The position numbers and the translations under genes are program-made. A stretch of DNA of 64,000 nt from Hyphomonadaceae bacterium BRH_c29 (GTDB lineage Bacteria; Pseudomonadota; Alphaproteobacteria; Caulobacterales; Hyphomonadaceae), in contig LADW01000053.1 in NCBI GenBank assembly GCA_000961695.1, positions 1-64,000 on the forward strand. The letters run 5' to 3'. The notes under the pieces are model-generated. The model was not told where the DNA came from. It searched no databases and was given only the letters and a program-made list of their open reading frames with translations. The stretch's first letter is position 1; every line of letters begins with the position of its first letter. Of the stretch, positions 1 through 64,000 are shown in pieces.

Positions 1-2
1 TC

Positions 3-536
3 AAGGATCGGACGGCGGCAAAGAATCGCGAGAAAAACCTGACCTCTCCACTCCTCAGGCGTCAGATCCGCCAACGCCTTTCCTCCATTGAAAGCCATCT
101 GAAGGAGGTCGAGACAGCCATCCGCGTCCTGATCGATAGAGATGAAAGCCTCCGGCGCAAGATCGCGATCCTGGTCTCGATCCCGGGTATTGCCGAACGC
201 TCGGCCTCCGCCCTCCTGATCGACATGCCCGAACTTGGTACGCTGGCTGCGCAGGAGGCTGCTGCCCTGTCGGGCACAGCGCCTCTTACGCGTCAGTCAG
301 GCAAGTGGGCGGGAAAGGCCTTCGTCTCCGGCGGCCGGGTTAATGTCCGGAAGGCCCTCTATATGCCTGCGCTCGTTGCAGCCCGCTTCAACCCCGATCT
401 GAAGGAAAAGTACATATGTCTAACTAGCCGGGGAAAACCACCCAAAGTCGCGCTGACCGCAGTTATGCGAAAACTGATCATCCTGGCAAACGCACTGATC
501 CGAGACGACCGAGACTGGTCGCCAGAACGCGCTTGA
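3..536 (+). CDS. IS110-family transposase, C-terminal part (5' end outside window)
   Basis: The reading frame is open from the window edge to a TGA at 534-536. The protein carries the Transposase_20 (IS116/IS110/IS902) C-terminal domain: a helical stretch, then LVSIPGIA, then SGKWAGKAFVSGGR with the serine of the SGG motif that is conserved in IS110 enzymes, and the usual tail with KPPKVALTAVMRK and LANALIRDD. IS110 transposases combine an N-terminal RuvC-like DEDD domain with this serine-bearing domain. The DEDD domain would lie left of the window, so I cannot tell whether the copy is intact. It lies among other mobile-element debris next to a tRNA gene. Confidence 0.85.
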   Translation, partial: KDRTAAKNREKNLTSPLLRRQIRQRLSSIESHLKEVETAIRVLIDRDESLRRKIAILVSIPGIAERSASALLIDMPELGTLAAQEAAALSGTAPLTRQSGKWAGKAFVSGGRVNVRKALYMPALVAARFNPDLKEKYICLTSRGKPPKVALTAVMRKLIILANALIRDDRDWSPERA

Positions 537-596
537 TCAAGACGGATACTCCAGTCATGGCGCGAAGAAAGCGCCGCGGCGCAGCGCAGGGGACAT

Positions 597-848
597 TCAC
601 ACCAGCAGGTCCTGGCTATAGTCATAGCGCGCCAGCAGCGCGCGGCGGTCGATTCGCCACCCGGACCTGGATCTCACAAATCCGAGGCGATAACGCCCGC
701 CCAGCGTCGCGCGAGAGCGCGCGCCCCGGGCATCTGTGCGACTGAACTTCACAACCACGTCGATCGTCGCCGCAGCATGGGTGCGTACAGTTTCGATCTC
801 CACGATGGGATTGATCAGCTGGTGGTACGTCCACTCGGTCTGGTTCAA
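597..848 (-). pseudogene. SnoaL-like (NTF2-fold) protein remnant, C-terminal half
   Basis: The roughly 83-codon frame reads THAAATIDVVVKFSR, then GGRYRLGFVRSRSGWRID and RYDYSQD. This is the pattern of the last strands of SnoaL-like domains (a GGRY...V...GWRI hallmark followed by a W/YSQD-type end). Whole domains are about 130-150 residues, so the N-terminal half is missing. The frame upstream is closed by a TGA and the first usable codon is only TTG. It lies between an IS110 end and a truncated IS66 copy, so I read it as a broken gene. An alternative is a chance frame, because the similarity is to a short diverged family. Confidence 0.4.
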
Positions 849-889
849 CCGGCAGGATCACCGAAGTCGCCTGTCTGGCCCATATATGA

Positions 890-1414
890 CGCAAGTTTTT
901 CGACATCACCAAGGCGACCGGTTCAGTTGTTGCAACCGAAGCAGTGGCGCGCATTGCGACGCTTTACGCGGTCGAAGCCGAAGCCCGCGGCCAGCCACCT
1001 GATACACGTGCTGAAGTTCGCCAGGCAAAGGCCCGGCCGGTGTTCGATGACCTCATCAGCTGGCTGCAGTCGGAACTACCGAAGACCTCCGGAAAGTCGG
1101 ACCTGGCCAAGGCCATCCGGTATGCCCTGACACGCCTGCCGCGGCTCGAAGTCTACCTGTCGAATAGCCACCTGGAGATCGACAACAACGCGGCAGAGCG
1201 CGGCATGCGGGGCTTGGCTATCGGGCGTAAAAACTGGCAATTTGCAGGCTCCGAGGGCGGAGGACAAGCCGCTGCCATCGCCTATACTCTCATCGAGACC
1301 GCCAAACTCAATGATGTGGATCCACATGCCTGGCTCTGCAATGTCCTGTCCCGGATCGCTGACCACAAGATCAGCCGGATCGACGACCTGCTGCCCTGGA
1401 ACTTCAAAGCCTGA
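890..1414 (+). pseudogene. IS66-family transposase (TnpC), 5'-truncated
   Basis: The frame opens after a stop at 887-889 and begins directly with [12 protein letters not shown], an internal motif of IS66 transposases. It continues through [37 protein letters not shown] (the last catalytic Glu lies in NNAAER) and the IS66_C tail with IADH and LLPWNFKA. Full TnpC proteins are about 500 residues; only about 174 remain and there is no native start codon. The N-terminal helix-turn-helix, the zinc-binding part, and tnpA/tnpB are absent. The element is therefore a dead remnant whose right end survives (see 1436-1446). Confidence 0.85.
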
Positions 1415-1435
1415 TCAGGTCAAGGGCGTCAACGC

Positions 1436-1446
1436 CGGACGCTTAC
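1436..1446 (+). repeat. Right terminal inverted repeat end of the IS66 remnant
   Basis: The sequence CGGACGCTTAC lies 22 bases after the transposase stop. Read on the other strand it starts GTAAGCG, the usual tip of IS66-family terminal repeats. It therefore marks the probable right boundary of the element. No matching left end is present to the left of 890, in agreement with a deletion of the 5' part. Confidence 0.55.
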
Positions 1447-1662
1447 TATCCAACCCACCCAAATCCTACCAAACCGGATTGATCCCTAAGTCCCGAATTT
1501 GGCGTCAAAACACGCCTTGCTGACGCACCAGTCCCTCTCAAGGTGACACCAAATATCTACACTATTTATTGTCCTACATTCTTCCAATTCGCGTCCTACA
1601 TTCGCAACGAAAAATCTATTATTGCGTTGTTTTTATTAACATTTAAATGCCCGCAGGTGGGC
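1447..1662. other. AT-rich spacer between IS66 end and tRNA-Ser
   Basis: No gene is supported here. Bases 1561-1650 are only about 31% GC by hand count, far below the surrounding genes. An 11-bp direct repeat GTCCTACATTC occurs at 1571-1581 and 1593-1603. The stretch lies immediately downstream of the tRNA 3' end, the usual place for integrase attachment sites, but I could not identify an att core repeat within the window. Confidence 0.4.
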
Positions 1663-1752
1663 TGGCGGAGAGGAAGGGATTCGAACCCTCGATACGCGTT
1701 AACGTATACGCCCTTAGCAGGGGCGCGCCTTCAGCCACTCGGCCACCTCTCC
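1663..1752 (-). tRNA. tRNA-Ser (anticodon GCU)
   Basis: The complementary strand folds as a class II tRNA. The acceptor stem GGAGAGG/CCTCTCC is followed by a G discriminator and an encoded CCA. The D-arm contains GAGTGGCTGAAGG, the anticodon loop is CTGCTAA (anticodon GCT, reading AGC/AGU), and there is a long variable arm and a T-arm with GGTTCGAATCC. The large variable arm is diagnostic for serine here. It is transcribed leftward, so its 3' end faces the transposon debris. Confidence 0.95.
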
Positions 1753-1935
1753 AGCGCGGACTGTCGGTCTATTGAAAGCATGCCACGACCGCAAGCCCCC
1801 TTCGCTGCAGAGGCTGCGGTTGCGGAAACTCTGCCCGCTTCTCAATGCCTGCCGGAGTGCCTTTTCCTATATCCGGTTCGGGTTCCCGTGATATTTACGT
1901 ATTCCAACAAGAACAAAGCCGGCTAGGCAGGCGTC

Positions 1936-2877
1936 ATGACCGAATACTTCAAACCCGTTCCCTATCCGCTCTGGCTGGAGGACAAGGCCGCTTTCTCAGA
2001 AGCGCTTGGCCGCTCTTTCCGAGAGACCGGTTTCGCCGTGATTTCTGATCACCCGATCTCCCCTGCTGTGATCGAAAAGAACATCGCGGTGACGAAGGCC
2101 TTTTTTGCTCAGCCGGACGAGGTGAAGCTCAAATATGATGGCCGGGCCGGCGGCGGGCAGCGCGGCTACACGGCATTCGGGGTCGAGAATGCCAAAGGCA
2201 AGACGGAAGCCGACCTGAAAGAATTCTGGCACACTGGTCGCGACCTTCCAGCAGATTCTCCCTATCGCAAGACGATGGCTGATACGCCATCGGTGACAGA
2301 TGTTCCGGAGTTCGACGCAGCGACGCGTGGCATGTTTGATGCGCTGGATACGTTTGGACGCCAGTTGCTCCGTGCCGTCGCGCTGCACCTGAAACTGGAA
2401 GAGATCTGGTTCGACAACAAGGTCGAGATGGGCAATTCCATCCTGCGCCTGCTACACTACCCGCCTCAGACGAACCCGCCCCCGGAGGGATCGGTGCGTG
2501 CCGGTGCGCATGAAGACATTAACGTCATCACACTGCTTCTCGGCGCAGAGGAAGCCGGACTCGAAGTGAAACACCGCTCCGGCAAGTGGCTTGCGGTCAG
2601 CCCGCCGCCGAACGCGCTGGTTATCAATTGCGGCGACATGCTGCAAAGGCTGACGGCCGGGGTCCTGCCGTCCACGACACACCGTGTGGTGAACCCGTCA
2701 CCCGAGCGAGCACGCTTCCCACGCTACTCGACGCCCTTCTTCCTTCACTTCAACCAGGATGTGATGATCGAAGCGCTGCCAGGCTGTGTTGAAGAAGGCG
2801 GAAAAGCTGAGCCGCCCATTACGGCACAGGACTATCTGATGGAGCGCCTGCGCGAAATCGGCCTGGTCAAAGCCTGA
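1936..2877 (+). CDS. 2-oxoglutarate/Fe(II)-dependent oxygenase, isopenicillin-N-synthase-like
   Basis: This 313-residue protein has both parts of the family: an N-terminal DIOX_N domain (about residues 8-120) and a C-terminal double-stranded beta-helix. The iron ligands are visible as H192 and D194 in AHED and H249 in STTHRV, and the 2-oxoglutarate-binding arginine is R263 in RYSTPFF. Members hydroxylate or desaturate small molecules in the cytoplasm, and the substrate cannot be read from the sequence. It is monocistronic, between the tRNA and the GH3 gene. The start is the ATG at the first strong homology (MTEYFKPVPYP); upstream in-frame extension has no family support. Confidence 0.85.
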   Translation: MTEYFKPVPYPLWLEDKAAFSEALGRSFRETGFAVISDHPISPAVIEKNIAVTKAFFAQPDEVKLKYDGRAGGGQRGYTAFGVENAKGKTEADLKEFWHTGRDLPADSPYRKTMADTPSVTDVPEFDAATRGMFDALDTFGRQLLRAVALHLKLEEIWFDNKVEMGNSILRLLHYPPQTNPPPEGSVRAGAHEDINVITLLLGAEEAGLEVKHRSGKWLAVSPPPNALVINCGDMLQRLTAGVLPSTTHRVVNPSPERARFPRYSTPFFLHFNQDVMIEALPGCVEEGGKAEPPITAQDYLMERLREIGLVKA

Positions 2878-2943
2878 GCGGGCGTCACCAAACCCAATCC
2901 TGAATGAGACGACCAACTGGATATGCCGTTTCCAGTTTGTATT

Positions 2944-2957
2944 TGACAACGTTGTAC
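2944..2957. promoter_or_regulatory. LacI-family-type operator upstream of the GH3 gene
   Basis: TGACAACGTTGTAC contains a perfect 10-bp palindrome ACAACGTTGT (2946-2955) centred on CG. An even palindrome with a central CG and flanking AA/TT is the usual form of LacI/GalR-family operators. It overlaps a possible -35 TTGACA (2943-2948) and lies about 60 bases before the beta-glucosidase start, a position suited to repression. No LacI-type regulator gene is in the window, so the regulator is inferred. Confidence 0.5.
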
Positions 2958-3015
2958 TCTGCAGCGACCTTTCGAGCTACGCAGGTGATCCCGCCGCGAG
3001 TATCGGGAGGAATAG

Positions 3016-5382
3016 ATGTTCTTGAAAAGCGGCGGAGCCTCCGTCTGTGCGATGATTGTCGCGGCGTGCCTTGGCACCAGCTGCGCCCTGCCCAGCGGCT
3101 CTGCACCCAATTCCAGCCCGGTGACGAACCAGGCACTCTCGCCCCAAGCTTGTATGGCGGATGAAACCCTCCTCAAGGCGAGTGATAGAGTCCGTAGTCT
3201 GATTGCGGCGATGACTGTGGGCGAGAAACTGGGCCAGCTGAACCAGGCCGCGGGCGGTCGCTCCAAAGCGCTGAACTCCAAGCTGACACCAGAAGAAATG
3301 GACAAGGTTCGCCGGGGTGAAGTGGGGTCATATCTTCACGTCGCCGGCGCCGAAGAACTGGGTGAGTTACAACGTATTGCTATTGAAGAAAGCCGCCTCG
3401 GCATCCCTCTCTTGTTCGCCATGGATGTTGTTCACGGCTATCGCACTATCTTCCCTGTGCCTCTGGGTATCGCGTCGACCTGGAATCCGGCAGACTGGGA
3501 AAGTGCATCCCGTATTTCCGCCGACGAAGCCACCGCCTCCGGTCTGCACTGGACGTTCGCACCAATGGTGGACATCGCGCGTGATCCGCGTTGGGGCCGC
3601 ATCGTCGAAGGCGCAGGTGCAGATCCATATCTTGGAGCGCGCATGGCGGTGGCTCAGATCGAAGGCTATCAGGGTGACAACCTCGCCGATCCGCACACAA
3701 TCCTCGCAACCACAAAACACTTCGGAGTCTATGGCGCCCCGACAGGCGGCCGGGACTACGGCTCCTCTGACGTCAGTGAGCGGAGTGTCATGGAAACCTA
3801 TATGCCGCCCTTTTACGCAGCATCAGAAGCCGGGTCCGGCTCGATGATGACCGCGTTCAACGATATCGCAGGTGTGCCGACAACCGCGAACGAAATTTTG
3901 GTGGACGGCATGCTTCGCGACACATGGGGCTTCGAAGGGATGATCGTGTCAGACTGGAACGCGGTTGCCGAACTGATGAACCACGGGGTGGCCGACACAC
4001 GAACAGCGGCTGGGGTGCTTGCGCTCAAGGCTGGTGTCGACATGGACATGACCAGCGGCGTGATGCCCGGCGACCTGAAAGAAGCTGTCCTGTCTGATCC
4101 CTGCCTCATGGCGGATCTTGACCGCGCTGTGGCTCACATCCTGTCAACCAAGGAACGTCTCGGGCTATTTGATACGCCGATGGCCTATCATGATGCGGCC
4201 CGCGAAGCGGCGGCTATGCTGACACCGGAAAGCCGCGCGGAAGCGCGCCGGATCGCAGGGCGTTCAATTGTCCTTCTCAGGAATGAGGGCTCCGCCCTGC
4301 CCCTCACCGGACAGACCCAATGTATTGCCGTCATAGGGGCTCTTGCAGAAGATAAGCTGACTCAACTCGGCTCATGGCGGGCGCGCGGACAGGTGGAGGA
4401 CGTGGTCTCCCTGCTAGATGGCATCCGTTCGCGCGCGCCTGATGGCACCGTCATAAACTATTCGGCAGGTGCAATTCCGTCGTCCGATGATCTGACCGGA
4501 ATAGAAGACGCTGTTGTGCTGGCGCAGTCTTCAGATCGGGTCTTGTTGGTTATCGGAGAGGATTATGACCTGTCCGGCGAAGCGCGGAGCCGGTCTGATC
4601 TTGAGCTGCCGATGAGCCAGCGCGCGCTTGCTGATGCGGTATTCGCGACCGGCAAGCCCGTGACAGTCATTCTTGTCACGGGACGGCCCGTCGCCATTGA
4701 AGATATTACAGAGCGCGCAGATGCCATTCTGAACACATGGATGCTCGGTATCGAAGCCGGCAATGCGCTGGCAGATGTTCTGTGGGGCGACGTCTCGCCT
4801 GCCGGCCGGTTGCCTATCAGCTTTCCGAGACGCACTGGCGCAGTGCCTTACACCTATTCCGAATATCCAAGTGGCCGTCCAGCAGATCCAGATCTCTCGA
4901 AGGATTCGAACAGATATCATGATCTACCGATCACGCCGCTCTACCCTTTTGGATACGGTCTTTCATACTCGACATTCGAATACGGAGACCTGACGGCAGA
5001 AGCGGACACAGTGTCGCCAGATGAGCAAATCAAACTGACGGTTCCCGTGATAAATACCGGAGATCGCGAAGCCGATGAGGTCATCCAGCTTTACATGCGG
5101 GACCCGGTCGCTTCAGTCGCGAGACCGAAAATGGAACTGCGCGGATTTGCGCGCATCTCTCTGGCATCGGGACAGACGAAACATGTGACGTTTACGGTCG
5201 ATCCAGCTCAAGCAGCTATTTGGAAACAGGGCTCTGAATGGGTCGTGGAAGCTGGCCGTCTGGACTTCATGGTCGGGGCCTCGTCTTCCGACATTCGTAA
5301 CACGGTTTCCGTCAACATCAGCGGTAGCGCAACAGTGTTTGCACCGGCCGCGGCCCTTGAGACAAAGGTGGACATCCAATGA
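3016..5382 (+). CDS. Glycoside hydrolase family 3 beta-glucosidase (BglX-like), exported
   Basis: This 788-residue protein has the full GH3 architecture: an N-terminal TIM-barrel (about 55-400), a C-terminal alpha/beta domain (about 425-650) and a fibronectin-III-like end (about 690-775). The nucleophile is D313 in GMIVSDWNA, and the substrate-binding KHFGVYGAPTGGRDY stretch is present. The N-terminus is hydrophobic with a lipobox-like VAAC at C18, suggesting a periplasmic or membrane-anchored enzyme that releases glucose from beta-glucosides. It overlaps the downstream lactonase gene by 4 nt, so the two are co-translated. A LacI-type palindrome precedes it. Confidence 0.9.
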   Translation: MFLKSGGASVCAMIVAACLGTSCALPSGSAPNSSPVTNQALSPQACMADETLLKASDRVRSLIAAMTVGEKLGQLNQAAGGRSKALNSKLTPEEMDKVRRGEVGSYLHVAGAEELGELQRIAIEESRLGIPLLFAMDVVHGYRTIFPVPLGIASTWNPADWESASRISADEATASGLHWTFAPMVDIARDPRWGRIVEGAGADPYLGARMAVAQIEGYQGDNLADPHTILATTKHFGVYGAPTGGRDYGSSDVSERSVMETYMPPFYAASEAGSGSMMTAFNDIAGVPTTANEILVDGMLRDTWGFEGMIVSDWNAVAELMNHGVADTRTAAGVLALKAGVDMDMTSGVMPGDLKEAVLSDPCLMADLDRAVAHILSTKERLGLFDTPMAYHDAAREAAAMLTPESRAEARRIAGRSIVLLRNEGSALPLTGQTQCIAVIGALAEDKLTQLGSWRARGQVEDVVSLLDGIRSRAPDGTVINYSAGAIPSSDDLTGIEDAVVLAQSSDRVLLVIGEDYDLSGEARSRSDLELPMSQRALADAVFATGKPVTVILVTGRPVAIEDITERADAILNTWMLGIEAGNALADVLWGDVSPAGRLPISFPRRTGAVPYTYSEYPSGRPADPDLSKDSNRYHDLPITPLYPFGYGLSYSTFEYGDLTAEADTVSPDEQIKLTVPVINTGDREADEVIQLYMRDPVASVARPKMELRGFARISLASGQTKHVTFTVDPAQAAIWKQGSEWVVEAGRLDFMVGASSSDIRNTVSVNISGSATVFAPAAALETKVDIQ

Positions 5383-6407
5383 GCCTGGATCGCAGGAAAT
5401 TCCTCGCTGGCTCTGCCGCAACATTCGCGCTCGCGGGTTGCTCCCCCAAGGGCCAGCAGCCCGTCTCGGCAATCGCGCCAATGATCGAAGTCTTTGACCC
5501 GGCGCTAGCCGACCTCATTGACCCTGACAGCAAGATCGAATCCCTCGCATCTGGCTACGGATGGAGTGAGGGGCCGGTCTGGGACCGCCAGCGCAATTGC
5601 CTCTACTATGATGATGTTCCGGGAAACATAACGTGGCGTTGGTCAGATGCAGACGGCGCGACCGAGTTTCTCAACCCATCTGGCGCACCGGCAGAGGAAA
5701 CAGTCGGCTTTCGCGAACCGGGCGCTAATGGGCTCTGGATGGCGCAGGATGGATCGCTGCTGATCTGCAATCACGCGAAGCGATCCATCGAGAAAATGAA
5801 CCTTGATACGAAAGCACGCACCACAATCGTTTCGCGGTATCAGGGAAAGCGTTTCAACAGCCCGAATGATATCGTCGAGGGACACGACGGAACGCTGTTC
5901 TTTACCGACCCGCCCTACGGCCTCGAAGGCATCAACGAGTCCCCGCTCAAGGAGCAGGACGCGAATGGCGTTTACCGGATAGCGCCGGGTGGTGAGGTTG
6001 TTCGCATCTTGTCAGACATGACGTTTCCCAACGGAGTTGCCTTGTCCCCGGGCGGTACGAGCGTCTACGTCTCTCAATCCGATCCGGATGCCCCGATTCT
6101 TCGGATCTGCGCTCCGGATGGATCTAATGTCCGCCCCCTGTTTGATTTCTCAACCTACATGGCGGACGACGCGCCGGGCTTGCCCGATGGCCTCGCGGTA
6201 GACGAGCAAGGGCATATTTTCCAGACGGGACCAGGCGGCGTATTCATTCTGACGCCGGACGGCACCGCGCTCGGCCGCATCCGCACAGGCAAGGGCACAG
6301 CAAATTGCTGCTTTGGGGATGCGGATGGGAAAACGCTCTACATGACCGCTCATGACACACTGATGCGGGTCCGCCTTAAAGTACCTGGCCTACCCTGGGC
6401 AGACTGA
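5379..6407 (+). CDS. SMP-30/gluconolactonase/LRE family lipoprotein
   Basis: This 342-residue six-bladed propeller starts with a Tat-type leader, MSLDRRKFLAGSAA, ending in the lipobox LAGC, so it is probably exported folded and lipid-anchored. Metal-site motifs of the SMP-30 family are visible: SEGPVWD near the start, SPNDIV in the middle and DGLAVD near the end. Family members hydrolyse sugar lactones. The ATGA overlap with the GH3 gene and shared export suggest joint periplasmic processing of a glucoside or its lactone product. The actual substrate is not known. It converges with thiG, with stop codons adjacent. Confidence 0.85.
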   Translation: MSLDRRKFLAGSAATFALAGCSPKGQQPVSAIAPMIEVFDPALADLIDPDSKIESLASGYGWSEGPVWDRQRNCLYYDDVPGNITWRWSDADGATEFLNPSGAPAEETVGFREPGANGLWMAQDGSLLICNHAKRSIEKMNLDTKARTTIVSRYQGKRFNSPNDIVEGHDGTLFFTDPPYGLEGINESPLKEQDANGVYRIAPGGEVVRILSDMTFPNGVALSPGGTSVYVSQSDPDAPILRICAPDGSNVRPLFDFSTYMADDAPGLPDGLAVDEQGHIFQTGPGGVFILTPDGTALGRIRTGKGTANCCFGDADGKTLYMTAHDTLMRVRLKVPGLPWAD

Positions 6408-7208
6408 TCAGATCAGGCCCGCGAGCGGCGAGCTGGGGTCAGCGTACATTTTCCTTGGCATCCGCCCAGCGAGATAAGCCTGACGTCCGGCGATCACCGC
6501 ATGCTTCATCGCGGACGCCATCAGGATCGGATCCTTGGCCGCGGCGATGGCCGTATTCATCAGCACGCCGTCACAGCCAAGCTCCATGGCGATCGCCGCG
6601 TCAGAGGCGGTTCCAACGCCCGCATCCACGATCACCGGCACGCGAGTCTGCTCGACGATGAGGCGGATGTTGACCGGGTTCATGATGCCGAGGCCCGACC
6701 CGATCAGCGAACCGAGCGGCATGATCGCGCAACAGCCCGCCTCTTCCAACATCTTGGCGTAGACCGGATCGTCCGAGCAGTAGACCATTACTTCGAACCC
6801 GTCCGCGATCAGCGCCTCAGCAGCCTTCAGCGTCTCCGGCATGTTCGGGTAAAGCGTTTTCTGGTCTGCGAGGACTTCCAGCTTCACAAGGTTCCAACCG
6901 CCTGCTTCCCGCGCGAGACGGAGCGTTCTTACGGCCTCGTCAGCGGTGTAGCAGCCTGCTGTGTTCGGCAGGTACGTGAACTTATCCGGCTTTACGAAAT
7001 CCGTCAGCCGGTCTTCATTCGGATTCGACAGGTTCACCCGGCGCAACGCGACCGTCACGATCTCTGCGCCAGCCGCGCGGGCAGCATCGGCATTCTGCTG
7101 GTAGGTCGCGTACTTTCCAGTGCCCACGATGAGACGTGAATTGTAGGTTTTACCGGCGATGATTAGGGGATCGTTCAAGGGAATATTCCGTTTCTGCTTT
7201 GAGGGCAT
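6408..7208 (-). CDS. thiG: Thiazole synthase ThiG
   Basis: The 266-residue TIM-barrel enzyme makes the thiazole phosphate of thiamine from 1-deoxyxylulose 5-phosphate, dehydroglycine and the ThiS thiocarboxylate. K109 in LVKLEVL is the lysine that forms the Schiff base. Phosphate-binding segments [10 protein letters not shown] and [12 protein letters not shown] are intact. It follows thiS by 20 nt on the same strand, so the two are an operon. No thiC, thiE, thiD or thiO gene is nearby. Confidence 0.95.
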
Positions 7209-7228
7209 ACCGTGCGGCCTGGGCGCGA

Positions 7229-7441
7229 TCAGCCACCCCCTACGAATTGCACGACCTCAATCTGATCGCCATCCTCGATGACAGTGGATGCGTGCTCAGA
7301 TTTTGGAACGATTTCAAGGTTCCGCTCGATGGCAACACCCCGCGGATCCCGCTCTTCCTCACCGGACAACAGGGCGACGAGCATGGCCACGGTCAGGCCC
7401 TGTTCCAATTCGCGTGTTTCGCCGTTCAGCGTTATCTTCAT
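7229..7441 (-). CDS. thiS: Sulfur carrier protein ThiS
   Basis: A 70-residue ubiquitin-fold protein starting [11 protein letters not shown] and ending VVQFVGGG. The C-terminal glycine pair is adenylated and thiocarboxylated to donate sulfur to ThiG. A longer open frame reaches 7495, but its extra 18 residues are unlike the family, so I use the internal ATG (7439-7441). The gene lies directly upstream of thiG. Only 65 bases separate it from the divergent aroQ, and no TPP riboswitch is recognisable there. Confidence 0.92.
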
Positions 7442-7506
7442 CCGCTGCATCTCCATACGCCAGCAGCACTTGCCTTGCCCGGCGTTACAGCGCAAGACAA
7501 CACCCC

Positions 7507-7941
7507 ATGGTGAAGCCGATATATGTCCTCGGGGGCCCGAACCTCAACCTGCTCGGTACGCGGGAACCGGAAATTTATGGCCGGGATACGCTGGACGATA
7601 TACACAATCGTCTGAAAGCGCTGGCGGGCGATACGCCGGTAGAGGCTCGGCAGACCAATTCAGAAGGCGAACTGGTAACCTGGATACAGGAAGCCTCCCG
7701 CGAGGGATCAGCCCTTATTCTGAATGCAGCCGCCTATACGCACACATCGGTTGCCTTGCATGATGCGCTGCGCGCCTGCACGGTCCCTGTCGTGGAAGTT
7801 CATTTGTCGAATCCCGCTGCACGCGAGACTTTCCGGCAGGTGAATTATGTGGCGCCTGCTGTGAATGCATCGATTGCGGGCCTTGGCGCCTATGGTTATG
7901 AGCTTGCCCTGATGGCTGCAAAGCAGCTGTCGGGAAATTAA
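7507..7941 (+). CDS. aroQ: 3-dehydroquinate dehydratase, type II
   Basis: This 144-residue enzyme (usual type II size) catalyses the third step of the shikimate pathway. It shows [16 protein letters not shown] with the catalytic tyrosine and the mobile-loop arginine, [27 protein letters not shown] and VEVHLSNP with the conserved histidines. The start is the ATG before VKPIYVL; the longer frame upstream has no homology. It heads the aroQ-accB-accC cluster common in proteobacteria. Confidence 0.95.
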
Positions 7942-7956
7942 GGGACGATAGAATCC

Positions 7957-8424
7957 ATGAGCACTGGCAAGACTAAGCTGGATACCGGCCTCGTCCGGGA
8001 ACTCGCCGCCATCCTTCGCGAGGCGGACCTCGGTGAAATCGAGGTGGAACATGAGGGTCTTCGGATCAGGGTCAGCAAGCCGGCCGCTCCGGTTGTGCAA
8101 GCCGCCATGGCTGCGCCTATGCCGGTTGCAGCTGCTGCCGCCGCGCCTGCCCCAGCTGCAGCGCCTGTTGAAGCTGCAGCCGCAGCGTCCGATAACGCCA
8201 TAAAATCGCCGATGGTCGGAACCGCCTACCTCTCGCCGGAGCCTGGCGCCAAAGCCTTCATCAATATCGGTGACAAGGTGAAAAAGGGCGACACGCTGAT
8301 GCTGGTCGAAGCGATGAAGACGTTCAACCCCGTCGAAGCTGACCGGGCCGGAACCGTCAAAGCGATCTACGTTACCGACTCACAGCCGGTCGAATATGGC
8401 GAACCGCTCATTCTGATCGAATAG
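7957..8424 (+). CDS. accB: Acetyl-CoA carboxylase biotin carboxyl carrier protein
   Basis: 155 residues: an N-terminal helical region, an Ala/Pro-rich flexible linker (about 43-78), and a C-terminal biotinyl domain with the target lysine K121 in VEAMKTF. Biotin on this lysine is carboxylated by AccC and then delivers CO2 to acetyl-CoA through AccAD, the first step of fatty acid synthesis. It is separated from accC by one base, so translation is coupled and the stoichiometry linked. AccA and AccD are not in the window. Confidence 0.97.
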
Positions 8425-8425
8425 C

Positions 8426-9805
8426 ATGACCGAACCACGCAACATCCAGAAGGTCCTGATCGCCAACCGCGGTGAGATTGCTTTGCGCATCCACCGTGCG
8501 TGCAAGGAAATGGGCCTGTCCACGGTCGTCGTTCATTCCGAAGCCGACCGCGATGCCATGGCCGTACGCCTGGCCGACGAGAGCGTCTGCATCGGCCCGG
8601 CGCCATCCTCGCAAAGCTATCTCAAGAAATCTCAGATCCTGGCAGCTGCAGAGATCACCGGGGCCGACGCGATCCATCCCGGCTACGGCTTCCTGTCGGA
8701 GAACGCCCAGTTTGCCGAAATGGTCGAAGCACACGGCCTGGCCTTTATCGGCCCGACGGCCGAACATATCCGCATCATGGGCGACAAGATCGCTGCCAAG
8801 CAGGCCATGATCGCGGCGGGCGTTCCTTGCGTGCCGGGCTCCGATGGCGCTGTGACCAGCGTTGCGGATGCCAAAAAGGCCGCCAAGAAAATCGGCTACC
8901 CGGTTCTCGTAAAAGCATCTGCTGGCGGCGGTGGCCGCGGCATGAAGCTCGCGAAGACCGAAGCAGATCTCGAAAACGCTGTCCGCACCGCCAAGACCGA
9001 AGCCAAAGCGGCCTTTGGCGATGATGCGATCTATCTCGAAAAATACCTCCAGGGCCCCCGCCACATCGAAGTGCAGGTCATCGCAGACACGCACGGCAAT
9101 GTGGCTCATCTCTGGGAACGCGACTGCTCGCTGCAGCGCCGCAACCAGAAAGTCTTCGAGGAAGCCCCTTCGCCGGCGCTGAATCAGGCCCAGCGCGAAG
9201 AGATCGGGATGATCTGCGCGAAGGCCATGGAAAAGCTCGGCTATCGCGGCGTCGGTACGATTGAGTTCCTCTATGAAGATGGCCGGTTCTACTTCATCGA
9301 AATGAACACGCGCCTTCAGGTCGAGCATCCCGTGACCGAGATGATCACGGGCATCGATCTTGTGCGCGAGCAGATCCGCATTGCCGAGGGCAAGAAGCTT
9401 TCCTTCCGTCAGGAAGACGTGATGCTGGTCGGCCATGCCATTGAGTGCCGTATCAACGCCGAACACCCTGAGACGTTCGTGCCCTCGCCTGGCCTGATCA
9501 CAGACTTCCACGCGCCGGGCGGCCCCGACGTTCGCCTCGATAGCGCGGCCTATGCCGGTTACCGGATTCCGCCGCACTATGACTCGCTGATCGGCAAGCT
9601 GATCGTGCACGGTCGCACCCGTCGCGAGTGCCTGATGCGCCTGCGCCGCGCCCTGTCGGAGATGGTTGTCGGCGGGGTTTTCACCACGCTCGATCTTCAC
9701 CGGCGGCTCGTGGAAAACGAAGACGTCAAGAATGGCGAATACAACATTCACTGGCTCGAAAAATTCCTCGCAGAGAACAAGCTCTCAGATGAGGAAAAGG
9801 CCTGA
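8426..9805 (+). CDS. accC: Acetyl-CoA carboxylase biotin carboxylase subunit
   Basis: The 459-residue ATP-grasp enzyme carboxylates biotin on AccB using ATP and bicarbonate. It contains the ATP loop [37 protein letters not shown] and the metal/bicarbonate site [14 protein letters not shown]. Length and domain order (pre-ATP-grasp, ATP-grasp, C-terminal) match the single-subunit bacterial form rather than a fused acyl-CoA carboxylase. It lies one base after accB. Confidence 0.97.
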
Positions 9806-9826
9806 CGCGGCGCAGCGTCCAATAGA

Positions 9827-9861
9827 CATGGCCCCCGGCTCACCGGCATATTAGGGCCATG
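9827..9861 (+). promoter_or_regulatory. Stem-loop with mini-ORF enclosing the aat start codon
   Basis: CATGGCCC (9827-9834) pairs perfectly with GGGCCATG (9854-9861), and the right arm contains the ATG of aat. A second small stem CCGG-CTCA-CCGG lies in the loop. The left arm carries an ATG that opens an eight-codon frame (MAPGSPAY, 9828-9854) whose TAG ends four bases before the aat ATG. The spacing of the nearest AGGG to the aat start is poor. Together these suggest control of aat translation by structure or re-initiation, or simply a structured intergenic end of accC. Confidence 0.4.
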
Positions 9862-10524
9862 TCAGCACGTTTCGGCACCCATGACCTGCTCGCCTGCTAT
9901 CGCCGGGGCGTCTTCCCCATGGGCGATGCTCGCGACGACCCGAACCTGTTTCTGGTCGACCCGGACATGCGGGGCATCCTGCCGCTGGAAGCCTTCCACA
10001 TTCCGAAGCGTCTGCAGCGCCGGATCAAGCAGGAACCCTTCCGTGTTACGGCTGACACCGCCTTCTCTCGCGTCATGGAGATGTGCGCTGAGAGTGCCGA
10101 CGGGCGCGAGACGACCTGGATCAATTCGACCATCCTGAACCTCTACAGCGCGCTTCACCGCGAGGGATACGCCCACTCGATTGAATGCTGGGACGATAGC
10201 GGCCAATTGGTCGGCGGCCTCTATGGTGTCTCGCTCGGAGGTGTCTTCTTCGGGGAGAGCATGTTCTCAAGAGCGACCGACGCATCCAAGATTGCGCTCG
10301 CCTACCTCGTCGCTCGGCTCATTGAAGGGGGGTACGTCCTTCTGGACGCACAATTCCACAATCCTCATCTGGAGCAATTCGGGCTGGTGGAAATACCAAG
10401 GGCAGACTTCAAGCGCCGTCTGAAGGTGGCCTTAGAGGTCGAGGCCGACTTCTACTGCGGCAGTTCGGGGTCTGCAGGCTTCACCGGGTCGACGGTCGTG
10501 CAGCGTATCACCCAGATGTCGTAG
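9859..10524 (+). CDS. aat: Leucyl/phenylalanyl-tRNA-protein transferase
   Basis: This 221-residue enzyme transfers Leu or Phe from tRNA to proteins with N-terminal Lys or Arg, marking them for ClpS/ClpAP. Family hallmarks include FPMGD, W-rich substrate-pocket segments, ECWDDSGQLVGGLYGVSLGGVFFGESMFS and DAQFHNPHLEQFG. It follows accC by about 50 bases in the same direction. Its last 73 bases overlap, tail to tail, the 3' end of the oppositely oriented DUF2155 gene. Confidence 0.93.
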   Translation: MSARFGTHDLLACYRRGVFPMGDARDDPNLFLVDPDMRGILPLEAFHIPKRLQRRIKQEPFRVTADTAFSRVMEMCAESADGRETTWINSTILNLYSALHREGYAHSIECWDDSGQLVGGLYGVSLGGVFFGESMFSRATDASKIALAYLVARLIEGGYVLLDAQFHNPHLEQFGLVEIPRADFKRRLKVALEVEADFYCGSSGSAGFTGSTVVQRITQMS

Positions 10525-10916
10525 ACAGGGTGCTCCAGCGCGCTCAGGCCCGGCGAGGACGCAAACATCCAGCCGGAGAAGAGTTCAGGATTGTCCTCGC
10601 TCACCGTCTCGACCTCATTCGCATCAACGGCGGCATCCATCGTTTCGACGGCGACTGGCTGGGTCGAGGCGATCTTGAGGAAGGCTGCGCTTTCGGGCGC
10701 CTCTTCCGGCGGGGTCTGGTAGCAGACTTCAAGCTCCACTTTCAGTGAGCCGAAGACGACGGGTTGTCCAACGAAGACTTCAATGTCCGTCGAGCGGCCC
10801 GTGATCTTATCCAGTGCTCGCAGCGTTGCCCGGTCTTTCTGGACGTAGGTTGCGGCGTGTGCCGCCCCAACCAGTCCTGCAATGACAGCAATCGAAACGA
10901 GCGACCGGATGATCAT
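10452..10916 (-). CDS. DUF2155 domain-containing periplasmic protein
   Basis: 154 residues with an N-terminal signal peptide (RSLVSIAVIAGLVGAAHAA) and the DUF2155 domain: DKITGRSTDIEVFVGQPVVFGSL, a paired-cysteine pattern (VCYQTPPEE ... VIRCTTV) and SGWMFASSPGLSALEHPVYDIWV. The function is unknown. In alphaproteobacteria this family is typically found beside the NDUFA12-like gene and aat, as here. Its start overlaps the mlaD stop by 4 nt, so it is the last gene of a three-gene operon. The 3' end overlaps aat by 73 nt. Confidence 0.85.
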   Translation of the reverse strand: MIIRSLVSIAVIAGLVGAAHAATYVQKDRATLRALDKITGRSTDIEVFVGQPVVFGSLKVELEVCYQTPPEEAPESAAFLKIASTQPVAVETMDAAVDANEVETVSEDNPELFSGWMFASSPGLSALEHPVYDIWVIRCTTVDPVKPADPELPQ

Positions 10917-11446
10917 TGGTAGTCTTCCTGAGGATAGGGATCATTGGATGCGGGCGCCGACGAGGCTGTGCCTGCAGGATCGTCGCCTTTGCTGCCACCA
11001 TTGCCGGAAGCAAAGGACGCAAACAGGGTCAGAATATCCACGCTGCCCCGCGTGTATTGGACTTCACCGGTGCCATCCTGCGCGAGATTGTCGAAGCTCC
11101 CGCCCGGCTGCAGCGCCACATAGGCACCGCCCAGCAGGCCGTCGGTCGAAATGCGCGCGTCTGAGTCGTCCGGCAGCAGCCACTTCTTGTCGAGGCTCAT
11201 GGTCACGACGGCTTCGAATCGCTTCGGATCACCATCGATAGACTTCACAATGCCCGCCTTCACGCCAGCGATGCGGACGTCTGCGCCACGCTCAATGCCA
11301 CTGACATTGTTGAAGCGAGCCGTCAGATCATACTGATCGGCACCAGTCGGAGTGTCTCCGCCGCGCGCGACAGCAAACCAGAGGAACAGGCCGGCGACAG
11401 CGACGACGACGGCGCCTACGAGCGTTTCGAACAGCGACTCACGCAT
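10913..11446 (-). CDS. mlaD: MlaD-type MCE-domain protein, outer-membrane lipid asymmetry
   Basis: 177 residues with a single N-terminal membrane anchor (about residues 6-28) and one MCE domain (about 38-115) with FNNVSGIERGADVRIAGVKAG and DGLLGGAYVALQPGG. The C-terminal tail is low-complexity. MlaD hexamers ferry phospholipids between the inner and outer membranes with MlaFEB and MlaC, none of which are adjacent. It overlaps the upstream NDUFA12-like gene by 8 nt and DUF2155 by 4 nt. Confidence 0.88.
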   Translation of the reverse strand: MRESLFETLVGAVVVAVAGLFLWFAVARGGDTPTGADQYDLTARFNNVSGIERGADVRIAGVKAGIVKSIDGDPKRFEAVVTMSLDKKWLLPDDSDARISTDGLLGGAYVALQPGGSFDNLAQDGTGEVQYTRGSVDILTLFASFASGNGGSKGDDPAGTASSAPASNDPYPQEDYQ

Positions 11447-11831
11447 CAGGCGTCCACGCCTCGTAATCGCCGCTTGCTTTCTGGCGAGTCCCGCCGGTGG
11501 ACAGGCTTCCCTTCGGCTTGGTCGCCCAGGGCGTGCCGGTCATGTTCGGCTTGTGATCGGTTTCCCAATCGCGGCGGTTCAGGGGAGACTTGGTCGGCGG
11601 CTCTTCCACGGTGTGGTGCAGCCAGCCATGCCAGTCAGCCGGCACTTTGGAAGGCTCAGCCAGGCCCTTGTACATCACGTAGCGACGGCGACGGCCTTCG
11701 AGCGAGGGTTTACGCTCCTCGTAATAGCGGTTGCCGTATTCGTCTGTGCCGATGGCGTTCGCGCGCCGTCCGATATCGAACGCAGCGCCCAGCGTGTTGC
11801 CGCTCCACCATGTAAAGATTTGCTTCAGCAT
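11439..11831 (-). CDS. NDUFA12-family NADH:ubiquinone oxidoreductase accessory subunit
   Basis: 130 residues from the ATG at 11829-11831 (MLKQIFTWW). The family core is plain: IGTDEYGNRYYEER, RRRYVMYKG, EPSKVPADWHGWLHHT and the PTKSPL/ HKPNMTGTP end. It is an accessory subunit of alphaproteobacterial and mitochondrial complex I. An open frame continues 12 codons upstream without family support, so I take the internal start. It is the first gene of the NDUFA12-mlaD-DUF2155 operon. Confidence 0.88.
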   Translation of the reverse strand: MLKQIFTWWSGNTLGAAFDIGRRANAIGTDEYGNRYYEERKPSLEGRRRRYVMYKGLAEPSKVPADWHGWLHHTVEEPPTKSPLNRRDWETDHKPNMTGTPWATKPKGSLSTGGTRQKASGDYEAWTPDA

Positions 11832-12019
11832 CGTAAGGCCTGTTCTGCCGTGTGTTGGTGGCCGCAATATGGCCGCTCAGGGGCAACTAATCCATAGCAG
11901 CGCCGCAGACAATGCGCCGCAAATACCTGTGGGCAGGCAGGGCTTGTTGCGGCGTAGCGCTTGCTCCCTGTGGGTTGAGCGGTCACCCTTGCTCAAGTGA
12001 TTCGCTGGGGAGAGACGCC

Positions 12020-14293
12020 ATGGATGACACGCTGGTGATGGAAATCCTTCGCGCAGCCGAATCGGATGGCCTCCTGTCTGAGGAAGTCACGCTATCCGAT
12101 CTATACCGGGCTGCGGGCTGTCGCAGGCGCCCCCTAACGCCGGAATCGCTGAAAGCTGCCACCGCAGCTTGCTCTGCTGCAGCGCTGGTCAGTGTGTCTC
12201 AGCTGGCCTCCGCGGAAATCCTCGAACGATTCGATGACGCGCCCCGCAATGCCGATCTGGCCGAAGCGCTTGCGGCCGGTCTGCCGCAGGATGTGCTCGA
12301 AGAAGCCCTTCGCCAGCCCGGCGGCTTCCAGCGCACCGCTGATTCACTTCGGGCGGCTGCGGTCACCGCCGCCGCGCCCGCCCCAGCCGTGTTTGTCCCG
12401 GCAGACCTCGATCCTGTTCTCGAGCAGCTGGTCATCGAAGCGCTGACCGAGGGCGCCGAAATTGTGCTTGCGCAGGAAGATCTACCCCCGGCTTCAGCGT
12501 CCGCGAGGGTGCTCGACATTGCCATGGCCGTCGGTCCGGATGGCATCGAAGCGGACTATCTCTGCGAAGCGCTGGAGGCGGCCGCGCGTTCCATGTCTAG
12601 CGGCGTCATCGTGATTGCCGGCCTGTCAGCCGCGATCATGTCGCTAGGTGTCGATTATGCGTCACCAGAGGGCACCGCAGCAGCCGGCGCTCTTTGCGCA
12701 CTCGTACGCTCCGGGGCGACGAGCGCCGCGTTCACAGCCACGCACGCAAAAATCCTGAACATCGAGCCCCGCAAGTCAGGCAGCAAACGCGCCTGCGAAG
12801 TCCTTGTCCTTCCGATTGTCGACCTTGGCGCTTACCTGCCCGATTGCGAAAGCGCCGGAACCGCGCCTCTTGCAACCGTTCTGGCCTATGGCGATGAAAC
12901 TCCAACCCTCTCGCGTGCCGGCCGTCTTGGCATCGCCCATCATGCGCCGGAACGGCTGCCCATGGCGCTGGAGCGTATCGCGGCGTCTGGCGAATCCGAT
13001 CTGGACCGCGCGCTCGGCCTGGACCGGTTGCGCGACCGTGGCTTCTCCGAAGTGGCTCTCGACAAGGTCTCCCGCGCTCTTGGCGAAGGCCTGCCCCTGA
13101 ACGCAGCCTTCTCTCGCTGGGTACTGGGAGATGAAGTCATTTCCCAGGATCTGAAGCTCGCGCCAGAGAACTTCGATGCCGATGGTGGCGGTCTCCTGTC
13201 AGCGATCGGGTTTTCCCGCAAAGACATCCAGTCTGCCGAGCAGACGATTGCTGGCGAAAACGGCGATGCGACCGCTGAGATCATGGCTGATTGCGGTCTC
13301 CAGGTCGGGGCAACACCGGGAGCCGAGATCGCTTTTGCCTCGGCCTGCGCAAAGGCACTCGGCGGCAGCGTGACCGTTTCGGTCGGCAGCCGGGGCGGCC
13401 TGGACATGGCGGAAGCCGCGCTGGAGGCCGGTCTCTCGGTCCAGCTCGTTGGTTTCAGAGTCCCTGCTTCGGACGATGTCCGCGAACGCATGGACCACAT
13501 TGTCGCCCTCGCCGAAGAGATCGCAGCAGAGGCTGACGCCCCGGATCACTCGATGGCTGGCGGGCACACTGCCCACAATGGTGTTGCCGCCCGCACGCGC
13601 CTGCCGGACCGCCGCAAAGGCTATATCCAGAAGGCATCTGTCGGGGGCCACAAAGTTTATCTACATACGGGCGAATTCGAGGACGGCTCGCTCGGTGAAA
13701 TCTTCATCGACATGCATAAGGAAGGCGCCGCCTTCCGCAGTCTCATGAACAATTTCGCCATCGCGACCTCGATTGGCCTGCAATATGGCGTGCCGCTCGA
13801 AGAGTTCGTGGATGCCTTCGTGTTCACCCGGTTCGAGCCAGCCGGTGCCGTCACCGGCAATGATCGCATCACGCGAGCGACCTCGATCCTCGACTATATC
13901 TTCCGTGAATTGGCCGTTTCCTACCTCGGACGGGACGATCTGGCGGAAGTGGACGTCACCCATGACGGTCTCGGGCGCGGGGCTGGCGATGCCACTCGCA
14001 CCGAGCCCGCACCCTTCACAGAGGAAGCCGCCCAGATCATCTCACGGGGCTTCTCGCGCGGCCAGCTGCCCGACAACATCGTCATTCTTGACCGGAAACG
14101 CGCCGAAAAACTCGCCGAAGAAGAAGCTGAAGCAGCAGAATCGATTGATGAGGCGGCTGAGGAAGAGCTGAATGCGCCCGACTATCTCGGGGACGCCTGC
14201 CCTGTTTGCGGAAGTTTCACGCTCTTCGAGATCAGTGAAGACGGCGATATCGAGTGCGATACGTGCGGTGAAGAATCCCGGGATCAGAAGTAA
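12020..14293 (+). CDS. Class II ribonucleotide-reductase (NrdJ)-like protein lacking the catalytic core
   Basis: 757 residues. About 190-480 resembles the later part of the NrdJ barrel: [18 protein letters not shown], then [15 protein letters not shown] ... SRWVLGDE ... [14 protein letters not shown]. Residues about 525-650 are the TSCPD domain ([53 protein letters not shown]). The end keeps the NrdJ zinc ribbon at C727, C730, C746 and C749. Genuine NrdJ is about 1200 residues. The first half, the GCN...N cysteine motif, the PTGTI motif and the GTMTVEGAP element are missing, and the terminal redox Cys pair is lost. The frame is intact, with GGGGAGA before the ATG. It cannot reduce nucleotides by the known mechanism; a regulatory or partner role is inference. 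Confidence 0.75.
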
Positions 14294-14434
14294 TTCCGGA
14301 ACAATTCTGCCGCCTGGGGCGTCGTTCCGGGCTATTGTAACAGTCATGGCAATTCTGCAACACATGTTGCCCGGAATCAGTGGTTACAGCTTGTTCAGTT
14401 TTGGCACGCAAAACAAAGCGCTATCCAAATAGGC

Positions 14435-15151
14435 ATGAACCGAGTCCTGCTCAGCCTGTTTTCCCTTGTTTCATTTGTTGCATTTGATGCGACGGCGCAA
14501 GAACAGCCCCGGCCGAGTCAGCCCGTGGCTTGGGCACCGAGCTATGTCGGTTCCTGCGGGGGCTGCAACCTTTCCGGTCGCAATCTGACGGGCTGGACGC
14601 TCAGCGGCGCCAACTATCGCGAAGCCAATCTCGAATTCGCGTTCATGCGCGGCATTCAGGCAATTGAAACGAATTTCGAAGGTATCGTCGCCAACGGCGC
14701 AGATATGCGGGCTGCGGTTCTGACAACTGCAAAGCTGTCAGGTGCCAATCTGGCCAATGCCCGCCTTCAGGCGGTTCAAGGGTCCGGCGCGGAATTCAAG
14801 CAGACGGTCCTGACCGGCGCGAACCTCCAGGGCGCCATGCTGGTTGGTGCCAACTTCGCAGCCGCCAACCTTTCCAATGCATCCGTAGAGGGCGCTGATT
14901 TTTCGGGTGCCAATCTTACAGGCGCAGACCTATCAGGTGCTGTCATGCTGACGGGTATTTTCAACGGCGCCAATCTTTCCCTCACCCGGATGGATGGCGC
15001 TGACGTACGGGGCGCATCTTTCAAGGATGCCCGCTTTGCGGACGCCAATCTGACCGGTCTGAAGGGTTGGCAGGAAGCGGATTTCGCAGGCGCTTGCGTC
15101 TCTGAGCGGACGCTGCTCCCAAGCGGTCTTCACCTGCCTGAGTGCCAATAG
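14435..15151 (+). CDS. Secreted pentapeptide-repeat protein
   Basis: 238 residues with a cleavable signal peptide (LLSLFSLVSFVAFDATAQ) followed by about 25 A(D/N)LXX-type pentapeptides from about residue 50 to 210 (for example GANLQGAML, GADFSGANLTGADLSGA). These form a right-handed quadrilateral beta-helix. A CGGC motif lies just before the helix and two more cysteines lie after it (GACV and PECQ), so disulfides are possible in the periplasm. The function is not predictable from the repeat. It is a single gene ending before a strong bidirectional terminator. Confidence 0.85.
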   Translation: MNRVLLSLFSLVSFVAFDATAQEQPRPSQPVAWAPSYVGSCGGCNLSGRNLTGWTLSGANYREANLEFAFMRGIQAIETNFEGIVANGADMRAAVLTTAKLSGANLANARLQAVQGSGAEFKQTVLTGANLQGAMLVGANFAAANLSNASVEGADFSGANLTGADLSGAVMLTGIFNGANLSLTRMDGADVRGASFKDARFADANLTGLKGWQEADFAGACVSERTLLPSGLHLPECQ

Positions 15152-15179
15152 ACTTTTTGAACAAATAGAAATTTGAAAA

Positions 15180-15208
15180 GCCCGCCCGGCTTCACTATCC
15201 GGGCGGGC
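15180..15208. terminator. Bidirectional rho-independent terminator
   Basis: A perfect 10-bp stem GCCCGCCCGG / CCGGGCGGGC with a 9-base loop is flanked by AAAA on the left and TTT on the right. It serves the pentapeptide gene rightward and aspS leftward. Confidence 0.85.
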
Positions 15209-15215
15209 TTTCGAT

Positions 15216-17048
15216 TCAGGATTTCACTTGCGGCGCGAGACGGATGTTCAACTCACGCAGCTGGCTTTCGTCGACAGGGCTTGGTGCGCCCATCAACAGG
15301 TCGCGCGCCTGGCCGTTCATCGGGAACAGCGTGACATCGCGGATGTTCTCCGCATCCGCCAGCAGCATGACGATACGGTCGACGCCCGGTGCGATGCCGC
15401 CGTGCGGCGGGGCGCCATAGCGGAACGCGTTCAACATGCCGCCAAATTCTGCTTCCACGACTTCCGGTCCATAGCCTGCCATCTCGAAAGCCTTGAGCAT
15501 CACGTCAGGGCGGTGGTTCCGGATGGCACCCGATGACAGTTCGATCCCGTTGCAGACGATGTCATATTGGAAGGCCTTAATGTCGAGGATCTCTTCCTCG
15601 GTCTTGGCCGCGTTCAGGGCCTCCATGCCGCCCTGTGGCATCGAGAACGGGTTGTGGCTGAAATCGATCTTCTTGTGCTCTTCGTCGTATTCAAACATCG
15701 GGAAGTCGACGATCCAGCAGAAGCGGAACACGCCCTCTTCGATCAACTCAAGCGACTTGCCAAGCTCGTTGCGTGCGGCGCCCGCCAGCTTGTAGGCCGC
15801 GCCCTTTGCACCTGCCGAGAAGAACACGCCGTCCCCTGCGCCAAGCCCCATATGCGCCAGCAGAGCGGCCAGATGACCTGCCTCAAAGCCCTTGAGCACC
15901 GGGTCCTGGCTGTCTACGCCGCCGCCATCGGCCTCTTTCAGGCGCGCATAGCCAAGGCCGGGTGCCTGCATCTCTTTCTTGGCCCATTTGTCCATATCAT
16001 CGAAGAACTTGCGGGACTTTTCAGCCGCAGCCTTCGGCGCCGGAATGACGATGACCTTGCCGCCGCCCTTGATGATTTTCGCGAAGATGCTGAAACCGGT
16101 CTTGCTTTCGTCAGCGAAGAAATCGGTCACATCGGAAAGTTCGAGCGGGTTGCGCAGGTCCGGCTTGTCGGAGCCATATTTCGCCATCGCTTCGGCATAA
16201 GGAATATGCACGAACGGTTCAGCCGGGACCGAACGCCCCTTGCCTTCCCAATCAGCAAACTCCTCGAACACACCGCGCATGACCGGTTCAATCGCGCCAA
16301 ACACGTCATCCTGGGTGACAAAGCTCATCTCGATATCGAGCTGGTAGAACTCGCCTGGCGACCGGTCAGCGCGCGCATCCTCATCGCGGAAACAGGGTGC
16401 GATCTGGAAGTAACGGTCAAAGCCGGACACCATCAGCAATTGTTTGAACTGCTGCGGCGCCTGCGGCAGCGCATAGAACTCACCGGGGTGCAGACGCGAC
16501 GGCACGAGGAAGTCACGTGCCCCTTCCGGGCTGGAGGCCGTCAGGATGGGCGTCTGGTATTCGGTGAAGCCCTGCCCGATCATGCGCTGGCGCAAGCTGG
16601 CGATGACCTGGCTGCGCAGGATCATGTTCTTGTGCAGCGTCTCGCGGCGCAGGTCGAGATAGCGGTGCTTCAGGCGGATATCTTCCGGATAGTCCGGCTC
16701 AGCGAAGACGGGCAACGGCAGCTTTTCAGCGGCGCTCTCGATGATCAGCGTTTCGGCGGGCAGCTCGACTTCGCCCGTCGGCAGCTCTGCATTGATCGCC
16801 TCGTCATCGCGCGCAATCAGCGTGCCGGTGACCGTCAGGACGCTTTCAGCCGAGGCGCGCTTGGCGTCTTCGTAGAAAGGCGCGCCTGGGTGGACCACCA
16901 CCTGCGTCAGGCCATAATGGTCGCGCAAATCGATGAACAGGGCACCAGCGTGTTCCCGGCGGCGGTGTAGCCACCCGGACAGTTTGACGGTTTCGCCGAC
17001 CTGGGCCTTGCGAAGTTCACCGCAGGTGTGGGTGCGATAGGCGTGCAT
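15216..17048 (-). CDS. aspS: Aspartyl-tRNA synthetase, probably non-discriminating (Asp/Asn)
   Basis: 610 residues from the ATG at [13 protein letters not shown]; the longer frame adds 17 residues outside the family. The order is an OB-fold anticodon domain (1-110), a class II catalytic core ([45 protein letters not shown]) and the bacterial GAD insertion. At the position that is Leu in discriminating E. coli AspRS and His in non-discriminating enzymes, this protein has H33 (RRREHAG). The lysine typical of discriminating enzymes after ARDE is absent. With gatCAB in the same window, it probably also charges tRNA-Asn with Asp for amidation. Confidence 0.93.
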
Positions 17049-17143
17049 TGGATCAGTCTCCGGAAAAGTCGGTCCAAGTAAAAGCTTAACGGGAGGCAAT
17101 AGCCTCTCGCATTTGTTCTGGCGATGCGATACGCAAGCCCGCG

Positions 17144-18310
17144 ATGACTGACAACACCCTGACTCCCATTACTGAGCAGTCGGCACTCGAAGATTTCTGC
17201 GGAAAGCTGGCCGAAAGCGACTTTATCTGCGTCGATACCGAGTTTCATCGGGAAACGACCTACTGGCCAGAGCTTTGCCTGGTCCAGGCTTCTGCGCCCG
17301 GCGTGGAGGGCCTTATCGACCCGCTGGCCGAGGATCTGGACATCGGGCCGTTCCTGAACCTGATCGCTGCCGACAACCGCGTGAAGGTGTTCCACGCCGC
17401 CCGGCAGGACATCGAAATCTTCAATCGTCTCATCGGCCACCCGCCGGGGCCGATCTTTGACACCCAGGTTGCCGCGATGGCGCTCGGCTATGGCGACTCG
17501 ATTTCCTACGACAACCTCGTTCAGCGAGTCTTGCGCCGTCAGATCGACAAATCGAGCCAGTTTACCGACTGGATGCGGCGCCCGCTGTCGCAGAAACAGC
17601 TCGTCTACGCCCTCGGCGATGTCACACACTTGCGTGACGCCTACCTGATCATGCGGGACAAGCTCGATTCGAGCGGCCGCCTGCCCTGGGTTCAGGAAGA
17701 AATGTCCGATCTCGAAGATCCGGCAAAATACGACACTGATCCCGCCAAGGCCTGGCAGCGCCTGAAGCTGCGCACGCAGAAGAAGGACTATACGGCCGTC
17801 ATCGTTGCCGTCGCCGCCTGGCGCGAGCAGCTGGCGCAGGAACTCGACAAGCCACGCCGCCGAATCCTGAAGGATGACGCCATCCAGGAAATCGCGAGCC
17901 AGAAGCCGCGGTCCGAGAACGACTACAATCAGCTCAGGGCGGTTCCGAACGGCTTCGTCCGGTCAAAACACGGTCAGGGGCTGATCGAAGCCGTCGTGGC
18001 GGCACTGGACAATCCGTCCAGCCTCGCACCAGACCTCGAACCGCGTCAGCAGAACGCGCAGATCCCGGCCGGTGCGCCTGAATTGCTGAAAGTGTTGCTG
18101 AAACACGTCTCCGACGAACATGACGTGGTGCCGCGCCTCATCGCCAACGCAGCGGACATTGACCGGATTGCCCGCGGAGACAAGGGCGACGACATTCCGG
18201 CCATGCAGGGCTGGCGTTACGAGATGTTCGGCCGCAAGGCTGAGGCGCTGCTGTCGGGCAAACTGGCTGTGTCCTTCGAGGGCGGTCAGGTTCGCCTGTT
18301 CGACGTCTGA
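17144..18310 (+). CDS. rnd: Ribonuclease D
   Basis: 388 residues: a DEDDy 3'-5' exonuclease domain (about 1-190) with [17 protein letters not shown] and the [13 protein letters not shown] motif, followed by two HRDC domains (about 200-380). RNase D trims tRNA and other stable RNA precursors. It is divergent from aspS and ends one base from the ppx stop codon on the other strand. Confidence 0.93.
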
Positions 18311-18311
18311 T

Positions 18312-19793
18312 CTAGCCGATCAGTATTTCAGGCTGCAGCCTGAGGGCGTTTGCGGTTTGAGCAAGGCGCCGTGATACCGTTTCAGAAATCATCGGCTCAT
18401 CTGCCTTGCGGATATTGAGGCAGAGCCTCTCGCCAGCCCGGGACAATTGTGCCCGGCGCAGGATCGGGCCTGAACGGCCAGAAAATACCGCACCAAGGCG
18501 CATGGCGCTGCCCAGCTGCTTGGCGCGCTCTGCCTGAGGCTCCGAGGTGAGCCCGACATAGTCGCCGGGCCGCTTGAAGTCTTTCTGGTACCGGCACCCA
18601 ACGGCATAGGCGATCATCGCGCGCTCACCATGGCTCACGCCGGCATACGGCGCGCGGAGAGCCTGATCGTAGGCCATTAGTGCGCGGTGGTCCGGATGGA
18701 AGCGCCCGGCGCTGTCCGCCATCATGCAGGCGGCCTGTTCGATCCGCAGGTCAGCTGCAGGCGACCCGAACAGATCAGCCTCCGGGGCAAACGCCGGCGC
18801 GATGAAGTCGTGCAGCGCCTGGCCGAATGCGATCTGGTTGTGATCCAACCGCGCAAAAGCAATCACGCCATCGAGCAGCGGATCGGTGACCGCTGCGCCT
18901 GTCATGTCGGTGAGCACGCCTTCGCGCAGGCCGGCAGAGGAAATCGAAATACCATCGAACTTGCTGATCTCGAGAATCTCTTCCAGCAGGATGGCGGCGA
19001 TCGGCATATGACGGGCCCGGCGCTTGTCCATGGATTCCAGCTGAGCGCGGGCGGCCGGATTGCTGAGCGAGTCGATGCAGAGCTTGGCCGTGCGCGCCAC
19101 CTGCCCCGAATTCATCTGGTAGCCCTGCAGCACCTGCAACGCGTACTTTTCAAGCGTCATGTTGATCTTGGCGAACGTCCGCCATGCACCGCCGACAGCA
19201 AAGAAACGCCCCTTGGCGCCCGGCAACACTTTTGACTTTTTCAGTTCAGCTTTGATGGCTTTGCGCAGTTCCTTTGCATCGGCGGGAAGCTCTCCGAAAG
19301 ACAAGGGTCCCAGCATCAGGCTTTCCCCTTTGCCCTTGCCGGTTCCGATCTGCATGAATTCCAGGCTGGAGCCGCCAAGGTCGCCGATGACGCCCTGTGG
19401 CTCATGAAAACTGGCTTCGACGCCGAGCGCGGACAGGCGCGCCTCATCTTCGCCGGACAAGACCGAAACCGGGCGTCCGAGGACGCGATTTGCCTTGCGG
19501 ATGAAGTCCGGGCCATCCTCAGCGGCGCGAACGGCTGCCGTGGCGACTGCGGTGAAATTGCGAAGGTTCAGCGCTCTGAGGATTGCCTTGTAGCGCGCGA
19601 GCGCTGACAGAGCCGATCGCTGGCCAGGCTCTGACAACCGTCCCGTCTTGGCAAGCCCCACGCCCAGACCCGCCATGACTTTTTCGTTGAACGTCGGAAG
19701 GATCGACGCCCCGAGGACGTCAAAAATGACCAGGCGGACCGAGTTGGAACCGATGTCAATTATGGCGGCGCGATGGGAATTGGGAAAGCTCAT
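18312..19793 (-). CDS. ppx: Exopolyphosphatase (Ppx/GppA family)
   Basis: 493 residues with the ASKHA phosphate loops [13 protein letters not shown] and [14 protein letters not shown] (about 11-25 and 140-155), an HD-like helical domain and a C-terminal region typical of alphaproteobacterial Ppx. It releases phosphate from polyphosphate ends, and some relatives also hydrolyse pppGpp. It overlaps ppk by 4 nt, so synthesis and breakdown enzymes are co-expressed. It is the last gene of the DUF2066-hdaA-ppk-ppx operon. Confidence 0.92.
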
Positions 19794-21964
19794 TCGCTTT
19801 TGCTCCCTTTCGGCAGCAGGCGTGGTGGAAGGCTCACCTCAAGCGCGCTTCCCCGACCAGAAAGGCTGGGATTGTCCATGAAATAGCGGTGCGCCGAGAA
19901 ACTCGAACTGCTGAGATCTGCCCGCGCGCGAATGTACGTTCCGTCCTCGTGCATAAGCCAGCTTTGCTGTTCATCGTTCAGGTTCGCCACCATGATCTGG
20001 TTCAGGACCTGCCGGTGCACGGTCGGATTTTCGATCGGGACCAGCGCTTCGACGCGGCGATCGAGATTCCTCGGCATCCAGTCTGCCGACGAAATGAAGA
20101 CTTTCGCATTGGGGGACGGAAGCGCCTCACCATTGGCAAAACATATAATCCGGGAATGCTCAAGAAAGCGCCCGATTATGCTCTTTACACTGATCGTATC
20201 CGACAGGCCCGGAACACCTGGACGCAGACAGCATATGCCCCGAACGACCAGATCGATCGGGACGCCAGCCTGGCTAGCCCGGTAGAGCGCGTCAATCACA
20301 TCGCCATCAACAAGCGAGTTCATCTTTGCCCAAATGCCGCTGGGTTTCCCCTTCTTCGCGGCAGCGGCCTCAGCCTCAATCATCTTGAGCAGATTGATCT
20401 TGAGGTTCAGCGGCGACATCGAAATCTTTTCGAGTGTCGGGCCGACTTCGGGCGGCTCACGATACGCAGTCACAAAGTTGAACAACCTGTTGGCATCCCG
20501 GCCGAGCGCCGGGTCAGCCGTGAATAGAGACAGGTCAGTATAGATTTTGGCATTGATCGGGTGGTAGTTGCCCGTACCGAAATGCGTATACGTCCGCAGC
20601 TCCTGGCCTTCCCGGCGAACGACGAGCGAGACTTTCGCGTGGGTCTTGTATTCAATAAATCCGTACACGACCTGCACGCCAGCGCGTTCCAGGTCCCTGG
20701 CAAGCCTGAGGTTCGCCTCTTCGTCAAATCGCGCCTTGATCTCAACCAGAGCTGTGACGTTCTTGCCGTTCTCCGCTGCTTCAACCAACGCAGCGACGAT
20801 GGGGGAATTATTGGTCGTGCGGTAAAGCGTCTGCTTGATCGCGACGACTTGCGGATCGGCAGCGGCCTGCCGAATGAATTCAACGACAACATCGAAGCTC
20901 TCGAACGGGTGATGGACAAGAATGTCCTTCATCCGCACTGCGGCAAAACAGTCTCCGCCCATTTCACGGATACGTTCCGGATACCGTGGGTCGTAAGGCG
21001 GAAATTTGAGGTCCGGCCGGTCGTCGACAATCAGTTCTGACAACTGCGCCATGCCGAGAATACCATCATAGAGCACGACGTCGGCGTTCTCTGCACCGAT
21101 TTCGCGCGTGATGAATTCCCGCAAGTGCTGGGGCGCACTCGACTGCATGCGAAGCCGGACGATGCGGCCCCGGCGGCGCTGCTTCAGCAGCACTTCAAAT
21201 TCACGGATCAGATCTTCGGCTTCTTCCTCGATCTCGATATCGCTGTCCCGCACGATCCTGAAAAGGCAACGGCCGCGTTCGCGATAGCCGGGAAAAAGGT
21301 CGCTGATAAATAGTCCGATCACATCTTCCAGCGGAATGAACCGGAGCGTTCCCTTCTGGCTGCGTGGAAGACGGATGAAGCGCCGCACGAAAGCAGGCAG
21401 CGGCACAATACCGATATGGCTATTCTCGCCATGTATGGAGACGAGATCAAGCGCGACCGAAAAGCCAAGATTGGGAATGAACGGAAACGGATGAGCCGGA
21501 TCAACAGCAAGCGGCGTCAGAACCGGGAAAATGTGGCTGCGAAAAAACTCGTCGAGATCCGTGATGTCTTTTTTGCTGAGGTCCGCGCCCGTAAGAACTC
21601 GGATATTCTCCGTTTCGAGCTCTTCCTTCAATTGCCGCCAGCGGCTCTGCTGATCGGCGATCAGTTTCAGCGACAATTCCTCGATCTGCTTGATCTGAGT
21701 GGAGGGCGTCAAACCTTCCTGGCTGGTTCGCGTTACGCCCGCCCGCACCTGCTCGCGCAGACCGGCGTATCGCACCATTTCGAACTCATCGAGGTTGCTG
21801 GCGGAAATCGACAGGAACCGCAGGCGCTCAAGCAGAGGATGCCCCGGATTTTCCGCCTCTTCCAGCACACGCCGGTTGAACTCGAGCCAGGAAAGCTCCC
21901 GGTTCAGGTAGCGCTGTGGCGACACCATCAGCTGCTTCGCGGTCTTGGCCACGCCGTCCACCAT
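19790..21964 (-). CDS. ppk: Polyphosphate kinase 1
   Basis: 724 residues, slightly longer than the E. coli enzyme. Signature segments are [19 protein letters not shown] at the N-terminus, the phosphorylated histidine in [20 protein letters not shown], and [16 protein letters not shown] in the C-terminal catalytic domain. It polymerises ATP gamma-phosphate into polyphosphate at the inner membrane. It lies 25 nt after hdaA and overlaps ppx by 4 nt. Confidence 0.97.
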
Positions 21965-21989
21965 GAATTTCCCCTTGTTTCAGCCCGGT

Positions 21990-22715
21990 TCAGTTCGTCG
22001 ACGGTTCGTCTGGTTCCGACAGCCCCAGCGCCTCCAATACCTCTTTTGCCAGAGGAACAGAAGGCGCGCGTCCTGTCGTTGTGACACCATCACTCAGCTT
22101 TTCCGCGAACGCCTCGATGGCTTCGTAGGTGAGGTCAAGCCGAAGTGAGAGATAGGAGAGGATTTCCGGCTCGAGTTTCAGAAACCGCCGGGCCGCCGCC
22201 GCGTTGAGACGTCCATACAGCATTGGCTCGTCCGGCTGCAGGATTTCAGCAATCGGCATCGAGTTCAGGCGCGACTTCAGGTCAGCAGACGACACAGGCC
22301 ATTGAGACGGGCTGTTGCTCGACGCCAGCAAAAGCTTACCGCCCTCTTCGCCGGTCCGGTTGATAAAGGTGAGCAGCGTTTCATTGGCTGCCACTTTGTC
22401 AGCATCATCCACGGCCACGAATTGCCCCGCCAGAGCGTTCAGCTCCGCAGGCTTCAACCGGGAGAACGCGTTCGCGGTGAAATAAGTGCCACCAACTTCC
22501 TCGCACCAGGCCCTGAGCAGCGTGGTCAGCCCGCACCGCAACGGGCCTGTCACGCACAATACCGGCATCGGCCACTTGGCAGGCTGTCGCACAATGCTGA
22601 CCGCCGCCTGACTGGCTGGCGTGATGACCAGCTGATCAAAGCGCAGCGGCCCTGCGGGAAACGCAAAGCTCAATTGGTCTGGTTGTCCGGACGGGACGAT
22701 AGGCCGTTTGCTCAC
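21990..22715 (-). CDS. hdaA: HdaA, DnaA-related replication inactivator
   Basis: 241 residues with a GTG start overlapping the upstream gene. The N-terminal QLSFAF (14-19) fits the sliding-clamp-binding motif of Hda proteins. A DnaA-like AAA+ domain follows, with a Walker-B-like FVAVDDAD (D103, D104) and an SRL arginine motif. The P-loop reads GPLRCGLTT: the lysine of GKT is Leu (L63). E. coli Hda is also altered there (Arg), so the change may be tolerated. Hda with the clamp promotes ATP hydrolysis by DnaA to prevent re-initiation. The gene sits between DUF2066 and ppk. Confidence 0.8.
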   Translation of the reverse strand: MSKRPIVPSGQPDQLSFAFPAGPLRFDQLVITPASQAAVSIVRQPAKWPMPVLCVTGPLRCGLTTLLRAWCEEVGGTYFTANAFSRLKPAELNALAGQFVAVDDADKVAANETLLTFINRTGEEGGKLLLASSNSPSQWPVSSADLKSRLNSMPIAEILQPDEPMLYGRLNAAAARRFLKLEPEILSYLSLRLDLTYEAIEAFAEKLSDGVTTTGRAPSVPLAKEVLEALGLSEPDEPSTN

Positions 22716-23734
22716 GGAACCCCTGCAGCTGACACGGCCGAGCGGAGCACCCAGCCCGCTTCCGGCACATCCCCAAGCGCGACGCCGCGCTGCAGAAGAT
22801 CGTTCTGCAAACGCTGAGGGTCTCCCACGTAGGCGAAGCTGACCACGGCGCCATCGCGAGCAACGGCTGTGGTGCGGAAATCAGACACAAGCGGCGAACG
22901 TGCCAGCGCACCGCGCAGCGTGTTCCACTCAGCCAGCGAGGTGTAGCGCACCGTCGCCTTGGCCTGCGTGCGGACACCGCCGCGAATGATGGAGGACCGC
23001 TTCCAGTTCTCCTCCAGCAGGCGGGTGGCCGCTCTCGCTGCTCCTTCCAGCGTGGTCGCTGCCGGCGTGTTGCCGACCACTTCGGTTCCGGCCGCAGTCA
23101 CGGTCGACAGGCTGACACGCCAGGCGCCGTCGAAGCCGGAGAGTTCTGCCAGCACAGCGCGGCGCGCGCGCAGGCTTCCTGCTTCCGGAGACAACGCATT
23201 CCAATCACTGAAAGACGAATAGCCAGCAAGGTTTGCCGTCACATAAGGGGCCAGAGCCCCGGAATTGCCAGTGCCGAGCGCCTCGCGCCAGGCTTCTTCC
23301 AGTCCACCAGACGACGCCAGCGGCACCATCAGGCTGAGCGGCGCCTGCGTATCGACATAAGGCACGTTAAGGGATTCAAGGTGCGCCCTCACCATGCGCG
23401 GATTGTAGACCACTTGCAGGACGCCCTTGTAGCGGCCTGCGCCGGCAGTTTCTTCCTGGACATCCACGGCGGCGGAGAGGCGATTGGCCAATTCGGCGGT
23501 CACCGGCAAGTCGCCTGCCTCCGCCCGGTCCTCGGGGAGTGTAATTTTCTCGATGAGGATACGGGCGCCAGCCAGCCGGGCCGCCATCATGGCCTGTTCC
23601 CGCGCCTGAATCAGCGACGGCGCAGTCTCGTCCACTTCCAGACCAGGGATCGTATAAACGTCCTGCGTATCAGCTGCGGCACTGGAAACCGCCACAAACG
23701 CTGCGAGCGCAGAAGCAAGAAGCATACGAATCAT
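22712..23734 (-). CDS. DUF2066 domain-containing periplasmic protein
   Basis: 340 residues from the ATG before IRMLLASALAAFVAV, which gives a clean signal peptide ending near SSAAA. The rest resembles the DUF2066 family: an N-terminal module with repeated Ala-rich helices (AREQAMMAARLAGARILIEKI) and VQVVYNP-type strands. The function is unknown. Genes of this family are often found upstream of hdaA and next to purM in alphaproteobacteria, as here. It overlaps hdaA by 4 nt and is divergent from purM. Confidence 0.7.
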   Translation of the reverse strand: MIRMLLASALAAFVAVSSAAADTQDVYTIPGLEVDETAPSLIQAREQAMMAARLAGARILIEKITLPEDRAEAGDLPVTAELANRLSAAVDVQEETAGAGRYKGVLQVVYNPRMVRAHLESLNVPYVDTQAPLSLMVPLASSGGLEEAWREALGTGNSGALAPYVTANLAGYSSFSDWNALSPEAGSLRARRAVLAELSGFDGAWRVSLSTVTAAGTEVVGNTPAATTLEGAARAATRLLEENWKRSSIIRGGVRTQAKATVRYTSLAEWNTLRGALARSPLVSDFRTTAVARDGAVVSFAYVGDPQRLQNDLLQRGVALGDVPEAGWVLRSAVSAAGVP

Positions 23735-23841
23735 GGTCAGAGACCTCCTCGGTTGGCGACCTTGTAGCAATTCCGGCCCGGAGCTGAAACCGCGCGCGGC
23801 ACTGGCAGAGTCGATTTCCCCATGCTAACGCGCGAGACATC

Positions 23842-24867
23842 ATGAGCGACCCGTCCAAAACTTCCCTTTCTTACCGCGATGCTGGTGTCGATATTGAGGC
23901 AGGCGAACGCCTTGTCGATGCGATCGGCCCGCTGGCCAAAGCCACCCGCCGAGCCGGCGTCATGGGAGGGCTGGGCGGCTTCGGCGCCCTGTTCGACCTG
24001 AAAGCCGCTGGCTATTCAGATCCGATCCTGGTTTCGGGCACAGATGGCGTCGGCACCAAGCTGATGCTGGCCTTCGAGACCGGCATTCACAACACGGTCG
24101 GCATCGACCTCGTTGCCATGTGCGCCAATGACGTGCTGGCCCAGGGCGCCGAGCCGCTGTTTTTCCTCGATTATTTTGCCACAGGAAAGCTCGAGGGCGG
24201 CATCGCGGAAGCCGTGATCGCTGGCATTGCCGAAGGCTGCCGCCTGTCCGGCTGCGCCCTCGTCGGCGGCGAGACAGCTGAAATGCCGGGCATGTACCCG
24301 CCGGGTCATTACGATCTGGCCGGTTTCGTGGTCGGCGCTGTGGACCGCGACAAGGTTCTGCCGCGCATGGACACGATGGTGGCCGGGGACGTGCTGATCG
24401 GCATCGCCTCGTCCGGCCCGCACTCCAACGGCTACTCGCTGGTGCGCCGCATCGTGGAGCGCGAGAACCTGTCTTATGACAGCGCCTCCCCCTTCTCGAA
24501 CACGACGCTGGGCGAAGCGCTGCTCACGCCGACACGGCTTTATGCAGGCGTCTCACTGCCCCTGATCCGCAAAGGCGTCATTAAAGGCCTCGCCCACATC
24601 ACCGGCGGCGGCCTGACCGAAAACACCCCGCGCATGGTTCCGGACCATCTGGTTCCGGTCATTGACCGCAAGGCCTGGACCCCGCCCCCGGTGTTCGAAT
24701 GGCTGCAAGGCGCGGGCAATGTTGCCGAAGACGAAATGCACCGCACCTTCAATATGGGGATCGGCATGATCTTCGCGGTCGCGCCGGAAGACGCGGACGC
24801 CGTGTGCGCCGAGCTGCAGGCCGCTGGCGAAGCCCCGGTCGTGATTGGGCGTCTGGACCCGGCATGA
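23842..24867 (+). CDS. purM: Phosphoribosylformylglycinamidine cyclo-ligase (AIR synthetase)
   Basis: 341 residues. [59 protein letters not shown] and [11 protein letters not shown] are classical PurM segments for ATP and FGAM binding. It closes the imidazole ring in de novo purine synthesis. The stop overlaps purN by 4 nt (ATGA), the usual purMN arrangement. Confidence 0.97.
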
Positions 24868-25454
24868 ACCGCCTGAAGCTGGCGATCCTGATTTCCGGTC
24901 GCGGCTCCAACATGGAGGCGCTGCTGCACGCCGCCGAGGATCCGGCTTACCCGGCCAGGCCTGTGCTGGTCGCGTCAAACCGGCCCGATGCGAAAGGCCT
25001 GGAGACCGCAGCAGCCGCAGGTGTCCCAACCGCCGCCGTGGACCACACGCTGTTCGGCAAGGATCGCGAAGCCTTCGAAAAGGCGCTCGATGCGGAACTT
25101 GAAGCCGCTGGCACCGAAATCATCGCGCTCGCCGGCTTCATGCGTGTCCTGACGCCGTGGTTCGTAGGCAAGTGGGAAGGCCGGATGGTCAACATCCACC
25201 CGTCACTCCTGCCCAAATACAAAGGCCTCCACACCCACCAGCGCGCCATTGACGCGGGCGATACCGAGGCCGGCGCCACCGTTCACTGGGTCAGCCCCGG
25301 CGTCGATGACGGCGAGATCATCCAGCAGGCGAGCCTGCCCATCCTGCCCGGCGACACAGCCGACAGCCTCGCCGCCCGCCTCCTCCCCGTGGAGCACAAG
25401 CTCTACCCGGAAGCACTGGCGAAGGCGTGCGCGACGCTGACTTCGGCAGGCTGA
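24864..25454 (+). CDS. purN: Phosphoribosylglycinamide formyltransferase
   Basis: 196 residues from the ATG that overlaps the purM stop. It shows [13 protein letters not shown] near the start, the catalytic Asn/His in [18 protein letters not shown] and the Asp in GVDDGEII. It transfers formyl from 10-formyltetrahydrofolate to GAR. The longer upstream frame lies within purM and is a shadow. Confidence 0.96.
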
Positions 25455-25696
25455 GCCAGCCTAAATATACCGCCTCTCAGCTTGGTAGTTTACGGCAGAT
25501 GCGTTATGCTTTCCGCATCGAACCGGAGATTTTATGTCCCGATAATATTGGTCCGCATGGTGCGGCCAAAACAAGTCACCGAAGATCAGCCTCGCCGTGC
25601 TTCGCCACGCTGAGCCCTTTGACTTGATCCACAAAATTCCAAAAAACACGCGCCCGGCATCCGCTGGGACGCAATATATGAAAGGGGTCTCTGACA
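25455..25696. other. Intergenic region purN-GNAT
   Basis: 242 bases without a supported gene. It is less GC-rich than its flanks, with a short CCGCATGGTGCGG hairpin near 25550. I see no clear terminator or promoter. The last bases (AAAGGGGTCTCTGACA) include a plausible ribosome binding site for the following GNAT gene. Confidence 0.4.
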
Positions 25697-26131
25697 ATGA
25701 TCAGACCCTATACCGACCACGATACTGACGCCGTGGTGTCTATCTGGCGCGCTGCCAGCGAACTCGCCCACCCGTTTCTGTCCGTGCCTTTTCTTGACGC
25801 AGAAGCGGAGAATGTGAGGAACGTCTATCCGAAGTTTGCTGAAATCTGGATGCTCGAAGACGATGGCAAACCCATCGGCTTCATCGCGCTACTCGGTGCA
25901 GAAGTCGGCGCCATCTTTCTTCAGCCCGAACATCATGGAAAAGGCCACGGCCGCGCCATGATGGATTTTGCGGTGTCGAAGAAAGGCGCCGTCACGCTTG
26001 ACGTCTTCAAGGCCAACGCCACCGGCCGTGCCTTCTATGACCGGTACGGCTTCCAGCAAGTGGGCGAATACGTCCACGAAGCCTCCGGACAGGCAACGCT
26101 GAAGCTGGCATTTACGCCGGTAGACAGCTGA
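25697..26131 (+). CDS. GNAT family N-acetyltransferase
   Basis: 144 residues with a complete GNAT fold. It starts MIRPYTDHDTDAVVSIWR, has the acetyl-CoA loop QPEHHGKGHGRAMM in motif A and ends with a typical motif B (NATGRAFYDRYGFQQVGEY). It most resembles the YjaB-like small GNATs. The substrate is unknown. It is a single gene followed by a GC hairpin. Confidence 0.85.
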   Translation: MIRPYTDHDTDAVVSIWRAASELAHPFLSVPFLDAEAENVRNVYPKFAEIWMLEDDGKPIGFIALLGAEVGAIFLQPEHHGKGHGRAMMDFAVSKKGAVTLDVFKANATGRAFYDRYGFQQVGEYVHEASGQATLKLAFTPVDS

Positions 26132-26140
26132 TAGAACAAT

Positions 26141-26166
26141 AGGGCGCCGCTCTCTGGTGGCGCCCT
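26141..26166 (+). terminator. Hairpin downstream of the GNAT gene
   Basis: AGGGCGCC (26141-26148) pairs with GGCGCCCT (26159-26166) around a 10-base loop, seven bases after the GNAT stop codon. The following T-run is poor, so termination strength is uncertain. Confidence 0.5.
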
Positions 26167-26198
26167 GACTTGTGTCCTGACATCCGGTGTAAGAACCC

Positions 26199-26227
26199 AA
26201 AAAAAGGCCCAACCTTCCGGCTGGGCC
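26199..26227 (-). terminator. Rho-independent terminator of ndk
   Basis: On the minus strand the stem GGCCCA/TGGGCC (26206-26227) is followed by a run of seven T residues (A-run at 26199-26205 on the plus strand), about 40 bases after the ndk stop codon. Confidence 0.8.
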
Positions 26228-26265
26228 CTCTTTAAATCTTCGCTGCCCTGAAAGGCTCGCCAGCC

Positions 26266-26688
26266 TTAGCCGGCGATGTCGGCTTCGGAGAAGAACTGCG
26301 CGATTTCGAGCGCGGCGTTCTCTTCGGAGTCCGAACCGTGGACCGAGTTTTCGCCGATCGATTTGGCGTAAAGCTTGCGGATCGTGCCTTCAGCGGCGTC
26401 TGCCGGGTTCGTGGCGCCCATCACTTCGCGGTATTTCGCGACAGCGTCGTCACCTTCGAGAACCTGAACAACCACCGGGCCGGAGGTCATGAATTCGACC
26501 AGCTCGCCGAAGAACGGACGTTCGCTGTGCACAGCGTAGAAGCGCTCGGCCTGAGCCTGGGTCATCTGGATGCGACGCTGGCCGATGATGCGCAGGCCGG
26601 CCTTTTCGATAACCGCGTTGACGGCGCCGGTCAGGTTACGCTCGGTCGCGTCGGGCTTGATGATGGAAAAGGTACGCTGGACAGCCAT
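26266..26688 (-). CDS. ndk: Nucleoside diphosphate kinase
   Basis: 140 residues, the standard size. [13 protein letters not shown] begins the fold and the phosphorylated histidine is H117 in NSVHGSDS. It balances NTP pools by a ping-pong phosphotransfer. The start is the ATG before AVQRTF, preceded by AGGAAC-like bases; the open frame continues 61 codons upstream without homology. It is monocistronic and divergent from yjdM. Confidence 0.97.
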
Positions 26689-26833
26689 GGGAGGTTCCTG
26701 TTGTAGGGAAATTGGAGTGTTGCGCGGGCCTATAGCGGCGCCGGCACGCCGGAGCAAGGACAGAGCGCCGCCTTGCGCAATCCGATTGCAGGGACTAGGG
26801 CGCTCGGAGCACAAATTCCGTAAGGTTCCGATC

Positions 26834-27169
26834 ATGAGCACGCTGCCGCCCTGCCCGAAATGTGGCTCCACCTACACCTATGAAGACGGCACGATGCTGG
26901 TCTGCCCCGAATGCGCCAATGAGTGGTCTGCCTCCGAGGCGGGCGCATCGGACGAGAAGGTCGTGAAGGATTCCAACGGCAATCCTCTGGCCGACGGCGA
27001 CACGGTGACCGTGATCAAGGACCTGAAAGTGAAGGGCAGCTCGCTGGTTGTGAAGCGCGGCACCAAGGTGAAGAACATCCGCCTCGTCGACGGCGACCAC
27101 GACATCGACTGCAAGATTGACGGCATCGGCCAAATGGGCCTGAAATCGGAATTCGTGAAGAAGGTCTGA
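26834..27169 (+). CDS. yjdM: YjdM/PhnA-family zinc-ribbon protein
   Basis: 111 residues: an N-terminal zinc ribbon with two CPxC pairs ([10 protein letters not shown] ... [10 protein letters not shown]) and the C-terminal PhnA domain with [26 protein letters not shown] and [23 protein letters not shown]. Once named PhnA, it is not the phosphonoacetate hydrolase and its role is still unclear. It converges with a GNAT gene 12 bases away. Confidence 0.9.
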
Positions 27170-27181
27170 GACCCATCACGG

Positions 27182-27598
27182 TCAGGCCAGAACGAGTGTC
27201 ATTCCGGCATCATAGATTTCGCTCGGTCTCTTGATGAATCCATAACGTGCATATAATCCGGATTTCCCCCGTGCAGCCATCAGCCCGACGGTCGCCCCCT
27301 TGATCGCAACACCGCGTATCTGCTGCAGGAGGCTCTCCAGAATGCGCGCACCTATTCCTTCACCCTGCCGATTGGCAGCAACCATCATGTCCTGAATGTA
27401 AAAGTACATGACGCCATCACCGACCACCCGGCCAAAGCCGACAACCTCGTCTCCATCCATTGCCCGCGCAAAAAACAGACTGCGGTCAAGTGAGCGCTGG
27501 GCATCCTCTGAAGATAGGCCGCCCCAATCCAGAGCGTCCCTCAATTTCAGAAATTCGGTTGCTTCGATGGCCACCTGCTCGACAACCGCGCCCATCAC
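27182..27598 (-). CDS. GNAT family N-acetyltransferase
   Basis: 138 residues with the acetyl-CoA loop ANRQGEGIGARILE, a FARAMDGDEVVGFGRVVGDG strand pair and a GLYARYGF motif B. The substrate is unknown. Its start overlaps the holC stop by 4 nt, placing it as the last gene of pepA-holC-GNAT. Confidence 0.85.
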   Translation of the reverse strand: MMGAVVEQVAIEATEFLKLRDALDWGGLSSEDAQRSLDRSLFFARAMDGDEVVGFGRVVGDGVMYFYIQDMMVAANRQGEGIGARILESLLQQIRGVAIKGATVGLMAARGKSGLYARYGFIKRPSEIYDAGMTLVLA

Positions 27599-28068
27599 AC
27601 CCCCGCCTCTTTCCAGCCGCCCGATCCGGTCTGCTGGAAGTAGCGCGTCACCAGGCCAGCATCTTTCGCGGCCTTGAAGGCTTCCCGCGCCGCGCTGCGG
27701 GCATCCATGTCGCCATCGTCGAACATCATCATGCAGCGCGTGTAAGGCGCGTCCACCGGCGCCTTGACCCCGTCCATGAGGAACAGGGCCGCTGCGCCGT
27801 TCACATTGTCAGCCTTGCCTGAAATCAGCACGGGCTGACGCGATGCATCGAGCCCCGGTGCTTCGGATTGGCCATGCGGCAGGAAAGATGCGTCGTCATA
27901 CGTCCAGAGGGCGGCATCGAGCGCCGCCCGCCGGTCCGCATTCGGGCTGACGGCGAGGACGCGCCAGCCCACTTCGAGGCATTTGGACATGAGGGGCGCC
28001 GCCGCCTGCTCCAGCGTGGTGCGGGAGAGATGGTAAAACCACCACTCAGGCTTCGGCGGCTCGCTCAC
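27595..28068 (-). CDS. holC: DNA polymerase III chi subunit
   Basis: 157 residues, with a GTG start 3 bases after the pepA stop codon. The HolC fold is recognisable from WWFYHLSRTTLEQAAAPLMSKCLEVGWRVLAVS, LWTYDDASFLPHG and the late FDDGD segment. Chi links the clamp loader (via psi) to SSB. pepA-holC adjacency is a common arrangement in proteobacteria. Confidence 0.9.
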   Translation of the reverse strand: MSEPPKPEWWFYHLSRTTLEQAAAPLMSKCLEVGWRVLAVSPNADRRAALDAALWTYDDASFLPHGQSEAPGLDASRQPVLISGKADNVNGAAALFLMDGVKAPVDAPYTRCMMMFDDGDMDARSAAREAFKAAKDAGLVTRYFQQTGSGGWKEAGV

Positions 28069-28071
28069 ATC

Positions 28072-29535
28072 CTAGTCCTCGTAATTGTCGGCAATCCAGC
28101 GATCCAGCAGGCGCGGGCCGAAGCCGGAGGCCCAGCTGACGTCCAGAGCCGATTTCTCACCTTCGACCCAGGCAGCGCCGGCAATGTCGATGTGCGCCCA
28201 TTTCACGCCATCCTTGATGAAGCGCTTCAGGAACTGAGCCGCCGTGATCGAACCCGCCGCGCGGCCGCCAATGTTACGCATGTCCGCGAATTTCGACTTC
28301 AGCAGCGCGTCATATTCCGGGCCCATCGGCATGCGCCAGACGCGCTCGCCTTCGGTGAGTCCGGATTTGGTCAGCTCATCCGCCAGATCGTCGCTGTTGG
28401 TGAACAGGCCGGCATGGTGATGGCCGAGCGAGATCACGATGGCACCTGTCAGCGTGGCAAGGTCCACGATCGCTTTCGGTTTGAAGTGTTCCTGCGCATA
28501 CCAGAGCACATCGCAGAGAACGAGGCGGCCTTCGGCATCCGTGTTCTGGACTTCGATGGTCTGGCCGGAAGCGGACTTGAGAATGTCACCAGGGCGGATC
28601 GCGTTGCCGTCCGGCATGTTCTCGACCAGGCCGATCAGGCCGACCACGTTGACCTTGGCCTTGCGTTCAGCGAGCGCCCGGATCGTGCCGGTCACAGCCG
28701 CTGCACCGCCCATATCGCCGCGCATCTCTTCCATGCCAGGGCCCGGCTTCAGCGAGATACCACCGGTATCAAAGCAGACGCCCTTGCCGACCAGGATCAC
28801 CGGATCCTCGCCGTCCTTGCCGCCATTCCATTTCATGATGCCGAGCTGGCTTTCACGCACAGACCCCTGGCCGACGCCGAGAAGCGAGTGCATGCCCAGC
28901 TTCGCCATCTGCTTCTCGCCAAGGATTTCCACCTCGACGCCAAGTTCTGCCAGGTCCTTGATCTTGGCCGCAAAGCTCTCCGGATAGAGGTCGTTCGGCG
29001 GCATGTTGACGAGATCGCGTGCCAGCATGGTGCCTTCAGCTGCGGCTTCGAGCGGCGCAAACGCCGCTTTGGCGGCCTTCACATCGTCGACCACGAAGGA
29101 AACCGCATTCAGGCTCGGCTTCTGGTCAGCCTTGAGCTTGGTGAAATAGGTGTCGAACCGGTAGGCGGCGAGCTTGGCGCCGACGCCCAGACGGGCCGCA
29201 TCTTCAGCAGAACCGGCATGGATCGCGATCGATTTGAAGCCGCTCATGTTGAATGCCTTCACCAGATTGGCACCGAGCCCCTCGAGAACGCGGGCATCGC
29301 GCTTCCTGGGCTTGCCACCGCCGATCAGGATCGCACGGCGAGCGTCGGCGCCTTTTGGCAGCACAACGATCGCCTGCTGGTCCTTCTTGCCGGTGAACCG
29401 GCCGTCAATGGCTGCGGACAAGAGGCCGCCCGTGGCTTCATCCAGGGGTGCAGCCACCTCAGGCAGACCGCCGTCTTCATCGACGATAAAAGCGAAAACA
29501 TCTGCCTTTGCGGCATCTGTGAAGGTGATTTTCAT
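28072..29535 (-). CDS. pepA: Leucyl aminopeptidase (M17)
   Basis: 487 residues: an N-terminal macro-like domain and a C-terminal catalytic domain with two-metal ligands in VGKGVCFDTGG, MRGDMGGAA and the signature NTDAEGRL. It cleaves N-terminal residues from peptides; in some bacteria PepA also binds DNA. It is the first gene of pepA-holC-GNAT and is divergent from lptF across a region with a strong inverted repeat. Confidence 0.96.
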   Translation of the reverse strand: MKITFTDAAKADVFAFIVDEDGGLPEVAAPLDEATGGLLSAAIDGRFTGKKDQQAIVVLPKGADARRAILIGGGKPRKRDARVLEGLGANLVKAFNMSGFKSIAIHAGSAEDAARLGVGAKLAAYRFDTYFTKLKADQKPSLNAVSFVVDDVKAAKAAFAPLEAAAEGTMLARDLVNMPPNDLYPESFAAKIKDLAELGVEVEILGEKQMAKLGMHSLLGVGQGSVRESQLGIMKWNGGKDGEDPVILVGKGVCFDTGGISLKPGPGMEEMRGDMGGAAAVTGTIRALAERKAKVNVVGLIGLVENMPDGNAIRPGDILKSASGQTIEVQNTDAEGRLVLCDVLWYAQEHFKPKAIVDLATLTGAIVISLGHHHAGLFTNSDDLADELTKSGLTEGERVWRMPMGPEYDALLKSKFADMRNIGGRAAGSITAAQFLKRFIKDGVKWAHIDIAGAAWVEGEKSALDVSWASGFGPRLLDRWIADNYED

Positions 29536-29598
29536 GTGAGGAATCTCCGTTTGAGACGGAAACTAAGCATCGACGCGCGCAGCGCAACTCGCTAGCTA

Positions 29599-29641
29599 GG
29601 GAAAATATGCCCAACAGCTGCCAATATATGCTTATTTTCCC
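29599..29641. promoter_or_regulatory. 9-bp perfect inverted repeat between pepA and lptF
   Basis: GGGAAAATA (29599-29607) and TATTTTCCC (29633-29641) are perfect inverse copies separated by 25 bases. Past one mismatch, two more pairs (GC) extend the match to 11 of 12. It is the AT-rich core of the divergent promoter region, 15 bases before the lptF ATG. It could be an operator for a dimeric regulator or a hairpin in the lptF leader. Confidence 0.4.
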
Positions 29642-29656
29642 GGCACGTGACGCTGC

Positions 29657-30799
29657 ATGACGAAAGTACAGTCGTACCTGTTCTATGAGGTCCTCCGGGC
29701 GGTCGCGATCATTGTCGGCGGCCTGGCTCTGCTTGCCCTGCTCGCACAGGGCCTGTCGCGCACCGACCTGATCCTCGAGAACCGGCAGTCCGCCCTGACT
29801 TATTTTTATATTGTCATGCTGGGCGCGCCGCAGATCATTGCCTTGTTGACCCCGCTGGCTCTGTTCGTGGCCGGGGTCTGGTCCCTGAACCGGATCCACA
29901 AGGATAGCGAAATCGTCGTGGCGCAGGCCGCCGGCATGACGCGCTGGCAGATCGCCTCTCCCATCATGCGCCTGGCCGTGCTCTGCGCGATTGCACATCT
30001 CGGCGTGAACCTCTGGGTCCAGCCGCTGGCTCAGCGGGCCATGCGGGAGACCGTGGCGGTCGCGCGGGCAGACCTTGCCGCGGCCCTGATCCGGCCGGGC
30101 CAGTTCACGACCAATGGGGACCGCCTGACATTCTATGCGCGCGAGCAGGTTAGCGGCGAACTGCGCGGGGTCCTCATTTCAGACATGACAGACCCCGAGT
30201 TTCCGACCGATATCCTGGCGCGAAGTGCGGCGCTGGTGCAGGTGGACAACCGGCCGACCCTTTTGCTGAGAGACGCGATCAGCATGCAGCTTGACGAGAA
30301 CCAGCAACTCTCGATCCTCGAATTCGCGCAATACCCGTTCGATCTCAGCGACTACATGAAAGAGGACTCCGACCTCGCGCTGAAGGCGTCGGACAAGTTC
30401 CTGCATGAACTCTTCTTCGTCGACCGGACCAATTATTTTGAGCTGAAGGACGCCGATACGTTGCTGGCGGAGGCCAATACCCGCCTTACATCGCCGCTTC
30501 TGAACATCGTCATGGCGCTCATCGCGGTCATTGCTGTGCTCGGCGGGGATTTCAGCCGAAAAGGCTACTCGAAGCGGATCGGCGTTGCCTCTGCGGCGGC
30601 GATCACAGTGTTGATTGTCCAGCTGGCCGCCCAATCTGCAGCGGCCGGCGATCCGGTCATGAACGTCCTGCAATGGGTCCTGCCCATCAGCGTCACTGCG
30701 GCGCTCAGCTATATCTATTTCTCGCGCGGGCGGCGTCTCGGCAAACTTGAGCGGCCGGGCATTGACCGGTTGCCCGGAAACGGCGGAGCGCCCGCCTGA
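29657..30799 (+). CDS. lptF: LPS export ABC transporter permease LptF
   Basis: 380 residues with six predicted transmembrane segments (three at each end) around a periplasmic jellyroll domain. It belongs to the YjgP/YjgQ family, with the amphipathic coupling segment SEIVVAQAAGMTRWQI. With LptG and LptB2 it extracts LPS from the inner membrane. Its TGA overlaps the lptG ATG. Confidence 0.93.
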   Translation: MTKVQSYLFYEVLRAVAIIVGGLALLALLAQGLSRTDLILENRQSALTYFYIVMLGAPQIIALLTPLALFVAGVWSLNRIHKDSEIVVAQAAGMTRWQIASPIMRLAVLCAIAHLGVNLWVQPLAQRAMRETVAVARADLAAALIRPGQFTTNGDRLTFYAREQVSGELRGVLISDMTDPEFPTDILARSAALVQVDNRPTLLLRDAISMQLDENQQLSILEFAQYPFDLSDYMKEDSDLALKASDKFLHELFFVDRTNYFELKDADTLLAEANTRLTSPLLNIVMALIAVIAVLGGDFSRKGYSKRIGVASAAAITVLIVQLAAQSAAAGDPVMNVLQWVLPISVTAALSYIYFSRGRRLGKLERPGIDRLPGNGGAPA

Positions 30800-31920
30800 T
30801 GCCGTTAGCGTCCCGCATCCAGCTTTATATCCTGCGCGAGTGCATTTCGGGCCTCGTGCTTGTGCTGGGCATTCTGCTGATCGCCATCCTGATGATCGAC
30901 GTGGTCGAACAGCTGCGGACCGTTGGCGGTGATGTCAGCCTCAGCCTGATGGGCGCCTTGCGGCTGTCCCTGATGAAACTGCCCCAAATCCTGGAGCAAA
31001 CCCTGCCCTTCGGCCTGCTGGTTGCCTCCATGATGGCCTTCACACGCCTCAACCGGCGTTCGGAACTGTCGATCATCCGGGCGAGCGGCATATCGGCCTG
31101 GCGCTTCCTTGCCCCCGTGATTGCGCTCGGTCTGATCGTCGGGATCGCGACGACCACCATGTTGAATCCGTTCGCAGCGAAGCTGACTGAGTCCTTTGAA
31201 GTCACCCGCGCGCAAATCCTCGATAAGGGGCGGACCGCCATGGCGGTGTCGGACTCGGGTGTCTGGCTGCGTCAGGGAGATGACACCAGCCAGATCGTGA
31301 TCCACGCCGAGCATGTCGACCAGGGCGGCGTCGTGTTGCGGAATGTGAAGATGATCGAAGAAGAGCGCCTCTATTCGGGCAGCCAGCCGACCAATGACTT
31401 CGCCTTTGCCCGCCGCATCGATGCGGAGCGCGCCACGCTGCGCGACGGGTTCTGGCAACTGGAAAATGTTGTCGAGAATCTCCCCAACATGCCGCCCGAG
31501 CGGAAGGCCAATCTGGCGATTCCGTCCTCACTCGATGCCGTGACACTGTTCGACAAGTTCGCCTCGCCCAACACGATCGGTTTCTGGCGCCTGCCGCGTT
31601 TCATCCGCCAGACACAGGCCGCCGGGCTCGACGCGTCCCGCTACCGGATGCGCTGGCACGCCCTGATGGCGACGCCGGCGCTGTTCGTCGCGATGTCCCT
31701 CATCGGAGCAGTCGTTTGCCTGCGTTTGCAGCGCATGGGCGGCACATCGCAGCTGCTCGCCATAGGCACGCTGGCCGCCATCGGGCTCTATTTCTTCACC
31801 CAGTTTTCGACCAGCCTGGGCGCCACAGGTGCAGCGCCGCCTATTGTTGCGGCGTGGAGCCCGCCCCTGTTTGTGCTGTTCTGCACGCTCGCCTACATCG
31901 CCTACCGAGAAGACGGCTGA
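30799..31920 (+). CDS. lptG: LPS export ABC transporter permease LptG
   Basis: 373 residues, same YjgP/YjgQ architecture as LptF with RSELSIIRASGISAWRFL as the coupling segment and a periplasmic beta-jellyroll between the two membrane triplets. It partners LptF and LptB. The start overlaps the lptF stop. In other alphaproteobacteria lptD usually follows, but here topA follows and lptD is 27 kb away. Confidence 0.93.
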   Translation: MPLASRIQLYILRECISGLVLVLGILLIAILMIDVVEQLRTVGGDVSLSLMGALRLSLMKLPQILEQTLPFGLLVASMMAFTRLNRRSELSIIRASGISAWRFLAPVIALGLIVGIATTTMLNPFAAKLTESFEVTRAQILDKGRTAMAVSDSGVWLRQGDDTSQIVIHAEHVDQGGVVLRNVKMIEEERLYSGSQPTNDFAFARRIDAERATLRDGFWQLENVVENLPNMPPERKANLAIPSSLDAVTLFDKFASPNTIGFWRLPRFIRQTQAAGLDASRYRMRWHALMATPALFVAMSLIGAVVCLRLQRMGGTSQLLAIGTLAAIGLYFFTQFSTSLGATGAAPPIVAAWSPPLFVLFCTLAYIAYREDG

Positions 31921-31988
31921 CGCGCATCCAGCCTTGACATTGCCTTGGCGTCGCGGCCATCACTCGCGCCCTTGAAGAGGTACCGTGC

Positions 31989-34595
31989 ATGAAACTTGTC
32001 GTCGTCGAGTCGCCCGCCAAGGCCAAAACGATCAACAAATACCTCGGCAAGGACTATAAAGTCCTGGCCTCCTACGGGCATATCCGGGACCTGCCGTCCA
32101 AGAATGGCTCGGTCGATCCGGACAATGACTTCGAGATGGTCTGGGAGGCTGACTCCAAGTCGGCCAAGCGGATCTCCGACATTGCCAACGCCCTGAAGGA
32201 CGCTGACACACTGATCCTCGCGACCGACCCGGATCGCGAAGGGGAAGCCATTTCCTGGCACCTGGTCGAAGCCCTGAAGAAGCGCCGCGCGCTCAAGAAA
32301 GACATGCATGTCGAGCGCGTCGTCTTCAACGCGATTACCAAGAACGCCGTCACGACTGCCATGGAACATCCGCGCCAGATCGATGCCGAACTGGTCGATG
32401 CCTACCTTGCCCGCCGCGCGCTGGACTATCTCGTCGGCTTCAATCTCTCCCCGGTTCTGTGGCGCAAGCTGCCCGGCTCCCGCTCTGCCGGCCGGGTTCA
32501 GTCGGTTGCGCTGCGCATCGTCTGCGACCGCGAGAACGAAATCGAGATGTTCAAGCCGCAGGAATACTGGTCCGTCGAGGCCGACCTGCGCGCGCCCGAT
32601 GGCACGGACTTCAAAGTCCGCCTGCACGCGCTGGACGGCACGACGCTGAAGAAGTTCACGCTCGGCAACGAGGGCGATGCCCAGAAGGCGCTCGAGGCCG
32701 TGCGCGTCGGCGGGTACACGGTCAGCTCGATTGAGGCGAAGCCCGTCAAGCGCAACCCGGCGCCGCCCTTCATTACCTCGACGCTGCAGCAGGAAGCTTC
32801 CCGCAAGCTGGGTTTCGGCGCCAAGCGCACAATGCAGGCCGCCCAGAAGCTCTACGAAGAAGGCCGCATCACCTATATGCGTACCGACGGCGTGAACATG
32901 GCCGAAGAAGCCTATGTCGCCGCCCGCACCATGATCCAGTCAAACTATGGCGCCCGCTATCTGCCGGAAAAGACGCGCTACTATACGTCCAAGGCCAAGA
33001 ACGCCCAGGAGGCGCACGAAGCCATCCGTCCGACAGACTTCGATCTGCGCCCGGAACAGTATCATGGCGACGATGACCTGCGGAAACTCTACACGCTGAT
33101 CTGGCGCCGCGCTGTGGCCTCCCAGATGGAAGCGGCCGTGTTCGAGCGGACCACGATTGACCTGACTTCCAAGGACAAGCGCGCCATGGTTCGTGCGACC
33201 GGTCAGGTCGTTGTGTTCGATGGCTATATCAAACTCTACACCGAAGGCCGCGACGCCGGCGACGAAGACGAGGACCGTGAAGGCCTGCTGCCCAAGATGG
33301 CCGAAGGCCAGCACGCAGACCTGCTGAAGGCCGACGCCAACCAGCACTTCACAGCGCCGCCACCGCGTTTCACCGAAGCCTCGCTGGTCAAGCGCCTTGA
33401 AGAACTCGGCATTGGCCGCCCGTCGACCTATGCCTCGACCCTGTCGACGCTGGAAGATCGCGGCTATGTCCGCATCGAGAACAAATCCCTGATCCCGGAA
33501 GACAAGGGCCGCCTCGTGACGGCTTTCCTCGAAAACTTCTTCCAGCGCTATGTGGAATATGATTTCACGGCGGGCCTGGAAGAAAAGCTCGACGTCATTT
33601 CTGATGGCAAGCTCGACTGGAAAGCCTTCCTGCGGGAATTCTGGCTCCAGTTCGCGGCTGACATCGATCAGACCAAGGATCTGCGCGTCTCGCACGTACT
33701 GGACGCCCTGAACGTGGCGCTCGCTGCGCACGTCTTCCCGAGCCAGGATGCTGATGGCAATCCGATTGAGAACCCGCGCCTCTGCCCGCTCTGCAAAGAG
33801 GGCGAACTGTCGATGAAGCTCGGCAAGTTCGGCGCTTTCGTCGGCTGCTCGCGCCACCCGGAATGCAAATATACCCGCCAGTTCTCTGCCGATGGTGGTG
33901 AAGCGGGCTTCATCAATCCGGACGGCAACGAACTCGGCGTGCATCCCGATACGGGCGAGACGATCTGGCTGAAGTCCGGCCGGTTCGGGCCTTACGTAGA
34001 GATGGCGAATGGCGAGAAGCCCAAGCGCGCCTCTCTCACAAAGAATGACACGCCGGAAACCCTGACGGTCGACCGCGCGGTCGAACTGCTCTCCCTGCCG
34101 CGCGAAGTAGGTCCGCACCCGGAAGATGGCGAGATGATGTACGCCAATTTCGGCCGCTTCGGTCCCTACGTTCAGCACGGCAAGACCTATGCGAATCTGA
34201 AAGACCCGAACGAAGTCTTCACCATCGGCGTCAACCGCGCCGTTGTCCTGATCGCCGAAAAGAAGGCCCGTGCCGGCGCACGCGGCGGCGCAGCCGCGCT
34301 GAAGGTGCTGGGTGACCACCCGGATGGCGGCCCGATTGAAGTCTTCGAAGGCCGCTATGGCCCCTATGTGAAGCATGGCAAAACCAACGCCACCCTTCCC
34401 AAGGACATGACGCCCGACGTCGTCACGCTGGAACAGGCCATCGAGCTGGTCAACGCGAAGGCGGCCCAGGGCGGCGGCAAGAAGAAAGCTGCGCCGAAGA
34501 AAGCTGCGGCAAAGAAACCCGCCGCCAAAAAGCCTGCGGCCAAGAAGAAGGCGCCCGCCAAGAAGGCTGCCAAGCCGAAACCATCGGAGAGCTGA
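31989..34595 (+). CDS. topA: DNA topoisomerase I
   Basis: 868 residues. The Toprim domain begins VVVESPAKAKTI, with the acidic DPDREGEAISWH. The catalytic tyrosine is Y296 in ITYMRTDGV. One C4 zinc ribbon (CPLCKEGELSMKLGKFGAF... HPEC) and several topo C-terminal repeats with GRFGPYV follow, then a Lys/Ala/Pro-rich tail (about 835-868). It relaxes negative supercoils. It lies after lptG with a 68-base gap. Confidence 0.97.
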   Translation: MKLVVVESPAKAKTINKYLGKDYKVLASYGHIRDLPSKNGSVDPDNDFEMVWEADSKSAKRISDIANALKDADTLILATDPDREGEAISWHLVEALKKRRALKKDMHVERVVFNAITKNAVTTAMEHPRQIDAELVDAYLARRALDYLVGFNLSPVLWRKLPGSRSAGRVQSVALRIVCDRENEIEMFKPQEYWSVEADLRAPDGTDFKVRLHALDGTTLKKFTLGNEGDAQKALEAVRVGGYTVSSIEAKPVKRNPAPPFITSTLQQEASRKLGFGAKRTMQAAQKLYEEGRITYMRTDGVNMAEEAYVAARTMIQSNYGARYLPEKTRYYTSKAKNAQEAHEAIRPTDFDLRPEQYHGDDDLRKLYTLIWRRAVASQMEAAVFERTTIDLTSKDKRAMVRATGQVVVFDGYIKLYTEGRDAGDEDEDREGLLPKMAEGQHADLLKADANQHFTAPPPRFTEASLVKRLEELGIGRPSTYASTLSTLEDRGYVRIENKSLIPEDKGRLVTAFLENFFQRYVEYDFTAGLEEKLDVISDGKLDWKAFLREFWLQFAADIDQTKDLRVSHVLDALNVALAAHVFPSQDADGNPIENPRLCPLCKEGELSMKLGKFGAFVGCSRHPECKYTRQFSADGGEAGFINPDGNELGVHPDTGETIWLKSGRFGPYVEMANGEKPKRASLTKNDTPETLTVDRAVELLSLPREVGPHPEDGEMMYANFGRFGPYVQHGKTYANLKDPNEVFTIGVNRAVVLIAEKKARAGARGGAAALKVLGDHPDGGPIEVFEGRYGPYVKHGKTNATLPKDMTPDVVTLEQAIELVNAKAAQGGGKKKAAPKKAAAKKPAAKKPAAKKKAPAKKAAKPKPSES

Positions 34596-34626
34596 CGAAG
34601 CGGCGCTTCGCGGCAGGCAAACCCAC

Positions 34627-35370
34627 ATGACAGGCAAGCACGTCTTCGTCTTCTTCGGGGTCGCCACACTGGCGGCTGTCCTGGTCTCGCAGGCCCTCTC
34701 GCGGCCTATGGCCGAGGCGCGCACCCTGCCCCCGCGCAGCCAGCGGCCAGTCACTGCCGCCCCGGCTGAAACCGATATAGAGACCCTCGTGCGCCTCAGC
34801 AGTGTCGCGCCAGCCGTGCTCGCCTTCGGGGTCGAACGCCAGACCCATCTGAACGCGCTGAAGGCCTGCCCCGGCCTCGCCCCCGCCCATGCCGAAGGCG
34901 TCGACCGCAACCTTGTCGTGACCCGGTTCAAGCCGCAGGTCCTGATCGCCGGATCGGTGCGCCTCTCCTCGGCGCCTGTCAGTGGCGGATGCATCTCATC
35001 CGAATTCGGGTATCGCCGGGGCCGCCTGCACAAGGGCGTGGACTATTTCAGCAAAGTGCCCGTGCCGGTCTTCGCGGCGGGCGACGGCAAGGTCCGCAAG
35101 CTCGAATACCGGGCCGACTATGGCAACATGATCGTCATCGACCATGGGCACGGCGTCTACACGCGCTACGCCCACCTGGAATCCTTCGGCCATGTCCGGA
35201 AGGGCGATCCCGTCCGGGCCGGAGACTTCATCGGCAGGATGGGCAACACGGCAGACATCGTCCTGCCCCGCCACCTCCACTATGAAATCCTCACCGGCCG
35301 CTGGGGCCTCAACACAGGCTCTTTCGCGCTCACCCCTGTGGACGTGATGACGCTTCCGGCGGCGGAGTAG
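34627..35370 (+). CDS. M23-family (LytM) metallopeptidase, membrane-anchored
   Basis: 247 residues: one N-terminal hydrophobic segment (about 4-22) as signal or anchor, a linker, and a peptidase_M23 domain (about 125-235). The zinc ligands appear in RGRLHKGVDYFS (His, Asp) and in HLHYEI, with the active-site histidine in YTRYAHLESFG. It probably cuts peptidoglycan cross-bridges in the periplasm. It lies 31 bases after topA, an unusual place, since rnr usually follows topA in related bacteria. Confidence 0.85.
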   Translation: MTGKHVFVFFGVATLAAVLVSQALSRPMAEARTLPPRSQRPVTAAPAETDIETLVRLSSVAPAVLAFGVERQTHLNALKACPGLAPAHAEGVDRNLVVTRFKPQVLIAGSVRLSSAPVSGGCISSEFGYRRGRLHKGVDYFSKVPVPVFAAGDGKVRKLEYRADYGNMIVIDHGHGVYTRYAHLESFGHVRKGDPVRAGDFIGRMGNTADIVLPRHLHYEILTGRWGLNTGSFALTPVDVMTLPAAE

Positions 35371-35519
35371 CGAGGCGTTGGAAGCCAGCGCCTGCGCGCT
35401 CGGGTCGCTAAAAATCATTCCCCAAAATCAAGAAATGAGTTGGCATCAGCAGAATAGCTTGCAATTCCGGGTTGGGTTGCACGTCGCCGACGAAAGGTGA
35501 CGGAAATGGAAAAACCGGA

Positions 35520-36317
35520 ATGTCTGCTTGGTCCCAAATCTTGCCTTTTCTAAGCATCCTACCGGCCATACTGGTAATCTATAGTTTTTTCGGCAAAAAA
35601 TCTCGCAAACCCGGACGGCGGCGACTTGGCACGCGCGGTAGGCAGCTATTAACGGAGCAAATCCCGATCCTTGGCCATCTCTCTGAGACGCAGACCGAGA
35701 AACTTTTTGAGCAAGTGATCCAGCTCAGAAAGGATTGCGCCTTCTACATCGGATTGGGGGATCCCCCCACATCGAGCGGGTTTGCCAAGATCAAATCCGA
35801 CGAACACGCAATCTTTCTGGGGCAGCTGTCGTTGCTGACCCTTTTCCGTGGGGCCGAGTTTCCAACGAATGTGTTTCCCGTTGCTGTAACGTCCGACATA
35901 ATCGTCCAAACGGACCCGATCATTCAGGGCAGTCTCGGAACTGTGTATCCGAGAACCGTCATGAGGAACGACATCGCGCTAAACTCTGTTTTGAACGCAC
36001 TGGGTCTATCTGCTTTCGCCTTTCAGATCGCAAAATTCATGGACCATCCGAATTTGTCGTCCGCCACGGCCGAGCACCGGAAGGAATACGATGGGTTTGT
36101 TGCTGCGATCGAGAGAGCCTACCAGGAAATAGTAGTGGAGCCGGCACTGGCATTCGAAAGGGAAACCGGAGAATTGCCGGAGGCGCCCACACCCTTTGAG
36201 TTCCTTCTTGAACAACAACAGAAGTTTTTCGGCTCATTTGCGGAATATGAAACAATACCGCCGGACGTGCGTGTCGTGCTGGACGCCTTCTACGGTGGGC
36301 GGCATCAGATTCACTGA
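35520..36317 (+). CDS. MtfA-like membrane-anchored protein without the HExxH zinc motif
   Basis: 265 residues from the ATG before SAWSQILPFL; a TTG further upstream is possible. One N-terminal transmembrane helix and a basic segment precede a domain whose layout resembles MtfA (Mlc titration factor, M90): IPILGHLSETQTEKLF, SDEHAIFLGQLSLLTL, TNVFPVAV, then TPFEFLLEQQQKFF and VRVVLDAFYG. Where MtfA has NVVLHEFAH the protein has DIALNSVLNALG, so both histidines and the glutamate are gone. Its first 120 bases are about 51% GC by hand count, below its neighbours, suggesting recent arrival. Assignment is tentative; no function is claimed. Confidence 0.45.
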   Translation: MSAWSQILPFLSILPAILVIYSFFGKKSRKPGRRRLGTRGRQLLTEQIPILGHLSETQTEKLFEQVIQLRKDCAFYIGLGDPPTSSGFAKIKSDEHAIFLGQLSLLTLFRGAEFPTNVFPVAVTSDIIVQTDPIIQGSLGTVYPRTVMRNDIALNSVLNALGLSAFAFQIAKFMDHPNLSSATAEHRKEYDGFVAAIERAYQEIVVEPALAFERETGELPEAPTPFEFLLEQQQKFFGSFAEYETIPPDVRVVLDAFYGGRHQIH

Positions 36318-36394
36318 CCTTCGATCCGGCTCTGGCCAGATACGGGAATTCCCCACCGCAAATCCCCCGCGCATTTCCCGCCGATTCGGCCTAT

Positions 36395-38674
36395 ATGCGC
36401 TTTATGAGCTTCCCTGACCGTAAAACTGTACTCAACTTTCTCCGCGACAATCCCAGCGCTACCACCAAGCAGGAAATCGCCCGCGGCCTTCATCTGAAAG
36501 GCAAGGAGCGCGCGCTCCTGCGCGAAATCCTGCAAGCGATGGAGGCTGACGGCACGCTGGAACGCACCGGCAAACGCGCCTGGGCGCAGTCGGACCGTCC
36601 CCCGCCCACGGGCGTCGTCGAATTTACCCGCCTCGCCAAGGATGGCGAACTCTACGGACAGAGCGCTGGCGACAAGGGCCTGTTCGGGCCAGAAATCCGC
36701 TATGCTGGCCCGTCCGGCAAGCCAAAGGCCAAGGCCCCGGCTGTGGGCGACCGCGCGCTCTGCAAGATTTCCGAGCATGACGGCGAATGGCTCGCCCGCT
36801 CGATCACCCTTTTCGAAAAGCGTCTCTCTGACCGGCTGGTCGGCCTCTACAGCCAGACCCAGCGCGGCGGCAAGGTCACGCCCTCCTCCCGCAAGGAGAA
36901 GCGCGAATTCGTCATTCAGGAAGGTGACCGTAAGGGCGCCAAGGATGGCGACCTTGTGATCGCAGAGCCGAAACCTGTCGGGCGGCGCCAGTACGGCCCG
37001 GCCTTCGGCATCGTCACTGAAGTCATCGGCCACATCACCGACCCGCGCTCGGCCAGCCTTCTGGCCATCCACGCACACGACATCCCGACCGAATTCCCCG
37101 AAGACGCGCTCGAACAGGCCCGCGATGCCAAGCCGGCGGCGGCAGAGCGCGAAGACCTCACGCAGATCCCGCTGATCACCATCGACCCGCACGATGCCCG
37201 CGACCATGACGATGCCGTCTGGGCCGAACAGCTGGACGATGGCTGGCGCGTCATCGTGGCAATTGCCGACGTCGCGGCCTATGTCACCGAAGGCTCACCG
37301 CTGGACAAGGAAGCGCTGAAACGCGGCAACTCCACCTATTTCCCGGACCGTGTCGTGCCGATGCTGCCGTTCGAACTGTCGGCAGATGAGTGCTCCCTGC
37401 GCGAAGGCGAACTGCGCCGCTGCATGGCGGTGGAGCTGATCTTCGACAAGTCCGGCACCAAACGGTCACACCGCTTCATCCGTGGCATGATGAAATCTGC
37501 CGCCAAGCTGGCCTACGAAGAAGCCCAGGCCGCGATTGACGGCAAGCCCGGCGGCAAGGCCGGCGAGATCCTCGAAACCGTCCTGAAGCCGCTCTGGGGC
37601 GCCTACGCAGCGGTTTCCGAGGCGCGCGACAAGCGCAGCCCGCTCGACCTCGACTTGCCTGAGCGGCGCATCGTGTTCGACGAGGACGGCGAGATCCAGG
37701 GCGTCGTCGCCAAGGAACGCATCGACGCGCACCGCCTGATCGAAGAATTCATGATCCAGGCAAACGTCGCGGCCGCCGAAACGCTGGAGGCGAAGAAGAG
37801 CCCGCTGGTCTACCGCGTCCACGATGTGCCGAGCGATGCCAAGATCGCCGCCTTTGCCGACTTCCTGCAAAGCATCGACATCAAGTGGCATATTGGCGAG
37901 CGCCCGCAGACGCAGCGCTTCAACAAGCTGCTCGAAGAGATCCGCGGCGGCGCCTATACCGAGATGGTCACCCAGATGGTGCTGCGCTCTCAGGCGCAGG
38001 CGATCTATTCGGAAGAGAACCTCGGCCATTTCGGCCTGAACCTCACCAAATATGCGCACTTCACCTCGCCGATCCGGCGCTATGCAGACCTGATCGTCCA
38101 CCGCGCCCTGATCCGGGCGCTGAAGCTCGGCCCGGATGGCCTCAGCGACCAGAACGCGGTGCGCCTCGAAGAGATCGCTGAACACATCTCCACCACCGAG
38201 CGCCGCTCCATGGCCGCCGAGCGCGAAGCGACAGACCGCTATCTCGCGATCTTCCTGGCAGACCGGGTCGGCGCCGAATTCGAAGGCCGGATCATGGGCG
38301 TCACAGGCTCCGGCCTGTTCGTCGCCCTGGCCGGCACCGGCGCGGACGGCTTCATCCCGATCTCGTCCATCTCGGATGACTATTGGCTGCTCGATGCCGG
38401 CGCGATGGAGATCTACACCCGCGGCAGCGGCAAGACCTATGGCCTCGGCCAGACGGTTCGCGTGCGCCTGAAAGAGGTCACGCCGCTCCAGGGCGGGTTG
38501 CTGCTCGAAATGCTGTCCGAGCCCATGCCCGCCCCCAAGGGTCGCCGGGAGGCCCGCGAGAAGCTCGACGCGGAGCGCGCGTCTCCTCGCGGCAGGGGTG
38601 GACCGCCACGCCGGGGCAAACCAAAATTCAACAAGAAGACTTTGCCGAAACACAAGAGAGGGTCCCGGAAATGA
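36395..38674 (+). CDS. rnr: Ribonuclease R
   Basis: 759 residues: an N-terminal winged helix, cold-shock domains (to about 220), the RNB catalytic domain with ITIDPHDARDHDDAVWAE (metal-binding aspartates), an S1 domain (about 615-700) and a basic tail. RNase R degrades structured RNA 3' to 5'. ATG at 36395 is used; a second ATG three codons later is equally possible. It overlaps the nudix gene by 4 nt. Confidence 0.95.
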   Translation: MRFMSFPDRKTVLNFLRDNPSATTKQEIARGLHLKGKERALLREILQAMEADGTLERTGKRAWAQSDRPPPTGVVEFTRLAKDGELYGQSAGDKGLFGPEIRYAGPSGKPKAKAPAVGDRALCKISEHDGEWLARSITLFEKRLSDRLVGLYSQTQRGGKVTPSSRKEKREFVIQEGDRKGAKDGDLVIAEPKPVGRRQYGPAFGIVTEVIGHITDPRSASLLAIHAHDIPTEFPEDALEQARDAKPAAAEREDLTQIPLITIDPHDARDHDDAVWAEQLDDGWRVIVAIADVAAYVTEGSPLDKEALKRGNSTYFPDRVVPMLPFELSADECSLREGELRRCMAVELIFDKSGTKRSHRFIRGMMKSAAKLAYEEAQAAIDGKPGGKAGEILETVLKPLWGAYAAVSEARDKRSPLDLDLPERRIVFDEDGEIQGVVAKERIDAHRLIEEFMIQANVAAAETLEAKKSPLVYRVHDVPSDAKIAAFADFLQSIDIKWHIGERPQTQRFNKLLEEIRGGAYTEMVTQMVLRSQAQAIYSEENLGHFGLNLTKYAHFTSPIRRYADLIVHRALIRALKLGPDGLSDQNAVRLEEIAEHISTTERRSMAAEREATDRYLAIFLADRVGAEFEGRIMGVTGSGLFVALAGTGADGFIPISSISDDYWLLDAGAMEIYTRGSGKTYGLGQTVRVRLKEVTPLQGGLLLEMLSEPMPAPKGRREAREKLDAERASPRGRGGPPRRGKPKFNKKTLPKHKRGSRK

Positions 38675-39468
38675 CACACCGCGCCGCCTCGGACACCTCC
38701 AGGATCACGCACGCCGACACACCGGTCACACAGGATCACGGTCAAACGCAGATGATCGGGTCGGCTTTCGACAAGGAAGGCGATGACGACGTCATCGTGA
38801 AGAACGAACCTTCGCCCCGCCCGAAGGACGCTGCCACGCTGATTCTGGTGCGACGCGACGGGGCAAAACCGCGCGTCCTGATGGGCAAGCGCTCCGGCGG
38901 TCACGTCTTCATGCCCGACAAATACGTCTTCCCCGGCGGGCGCGTAGATCCGGACGATGGCCGCGCCGTCTCTTGGTGCGAGCTGAAGCCGGATGTGGAA
39001 GCAAAGCTGCGAAGCAATGCCCGCCGCCAGCCGCGCGCATTCGCGCTCACGGCGATTCGGGAAACCTTTGAAGAAACAGGACTTCTTGTCGCCCGCCCGG
39101 CTGAAATGCCCGTCACTGCCCCCAGGGGCTGGGCCCGTTTCCATGAGCTGGATGCGGCCCCGCACCTGTCGCCGCTGACCTTTATCGGCCGGGCCATCAC
39201 ACCGCCCTACAGGCCGCGCCGGTTCGATGCCCGCTTCTTCATGGCAGAGGCCGACGAGGCCCTGATCGACGAACGCCCGCCAGTCGACGGCGCAGAACTG
39301 TCGGATCTTCAATGGGTTACGCTGGCTGACGCAGGCGATCTGGACCTGCCGAGCGTCACGCGCTTCATGCTGGCCGAAATCGATGCCCGTCTGAAGACGA
39401 AGGACTACAAGGAAGGGCCGCCCTACCTGCGCTGGACCCGCACCGGCCACAGCACTGAGCGGCTATAG
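38671..39468 (+). CDS. NUDIX hydrolase
   Basis: 265 residues starting within the rnr stop (ATGA). The nudix box is split by a long insertion: YVFPGGRVDPDD ... AIRETFEETGLL. This is like NUDT19/RP2p-type proteins that act on CoA derivatives. The substrate is unproven. An unusual 40-residue polar N-terminus precedes the fold. A nudix gene after rnr and before rpmG is a known alphaproteobacterial arrangement. Confidence 0.85.
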   Translation: MTHRAASDTSRITHADTPVTQDHGQTQMIGSAFDKEGDDDVIVKNEPSPRPKDAATLILVRRDGAKPRVLMGKRSGGHVFMPDKYVFPGGRVDPDDGRAVSWCELKPDVEAKLRSNARRQPRAFALTAIRETFEETGLLVARPAEMPVTAPRGWARFHELDAAPHLSPLTFIGRAITPPYRPRRFDARFFMAEADEALIDERPPVDGAELSDLQWVTLADAGDLDLPSVTRFMLAEIDARLKTKDYKEGPPYLRWTRTGHSTERL

Positions 39469-39555
39469 TGCAGCAACGGGTGCTTGACTTCACCCCCGGA
39501 CCCCGTCAATAAGCCGCTTTCCGATTTCAGACGCTAGCATAAGCGAGCCCGCGCC

Positions 39556-39723
39556 ATGGCAAAACCAGCCACCATCAAGATCCGCCTCAATTCGACGGCT
39601 GACACCGGCTTCTTCTATGTCACCAAGAAGAACCCGCGCAACATGACCGAGAAAATGGTTCAGCGGAAATACGATCCGATTGCGAAAAAGCACGTCGAGT
39701 TCAAAGAAGGCAAAATCAAGTAA
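39556..39723 (+). CDS. rpmG: 50S ribosomal protein L33
   Basis: 55 residues, [22 protein letters not shown] then [16 protein letters not shown] and [11 protein letters not shown]. It is the zinc-free form: it has no CxxC pairs. It lies 87 bases after the nudix gene and is followed by a clear terminator. Confidence 0.97.
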
Positions 39724-39750
39724 GCACTTGATCCTTCTGACGTTTTGAAA

Positions 39751-39778
39751 AGCCCGCTCCTCACCGAGCGGGCTTTTT
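39751..39778. terminator. Bidirectional terminator rpmG/MFS
   Basis: AGCCCGCTC (39751-39759) pairs perfectly with GAGCGGGCT (39766-39774) around a 6-base loop, with A residues before and TTTT after. It ends rpmG rightward and the MFS gene leftward. Confidence 0.9.
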
Positions 39779-41001
39779 CATTGGATCTCATCCCGGTGCA
39801 GGTATCGCGTCTTGCGAATGGCCGGGAACAGGAAGGACCAGGCCGCCGCCACGCCGATGGCCGCAGCGCCGCCAGCGACGACCGTGAACACCGCTCCGTA
39901 GAAGTGCGCCATAAAGCCTGCCCGCGCCTCTCCAAGCTCGTTGGAGGCGCCCAGGAAGACCGAGTTCACCGCACTGACCCGGCCACGCACTTCATCGGGC
40001 GTCCACAGCTGCAGCAGGATCTCCCGGATATAGACGGAGACCATGTCAAAGGCCCCGATCAGCGCCAGCGCCACGATCGACACCCAGGCCAGAGTCGATG
40101 CCCCGAACACCATGGTCGCAAGGCCGAACAGGGCCACGCAGACGAACAGGATGATCCCTGCATGGTCCTTGATCGGAAACGCCGTGATGATCGCGATCAT
40201 GATGACGGCGCCGATGCCCGGTGCGGCGCGCAGGAGCCCCAGGCCTGATGGGCCAAGCTCAAGGATGTCGCGGGCGTAGATCGGCAATAGCGCGACAGCT
40301 CCGCCCAGAAGCACCGCGAACAGGTCCAGCGAGATCGCGCCCAGGACGACCTTTTCCTTCCAGACATAGGAGAAGCCACCGAGCAGTGTTCCGAGCGTTG
40401 TTGGCTCCTTGGAGGTCTTCTGCGCCGGTTTCGGGATCGTCAGCACCATCGTCCCCGCAAACAGGAACAGCGCGACGGCCGTGCCGTATGCCAGGGGCGC
40501 GCCAAGGCCGTACAGAAGGCCGCCCAGCACCGGCCCGAGGATCGATGCAAGCTGCCAGGAGGCGGTCACCCAGCCGACCGCATTGGCGAAGTCTTCCCTC
40601 GGCACGAGATTGACGGCCAGACTCGACGAGGCCGGCGAATAGAAAGCCCGGGCGACGCCGAATACGGTCAGCGCCAGCAAGACTCCAAACGGGTCGAAGC
40701 GGCCCGTCACAGCCAGCGTCAGGATCGCCAGAGCGCACGCCATTTCGATGAAGACAGCGATGCCCATCACATTCCGCCGCCCGAACCGGTCAGCGGTAAC
40801 ACCTGTCACGACAACTAGAATCAAAGCCGGCAGGAACTGGACAAGTCCGATCCAGCCAAGCAGCGCCGCATTCTGCGTCTGGTCATAGATCTGCCAGCCG
40901 ACGGCTACGGAAACAATCTGGGCGCCAAGCGACGTGCAGAAGCGGGAAATGAAGTACCGGCTATAGGAAGAATGCCGGAACGCCGAGAATCTGTCGGACA
41001 C
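39778..41001 (-). CDS. MFS transporter (EntS/MFS_3-like exporter)
   Basis: 407 residues, about 12 transmembrane helices, with the N-terminal MFS signature VTADRFGRRNVMG and a central cytoplasmic loop containing TLLGGFSYVWKEKVVL. It belongs to the enterobactin-exporter-like MFS_3 group, and the substrate is unknown. I prefer the GTG at 40999-41001 (VSDRFSAFRHSSYSRYF); the frame is open to 41046. It lies between rpmG and pleD. Confidence 0.82.
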   Translation of the reverse strand: MSDRFSAFRHSSYSRYFISRFCTSLGAQIVSVAVGWQIYDQTQNAALLGWIGLVQFLPALILVVVTGVTADRFGRRNVMGIAVFIEMACALAILTLAVTGRFDPFGVLLALTVFGVARAFYSPASSSLAVNLVPREDFANAVGWVTASWQLASILGPVLGGLLYGLGAPLAYGTAVALFLFAGTMVLTIPKPAQKTSKEPTTLGTLLGGFSYVWKEKVVLGAISLDLFAVLLGGAVALLPIYARDILELGPSGLGLLRAAPGIGAVIMIAIITAFPIKDHAGIILFVCVALFGLATMVFGASTLAWVSIVALALIGAFDMVSVYIREILLQLWTPDEVRGRVSAVNSVFLGASNELGEARAGFMAHFYGAVFTVVAGGAAAIGVAAAWSFLFPAIRKTRYLHRDEIQ

Positions 41002-41055
41002 GTCTATCCCCCTGCACTGCCCGCCTCCTGTGCGGACAGCGGACAATCAAGTCAA

Positions 41056-42423
41056 TCAGGCGGCTGCGCTCTCGACCCGGTTCCGGCCGGTCGTCTTGGC
41101 CTGATAGAGGGCCTGGTCGGCGCGCTTGGTGAGGTCGGCAATCGTGTCCTGCTCACCGCTGATGGTCGAGACACCAACGCTGACCGTCACCGGAATCTTG
41201 AGACCGGAACGGCCCACGAAAAAAGGCTCAGCGGCGACAGCGCGGCGAATACGTTCAGCCGCAGCTGCGGCGCGGTCCCCAGCGGTTTCCGGCATGATCA
41301 CGAGGAACTCCTCGCCGCCCGGGCGGCAGACAATATCCATCGGGCGGACATTCTCGCGCAGCCGCGTGGCGATCTCCTGAAGCACTTCGTCCCCGGCATC
41401 GTGGCCGTAAGTGTCGTTGACGGATTTGAAATGGTCGATATCGGCCATCATGACCGAGACAGGCCGGCCACCCATGACCGAGCGCTGCATGAACTGGTGC
41501 AGCTGGCTCATCATGTAGCGGCGATTGTAGAGACCGGTCAGCTGGTCGATCACCGAAAGCTCCAGCCCCTTGTCCACACGGCGGCGAAGCATCTCGATGT
41601 AGCGGGCCCGGCGAGCCTGCGTGCGCACCCGGACCAGCAATTCCTGCTTGTCCACAGGTGTCAGGATCACATCGCTTGCGCCGATCTCGAGGCCCTTGGC
41701 GGCGCGTATGCGGTCGTCCGGATCGCAAATCAGCAGGATCGAAACGGCGCGTGTCGACTCGGTCACCTTGAAGTGCGCGCAGAGTTTCAGGGCGTCGAAG
41801 GATCTGCTCGGCAGAGACAGGATCATGATGTCCACGCCCAGACGGGAGAGGTCGCCCATCGTGCCGGCCTCTGCCAGCGTCACGACCGTGTGTCCTGCCT
41901 CGCGCAGCACGGAGGCTAACCGCGCGGATGCGCGAGGATTGTCATCCACAATGAAGATACGCGCCGGAAGATCTGTTTCTTCCTTCACGGTCTCATGATC
42001 AAATCCGCCGCGGAGGCCGTTGGCCTGACGCTGGCGCAGTTCTGATGCGACCGCATTGTAGCGCATCAGGGCCCCGACACGCGACATGAGCGCGAAGTCA
42101 TCGACCGGCTTGGTGAGGAAGTCCTCAGCGCCCGCATCCAGTCCGCGCACGCGGTCTTCGCTATCGCTGAGGGCGGTGACCATTACGACGGGCATGAATG
42201 CCGTGGCCGGGTCTTCTTTCAGGCGGCGACAGACTTCATAGCCGTCCATGCCAGGCATCATCACGTCCAGCAGAATGATATCCGGCTGCTCGCGGCGGGC
42301 GACCTCCAGGGCCTGCGGGCCGTTCTCAGCCTGAATGACAGTGTAGTATTGCGCTTCCAGCTTGGCCTGGAGAAGACGCCTGTTTGCTTCGATGTCATCG
42401 ACAACAAGGATCCGCGCGCTCAT
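41056..42423 (-). CDS. pleD: PleD, diguanylate cyclase response regulator (REC-REC-GGDEF)
   Basis: 455 residues. The first receiver has the acceptor D53 (ILLDVMMPG). The second receiver (about 152-270) lacks an acceptor Asp (ILSLPSRSF), as in the adaptor domain of Caulobacter PleD. A GGDEF domain (about 290-450) follows with the active site PGGEEF and the inhibitory c-di-GMP site RPMD just before it. Phosphorylation by PleC/DivJ-type kinases would switch on c-di-GMP synthesis. It overlaps divK by 4 nt. Confidence 0.95.
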   Translation of the reverse strand: MSARILVVDDIEANRRLLQAKLEAQYYTVIQAENGPQALEVARREQPDIILLDVMMPGMDGYEVCRRLKEDPATAFMPVVMVTALSDSEDRVRGLDAGAEDFLTKPVDDFALMSRVGALMRYNAVASELRQRQANGLRGGFDHETVKEETDLPARIFIVDDNPRASARLASVLREAGHTVVTLAEAGTMGDLSRLGVDIMILSLPSRSFDALKLCAHFKVTESTRAVSILLICDPDDRIRAAKGLEIGASDVILTPVDKQELLVRVRTQARRARYIEMLRRRVDKGLELSVIDQLTGLYNRRYMMSQLHQFMQRSVMGGRPVSVMMADIDHFKSVNDTYGHDAGDEVLQEIATRLRENVRPMDIVCRPGGEEFLVIMPETAGDRAAAAAERIRRAVAAEPFFVGRSGLKIPVTVSVGVSTISGEQDTIADLTKRADQALYQAKTTGRNRVESAAA

Positions 42424-42809
42424 GCGGCCTCCTTGGGCATCAGCGCTTCCACCGCCTTGATAAAGGTCATGATCTGGATCGGCTTGGAGAGGTAGCCCTC
42501 ACAGCCGGCTTCGCGCACGCGCTGTTCGTCTGCCCGCATGGCAAACGCGGTCACGGCCAGCACCGGAATGTGGGCGACCTTGTCGTCGTCCTTCAGCCAG
42601 CGAGTGATGTCGAGACCCGATACTTCCGGCAGCTGGATGTCCATGATGATGAGATCGGGCTGCTCGCGACGGGCGATTTCCACGGCCTTGGCACCGTCCC
42701 GGCACTGGTAAGTTTCATAGCCGTAGGCGTCCAACAAGTCGCAAAAGAGGCGCATGTTGAGTTCATTGTCCTCAACAACCAGCACTTTTCTGGCTTTTGC
42801 CTCTGCCAT
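42420..42809 (-). CDS. divK: DivK, single-domain response regulator
   Basis: 129 residues, a lone receiver domain with acidic pocket VVEDNELNMRLF, phosphoacceptor D57 in IIMDIQLPE, the T/A switch AVTAFAM and SKPI. DivK controls the cell-fate kinases upstream of CtrA in the Caulobacter-type cell cycle. It is the first gene of divK-pleD and is divergent from dinB, with a CtrA-type site between. Confidence 0.96.
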   Translation of the reverse strand: MAEAKARKVLVVEDNELNMRLFCDLLDAYGYETYQCRDGAKAVEIARREQPDLIIMDIQLPEVSGLDITRWLKDDDKVAHIPVLAVTAFAMRADEQRVREAGCEGYLSKPIQIMTFIKAVEALMPKEAA

Positions 42810-42876
42810 TATTCCCCACGATTACGAGCGATTCGGGCCGGATCTTACCGTATAAGACCAGCTATACGTCAAAAGC

Positions 42877-42891
42877 TTAACGGGTGTTTAC
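42877..42891. promoter_or_regulatory. Candidate CtrA site, TTAA-N7-TTAC
   Basis: TTAA (42877-42880) and TTAC (42888-42891) are spaced by exactly seven bases, as in the CtrA consensus TTAA-N7-TTAA with one substitution in the second half. It lies 68 bases upstream of divK and 37 bases upstream of dinB. A GATTC (GANTC methylation site) at 42830-42834 lies between it and divK. CtrA control of divK is known in Caulobacter; here it is inferred. Confidence 0.45.
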
Positions 42892-42927
42892 GGTTCACTC
42901 AGATTGCCCGCAGATCCGGAACATGTC

Positions 42928-44217
42928 ATGAACAGCCCTGCTATGAGCCTCTTGTGCCGGGATTGCTTCCATTTTGACGATGCTGACGGCGCCTCCTGCC
43001 CCGTTTGTAGCAGCTATCGCATTGTCAGCCACCCCGCCCTTCACACGCTCGGCGTGGCGCATATCGATTGCGACGCCTTCTTTGCCGCGATTGAGAAAAG
43101 AGACGATCCAAGCCTGAAAGACAAGCCGGTAATCGTGGGCGGCGGCGAGCGCGGTGTTGTCCTGACCTGCTGTTATATCGCCCGGCTATACGGGGTCCGC
43201 TCAGCCATGCCGATGTTCCAGGCCATGAAGCTCTGCCCGAACGCAGCAGTTGTCCGGCCCAGCCGCAACAAATATTCCGAAGCCGCCGCGATCATCCGGC
43301 AGAAGATGGAGGCGCTGACGCCGCTGGTGCAGCCCGTGTCGATTGACGAGGCCTATCTGGACCTCACCGGAACCGGCATCGTCCACAAGGCGCCACCGGC
43401 TGTTTCCCTCGCCCGGCTGGCAGCCGAGATTGAGCGGGACCTTCAGATAACCGTCTCCATCGGACTGTCGGCCAACAAGTTCCTCGCCAAGACGGCCAGC
43501 GAACTCGACAAGCCGCGCGGCTTTGCTGTGATTTCACCGGACGAGGCTGAAGCATTGCTGGCGCCCAAGCCCATCGGCTTCCTGCACGGCGTCGGGCCCA
43601 AGTTTGCGTCGAAGCTTGAACGGGACGGCTACGAGACGGTCGGTGACCTGCAGAAAGCGGAACTCAAGACCCTGCTGGGACGGTACGGTGAGACGGGCCT
43701 CTGGCTGAAGCAGGTTGCACACGGCCAGGACAACCGTCCTGTCCGCACCGATGATGAGCGCAAGTCCGTATCGACCGAGACCACGTTCCGGACAGACACC
43801 GCCGATCATGCCGTGCTGGAAGACCAGCTCTGGAAGCTGTGTGTGAAGACGGCGGACCGCGCGAAGGAAATCGGCACTGTCGGCTCGGTCATCACGCTGA
43901 AGCTGAAGACATCCGACTTCAAACCCCTGACGCGGCAGGTTTCGCTGTTTGAACCAACACAGATTGCCCAATCCATCTTCCGCGCGGCTCGCCCGCTACT
44001 CGCAAAGGAAGCAGATGGGCGGCGAAAGTACCGCCTGATCGGGATCGGCCTGACCGAACTATCTGACCATAGGTCTGACGAGACCGACCTCCTCGACCCT
44101 CGCATCGCCAAACGCGCCGCCGCCGAGCGCGCGTCAGATATCGCGCGGGCAAAGTTCGGCAAGGACGCCGTGATCACCGGCCGCGCTGCGCGGATGGATC
44201 ATGGCAAGGACGAATGA
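42928..44217 (+). CDS. dinB: DNA polymerase IV with N-terminal Cys4 zinc-ribbon extension
   Basis: 429 residues. Before the Y-family core is a short ribbon with C10, C13, C24 and C27 (LCRDC ... SCPVC). The core has HIDCDAFFAAIE, the catalytic SIDEAYLDL, the SIGLSANKFLAK motif, helix-hairpin-helix segments and the little-finger domain. It performs lesion bypass synthesis. The ATG at 42928 keeps the ribbon; an upstream TTG is less likely. It is divergent from divK. Confidence 0.92.
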   Translation: MNSPAMSLLCRDCFHFDDADGASCPVCSSYRIVSHPALHTLGVAHIDCDAFFAAIEKRDDPSLKDKPVIVGGGERGVVLTCCYIARLYGVRSAMPMFQAMKLCPNAAVVRPSRNKYSEAAAIIRQKMEALTPLVQPVSIDEAYLDLTGTGIVHKAPPAVSLARLAAEIERDLQITVSIGLSANKFLAKTASELDKPRGFAVISPDEAEALLAPKPIGFLHGVGPKFASKLERDGYETVGDLQKAELKTLLGRYGETGLWLKQVAHGQDNRPVRTDDERKSVSTETTFRTDTADHAVLEDQLWKLCVKTADRAKEIGTVGSVITLKLKTSDFKPLTRQVSLFEPTQIAQSIFRAARPLLAKEADGRRKYRLIGIGLTELSDHRSDETDLLDPRIAKRAAAERASDIARAKFGKDAVITGRAARMDHGKDE

Positions 44218-44290
44218 CGTCGCAGCGCTTGCGGCCCGGCGCGACGTGCGGCAAGTCTGTGGCTGCAACAGATATCCCGGAGACTGACCT

Positions 44291-44752
44291 ATGAGCACCC
44301 CTGAAGACCGCCTCGACGCCCTCGGTATCACCCTGCCCGAGCCGATGAAACCGGTCGCAACCTATGTCCCCTATGTGGTCACCGGAAACCTGCTTTTCGT
44401 GTCCGGCCAGGTCAGCGCGACGGCTGAAGGCCGCATGCTCGGTCGCCTCGGCGAGAACATGGAGCTGTCCGCCGGCCAGCACGCTGCGCGCCAGTGCGGC
44501 ATCAACATCCTCGCCCAGTGCAAAGCGGCCCTCGGCGACCTGTCGCGGATCAAGCGCGTGGTGAAACTCGGCGGTTTCGTCAACGCACACCCGGACTTCA
44601 CAGACATTCCGCAGGTCATCAATGGCTGTTCAGACCTGATGGTCGAAGTGCTGGGTGATGCTGGCCGCCATGCCCGTTCGGCGGTCGCCTGCCCAGTTCT
44701 TCCGCTGGGCGTCGCCGTTGAAGTGGATGCCGTTATCGAGTTCGCTGACTAA
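44291..44752 (+). CDS. RidA/YjgF family protein
   Basis: 153 residues in the YjgF/YER057c/UK114 fold: VTGNLLFVSGQVSA, a long central helix, and the GRHARSAVACPVLPLGVAVEVDA end with the conserved arginine that binds carboxylates. RidA-type members hydrolyse reactive enamine/imine intermediates; this longer group (with the N-terminal EDRLDALGITLPEP) is less well defined. It precedes the GDPD gene by 3 bases. Confidence 0.85.
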   Translation: MSTPEDRLDALGITLPEPMKPVATYVPYVVTGNLLFVSGQVSATAEGRMLGRLGENMELSAGQHAARQCGINILAQCKAALGDLSRIKRVVKLGGFVNAHPDFTDIPQVINGCSDLMVEVLGDAGRHARSAVACPVLPLGVAVEVDAVIEFAD

Positions 44753-44755
44753 GCC

Positions 44756-45490
44756 ATGGCCACGCCGTTCGACCCTCGCAAGTTCCGCTACGCCCATCGC
44801 GGCCTGTGGGCGAAGGATGGCGCGCCCGAAAACTCGCTGGAAGCATTCCGTCTGGCGCGCACGGCAGGGCTGGGGATGGAATTCGATGTCCGGCCCGCCC
44901 GCGACGGGACGCCTATCGTCTTCCATGACGAGACGTTGGACAGGATGACAAAGCGCACTGGCCCCACTGAAGACCTCAACGCGAAAGAGTTGGGCCGGCT
45001 CTCGCTCGCCGGGTCGTCAGAACATGTGCCGACCTTTACTGAGTTGCTCCGCATCTGGCCCTACCAGCTGCCCCTGCTCACGGAACTGAAAATCGACGGC
45101 AAGACCGATCCGGAGGCCTTTGCGCGCCGGGTCGGTGACCGGCTGGCGCACTGGAAGGGATTTGCTGCAGCGATGAGCTTCTCCGAACCCGCTGTCCGGG
45201 CCTTGCCGATGGGCCTCATGCGCGGCCAGCTGATCGGGCCTGTCTCAAAAGTCGGCGAGGATGCATTTGACGCCACTCTCAGCCGGGCCATCGAAGACGG
45301 GATCGACTATCTCGCCGTGCACACGTCCGATGTCGAACGCGCAGCGCTCAAATCGCAGGGCAGCAACCTGCCCATCGTGGTCTGGACAGCCCGAACGACC
45401 GAAGACGTCGACCGCTGCGCGGCGCAAAAGGCGGCCATCATTTTCGAACATCTGGATCCGGAACTGGTTTCCAGCCGTCTGCGGCCCTAG
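44756..45490 (+). CDS. Glycerophosphodiester phosphodiesterase family protein
   Basis: 244 residues with the GDPD signatures HRGLWAKDGAPENSLEAF, EFDVRPARDGTPIVFHDETLDRMT and a late WTARTTEDVDRC. There is no signal peptide, so it is cytoplasmic. It splits glycerophosphodiesters into glycerol-3-phosphate and an alcohol. It is in a run of five rightward genes (RidA, GDPD, DUF482, HIT, LuxR). Confidence 0.88.
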   Translation: MATPFDPRKFRYAHRGLWAKDGAPENSLEAFRLARTAGLGMEFDVRPARDGTPIVFHDETLDRMTKRTGPTEDLNAKELGRLSLAGSSEHVPTFTELLRIWPYQLPLLTELKIDGKTDPEAFARRVGDRLAHWKGFAAAMSFSEPAVRALPMGLMRGQLIGPVSKVGEDAFDATLSRAIEDGIDYLAVHTSDVERAALKSQGSNLPIVVWTARTTEDVDRCAAQKAAIIFEHLDPELVSSRLRP

Positions 45491-45500
45491 ATAGGGCATC

Positions 45501-46664
45501 ATGGACGACACGAATTTCCGCATCGATATCGTCACCGGGCTTTCCGAAGTCGATCCTGCGGAATGGAACGCGGTCGCCAATCCGCCGGGCGTCCGGCGCG
45601 ATCCGTTTCTCAGCTGGGAATTCCTTGAAGCGCTGGAAAGTTCCGGCGCCGCAACGCCCGATACAGGCTGGATCCCCCGGCACATCCTCGTACGCGATGC
45701 CAACGACACGCTGCGCGGTGCGATGCCCCTATATGGCAAGACCCATTCGCGCGGCGAGTTTGTATTCGACCATTCCTGGGCCGACGCTTTTGAACGCGCG
45801 GGCGGCGCCTATTACCCGAAACTGCTCGGTGCGGTTCCCTTCACGCCAGTCACCGGACGCCGCAGGCTGACACCTCCTGGCCCGGAGGAGGCCCGCATCA
45901 AGGCGCTCCTGCTGAGCGCAGCGGTCAGCTTTGCCGAGCAGAACAAGATTTCGTCCCTGCACTTGAACTTCATCGAGGAAGAAGAGTCCGAAGCCCTCAC
46001 CCTGAATGGTATGCTGTGCCGGACCGACCAGCAGTTCCACTGGTTCAACAATGGCTATGAAAGCTTCGACGACTTTCTGGCCGAACTCTCTTCCGCCAAG
46101 CGCAAGAACCTCCGCAAGGAGCGCGCGAAGGCGCAGCAGGGTCTGGAATTCCAGCACGTCCGCGGAAACGACATTACCGAAGCGCATCTCGACGTTTTCT
46201 TCGAATTCTACATGGACACGGGTAGCCGCAAATGGGGCACGCCCTACCTGAACCGGGAGACCTTCTCACTGTTGCGGGAGCGGATGGCGAACGACATGCT
46301 TTTCGTCTTCGCCATGGAGGATGGTGAGCCCATCGCCGGCGCAATGAACATGATTGGCTCAGACACGCTCTATGGCCGTTACTGGGGCACGATCGACCCA
46401 CGTCCGATGCTGCATTTCGAGACCTGCTACTATCAGGCGATAGACTACGCCATTGCGAACGGACTGACCGTCGTCGAAGCCGGCGCACAGGGCGGCCACA
46501 AGCTCGCACGCGGCTATGTACCCGTTCTCACCCATTCCGCCCACTGGATCGCCCATCCCGGCCTGCGCGGTGCCATCGCGGACTATCTGGAACGCGAACG
46601 CGTCGCCGTGGAGCATGATCTGGACTATCTCAACGAACGAACGCCCTTCAGGAAAAGCGAATGA
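45501..46664 (+). CDS. DUF482/FemAB-like GNAT family protein
   Basis: 387 residues similar to the proteobacterial DUF482 group (GNAT-like, annotated as peptidoglycan biosynthesis/recognition). It shows PFLSWEFLEALESSGAA, a tandem GNAT-like organisation, LSSAKRKNLRKERAKA and VVEAGAQGGHKLARGYVP near the end. The function is not established; aminoacyl or acyl transfer is inferred from the fold. It overlaps the HIT gene by 4 nt. Confidence 0.8.
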   Translation: MDDTNFRIDIVTGLSEVDPAEWNAVANPPGVRRDPFLSWEFLEALESSGAATPDTGWIPRHILVRDANDTLRGAMPLYGKTHSRGEFVFDHSWADAFERAGGAYYPKLLGAVPFTPVTGRRRLTPPGPEEARIKALLLSAAVSFAEQNKISSLHLNFIEEEESEALTLNGMLCRTDQQFHWFNNGYESFDDFLAELSSAKRKNLRKERAKAQQGLEFQHVRGNDITEAHLDVFFEFYMDTGSRKWGTPYLNRETFSLLRERMANDMLFVFAMEDGEPIAGAMNMIGSDTLYGRYWGTIDPRPMLHFETCYYQAIDYAIANGLTVVEAGAQGGHKLARGYVPVLTHSAHWIAHPGLRGAIADYLERERVAVEHDLDYLNERTPFRKSE

Positions 46665-47095
46665 CCCTCCACGACGCCTACGACCCGAACAATATTTTTG
46701 CGAAAATCCTGCGCGGCGAAATGCCGAGCATGAAAGTCTATGAGGATGACGTCGCCCTAGCATTCATGGACGTGTTCCCGCAGAGCGAAGGCCATACGCT
46801 GGTTATCCCGAAACAAGTCGAGGCCCGCAATCTGCTCGACATGCCGTCCGACTATCTCGGCTCCTATGTGCAGCGGGTACAGAAGGTTGCACGCGCGGTT
46901 GAAGCGGCGCTGAGCCCGGATGGCCTGGTGGTCAGCCAGTTCAATGGCGCGCCAGCCGGGCAAACTGTGTTCCATCTGCACTTCCACATCATCCCGCGTT
47001 GGGAAGGCAAGCCGCTCGGCCGTCACGCCAGCGGCGGCATGGCAACGGCAGAGGAGCTGGAGCCCATCGCAAAACGAATTCGTGCTGCGCTGTAG
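46661..47095 (+). CDS. HIT family nucleotide-binding protein
   Basis: 144 residues. IFAKILRGEMPSMKVYED starts the fold, HTLVIPK lies in the middle, and the histidine triad is HLHFHII. HINT-type proteins hydrolyse AMP-linked substrates. It overlaps the DUF482 gene and is followed 52 bases later by the LuxR gene. Confidence 0.92.
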   Translation: MTLHDAYDPNNIFAKILRGEMPSMKVYEDDVALAFMDVFPQSEGHTLVIPKQVEARNLLDMPSDYLGSYVQRVQKVARAVEAALSPDGLVVSQFNGAPAGQTVFHLHFHIIPRWEGKPLGRHASGGMATAEELEPIAKRIRAAL

Positions 47096-47121
47096 CAGAA
47101 TGCTCCCAAATGCCGTAGGTT

Positions 47122-47139
47122 CCTGTCACGGATTTCAGG
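47122..47139. promoter_or_regulatory. Weak lux-box-like inverted repeat
   Basis: CCTG ... CAGG with 10 bases between lies just upstream of the LuxR gene start. Total length (18 bp) and outer bases fit a lux box, but the inner positions do not match well. It is reported as a candidate autoregulatory site only. Confidence 0.2.
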
Positions 47140-47147
47140 GACAAAAA

Positions 47148-47891
47148 GTGCCGGAAAGAATACGGGCGTTTATAGAATCGGCAGAGGCAGCAACGACGCC
47201 AGACGCGTTGTTCCGCCTGTTCGACACCTATGTCCGGCATTTTGGAATTGATGTTTGCTGCTATCACATCACGTCGAAGCAACTCCGGGCCGTGCCCTTC
47301 GGGGATGGCCAGATCTACGAAACTCTGCCCGGAAAACTGTTCGAAAAGTACGCCAATCAACAACCCGGTGACGTCGATCCTGTCACCGCACAGGCTCGTC
47401 ATGCGTTGGAGCCATTTCATTGGTTCGAGGTTGCGGAAAGGATCAAACTTTCGCCGGAACAGCAGCAGTTCCTCAAAGAACTAAGAGCCGCAGGCCTCGT
47501 CGATGGCGTCGCGGTTCCAATCTTCGGACCGCTGGGCACCATTGCCTTTTTCGGGCTGGGATCCATGCACGGGCCTATAAATCTCCCGAACGAAGACGTT
47601 CTTGAACTTCAGCTTGTCTGCCAGCTGACCCACAATCTCTATATCGAGATGACCAACGACCTTCATGAACAAGCACTTCCGAGGCCTCTTTCGAGGCGTG
47701 AAAGGGAAGTCCTGACCCTTGTTGCAACAGGCCTGTCCAATGTCGCTATTTCGGATCGTCTCGGCGTCACTGAAAACACCATCGATACGATCCTGCGCCG
47801 CACTTTTATAAAGCTCGGCGTGAAGAACCGCATCACGGCAGTGCTGAAAGGGATCGGGGCCGGACTAATCCTTCCCGAAGAGGAAGCCTAA
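47148..47891 (+). CDS. LuxR-family transcription regulator with autoinducer-binding-like domain
   Basis: 247 residues from the GTG at 47148, which has AGGGA six bases before it; an ATG at 47100 is an alternative. The N-terminal domain keeps several LuxR ligand-site residues: DVDPV (Asp-Pro pair), a Trp in EPFHWFEV and GVAVPI. The usual Trp of the W..Y pair is replaced by Leu/Phe in PGKLFEKYA. The C-terminal HTH (about 180-240) is intact: [21 protein letters not shown]. No luxI is nearby, so it is a solo receptor. It converges with gatB, overlapping its stop by 4 nt. Confidence 0.82.
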
Positions 47892-49399
47892 ATACCCAGT
47901 TTCGCCTTCAGGATGTCGTTGACGGCCTTCGGGTTAGCCTTGCCACCCGACGCCTTCATGACCTGCCCTACGAACCAGCCGAGCGTCTGAGGCTTGTCCT
48001 TGACCTTCTCGGCCTGCTCCGGATTGGCGGCGATAATCTCGTCGACAACCTTTTCAATGGCGCCCGTGTCGGTGACCTGCTTGAGGCCTTGCTTCTCGAC
48101 GATGTCGGCAGGCTTGCCTTCGCCGGCAATCATACGGGCAAAGACATCTTTCGCGATCTTCCCGCTGATCGTGCCGTCAGAGATGAGCCCGATCAGGCCG
48201 CCAAGGTCAGCCGCCGAGATCGGGCTGTCTGACAGCTCAAGGCCTTCCTTGTTCAGATAGCCGAACAATTCCTGCGTTACCCAGTTGGCCGCGAGCTTGG
48301 CGTCGCGCCCTTTGGCGACTTCCTCGAAATAGGCCGCCTTGTCGGCTTCCGCAGTCAGCACGCCCGCATCATAGCGCGACAGGCCATAGTCGGCCTCGAA
48401 GCGCCCACGCTTCTCATCCGGAAGTTCCGGCAGGGTTTTGCGGATCTCTTCGATCCAGGCTTGCTCGACTTCCAATGGAAGCAGGTCGGGGTCCGGGAAA
48501 TAACGATAGTCGTGCGCGTCTTCCTTGGAGCGCATCGACCGGGTCTCGCCTTTTACCGGATCAAACAGGCGGGTTTCCTGGTCCACCTTCCCACCCGTTT
48601 CGATGATCTCGATCTGACGGCGGGCCTCATACTCGATGGCCTGCTGGATGAAGCGGAACGAGTTCATGTTCTTCAGCTCGCACCGCGTGCCCAGATGGCT
48701 GAAATCACCCGTCGCCCGGAACTTCTCGTACTGGCCCGGACGGCACACGGAGACGTTCACGTCGGCCCGGAGGTTGCCCTTCTCCATATCGCCGTCACAA
48801 GTGCCCAGCGCAATCACGATGGCGCGCAGCTTCTTCACGTATGACGCCGCTTCGGCCGGTGTCCGGATATCCGGCATGGACACGATTTCCATCAGCGCCA
48901 CGCCGGACCGGTTCAGGTCCACATAGGTCGCATTCGGATCCATGTCGTGGATCGACTTGCCGGCGTCCTGCTCCAGGTGGAGGCGTTCGATGCGGCATGG
49001 GAACGTATAGGCCTCGCCGCCATGGGCGGGCTCAACGTCCACTTCGATCTCGCCCTCTCCTACAATGGGATGCGCGAACTGGCTGATCTGATAGCCCTGC
49101 GGCAGATCGGGATAGAAATAGTTCTTCCGGTCAAACCTCGAATAGGTGTTGATCTGCGCTTTGAGGCCAAGGCCGGTGCGGATCGCCTGCTCGACGCAGA
49201 ACCGGTTGATCACCGGCAGCATGCCCGGCATCGCCGCGTCGACCAGCGAAACGTTGCAGTTCGGGTCGGCGCCGAAATTGGTTGCAGCCCCCGAGAACAG
49301 CTTGGCGTTCGAGGCGACCTGAGCGTGGACTTCGAGGCCCATCACAAGCTCCCAGTCACCTGTGTCGCCCTTGATCGTGTAGGGGGTGCGTACAGACAT
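47888..49399 (-). CDS. gatB: Asp/Glu-tRNA amidotransferase subunit B
   Basis: 503 residues: the GatB kinase-like domain with [13 protein letters not shown] and cysteine/acid metal-site elements, a helical linker, and the C-terminal YqeY tail domain (about 355-500) ending [13 protein letters not shown]. It phosphorylates the misacylated tRNA-bound Asp or Glu before amidation. gatA is 1 kb upstream on the same strand and gatC further still. Confidence 0.96.
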
Positions 49400-49588
49400 C
49401 GTTGCCTCAATTGGTCACAGCAGAATCCGGCTCTTCTAACCCTCTGCGGCAGGCCGTGTCGAGCCGCGCTGACATCCTAATCGACCGCCTCCGGTCGTCA
49501 GGCAAACGAGGGGCTTTTCCTGCGCCAAAATCTGCGGCAAATTTACGCGACTGCTTCGGGGAGGAAGCAAGAAGGGAAAAGAGAACAA

Positions 49589-49963
49589 ATGCTCTTCAAA
49601 ATGATACTGGACAATGCAAGCGACGATGAACGTCATATTGCTCAGGGGTTCCTGCGCCACATCGTGGCCGGGTTCACAATCGGACTGATCTTCGGAGGCG
49701 CCATGTTCGGTGCGCTGTTCCTGACGCTCGGCAATCTGGACATGAACATTCCGATCCTGTTCATCCTGGCCATGCTGCTGCAATTCGGGCCGATTGGCGG
49801 ACTCATCGGGGCTGGAGTTCACGTCACACGGATCGCGGATCGTGGTGAAAAGGCCCGCGACGACGATGACGAACCACGGGGCGGAACCAGAGCGCCGGTC
49901 ACAAAAGTGGCTGCGCCCCGCCAGAAAGCCTCTACAGCTTCCCCTGTTCCTTCGCCCGCCTGA
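49589..49963 (+). CDS. Small two-helix membrane protein of unknown function
   Basis: 124 residues with two strong transmembrane segments (about 24-46 and 54-78), a charged N-terminus (DNASDDERHIAQGF) and a polar Pro/Ala tail. A good ribosome binding site (AAGGGAAAAGAG) precedes the ATG. I do not recognise a family. Its last 32 bases overlap the 3' end of the convergent gene at 49932-50402. Confidence 0.6.
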   Translation: MLFKMILDNASDDERHIAQGFLRHIVAGFTIGLIFGGAMFGALFLTLGNLDMNIPILFILAMLLQFGPIGGLIGAGVHVTRIADRGEKARDDDDEPRGGTRAPVTKVAAPRQKASTASPVPSPA

Positions 49964-50402
49964 CACGTTCTGCCCTTGCGGCCATGCGGTCCTTGATCGG
50001 GGCCGACTGAGAAACCCGCACGGGAGCGCTGTTTTCGGGTTCCGGTTCGACTTTCGCCTCCGGAGCAACCTCTTCATCGATCTTGCCTTCGGCCTCCAGC
50101 TTCTTGCGCTGGGCGGCCACACGGGCGGCGCGGGCCGACTGGGTGGCAGAAGGCTTCGGTGCGAAAAAGTCAAAGCCGCTGGCTTTTGCTTTGCCTGAGG
50201 CACCCTCGCCCTGAGCCCGGCTGCGTCGCTTCAGGATGCCGTTGATCCGCCAGGCCACGTAACCCGCGACCAGAATGGCCACCAACACCATCGGCGCCAT
50301 TTTGGGGTCCATCAGGCTGTAGCCTTGCTGGGCCAGCAGGCCTGCCATCAGTGTCAGCGCGATCAGCGCCAGCGCGCCAAAGAGTGCGAAATATCGGGTC
50401 AT
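49932..50402 (-). CDS. Two-helix membrane protein of unknown function, Ala/Glu/Arg-rich tail
   Basis: 156 residues from the ATG 10 bases after the gatA stop codon; an upstream extension overlapping gatA is unsupported. Two transmembrane helices (about 5-25 and 37-53) are followed by a long, charged, probably coiled or disordered cytoplasmic tail (SARAARVAAQRKKLEAEGK, then AARAERVRRAKEQ). No family is recognised. The spacing suggests co-transcription with gatA. Confidence 0.65.
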   Translation of the reverse strand: MTRYFALFGALALIALTLMAGLLAQQGYSLMDPKMAPMVLVAILVAGYVAWRINGILKRRSRAQGEGASGKAKASGFDFFAPKPSATQSARAARVAAQRKKLEAEGKIDEEVAPEAKVEPEPENSAPVRVSQSAPIKDRMAARAERVRRAKEQGKL

Positions 50403-50412
50403 GGCAGAAAAT

Positions 50413-51885
50413 CTACCACCACTTCTCCGGCTTGGCCACGAAGCCCGCTGCACGTTCCAGCTCACCACCGACGCGGAAACAGGCCGTCTCGTCCAGCGCT
50501 TTGCCGATCACTTGCAGACCGAGCGGCAAGCCTGTGGAGGACAAGCCAGCCGGCACGGAAATGCCCGGCAGACCAGCCAGGTTTGCCGTCACCGTGAACA
50601 CGTCATTGAGGTACATCTCGACCGGATCACCGCTCTTCTCACCAAAGGCAAAGGCAGGCGACGGACAGGTCGGCGTCAGGATCGCATCACAGCCTTCGAA
50701 CGCCTCGACAAAGTCGTTCAGGATCTTGGTGCGTACCTTCTGAGCGCGCAGGTAATATGCGTCGTAATAGCCGGACGACAGAACATAGGTGCCGATCATC
50801 AGGCGGCGCTGCACTTCGCGTCCAAAACCGCTCGCCCGCGTTGCTTCATAGGTTTCGGTCAGGTTGTCGCCGCTGACACGTGCGCCGTAGCGCATGCCGT
50901 CATAGCGCGCGAGGTTGGACGAGGCTTCCGCCGGGGCCACGATGTAATAGGCTGGCAGGGCATATTTCGTGTGCGGCAGGCTGATCTCGACGATCTCTGC
51001 GCCAGCCGCCTTCAGCCACGCGATGCCCTGATCCCACAGCGCATTCATCTCGTCCGACAGGCCATCAATCCGGTATTCTTTCGGAATGCCGATCCGCATG
51101 CCTTTGACGCCCTTGGCGACATCGCCGCGCCAATCCGGCGTGTCGACGTTCAGCGACGTGGAATCCTTCGGATCATGGCTGCACATCACGTCGAGCAGGA
51201 TGGCGCTGTCTTCCACTGTCTTGGCAATCGGCCCGGCCTGATCCAGCGAGGAGGCGAACGCGACCATGCCGTAACGGCTGGCGCGGCCATAGGTCGGCTT
51301 GATGCCCACTGTGCCGGTAAACGCGGCCGGCTGGCGGATGGAGCCGCCAGTATCAGAGGCCGTCGCCGCGAGGCAAAGGTTCGCCGCGACAGAAGACGCA
51401 GAGCCACCCGACGAGCCGCCTGGCGTCAGGCCCTGATTGTCGCCGGTCCGGCGCCATGGGTTGATGACATTGCCGAAATGCGAGGTCTCGTTGGACGAGC
51501 CCATGGCAAATTCGTCCATGTTGAGCTTGCCCAGCATCACAGCGCCAGCGTCCCACAGGTTCTGTGTGACGGTGGATTCATAGGTTGGCGTGAACTCACC
51601 CAGGATGCCGCTACAAGCGGTCGTGCGCACACCTTTGGTACAATAGAGGTCCTTGATGCCCAGCGGTGCGCCTTCCAGCTTGCCGCCCTCGCCTTTGGCA
51701 ATGCGGGCATCGGCAGTATCTGCCATGGCGAGCGCCTTCTCGGGCGTCTCGACGACATAGGCGTTCAGAACCCGTGCGCCTTCGATTGCCTGGATAAAGT
51801 CCTGCGTGATCTCCCGTGATGAGAAAGTCTTCGCCTTCAGGCCATCCAGGGCTTCTGCAAGGGTCAGCTTTGTCAGTTCGGTCAT
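50413..51885 (-). CDS. gatA: Asp/Glu-tRNA amidotransferase subunit A
   Basis: 490 residues of the amidase-signature family. The Ser-cisSer-Lys triad is visible as KDLYC (Lys), GGSSGGSA (serines), and [12 protein letters not shown]. GatA releases ammonia from glutamine for the GatB-activated aminoacyl-tRNA. It is separated from gatC by two oppositely oriented genes. Confidence 0.97.
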
Positions 51886-52026
51886 CGTGGCGCATCTCCG
51901 GCAAATTATGCCCGCTTGCTATGACGGCTTGTGCCGAAAGTTCAAGTCTCTGTGAGCGCGCTTGCCAGGTGGATATCAGTTCGTCACACTTGTGAGAGAA
52001 TTAAACCCCACCGAGAGGATAAGGCC

Positions 52027-52488
52027 ATGCGCCTCCATTTGACCCTGGCAACTGCCGTGTTCGCACTCGCTGGCTGCGCTTCCACGAATGGCGCCCCGAA
52101 AGCCAAAGGTGCGGCTCAGTTTGAGGGTGACGCACGGCTCGGAGCGCCGGTCGATAAGGTCTGCTTTGCCAGCAATATCGACAGCTTCGGCGACACGACC
52201 CGCGACACGTTCACGGTCCGCGAAGGCAAGGACCATTATCTGATCGAAGTCTTCGGAACCTGTTCTCCGCTGCAGCACGCCATGACGATGAGAATGGACG
52301 CGACGATGAGTTGCCTGCGCAAAGGCGACCACGTCATCGTCTCCGATTCGCTTACAGGCGGCCGGGGTGACGGCTTCAGCACCCAGCGGTGCATGGTGAA
52401 AGAGATCTACGACTGGGATCCGAAAGCCAAGGACGACGCCGACGCTGAAGAAAACGACACAGACGCGGCGGCTGACAAAGAATCCTGA
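52027..52488 (+). CDS. Lipoprotein, DUF6491-like
   Basis: 153 residues from the ATG preceded by GAGAGGATAA. It has a type II leader with lipobox LAGC (AVFALAGCASTNG), a core with four cysteines (VCFAS, GTCSP, MSCL, RCMV) and an acidic tail. The core pattern resembles the small DUF6491 lipoproteins of alphaproteobacteria. The function is unknown. It lies between divergent gatA and the SET gene. Confidence 0.65.
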   Translation: MRLHLTLATAVFALAGCASTNGAPKAKGAAQFEGDARLGAPVDKVCFASNIDSFGDTTRDTFTVREGKDHYLIEVFGTCSPLQHAMTMRMDATMSCLRKGDHVIVSDSLTGGRGDGFSTQRCMVKEIYDWDPKAKDDADAEENDTDAAADKES

Positions 52489-52513
52489 TGCTGACGCTTC
52501 GGCGGCATGGTAG

Positions 52514-52906
52514 ATGTTCGCCATGTCCCCGAAAAATCAGGCCTCGTTGGTCGAGGTAAAGCAATCTCCTCTGCACGGTCGCGGCCTGTACGCGGCCGCG
52601 CAAGTTTCTGCAGGCACGCAACTCGGCACCTGGCCGATCCTTATCCTCACAGAGGAAGACACGGCCCGCCTGAAGAGCACGCGGCTCTACCACTATGTTT
52701 TCTATGTGGATGAAAACGCGGACGGTGCCATGCGGGCAGCTGTCGCGTTCGGTGCGATCTCGATGTGCAATCACAGCACCGATTCGAACGCCGGCTTTGA
52801 AGTCACTGTCGCAGACGCCACAGTCACGTTGACCGCCACGAAAAACCTCGCAGCGGGTGATGAGATCCTGATTGATTATGGAGACTTCGCCGCCGAAGCG
52901 GTGTGA
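52514..52906 (+). CDS. Stand-alone SET-domain protein
   Basis: 130 residues, essentially a bare SET domain: SPLHGRGLYAAAQVSAGTQL at the start, the knot motif CNHSTDSNAGF (NHS core) and GDEILIDYGD with the catalytic tyrosine at the end. Pre- and post-SET cysteines are absent. SET enzymes methylate protein lysines; the target here is unknown. ATG at 52514 is used, and an ATG three codons later is possible. It converges with gatC, with three bases between stops. Confidence 0.8.
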   Translation: MFAMSPKNQASLVEVKQSPLHGRGLYAAAQVSAGTQLGTWPILILTEEDTARLKSTRLYHYVFYVDENADGAMRAAVAFGAISMCNHSTDSNAGFEVTVADATVTLTATKNLAAGDEILIDYGDFAAEAV

Positions 52907-52909
52907 GAT

Positions 52910-53197
52910 CTACTCGACCGATTTCGGAACCACGAAGAAGCCGTCTTCCGTGCGGGGCGCGTTGGCCAGAACCTGATCCTGAATATTGCCGTCGGTCACG
53001 ACGTCTTCGCGCATCGGCAGTTTGGTCTCGACAACGGAGGTCATCGGCTCGACGCCCGAAACATCGACTTCGTTCAGCTGGTCGATCCAGCCGAGGATGC
53101 CGTTCAGCTCTCCGGCAAGTTCATCAAGGCGCTCCTCCGGCACGGCAATACGCGACAGGCGCGCGACCTTGCGGACATCATCCTTGCTGACACTCAT
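52910..53197 (-). CDS. gatC: Asp/Glu-tRNA amidotransferase subunit C
   Basis: 95 residues. [44 protein letters not shown] is the GatC family opening (quoted only in outline by its residues 7-50), followed by [10 protein letters not shown] and the [19 protein letters not shown] end. GatC stabilises the GatAB interface. It is on the same strand as gatA and gatB but separated by two inserted genes. Confidence 0.95.
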
Positions 53198-53271
53198 GGA
53201 ACTCTCCGGAATTGCTGTGCGCCGGAATACGCCATAGGCAACGCCCCTTCAAGGCGCTATGTGGGCTCCCC

Positions 53272-53730
53272 ATGTCCATAGTCGCTATTACTGATTTCCC
53301 GAATTCCGGTCCGCTGCTTGGTCTAGATCCAGGCACGAAGACCATCGGCGTTGCCTCCTGCGATGGTATCCGCATGCTCGCGAGCCCGGTCGAGACAATT
53401 CCAAAAGGCCGCCAGCTGGCGCCGGTACTGAAGCGCCTGTTCGAGATATATGATGACCGGCGCGCGGTCGGGCTGGTTCTCGGCCTGCCGCTCAATATGG
53501 ATGGCAGCGAAGGCCCGCGGGCTCAGTCGGTCCGCGCGCTGGCCTGGAATATCCTGAAGCACCGTGATGTGCCGATCCTTCTGCAGGACGAGCGCCTGTC
53601 CACCGTGGAAGCCGAATCGGTCATGCGAGACGCGGACATATCCCATAAACGCCGCGCGGAACGTATCGACGCCTCTGCAGCGGCCGTCATCCTCAAATCA
53701 GCGATGGATCGGCTGGAGCGCGGCGCGTGA
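53272..53730 (+). CDS. ruvX: RuvX/YqgF, Holliday junction resolvase-like 16S rRNA maturation nuclease
   Basis: 152 residues with the RNase-H-fold signatures [44 protein letters not shown] and [11 protein letters not shown]. The start is the ATG before SIVAIT; an upstream extension is non-homologous. It is divergent from gatC. The stop overlaps the GTG start of the AEC gene. Confidence 0.93.
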
Positions 53731-54653
53731 GCGGGTTCCTCTATGCCCTACTACCGGTCATTGCGATTGTCGCATTCGGGCATATCCTGGCGGCGCGACG
53801 ATGGATTCCGACAGAGAGTTGGCGCGCCATTGAACGCCTGTCTTATGTCGTCCTGTTCCCAGCTCTGATCGTCCGGACGCTGGCCAACGCCCCCTTCGAG
53901 ACTGCGCCGTGGCGACTGGCTGGGGCGCTCATACTGGCTCAGTTCGCGCTCGCAGGGATTGGCCTGCTCGCCCGTTTCCTGCCCGGCATGCCACGCCCGG
54001 CAATTGGATCAATCGTACAGTCAAATGTCCGCTGGAACACGATGATCGGCCTCTCCATCGGCAGCCTCCTGTTCGGACAGGAAGGCCTCGCGCTGGTTAC
54101 TATCGCGGCAGCGGCCATGATCCCGACGGCCAATGTTCTGTCAGTTTACGCCCTGATAGCGCACGCCGACCGACCTCACGGCCCGGCGCCGAAGCCGCTT
54201 CTGGCCCTGCTTCGCAATCCGATCGTGATCGCCTGCGTCGCCGGGCTGACGCTCGCCGCGACGAATATAGAGCTGCCAGACCTGCTGGACGACTGCTTGC
54301 GCATCCTTGGCGACGCCGCGCTGGCACTCGGCCTCTTGTCTGCCGGCGCAGGCGTAGACCTGTCGGCCCTGCGCCGGGCCGGCCCCCGGACCTTCACCTG
54401 GTCGCTGGTTCGCCTTCTTGGCCTGCCGGCCTTCGCTATCGGGTTCGCTCTTCTGCTCGGCCTGACGGGCACGCCGCTGATCGTAGTCCTGATCTGCGCG
54501 GCGACGCCCACTGCCACCTCGTCTTATATCCTGGCGCGTGAACTTGGCGGTGACGCCCCCTTGGCGGCCAACCTGATTGCGGTGGAGACAGTGATTGCCA
54601 TGATCACCATGCCGCTGCTCTACCTTCTGGTCATGCAGCTTCCCGCCGCCTGA
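53727..54653 (+). CDS. AEC (auxin efflux carrier) family transporter
   Basis: 308 residues, about ten hydrophobic helices, GTG start coupled to ruvX. Typical AEC features are [18 protein letters not shown] in the first half and [18 protein letters not shown] and [22 protein letters not shown] in the second. Substrates of bacterial members are usually organic acids or remain unknown. It precedes pyrB by 55 bases. Confidence 0.85.
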
Positions 54654-54708
54654 GGGCTTGAAGCGCGGCAGAATCGGGCCTAAACCGCCAAAAATCGAAA
54701 GGGCCTCC

Positions 54709-55656
54709 ATGACCAGGGCGGCATATCATTACAGCTTCGATCATGAGCATTTGCTCAGTATTGAAGGCCTTTCACCCCTCGATATCACGCATATTCTCGA
54801 TCTCGCGGACAAGTACGCAGAGGCGACCCGCGCCGGAATTCAGCCGGATCCTGTCCTCAAGGGCAAGACCGTCGTGAACCTCTTCTTCGAGAATTCGACG
54901 CGGACGATGAGCAGTTTCGAGATCGCCGCACGCCGTCTCGGTGCGGATGTCGTTTCTATGCCGGTCGCAGCCTCCAGCGTAAAAAAGGGCGAGACGCTGA
55001 TCGACACGGCCATGACGCTGAACGCCATGCGGCCAGACGCGCTGATCGTGCGCCACTCAGCTTCCGGTGGACCGAAGCTTCTCTCCCGCAAGGTCGACTG
55101 CGCCGTGATCAATGCCGGTGACGGCACGCACCAGCACCCGACACAAGGCCTGCTCGACGCGCTCACCATCCGTCGCACCAAAGGCCGGATCGAGGGCCTT
55201 AAAGTGGTCATCTGCGGTGACATCGCGCACTCGCGCGTTGCTCGCTCCACCACACAAACGCTACACTTGATGGGCGCAGAAGTTCATCTCTGCGCGCCGA
55301 AAACGCTGCTGCCTTCCGGCACCGAAACCTGGGGCGCAGCCAGCGCAACAACAGACTTCGACAAGGCCCTGAAGGGCGCTGACATCGTCATGATGCTGCG
55401 CCTCCAGCAGGAGCGCATGGATGGCGCCTACCTGCCCAGCCGACGCGAATATTTCCACTTCTTCGGCCTCACGCAGGAACGCCTTGCCCTTGCCAATCCC
55501 GACGCCACAGTCATGCACCCCGGGCCGATGAACCGGGGTATCGAGATCGAGAGCGCCATCGCCGATGGCGACCGCTCCGTCATCACGGAACAGGTCGAAA
55601 TGGGCGTCGCGGTGCGCGAAGCCGTTCTTCACCTCCTGGCAGGAGGGCGCGCATGA
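54709..55656 (+). CDS. pyrB: Aspartate carbamoyltransferase catalytic subunit
   Basis: 315 residues from the ATG before TRAAYHYSF. The carbamoyl-phosphate loop is [19 protein letters not shown], with the [10 protein letters not shown] and [10 protein letters not shown] segments. It makes carbamoyl-aspartate in pyrimidine synthesis. It overlaps the following dihydroorotase-like gene by 4 nt; since that partner lacks catalytic residues (see below), the pair probably forms the non-catalytic-subunit type of ATCase. Confidence 0.96.
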
Positions 55657-56945
55657 GCCTCAGCATCTACAACGCCCGCCTGCTCGACCCTGCGACAGGG
55701 CTCGACGAGATTGGCGCCATCTTCATTGAGCGCGGAAAGATCCGCGACATCTCCAAGGGCAAGACCGATCCGCATGCGGACGCGAAGGCCTCGCTCGACG
55801 CTGGCGGCCTGTGCCTCTCGCCCGGCCTGGTCGACCTTCGTGTGAAGACCGGCGAGCCGGGCTTTGAACAGAAGGAAACGCTGGCTACCGCGTCCCGCTC
55901 TGCCATCGCTGGCGGCATCACCAGTTTCGTCGTGATGCCGGACACGCGTCCCGTGCTGGACGATGTGGCGCTGATCCGCTTCATCGCAGAGCGCGCAAAA
56001 GCCAGCGCAGCCGCGCGCATCTATCCAGCCGGCGCACTGACCACCGGGCTAAACGGCGAGGCCATGGCCGAGATCGGCCTGATGGCGGAAGCCGGTGCGA
56101 TTGCCTTCACCAATGGCGACATTCCGGTCGCCAACGCCTCCCTGATGAAGCGCGCGATGGCCTATGCCGCGAGCCTCGGCGCGACCATAATCTCCCGGCC
56201 TGATGAGCGCGCTCTGTCGGGTTCCGGCGTCATGAACGGCGGCGAACTTGCTGGCCGCATGGGGTTGAGCGGTATGCCGGTCGAAGCCGAGTGGATCGGC
56301 GCGATGCGCGACACGGCACTGGCAGAAGCAACCGGCTGCACCTTGATCCTCGACCAGGTGTCGACCTCGCGGACAATCGCCATAGCCGCAGGCGCTCGGT
56401 CACGTGGCGCGAAAGTCTTCACCACCGCCGCCGCGCATTCCTTCTTCTTCAATGAGCGCGATGTCGGCGACTATCTCACCTACTGCAAAGTGAACCCGCC
56501 CTTCCGGGATGAAGATACACGTCAGGAGCTGATCGCGGCGCTGAAACGCGGCGAGATCGATGCTGTGGTGTCTGCACACGACCCTCAGCCACCGGAAGAA
56601 AAACGCCTCCCGTTCGGAGAGGCTGCTTTTGGCGCAGCGGGTCTCGAAACCGTGCTGGCTGCCCTGCTGAGCCTTGTCCACGATGGCCCGCTAACCCTGC
56701 TGGAAGCGCTTGCGCCGGTCACCTGCCGCCCGGCTGACATGCTGGGCCTGCCGCAAGGCCGGCTGGCGAAGAATACCCCGGCGGACGTGATCCTGTTCGA
56801 TCCGGGCAAGCCCTGGCTTTGCGAGCGCGAGCACTTGCGTTCCCGCTCCACCAATTCGCCCTTCGATGGACGGCGCTTGCAAGGCCGCGTTCTGCGCACC
56901 TTCGTGGCGGGCGAAGAAGTCTTCAAGCATGAGAGCGTAGCCTGA
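55653..56945 (+). CDS. Dihydroorotase-like protein, probably non-catalytic (PyrC'/PyrX type)
   Basis: 430 residues with the amidohydrolase fold of type I dihydroorotase ([20 protein letters not shown], then VVMPDTRPV). The first metal motif HxH is R63-V-K65. HCED is replaced by SRPDE, the HxS metal site by LDQVST, and SDHAPH by SAHDPQ. Pseudomonas pyrC' is a known inactive homologue that serves as structural partner of PyrB; this gene matches that situation. It overlaps pyrB by 4 nt. An active PyrC should exist elsewhere. Confidence 0.85.
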
Positions 56946-57005
56946 CGAGGCTTGCCGGATCGGCGCTCACTGCCTACCACTTAAACACGCAATTCGGAGT
57001 GCCGC

Positions 57006-57638
57006 ATGACCGGACCGGTCGTCTACCTGATCGCTATTGCCGCTGGCTACCTGGCAGGCTCTATTCCGTTCGGCCTGCTGGTGACGAAAGCAGCGGGCCT
57101 GGGCGATATCCGCCAGGTGGGTTCCGGCAATATTGGCGCGACCAATGTGCTGCGCACCGGCCGGAAAGATCTGGCGTTGGCGACGCTGCTCCTCGATAGC
57201 CTCAAGGCAGGCCTTGTCGCGCTCGCTTTCGGCAGGTTTGCCGGCCCTGAGATGGGACTGGTCGCGGGCATCTCGGCGTTTGTCGGGCACTGTTACCCCG
57301 TCTGGCTCGGCTTCAAGGGCGGCAAGGGGGTAGCGACATTTGCCGGGCTCCTGCCATTCGTGTCACTTCCCGCCTTTGCTGTGGCCGCCTTCGTCTGGCT
57401 CAGCGTGTTTGCAGCAACCCGCATTTCATCGCTCGCAGCCCTGACCGCAGCCGCGCTGGTCGCGCCGGGCGCCTGGCTTGTGGAGACATTGCTGCACCAA
57501 CCGCACAATTGGTTCATCCTGATCGGGTTGGCAGGCTTGTCGGCTTTTGTCTTCTGGACGCACCGTGCCAATCTAGGCCGCCTCCTGACAGGCACTGAAC
57601 CGCGCTTCGGCAGCTCCAAGGCCAAACCCGAGGCATGA
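57006..57638 (+). CDS. plsY: Acyl-phosphate glycerol-3-phosphate acyltransferase PlsY
   Basis: 210 residues, about five transmembrane helices, with the three family motifs GSIPFGLL, GSGNIGATNVLR and GFKGGKGVATF. It acylates glycerol-3-phosphate from acyl-phosphate at the inner membrane, the first step of phospholipid synthesis. The stop overlaps the dprA start by 4 nt. Confidence 0.95.
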   Translation: MTGPVVYLIAIAAGYLAGSIPFGLLVTKAAGLGDIRQVGSGNIGATNVLRTGRKDLALATLLLDSLKAGLVALAFGRFAGPEMGLVAGISAFVGHCYPVWLGFKGGKGVATFAGLLPFVSLPAFAVAAFVWLSVFAATRISSLAALTAAALVAPGAWLVETLLHQPHNWFILIGLAGLSAFVFWTHRANLGRLLTGTEPRFGSSKAKPEA

Positions 57639-58732
57639 TGACGGACGGCGAACGGCTCAACTGGATCCGGCTCGCCCGCACGATCGGCATTGGTCCGGTC
57701 AGCTTCTTCCAGCTGATCCAGCGCTTCAAAACAGCTGGCGCAGCGCTGGACGCTCTGCCTGACCTCGCCAACCGATCCCGCCGGGCAAGGTCGCTGGAGC
57801 CGCCTTCTGTCGCAGATGTTGAGGCAGAACTGAAAGCCGTCCAGCGCTACGGGGCCCGGATCGTGCTCAGCACTGATACGGACTATCCGCCGCTTCTGCG
57901 GGATCTTGCTCCACCGCCCCCCGTCCTGACGCTGCTGGGACAGCCTGAATTGGCCGCCCGGCCAACTGTCGCGATTGTCGGCGCACGCAACGCGTCTGCC
58001 GCCGGCCGCAAGATCGCGCGTGACATGGCCGCAGAGCTGGGGCGTAAAGGGTTCACGGTCGTTTCCGGCCTCGCGCTCGGCATCGACGGCGAAGCCCATG
58101 CGGCCAGCCTTTCGACCGGGACCGTGGCCGTCCTCGGTGGTGCGGTGGACCATGTCTATCCGCCCCAACACCAGCGTCTTTACGCAGAAATCGCGGCTTC
58201 TGGCTTGATCGTCTCCGAAAGTCCGTTTGGATACAGGGCGAAAGCGCAAGATTTCCCACGCCGGAACCGGATTATCACCGGCATGTCCCATGGGGTCGTC
58301 GTGGTCGAGGCGGCTGAGCGCTCGGGATCGCTCATTTCGGCGCGCGTGGCGGGCGAACAAGGCCGCGAAGTCATGGCAGTGCCCGGCTCACCGCTGGATC
58401 CCCGGTCTGCGGGCACCAACAGCCTACTTCATCAGGGCGCCACGCTCGTCCGTCACGCCGAGGATGTCCTCGATATTCTGGCCACATTGGACCGGCGCGG
58501 CGTCTCGGCACCCCCGCCGCGGCCATTCGAGTTCGATCCGGACGCCGGCGAACCGGACGAATCAGAGCTGAAACGCGTGCTGGAGGCCCTGTCGCCTCAT
58601 CCGATGCCAATCGACGAAATCTCCCGGGCCAGCAGCCTCCCGGTCGCCCGGTGCGCCGCCATTCTGCTGGAATTGGAGATATCCGGCGAAGCGCAAACCC
58701 TGCCCGGCGGCCTTGCCGCTCGGGCTTTCTGA
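57635..58732 (+). CDS. dprA: DNA-processing protein DprA
   Basis: 365 residues: a short N-terminal helical (SAM-like) domain, the Rossmann-like core with VAIVGARNASAAGRKIARDM and GVVVVEAAERSGSL, and a C-terminal winged helix (about 300-365). DprA loads RecA on incoming single-stranded DNA. The order plsY-dprA is conserved; topA, which often follows dprA in alphaproteobacteria, is instead 26 kb upstream here. Confidence 0.95.
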   Translation: MMTDGERLNWIRLARTIGIGPVSFFQLIQRFKTAGAALDALPDLANRSRRARSLEPPSVADVEAELKAVQRYGARIVLSTDTDYPPLLRDLAPPPPVLTLLGQPELAARPTVAIVGARNASAAGRKIARDMAAELGRKGFTVVSGLALGIDGEAHAASLSTGTVAVLGGAVDHVYPPQHQRLYAEIAASGLIVSESPFGYRAKAQDFPRRNRIITGMSHGVVVVEAAERSGSLISARVAGEQGREVMAVPGSPLDPRSAGTNSLLHQGATLVRHAEDVLDILATLDRRGVSAPPPRPFEFDPDAGEPDESELKRVLEALSPHPMPIDEISRASSLPVARCAAILLELEISGEAQTLPGGLAARAF

Positions 58733-58903
58733 GTGCCCTGCCTTGCTGTGACCGTCCTGCACCGGCAGAGGCATGAAAGTTCAGACATAGGCGCTCGGTG
58801 GCTGGACGATACAAGGGACAGCCTCTAAGCCTCAAAAATCGAGACAGAATATCCGTGTTCCGCAGCCATCACGCTGCCGGGGGAAAAGCCGAGGTAGCCC
58901 GAT

Positions 58904-61096
58904 TTGGCCAATTGGTATCACTACGCCGCAGCCCTGGCGCTTGCCGCTGCTCCGTCCCTCGGGGCGAGCGCGCAGGAAGACGGGTCTGTGCCGGATCAAA
59001 CAGCACTGGCCCAGCAGCAAGTGGTCCTTGAGGCCGACTACGTCTACGAGCTGAGCGAGGAGAACTCGATCGTCGCCGAGGGCAATGTCGAAGCCCTGTA
59101 CGACGGGCGCATCCTCCGCGCCGACAAGCTGATCTACAACCGCACCACAGAGCGCGTCCGTGCCACTGGTAACGTCGTCATCATCGACACGGATGGCACC
59201 CAGCAATTCTCGGACGAAGTGGAAGTCGGCTCCAATCTGGCAGACGGTTACGCCATTGGCTATTCGGCCCGCCTGCCCGACGGCGCCACCATCGTTGCAA
59301 ATTCCGCCATTCGCCAAGCCGACGGCATCAATGCCATGGATCAGGTCATCTATACGGCCTGCCCGATCTGCGAAGGCAAAGGAAAGACCCCAACCTGGTC
59401 ATTGCGTGCCCGGCGCGCAGTGCTGGATCAGGAATCCCAGATGATCTCCTACCGGGACGCCGTCCTGGAAGTCATGGGCATTCCGGTCTTCTACTTCCCC
59501 TATCTGGCCCACCCGGACCCGAGTTCGGACCGCCGGTCAGGCCTGATGATTCCGTCTGCCGGGGTCTCTTCCAAACTGGGAGCCTTCTACCAGCAACCTT
59601 ATTACTGGGCCATTTCGGACTCTTCAGACCTCACGATTTCGCCGATGGTCTCTGAAAACGTCAATCCGATGCTGGAACTGGATTACCGCAAGCGATTCTA
59701 TTCCGGCGCTATCAACATCAATACAAGCATCACCCACGAACAGGATTTCGACAGCGACGGGGTCAAGTTCGGCGACGCGAAATGGCGTGGACACCTGTAC
59801 GGCAGCGGTCGCTTTGCGATCAGTCCGGAATGGCAGTGGGGTTTCGGCGTCGAGACGCAGACCGACGATCTCTATGATCGCCGTTACGATATCGCAGGCC
59901 AAATGGAAAAGCGCGGCCTCTATCAGAGCCAGCCAAGGCGCTTGCTGTCTCAGATCTACGCCGTCGGTCAGGGTGATAGCTACTACACCGACCTCTCGTT
60001 GCTTTCTCTACAGGGACTTCGCGCGACCGATACAGACGGCAGCCTGCCCACGGTCACACCAATGTTTTTTGGAGAAAAATACTGGGATTTTGGAAGCTTC
60101 GGCTTTGCCAGCGTAAATGCTTCTACAGCGATCCTTCGGCGTGATGTCGGCCAGGACAGTCAGCGGGTCAGCGTCGGCGCCGAATGGTCGGACTACAAGA
60201 TCCTGCCGGGCGGTTTCACGTTCGAGCCTTTCGCAGAAGTCCGGAGCGACTATTACCAGCTCGACAAGGACGCATCCGGTGAAGACAACGTCACACGGGT
60301 TGTCGGCAATGCAGGCACGCGGATCGCCTATCCCCTGGTGAGGCCCGGCAAAGTGGTCGACATTATGCTCGAGCCCGAAGTGATGGCCGCCTGGGGAACA
60401 TCCAATTCCAACAATTCCGCAATCCCCAACGAGGATTCGCTCCTGTTCGAGTCAGACGAGACGCTTCTATTCCAGGCAAATGCGACGACGGGCTACGACC
60501 TGTACGACGGCGACGGGAAGATCTCGGCCGGCCTGACCGCGCGAGCGGTCTGGAAGGAGGGCCCTGAACTGTCTGCGACGGTTGGCAGGCGCTGGCGCTC
60601 GCGCAGCGATGCAGCCTTCAATCCAGCCTCCAATCTTGACGGCACGTCGGCGGACTGGGTGGCATCCGCAACCGCTGATTTCGGCAACCCGCTCCGCGTG
60701 GATACGCGTGTCCGGCTGGACGATGATGGGCTCGGCCTGAACCGCATTGACGCCCGCTTCACCACTCAAACCAAACGGTTCCGCGGAACCGGTCAGTATT
60801 ACAAGATCAATGAGACTGTCAGCCCGACCGGAACCCCGGACGAGGGCATGTTCCTGTCCGGCGAAGTCCGGGTCACAGAGCGCTATTCCATCGTCTTCGG
60901 CCAGCTGCGCGACATCACGGAGAACCGGAACGCCCAGAAACAAATCGGAATCGCCTACGAAGATGAATGCTCCCGTATCGAACTGGTCTACAGTCGATCA
61001 GAGCTCACAGACCGAACGCTTGGCCCATCTGAGAACATTCAGGTTCGTTTTTCGCTGAAGACGTTGGGGAAATTCGGATCGGATGAATTTGATTGA
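58904..61096 (+). CDS. lptD: LPS-assembly protein LptD
   Basis: 730 residues with a TTG start, preceded by GAGG (58891-58894) and closed upstream by TAG; a signal peptide ends near GASA. The N-terminal LptA-like domain (about 38-130: VVLEADYVYELSEENSIVAEG in outline, then GRILRADKLIYN) precedes the beta-barrel with FYFPYLAHPDPSSDRRSG. Two cysteines (ACPIC) sit after the LptA-like part and one near the C-terminus. It inserts LPS into the outer leaflet with LptE. It is 172 bases after dprA rather than after lptG. Confidence 0.93.
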   Translation: MANWYHYAAALALAAAPSLGASAQEDGSVPDQTALAQQQVVLEADYVYELSEENSIVAEGNVEALYDGRILRADKLIYNRTTERVRATGNVVIIDTDGTQQFSDEVEVGSNLADGYAIGYSARLPDGATIVANSAIRQADGINAMDQVIYTACPICEGKGKTPTWSLRARRAVLDQESQMISYRDAVLEVMGIPVFYFPYLAHPDPSSDRRSGLMIPSAGVSSKLGAFYQQPYYWAISDSSDLTISPMVSENVNPMLELDYRKRFYSGAININTSITHEQDFDSDGVKFGDAKWRGHLYGSGRFAISPEWQWGFGVETQTDDLYDRRYDIAGQMEKRGLYQSQPRRLLSQIYAVGQGDSYYTDLSLLSLQGLRATDTDGSLPTVTPMFFGEKYWDFGSFGFASVNASTAILRRDVGQDSQRVSVGAEWSDYKILPGGFTFEPFAEVRSDYYQLDKDASGEDNVTRVVGNAGTRIAYPLVRPGKVVDIMLEPEVMAAWGTSNSNNSAIPNEDSLLFESDETLLFQANATTGYDLYDGDGKISAGLTARAVWKEGPELSATVGRRWRSRSDAAFNPASNLDGTSADWVASATADFGNPLRVDTRVRLDDDGLGLNRIDARFTTQTKRFRGTGQYYKINETVSPTGTPDEGMFLSGEVRVTERYSIVFGQLRDITENRNAQKQIGIAYEDECSRIELVYSRSELTDRTLGPSENIQVRFSLKTLGKFGSDEFD

Positions 61097-61248
61097 TTCG
61101 ACTGCGCCGCCTTCAAACGGCCTCGAAGACTAAATATTCGTAACAATACAGGGCCGACTGCGAGCCCGCGTTGCGCGGCACTGCAGGATTTGTATGGTCT
61201 AATGGAATACTTGCCTGCTTCCGCGTGGGCGCGAATTGGAGACCTTTA

Positions 61249-62490
61249 ATGGTTCGCAAGCTTATCGCCGCCGCTGTCATTCTCGCGCTGCCGTTCGCAG
61301 GACCTGCAGCTGCGCAGGACTCAGCGCCGGAAAGCCTGACGCTGGAAGGCATTGCTGCCGTCGTCAACGACCGGCCAATCTCCTTTTACGACGTTCGCCA
61401 GCGCGCCCGGATGCTGCTGCTCAGCCTTGGCGGTCAGCAGCCGACACAGGAACAGGTGCAGCAGATTACCGGTCAAGCGCTGGAACAGCTGATCGATGAA
61501 CATCTGCAACTCGAAAAAGCGAGTGAGTTCGACCTGGAGATCAGTCCGGAAGAAATCGACGACGCGGTCAACGGCATGGCTGCCCAGTCCGGCCTTACCG
61601 GCGATGCGCTGAAATCCCAGCTCCTTTCGGCCGGCATCAATCCGTCGAGTCTGGAAGACCAGATGCGTGCCGAGCTTGCCTGGAACCGGGTCATGAGCGG
61701 CCTTTACGGTTCGCGGATTCGTATTTCCGACAACCAGGTCGACGATCAGCTCGATCAGTTACGCGCAGCATCGAAAAAGACGCAGTACCGTATCTCTGAA
61801 ATCTTCCTCTACGCTCCCGAGCCAGAAACACGCGCCCAGGCCATGGAAGCAGCCAGTTCGATCATCGAGCAGCTTAAAGCCGGAGCAGACTTCCGTGTCG
61901 CGGCGCAGCGTCTCTCATCTGCGCCCACTGCCGCGACCGGCGGCGATATGGGCTGGATGTCGGCATCAGACCTTCTGCCGGAACTGGTGCCGGCCATTGA
62001 AGGCGCCCCGGGCCCCGGCCTGCTGGATCCGATCGAAGTCGAAAGCGGCGTCTACATCCTTTACGTTCAGAACAAGCGGGAACCGGCTGAGGCCACCACG
62101 AAGGTCGACCTTATCCGTCTCGTGACCAAGGATCCGACCGATGAGAAACTGGTCGCGGCGATGGACAAGATCAAATCCTGCGACGACGTCCAGACGGTAG
62201 CAAACACCACTACGGGCCTGCGCGCCCAACCGATGGACGACATCAACATCGAAGAACTCGGCCCCGAGGGCAAAGCGCTGGTCGAGAGTGCCGAGGTCGG
62301 AAAGCCAACCACGATCTTCGCCGTCAGCGGCGGACTTGGCACCATGTATGTCTGCCGCCGTGAGGAAGGTGCCGAGGCCTTGCCATCACGGGACGACCTC
62401 AAGAGCAGCCTGAAAGGCCGCGAATTGAACCTGATTTCTGAGCGTGAACTGCGGAACCTCCGCCGCGACGCAACGATTCTCTACCGCTAA
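61249..62490 (+). CDS. surA: SurA-type periplasmic peptidyl-prolyl isomerase/chaperone
   Basis: 413 residues from the ATG with GGAGA eight bases before it. The signal peptide ends near PAAAQ, then comes the SurA N-terminal chaperone domain (IAAVVNDRPISFYDVRQRARM) and one parvulin domain (about 175-275: YRISEIFLYAP ... GADFRVAAQRLS ... GGDMGWMSASDL). The C-terminal region is non-parvulin. It escorts outer-membrane proteins such as LptD, its upstream neighbour. Confidence 0.9.
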   Translation: MVRKLIAAAVILALPFAGPAAAQDSAPESLTLEGIAAVVNDRPISFYDVRQRARMLLLSLGGQQPTQEQVQQITGQALEQLIDEHLQLEKASEFDLEISPEEIDDAVNGMAAQSGLTGDALKSQLLSAGINPSSLEDQMRAELAWNRVMSGLYGSRIRISDNQVDDQLDQLRAASKKTQYRISEIFLYAPEPETRAQAMEAASSIIEQLKAGADFRVAAQRLSSAPTAATGGDMGWMSASDLLPELVPAIEGAPGPGLLDPIEVESGVYILYVQNKREPAEATTKVDLIRLVTKDPTDEKLVAAMDKIKSCDDVQTVANTTTGLRAQPMDDINIEELGPEGKALVESAEVGKPTTIFAVSGGLGTMYVCRREEGAEALPSRDDLKSSLKGRELNLISERELRNLRRDATILYR

Positions 62491-62528
62491 GGCTTGCGCG
62501 CGGTCCTGTTTGGCGCGACATCCCGCGC

Positions 62529-63533
62529 GTGACCGAGATCGCACCTCTTCCCCTTGTCCTGTCCATGGGCGACCCCGCCGGGGTTGGTCCCATCATTACG
62601 GCGAAAGCCTGGGACATGTTGAAAGACGACGCGTCTCTCGCGTTTTACGTGATCGGCGCACCGGAACTTTATCAGGGTCTTTGTCCGGTTCAGGTAATCT
62701 TCGAACCGTCTGAGGCCTTGGCGCACTTCGGTACGGCTCTGCCCGTGCTGCCAGTCGGCACAATGCCCGCCATATCAGCCGGAACGCCAGACGCCGCCGC
62801 TGCGGCGGCCATCATCGCCGCCATTGAGACAGGCGTCCGCCACGTCCAGTCCGGTCTGGCGGCAGGCCTTGTGACCAATCCGATCAACAAAGCACTGCTC
62901 TATGGTGCTGGCTTCCGGCATCCCGGTCATACGGAATTCATTGCTGAGCTTTGCCGGCGTGAGAGCGGCTACGCGCTGCGACCGGTCATGATGCTGACAG
63001 GTGGCGGCTTGCGCGTTGCGCTGGCCACGATACATATACCTCTGGCGAACGTGTCCGGCAGCCTGAGCCAGGAAAGCCTGATCGAGCTCGGCACCATCGT
63101 CCATCACGCGCTGAAAACAGATTTCGGGATCAGCGCGCCCCGCATTGCTTTCACTGGTCTGAACCCCCATGCGGGTGAAAGCGGCACAATTGGCCGCGAA
63201 GAAGTCGACATCATCAATCCGGCCGCCGAAACGCTCCGCTCTCGTGGTATCTCCATCTCCGATGCCCGTCCGGGTGATACGGTTTTTGCCGAAGCGCTGT
63301 CCGGCGCATTCGATGCCGTCATCGCCATGACACACGATCAGGGACTAATCCCCGTCAAGACACTGGACTTCTGGGGAGGCGTAAACATGACACTCGGCCT
63401 GCCGATCGTCCGTACAAGCCCAGACCATGGAACAGGATATGACGCGGCTGCCGCTGGCACCGCCCGTCCCGACAGCCTGATCGCGGCTATCCGCGCGGCT
63501 GCCATGGTCGCTCACAACAGGCAAACTGCATGA
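62529..63533 (+). CDS. pdxA: 4-hydroxythreonine-4-phosphate dehydrogenase
   Basis: 334 residues with a GTG start. It contains SMGDPAGVGPII, VTNPINKALLYGAGF, HTEFIAELCRR, GLNPHAGESG and MTHDQGLIPVKTL, the classical PdxA substrate and metal sites. It acts in de novo pyridoxal-phosphate synthesis. The stop overlaps the rsmA start by 4 nt. surA-pdxA-rsmA is a very conserved order. Confidence 0.96.
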   Translation: MTEIAPLPLVLSMGDPAGVGPIITAKAWDMLKDDASLAFYVIGAPELYQGLCPVQVIFEPSEALAHFGTALPVLPVGTMPAISAGTPDAAAAAAIIAAIETGVRHVQSGLAAGLVTNPINKALLYGAGFRHPGHTEFIAELCRRESGYALRPVMMLTGGGLRVALATIHIPLANVSGSLSQESLIELGTIVHHALKTDFGISAPRIAFTGLNPHAGESGTIGREEVDIINPAAETLRSRGISISDARPGDTVFAEALSGAFDAVIAMTHDQGLIPVKTLDFWGGVNMTLGLPIVRTSPDHGTGYDAAAAGTARPDSLIAAIRAAAMVAHNRQTA

Positions 63534-64000
63534 ACGAACACAACGATCCCGAACTCACCCAGGCCCCGGCCCGCAAGGCGCTCGGCCAGCACTTCCTGTT
63601 TGATCCGAACATCCTGCACCGGGCGGCCACGGCGGCAGGTCCTGTCGAAGGGCGGACAGTCATCGAAGTCGGTCCGGGCCCTGGCGGGTTGACCCGCGCC
63701 ATCCTGAAAGAAGGCGTGAAGAAGCTGATCGCAGTTGAAACTGATCCGCGCTTCGCCTCCGCGCTGCTTGAGTGGCCGGAAGCAAAGGACGGACGCCTTG
63801 TCGTGATCGAGAAGGACGCGCGCAAGGTGAAGTGGGAGGAGGTTTTGCGGGAGACCGGCGCTGAACTGCCCGCCATGATGATCTCGAACCTTCCCTATAA
63901 TGTCGGCACCATCCTGCTGATCGACTGGCTCAAATCGGGCAATTGGCGTGGTGAAATGGCGCTGATGTTCCAGAAGGAAGTCGCCGAGCGGATCTGCGCC
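63530..64000 (+). CDS. rsmA: 16S rRNA dimethyladenosine transferase (N-terminal part; continues past window)
   Basis: 157 residues are in the window and the gene runs off the end. The SAM-binding and catalytic motifs are present: ARKALGQHFLFDPNIL, TVIEVGPGPGGLTRA and SNLPYNVGT. RsmA (KsgA) dimethylates two adenines near the 3' end of 16S rRNA. ATG overlaps the pdxA stop (ATGA). Confidence 0.95.
   Translation, partial: MNEHNDPELTQAPARKALGQHFLFDPNILHRAATAAGPVEGRTVIEVGPGPGGLTRAILKEGVKKLIAVETDPRFASALLEWPEAKDGRLVVIEKDARKVKWEEVLRETGAELPAMMISNLPYNVGTILLIDWLKSGNWRGEMALMFQKEVAERICA

Follow-up and report, generated by a model that had tools for sequence, protein, structure and literature searches.

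A relative of class II ribonucleotide reductase without its catalytic motifs is maintained across most of the Caulobacterales

At 12020-14293 (+), the window analysed here, a stretch of 64,000 nucleotides from Hyphomonadaceae bacterium BRH_c29, encodes an intact protein of 757 residues that is related to the B12-dependent ribonucleotide reductase NrdJ. Judged from its sequence, this protein (hereafter pseudo-NrdJ) has lost parts needed for ribonucleotide reduction. We consider it quite probable that pseudo-NrdJ is a vertical descendant of the alphaproteobacterial NrdJ, which was disarmed in place and is kept for a second job as a binding or assembly protein, borne by its C-terminal cysteine-rich domain (CRD).

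Results

Loss of catalytic elements

A sequence-only reading had described an uninterrupted 757-codon frame with a good ribosome binding site, in which late-barrel segments, the TSCPD domain and the zinc ribbon are kept, whereas the active-site cysteine, PTGTI, GTMTVEGAP and the final redox cysteine pair are gone. The frame was indeed intact, the kept segments were recovered by comparison with the motif-complete NrdJ L057, all four zinc cysteines were present (Table 1), and motif comparison confirmed the absences.

Table 1. Features of the pseudo-NrdJ gene and its surroundings (positions in the window)
Feature	Positions	Strand	Remarks
Pseudo-NrdJ reading frame	12020..14293	+	757 codons and stop
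Eroded ribonucleotide-reductase barrel, residues 1-489	12020..13486	+	without radical cysteine, PTGTI loop and MTxEGAP
Late-barrel stretch, residues 332-429	13013..13306	+	35% identity to motif-complete NrdJ L057 (741-838)
TSCPD part of the CRD, residues 521-645	13580..13954	+	86% identity to motif-complete NrdJ L057
Zinc ribbon C727/C730/C746/C749, residues 727-749	14198..14266	+	NrdJ redox cysteine pair absent; zinc and redox roles after PMC5704485
Ribosome-binding site GGGGAG	12007..12012	+	read from sequence
GATTC (GANTC), 21 bases 5′ of start	11999..12003	+	a GANTC 18-30 bases 5′ of the start in 30 of 30 genus loci
Conserved upstream neighbours accB, accC, aat (+), DUF2155, mlaD, NDUFA12 (-)	7957..11867		mark the ancestral nrdJ locus
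Downstream neighbours pentapeptide-repeat protein (+), aspS (-)	14435..17099		common to many relatives

When pseudo-NrdJ was compared with L057 and homologues, neither the radical cysteine in NPCxE nor the active-site redox cysteines were found, and the PTGTI substrate loop and MTxEGAP were likewise missing; the MTxEGAP pattern is a weaker marker, which also failed in 7 of 61 motif-complete proteins. The class II N-terminal domain PF08471, present in L057, gave no match in pseudo-NrdJ, nor in its own genome at E 10. Against the NrdJ equivalog NF005736 pseudo-NrdJ scored 308.3 bits, below the cut-off of 1737, and the motif-complete L057 scored 1980; in one membership test pseudo-NrdJ scored 38.8 bits versus 22.8. 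An RNR-like fold was retained in its structure model. Catalytic motifs, whose presence had been named beforehand as a ground for rejecting the pseudoenzyme reading, were not seen in pseudo-NrdJ.

The cysteines of the tail were then surveyed. Of the six tail cysteines of NrdJ, four are proposed to bind zinc and two to shuttle electrons (Loderer et al., PMC5704485). Among 126 homologues (L064, L068 and L083 were left out as duplicates or chimera), the 61 proteins carrying NPCxE and PTGT all had six tail cysteines, and the 62 without these motifs had only four, the redox pair being gone; the remaining three were cut or frameshifted. The electron pair and the active site were thus lost together, the pattern to be expected where catalysis was given up but the zinc fold retained. 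L020 was placed among the 62; the letters PTGT occur in its frame (PTG at frame position 254) and aligned far from the motif. L107 is frameshifted, and L071, L079, L092 and L101 end at contig ends. The contig L083, in which an NrdJ barrel with the motifs leads into a four-cysteine tail of Brevundimonas type, is most likely an assembly chimera.

Locus and origin

Pseudo-NrdJ occupies the orthologous genome position of class II NrdJ. The upstream gene order was alike in pseudo and full-length carriers, namely aroQ-accB-accC-aat-DUF2155-mlaD-NDUFA12 and then nrdJ, with not every gene found everywhere; on the 3′ side the majority of pseudo carriers, and some of the full-length carriers, had a pentapeptide-repeat gene, often followed by aspS. 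Of 100 loci examined (two duplicates included), 33 pseudo and 24 full-length ones had NDUFA12 on the upstream side, a count in which some loci are too short to show NDUFA12 and some full-length loci lie elsewhere in the genome. Since pseudo-NrdJ sits in the slot of the motif-complete NrdJ of other Alphaproteobacteria, NrdJ appears to have been disarmed in place; going by gene order, pseudo-NrdJ is orthologous to NrdJ, has stayed at the ancestral locus and lost catalysis there, and is not a copy.

In a quick tree of 82 rows the form changed once within the order (SH-aLRT 86). A careful tree of 65 rows, made without the zinc tail, also gave one change with a support of 59/0, and its bootstraps gave one change in 56% of 200 trees, with a range of 1-2. 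Because this range runs from one to two across trees, one or two origins of the pseudo form within the order are possible. From the initial 129 rows we had dropped 23 thinned genus rows, L064, L083, L101, L107 and 20 full-length rows without a pattern-found domain start; the careful tree was further without eight long-branch rows, one duplicate and most Bradyrhizobium-type rows.

Distribution in the order and the class

In the genus of the window, pseudo-NrdJ was found without internal stops in all 37 genomes searched, some copies ending at contig ends; among the best matches listed, the genus copies were 63-86% identical, a few of them partial. When 200 Caulobacterales genomes were surveyed, the TSCPD query matched 188 of them with one copy per genome, except for G102 with two pieces, in which the NrdJ match is divided over two frames. 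The full-length catalytic part was present in 48 genomes (40 of family f5 and 8 of f4), all inside the TSCPD-positive 188, and the other 140 had the TSCPD domain without it, that is, the pseudo form only. None of the 200 genomes showed both forms. The TSCPD domain was absent in 12 genomes, of which 11 were also without the full-length enzyme and one (G218) had a broken one; all seven sampled genomes of genus g11 were among these 12. Pseudo-NrdJ can be lost. G218 (L150) presents the reverse case, a 902-residue frame which matches most of the NrdJ barrel and the tail, with a gap in the barrel and no TSCPD domain.

Among the best 80 of at least 595 relatives, which say nothing on frequency, the pseudo form was present in Brevundimonas, Maricaulis and a genome titled Caulobacter vibrioides, and the full-length form in a Robiginitomaculum. 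The frame length of pseudo-NrdJ varied widely among carriers.

In a sample of the class, the TSCPD domain was found in 92 of 142 genomes, and in 85 cases the frame was 1128-1364 residues long (motifs were not checked in each). The other seven were the genome of the window, one with a fragment at a contig end (G282), one with a contig-edge piece that retains NPCS, PTGT and six cysteines (G317), and four genomes with short TSCPD proteins. These short proteins were of 282 aa with four zinc cysteines (G227, L145), 278 aa without zinc ribbon (G316, L144), 530 aa (G245) and 667 aa (G318, a genome rated 10% contaminated), the last two without zinc ribbon and with a strongly diverged TSCPD region (47% and 40% to L057, respectively). 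A PF02867 search of the four genomes revealed one complete barrel each, in a frame of 620-652 aa and about the size of the NrdA of the window's genome, and no intact class II enzyme; in G318, PF02867 also matched the eroded remnant itself. The short proteins suggest further independent disarmings outside the Caulobacterales, a reading tempered by the divergence of G245 and G318 and by the contamination rating of G318. G227 and G316 are alphaproteobacterial genomes of 1.2-1.4 Mb.

Selection and conservation

With five close relatives, for which dS was near saturation, the whole gene gave a dN/dS of 0.053-0.072 and the TSCPD core, where almost no amino-acid change was seen, one of 0.002-0.006. 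With 78 less diverged pairs, the medians were 0.148 for the whole gene and 0.039 for the TSCPD core. The barrel remnant was likewise under purifying selection within the genus. A dN/dS analysis had been proposed along with the sequence-only reading; decay, the other ground named for rejecting that reading, was sought in this way and was not found, and the view of a maintained pseudoenzyme is borne out by the stop-free frames of 37/37 genus genomes, the dN/dS of the whole gene and the near-invariant TSCPD core.

A matched-divergence test compared the 112-residue TSCPD core with neighbouring genes in 93 loci (33 pseudo and 60 full-length; L064, L068, L083, L101, L107 and L131 left out), the pairs sharing sequences and hence not being independent. 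Where NDUFA12 was 50-60% identical, the median identity of the TSCPD core was 0.857 in pseudo pairs (n=157) versus 0.857 in full-length pairs (n=111), and at 60-70% it was 0.893 versus 0.875. Scaled by aat, the medians were 0.839 versus 0.821 at 40-50%, 0.866 (n=133) versus 0.857 (n=36) at 50-60% and 0.893 versus 0.875 at 60-70%; by accC they were 0.875 (n=116) versus 0.857 (n=17) at 70-80%. The direction was reversed with NDUFA12 at 70-80% (0.911, n=35, versus 0.946, n=12) and at 80-90% (0.964, n=28, versus 0.982, n=1). In bins with at least 10 pairs of each kind, pseudo pairs were therefore equal to or slightly above full-length pairs, except for NDUFA12 at 70-80%. As the core is equally conserved in both kinds of pairs, the constraint on the TSCPD domain seems independent of catalysis.

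Other reductases

The search for other reductases, also proposed with the sequence-only reading, revealed two of them over cut-off in the genome of the window, namely NrdA (NF006577, 1031 bits, cut-off 620) and a short class II NrdJ_Z (TIGR02504, 563 bits, cut-off 400), the latter with its own TSCPD domain and six tail cysteines. NrdJ_Z lies at L042 2115-4319 (734 aa) and adjoins, by eye, genes resembling moeA, an NnrS-like membrane protein, moaA and a Crp/Fnr-type regulator. In this genome, rated 94.6% complete, no class II barrel lacking a CRD was found that pseudo-NrdJ could serve; the one other class II enzyme found carries its own TSCPD.

Across the order the short class II match was sporadic, with at least about 34 of 200 genomes (33 clear matches and a weaker one in G208) and at least about 32 of the 140 pseudo carriers; matches were listed to about E 7e-14, and weaker ones are possibly hidden. 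Given this sporadic occurrence, pseudo-NrdJ is not an obligate subunit of NrdJ_Z, and it is unlikely to depend on any other class II reductase as an obligate partner. Of the earlier interpretation, the maintained pseudoenzyme was strongly supported, and the roles suggested with it (regulator, decoy, partner, binder of nucleotides or cobalamin) are conjectural. TIGR02504 was over cut-off in 7 of 11 control genomes.

Upstream signals and regulators

A GANTC site was found 18-30 bases 5′ of the start in all 30 genus loci examined (of 37 genus genomes). GANTC is the methylation site of CcrM, and its position near the start hints at cell-cycle control via CcrM methylation. GANTC sites were also present in some other families of the order, not uniformly, and no consistent site was found in Caulobacteraceae. 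By eye, a GTCACGCT/GGCACCCT-like element precedes the GANTC site in the genus loci (the window and L013-L041).

No NrdR box was seen upstream of pseudo-NrdJ, the best candidate being 10/16. An NrdR-box-like palindrome, ACACTATATGTAGTGT (L043 5926-5941, 15/16 to the consensus), lies upstream of the class I nrdA of the same genome. With a box at nrdA and none at pseudo-NrdJ, any connection with dNTP control is weak. NrdR-type genes were present in 25 of 26 genomes and absent only in G179, which is without TSCPD. A link of pseudo-NrdJ to NrdR was sought and not found: in the 26 genomes NrdR-type genes did not track the presence of pseudo-NrdJ, and no box was seen upstream. In the same 26 genomes all ATP-cone matches over cut-off were in NrdR-sized frames of 154-193 residues, so the class I enzymes of these genomes seem to have no dATP switch of their own; longer frames gave two weak matches, both below cut-off (G143, G227).

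Discussion

Role of the C-terminal domain

The pseudo form is kept in the order, its TSCPD core is as conserved as in motif-complete enzymes, and four genomes elsewhere in the class have a TSCPD protein while no intact class II enzyme was found in them; the C-terminal domain therefore probably does something that does not depend on nucleotide reduction. We lean towards a broader form of this reading, in which the class II CRD would have its own conserved function, separate from both reduction and electron delivery, and this function would have preserved the gene in Caulobacterales and in further alphaproteobacterial lineages after the loss of catalysis. The ancestral NrdJ would have had two jobs, reduction and a second one on the CRD; where class I NrdAB covered reduction, only the CRD job would have been retained. 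Pseudo-NrdJ would then serve in binding and assembly without catalysing, its CRD docking to a conserved partner and its barrel remnant acting as a scaffold. In Stackebrandtia NrdJ, the CRD was reported to be necessary for dATP/dGTP-induced oligomers (PMC5704485); such oligomers are the one published property able to outlive catalysis, and a binding or assembly role was proposed for this reason. The partner likely belongs to dNTP or DNA metabolism, and class I NrdAB is our first guess, albeit a doubtful one; the apparent absence of a dATP switch from the class I enzymes of the 26 genomes speaks for it, and the missing NrdR box against it. When the C-terminal domain was modelled separately, the structure was of poor quality (mean pLDDT 64) and gave no match at E 0.001 or better in a PDB search; a sequence-profile search of the PDB with this domain gave nothing significant.

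A serious possibility, which we do not favour, is that the CRD binds a target outside dNTP synthesis, such as nucleic acid, the ribosome, the replisome or another protein, with the barrel remnant as a mere spacer. The very highly conserved TSCPD core contains basic residues (RRKGYIQK), the zinc ribbon weakly resembles ribosomal protein L37Ae (E 0.18, not significant), and both the missing NrdR box and the widely varying frame length would fit; however, the barrel remnant is also under purifying selection within the genus, and PMC5704485 describes the CRD solely in ribonucleotide reductases. It is very improbable that pseudo-NrdJ is a separate CRD subunit serving a class II reductase elsewhere in the cell, in the manner of NrdJb of Pseudomonas, a genetically separate CRD (PMC5704485). 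The short class II NrdJ_Z encoded in the same genome would provide a client, but it already has a TSCPD domain and a six-cysteine tail of its own, a short class II match was seen in at least about 32 of 140 pseudo carriers, and the redox pair for electron delivery is gone in 62/62 non-catalytic homologues with intact tail. That pseudo-NrdJ is a decaying pseudogene which happens to remain open, as the loss of catalysis and of much of the barrel might suggest, was ruled out, within the reach of sequence evidence, by stop-free frames in 37/37 genus genomes (some cut at contig ends), dN/dS far below 1 and a TSCPD core conserved like that of motif-complete enzymes in the matched-divergence test. 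Nor is it credible that a reductase with a rearranged active site persists behind the RNR-like fold of the structure model, because the radical cysteine, the active-site redox cysteines and the substrate phosphate loop are all gone, and the tail redox pair with them.

The NrdJ of Caulobacter

In Caulobacter, NrdJ (CCNA_01966) is listed under nucleotide reduction and B12 is said to serve dNTP production (PMC6538847); a table of PMC5869019 gives CCNA_01966 as vitamin B12-dependent ribonucleotide reductase. From the genomes of relatives, the Caulobacter crescentus 'NrdJ' CCNA_01966 is probably the pseudo form. A metagenome-assembled genome titled Caulobacter vibrioides has an 899-residue frame of the pseudo form. 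The control genome of Caulobacter vibrioides matched NF005736, where no control genome was over cut-off and NrdA alone can give such a match, and it was not among the control genomes matching the class II N-terminal domain PF08471. No account of pseudo-NrdJ as a pseudoenzyme was found in the titles and abstract openings searched, most subscription papers and preprints being outside this scope.

If the class II CRD does have a function of its own, the Caulobacter protein annotated as a 'B12-dependent reductase' would be non-catalytic and would have a role still to be discovered. Across most of an order, an enzyme supposedly maintained for a single essential reaction persists without it. This points to a hidden second function in a widespread protein, one that can be tested in a standard model organism. 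Annotation is affected as well, since nrdJ-type genes are used to infer both the need for vitamin B12 and the supply of dNTPs.

Comparison with known systems

Pseudo-NrdJ shares a CRD with four zinc cysteines with NrdJd of Stackebrandtia nassauensis and NrdJb of Pseudomonas aeruginosa, whereas Cys-933 and Cys-945, the proposed electron shuttles there, are absent from it (PMC5704485). With the alphaproteobacterial NrdJ (NF005736/PRK07562; Rhodobacter sphaeroides 7B9P) it has in common the chromosomal slot, the TSCPD core, the zinc ribbon, the late-barrel stretch and the RNR-like fold, but it is without the radical cysteine, the redox cysteines, PTGTI, MTxEGAP, the class II N-terminal domain and the tail pair. 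Viral reductase-like proteins without catalysis exist, namely the R1 homologues of cytomegalovirus, and these are likewise reductase relatives retained without catalysis. However, they are class I, viral and of an unrelated lineage, whereas the protein described here is bacterial and class II, is found in most of an order and has the C-terminal domain as its constant part.
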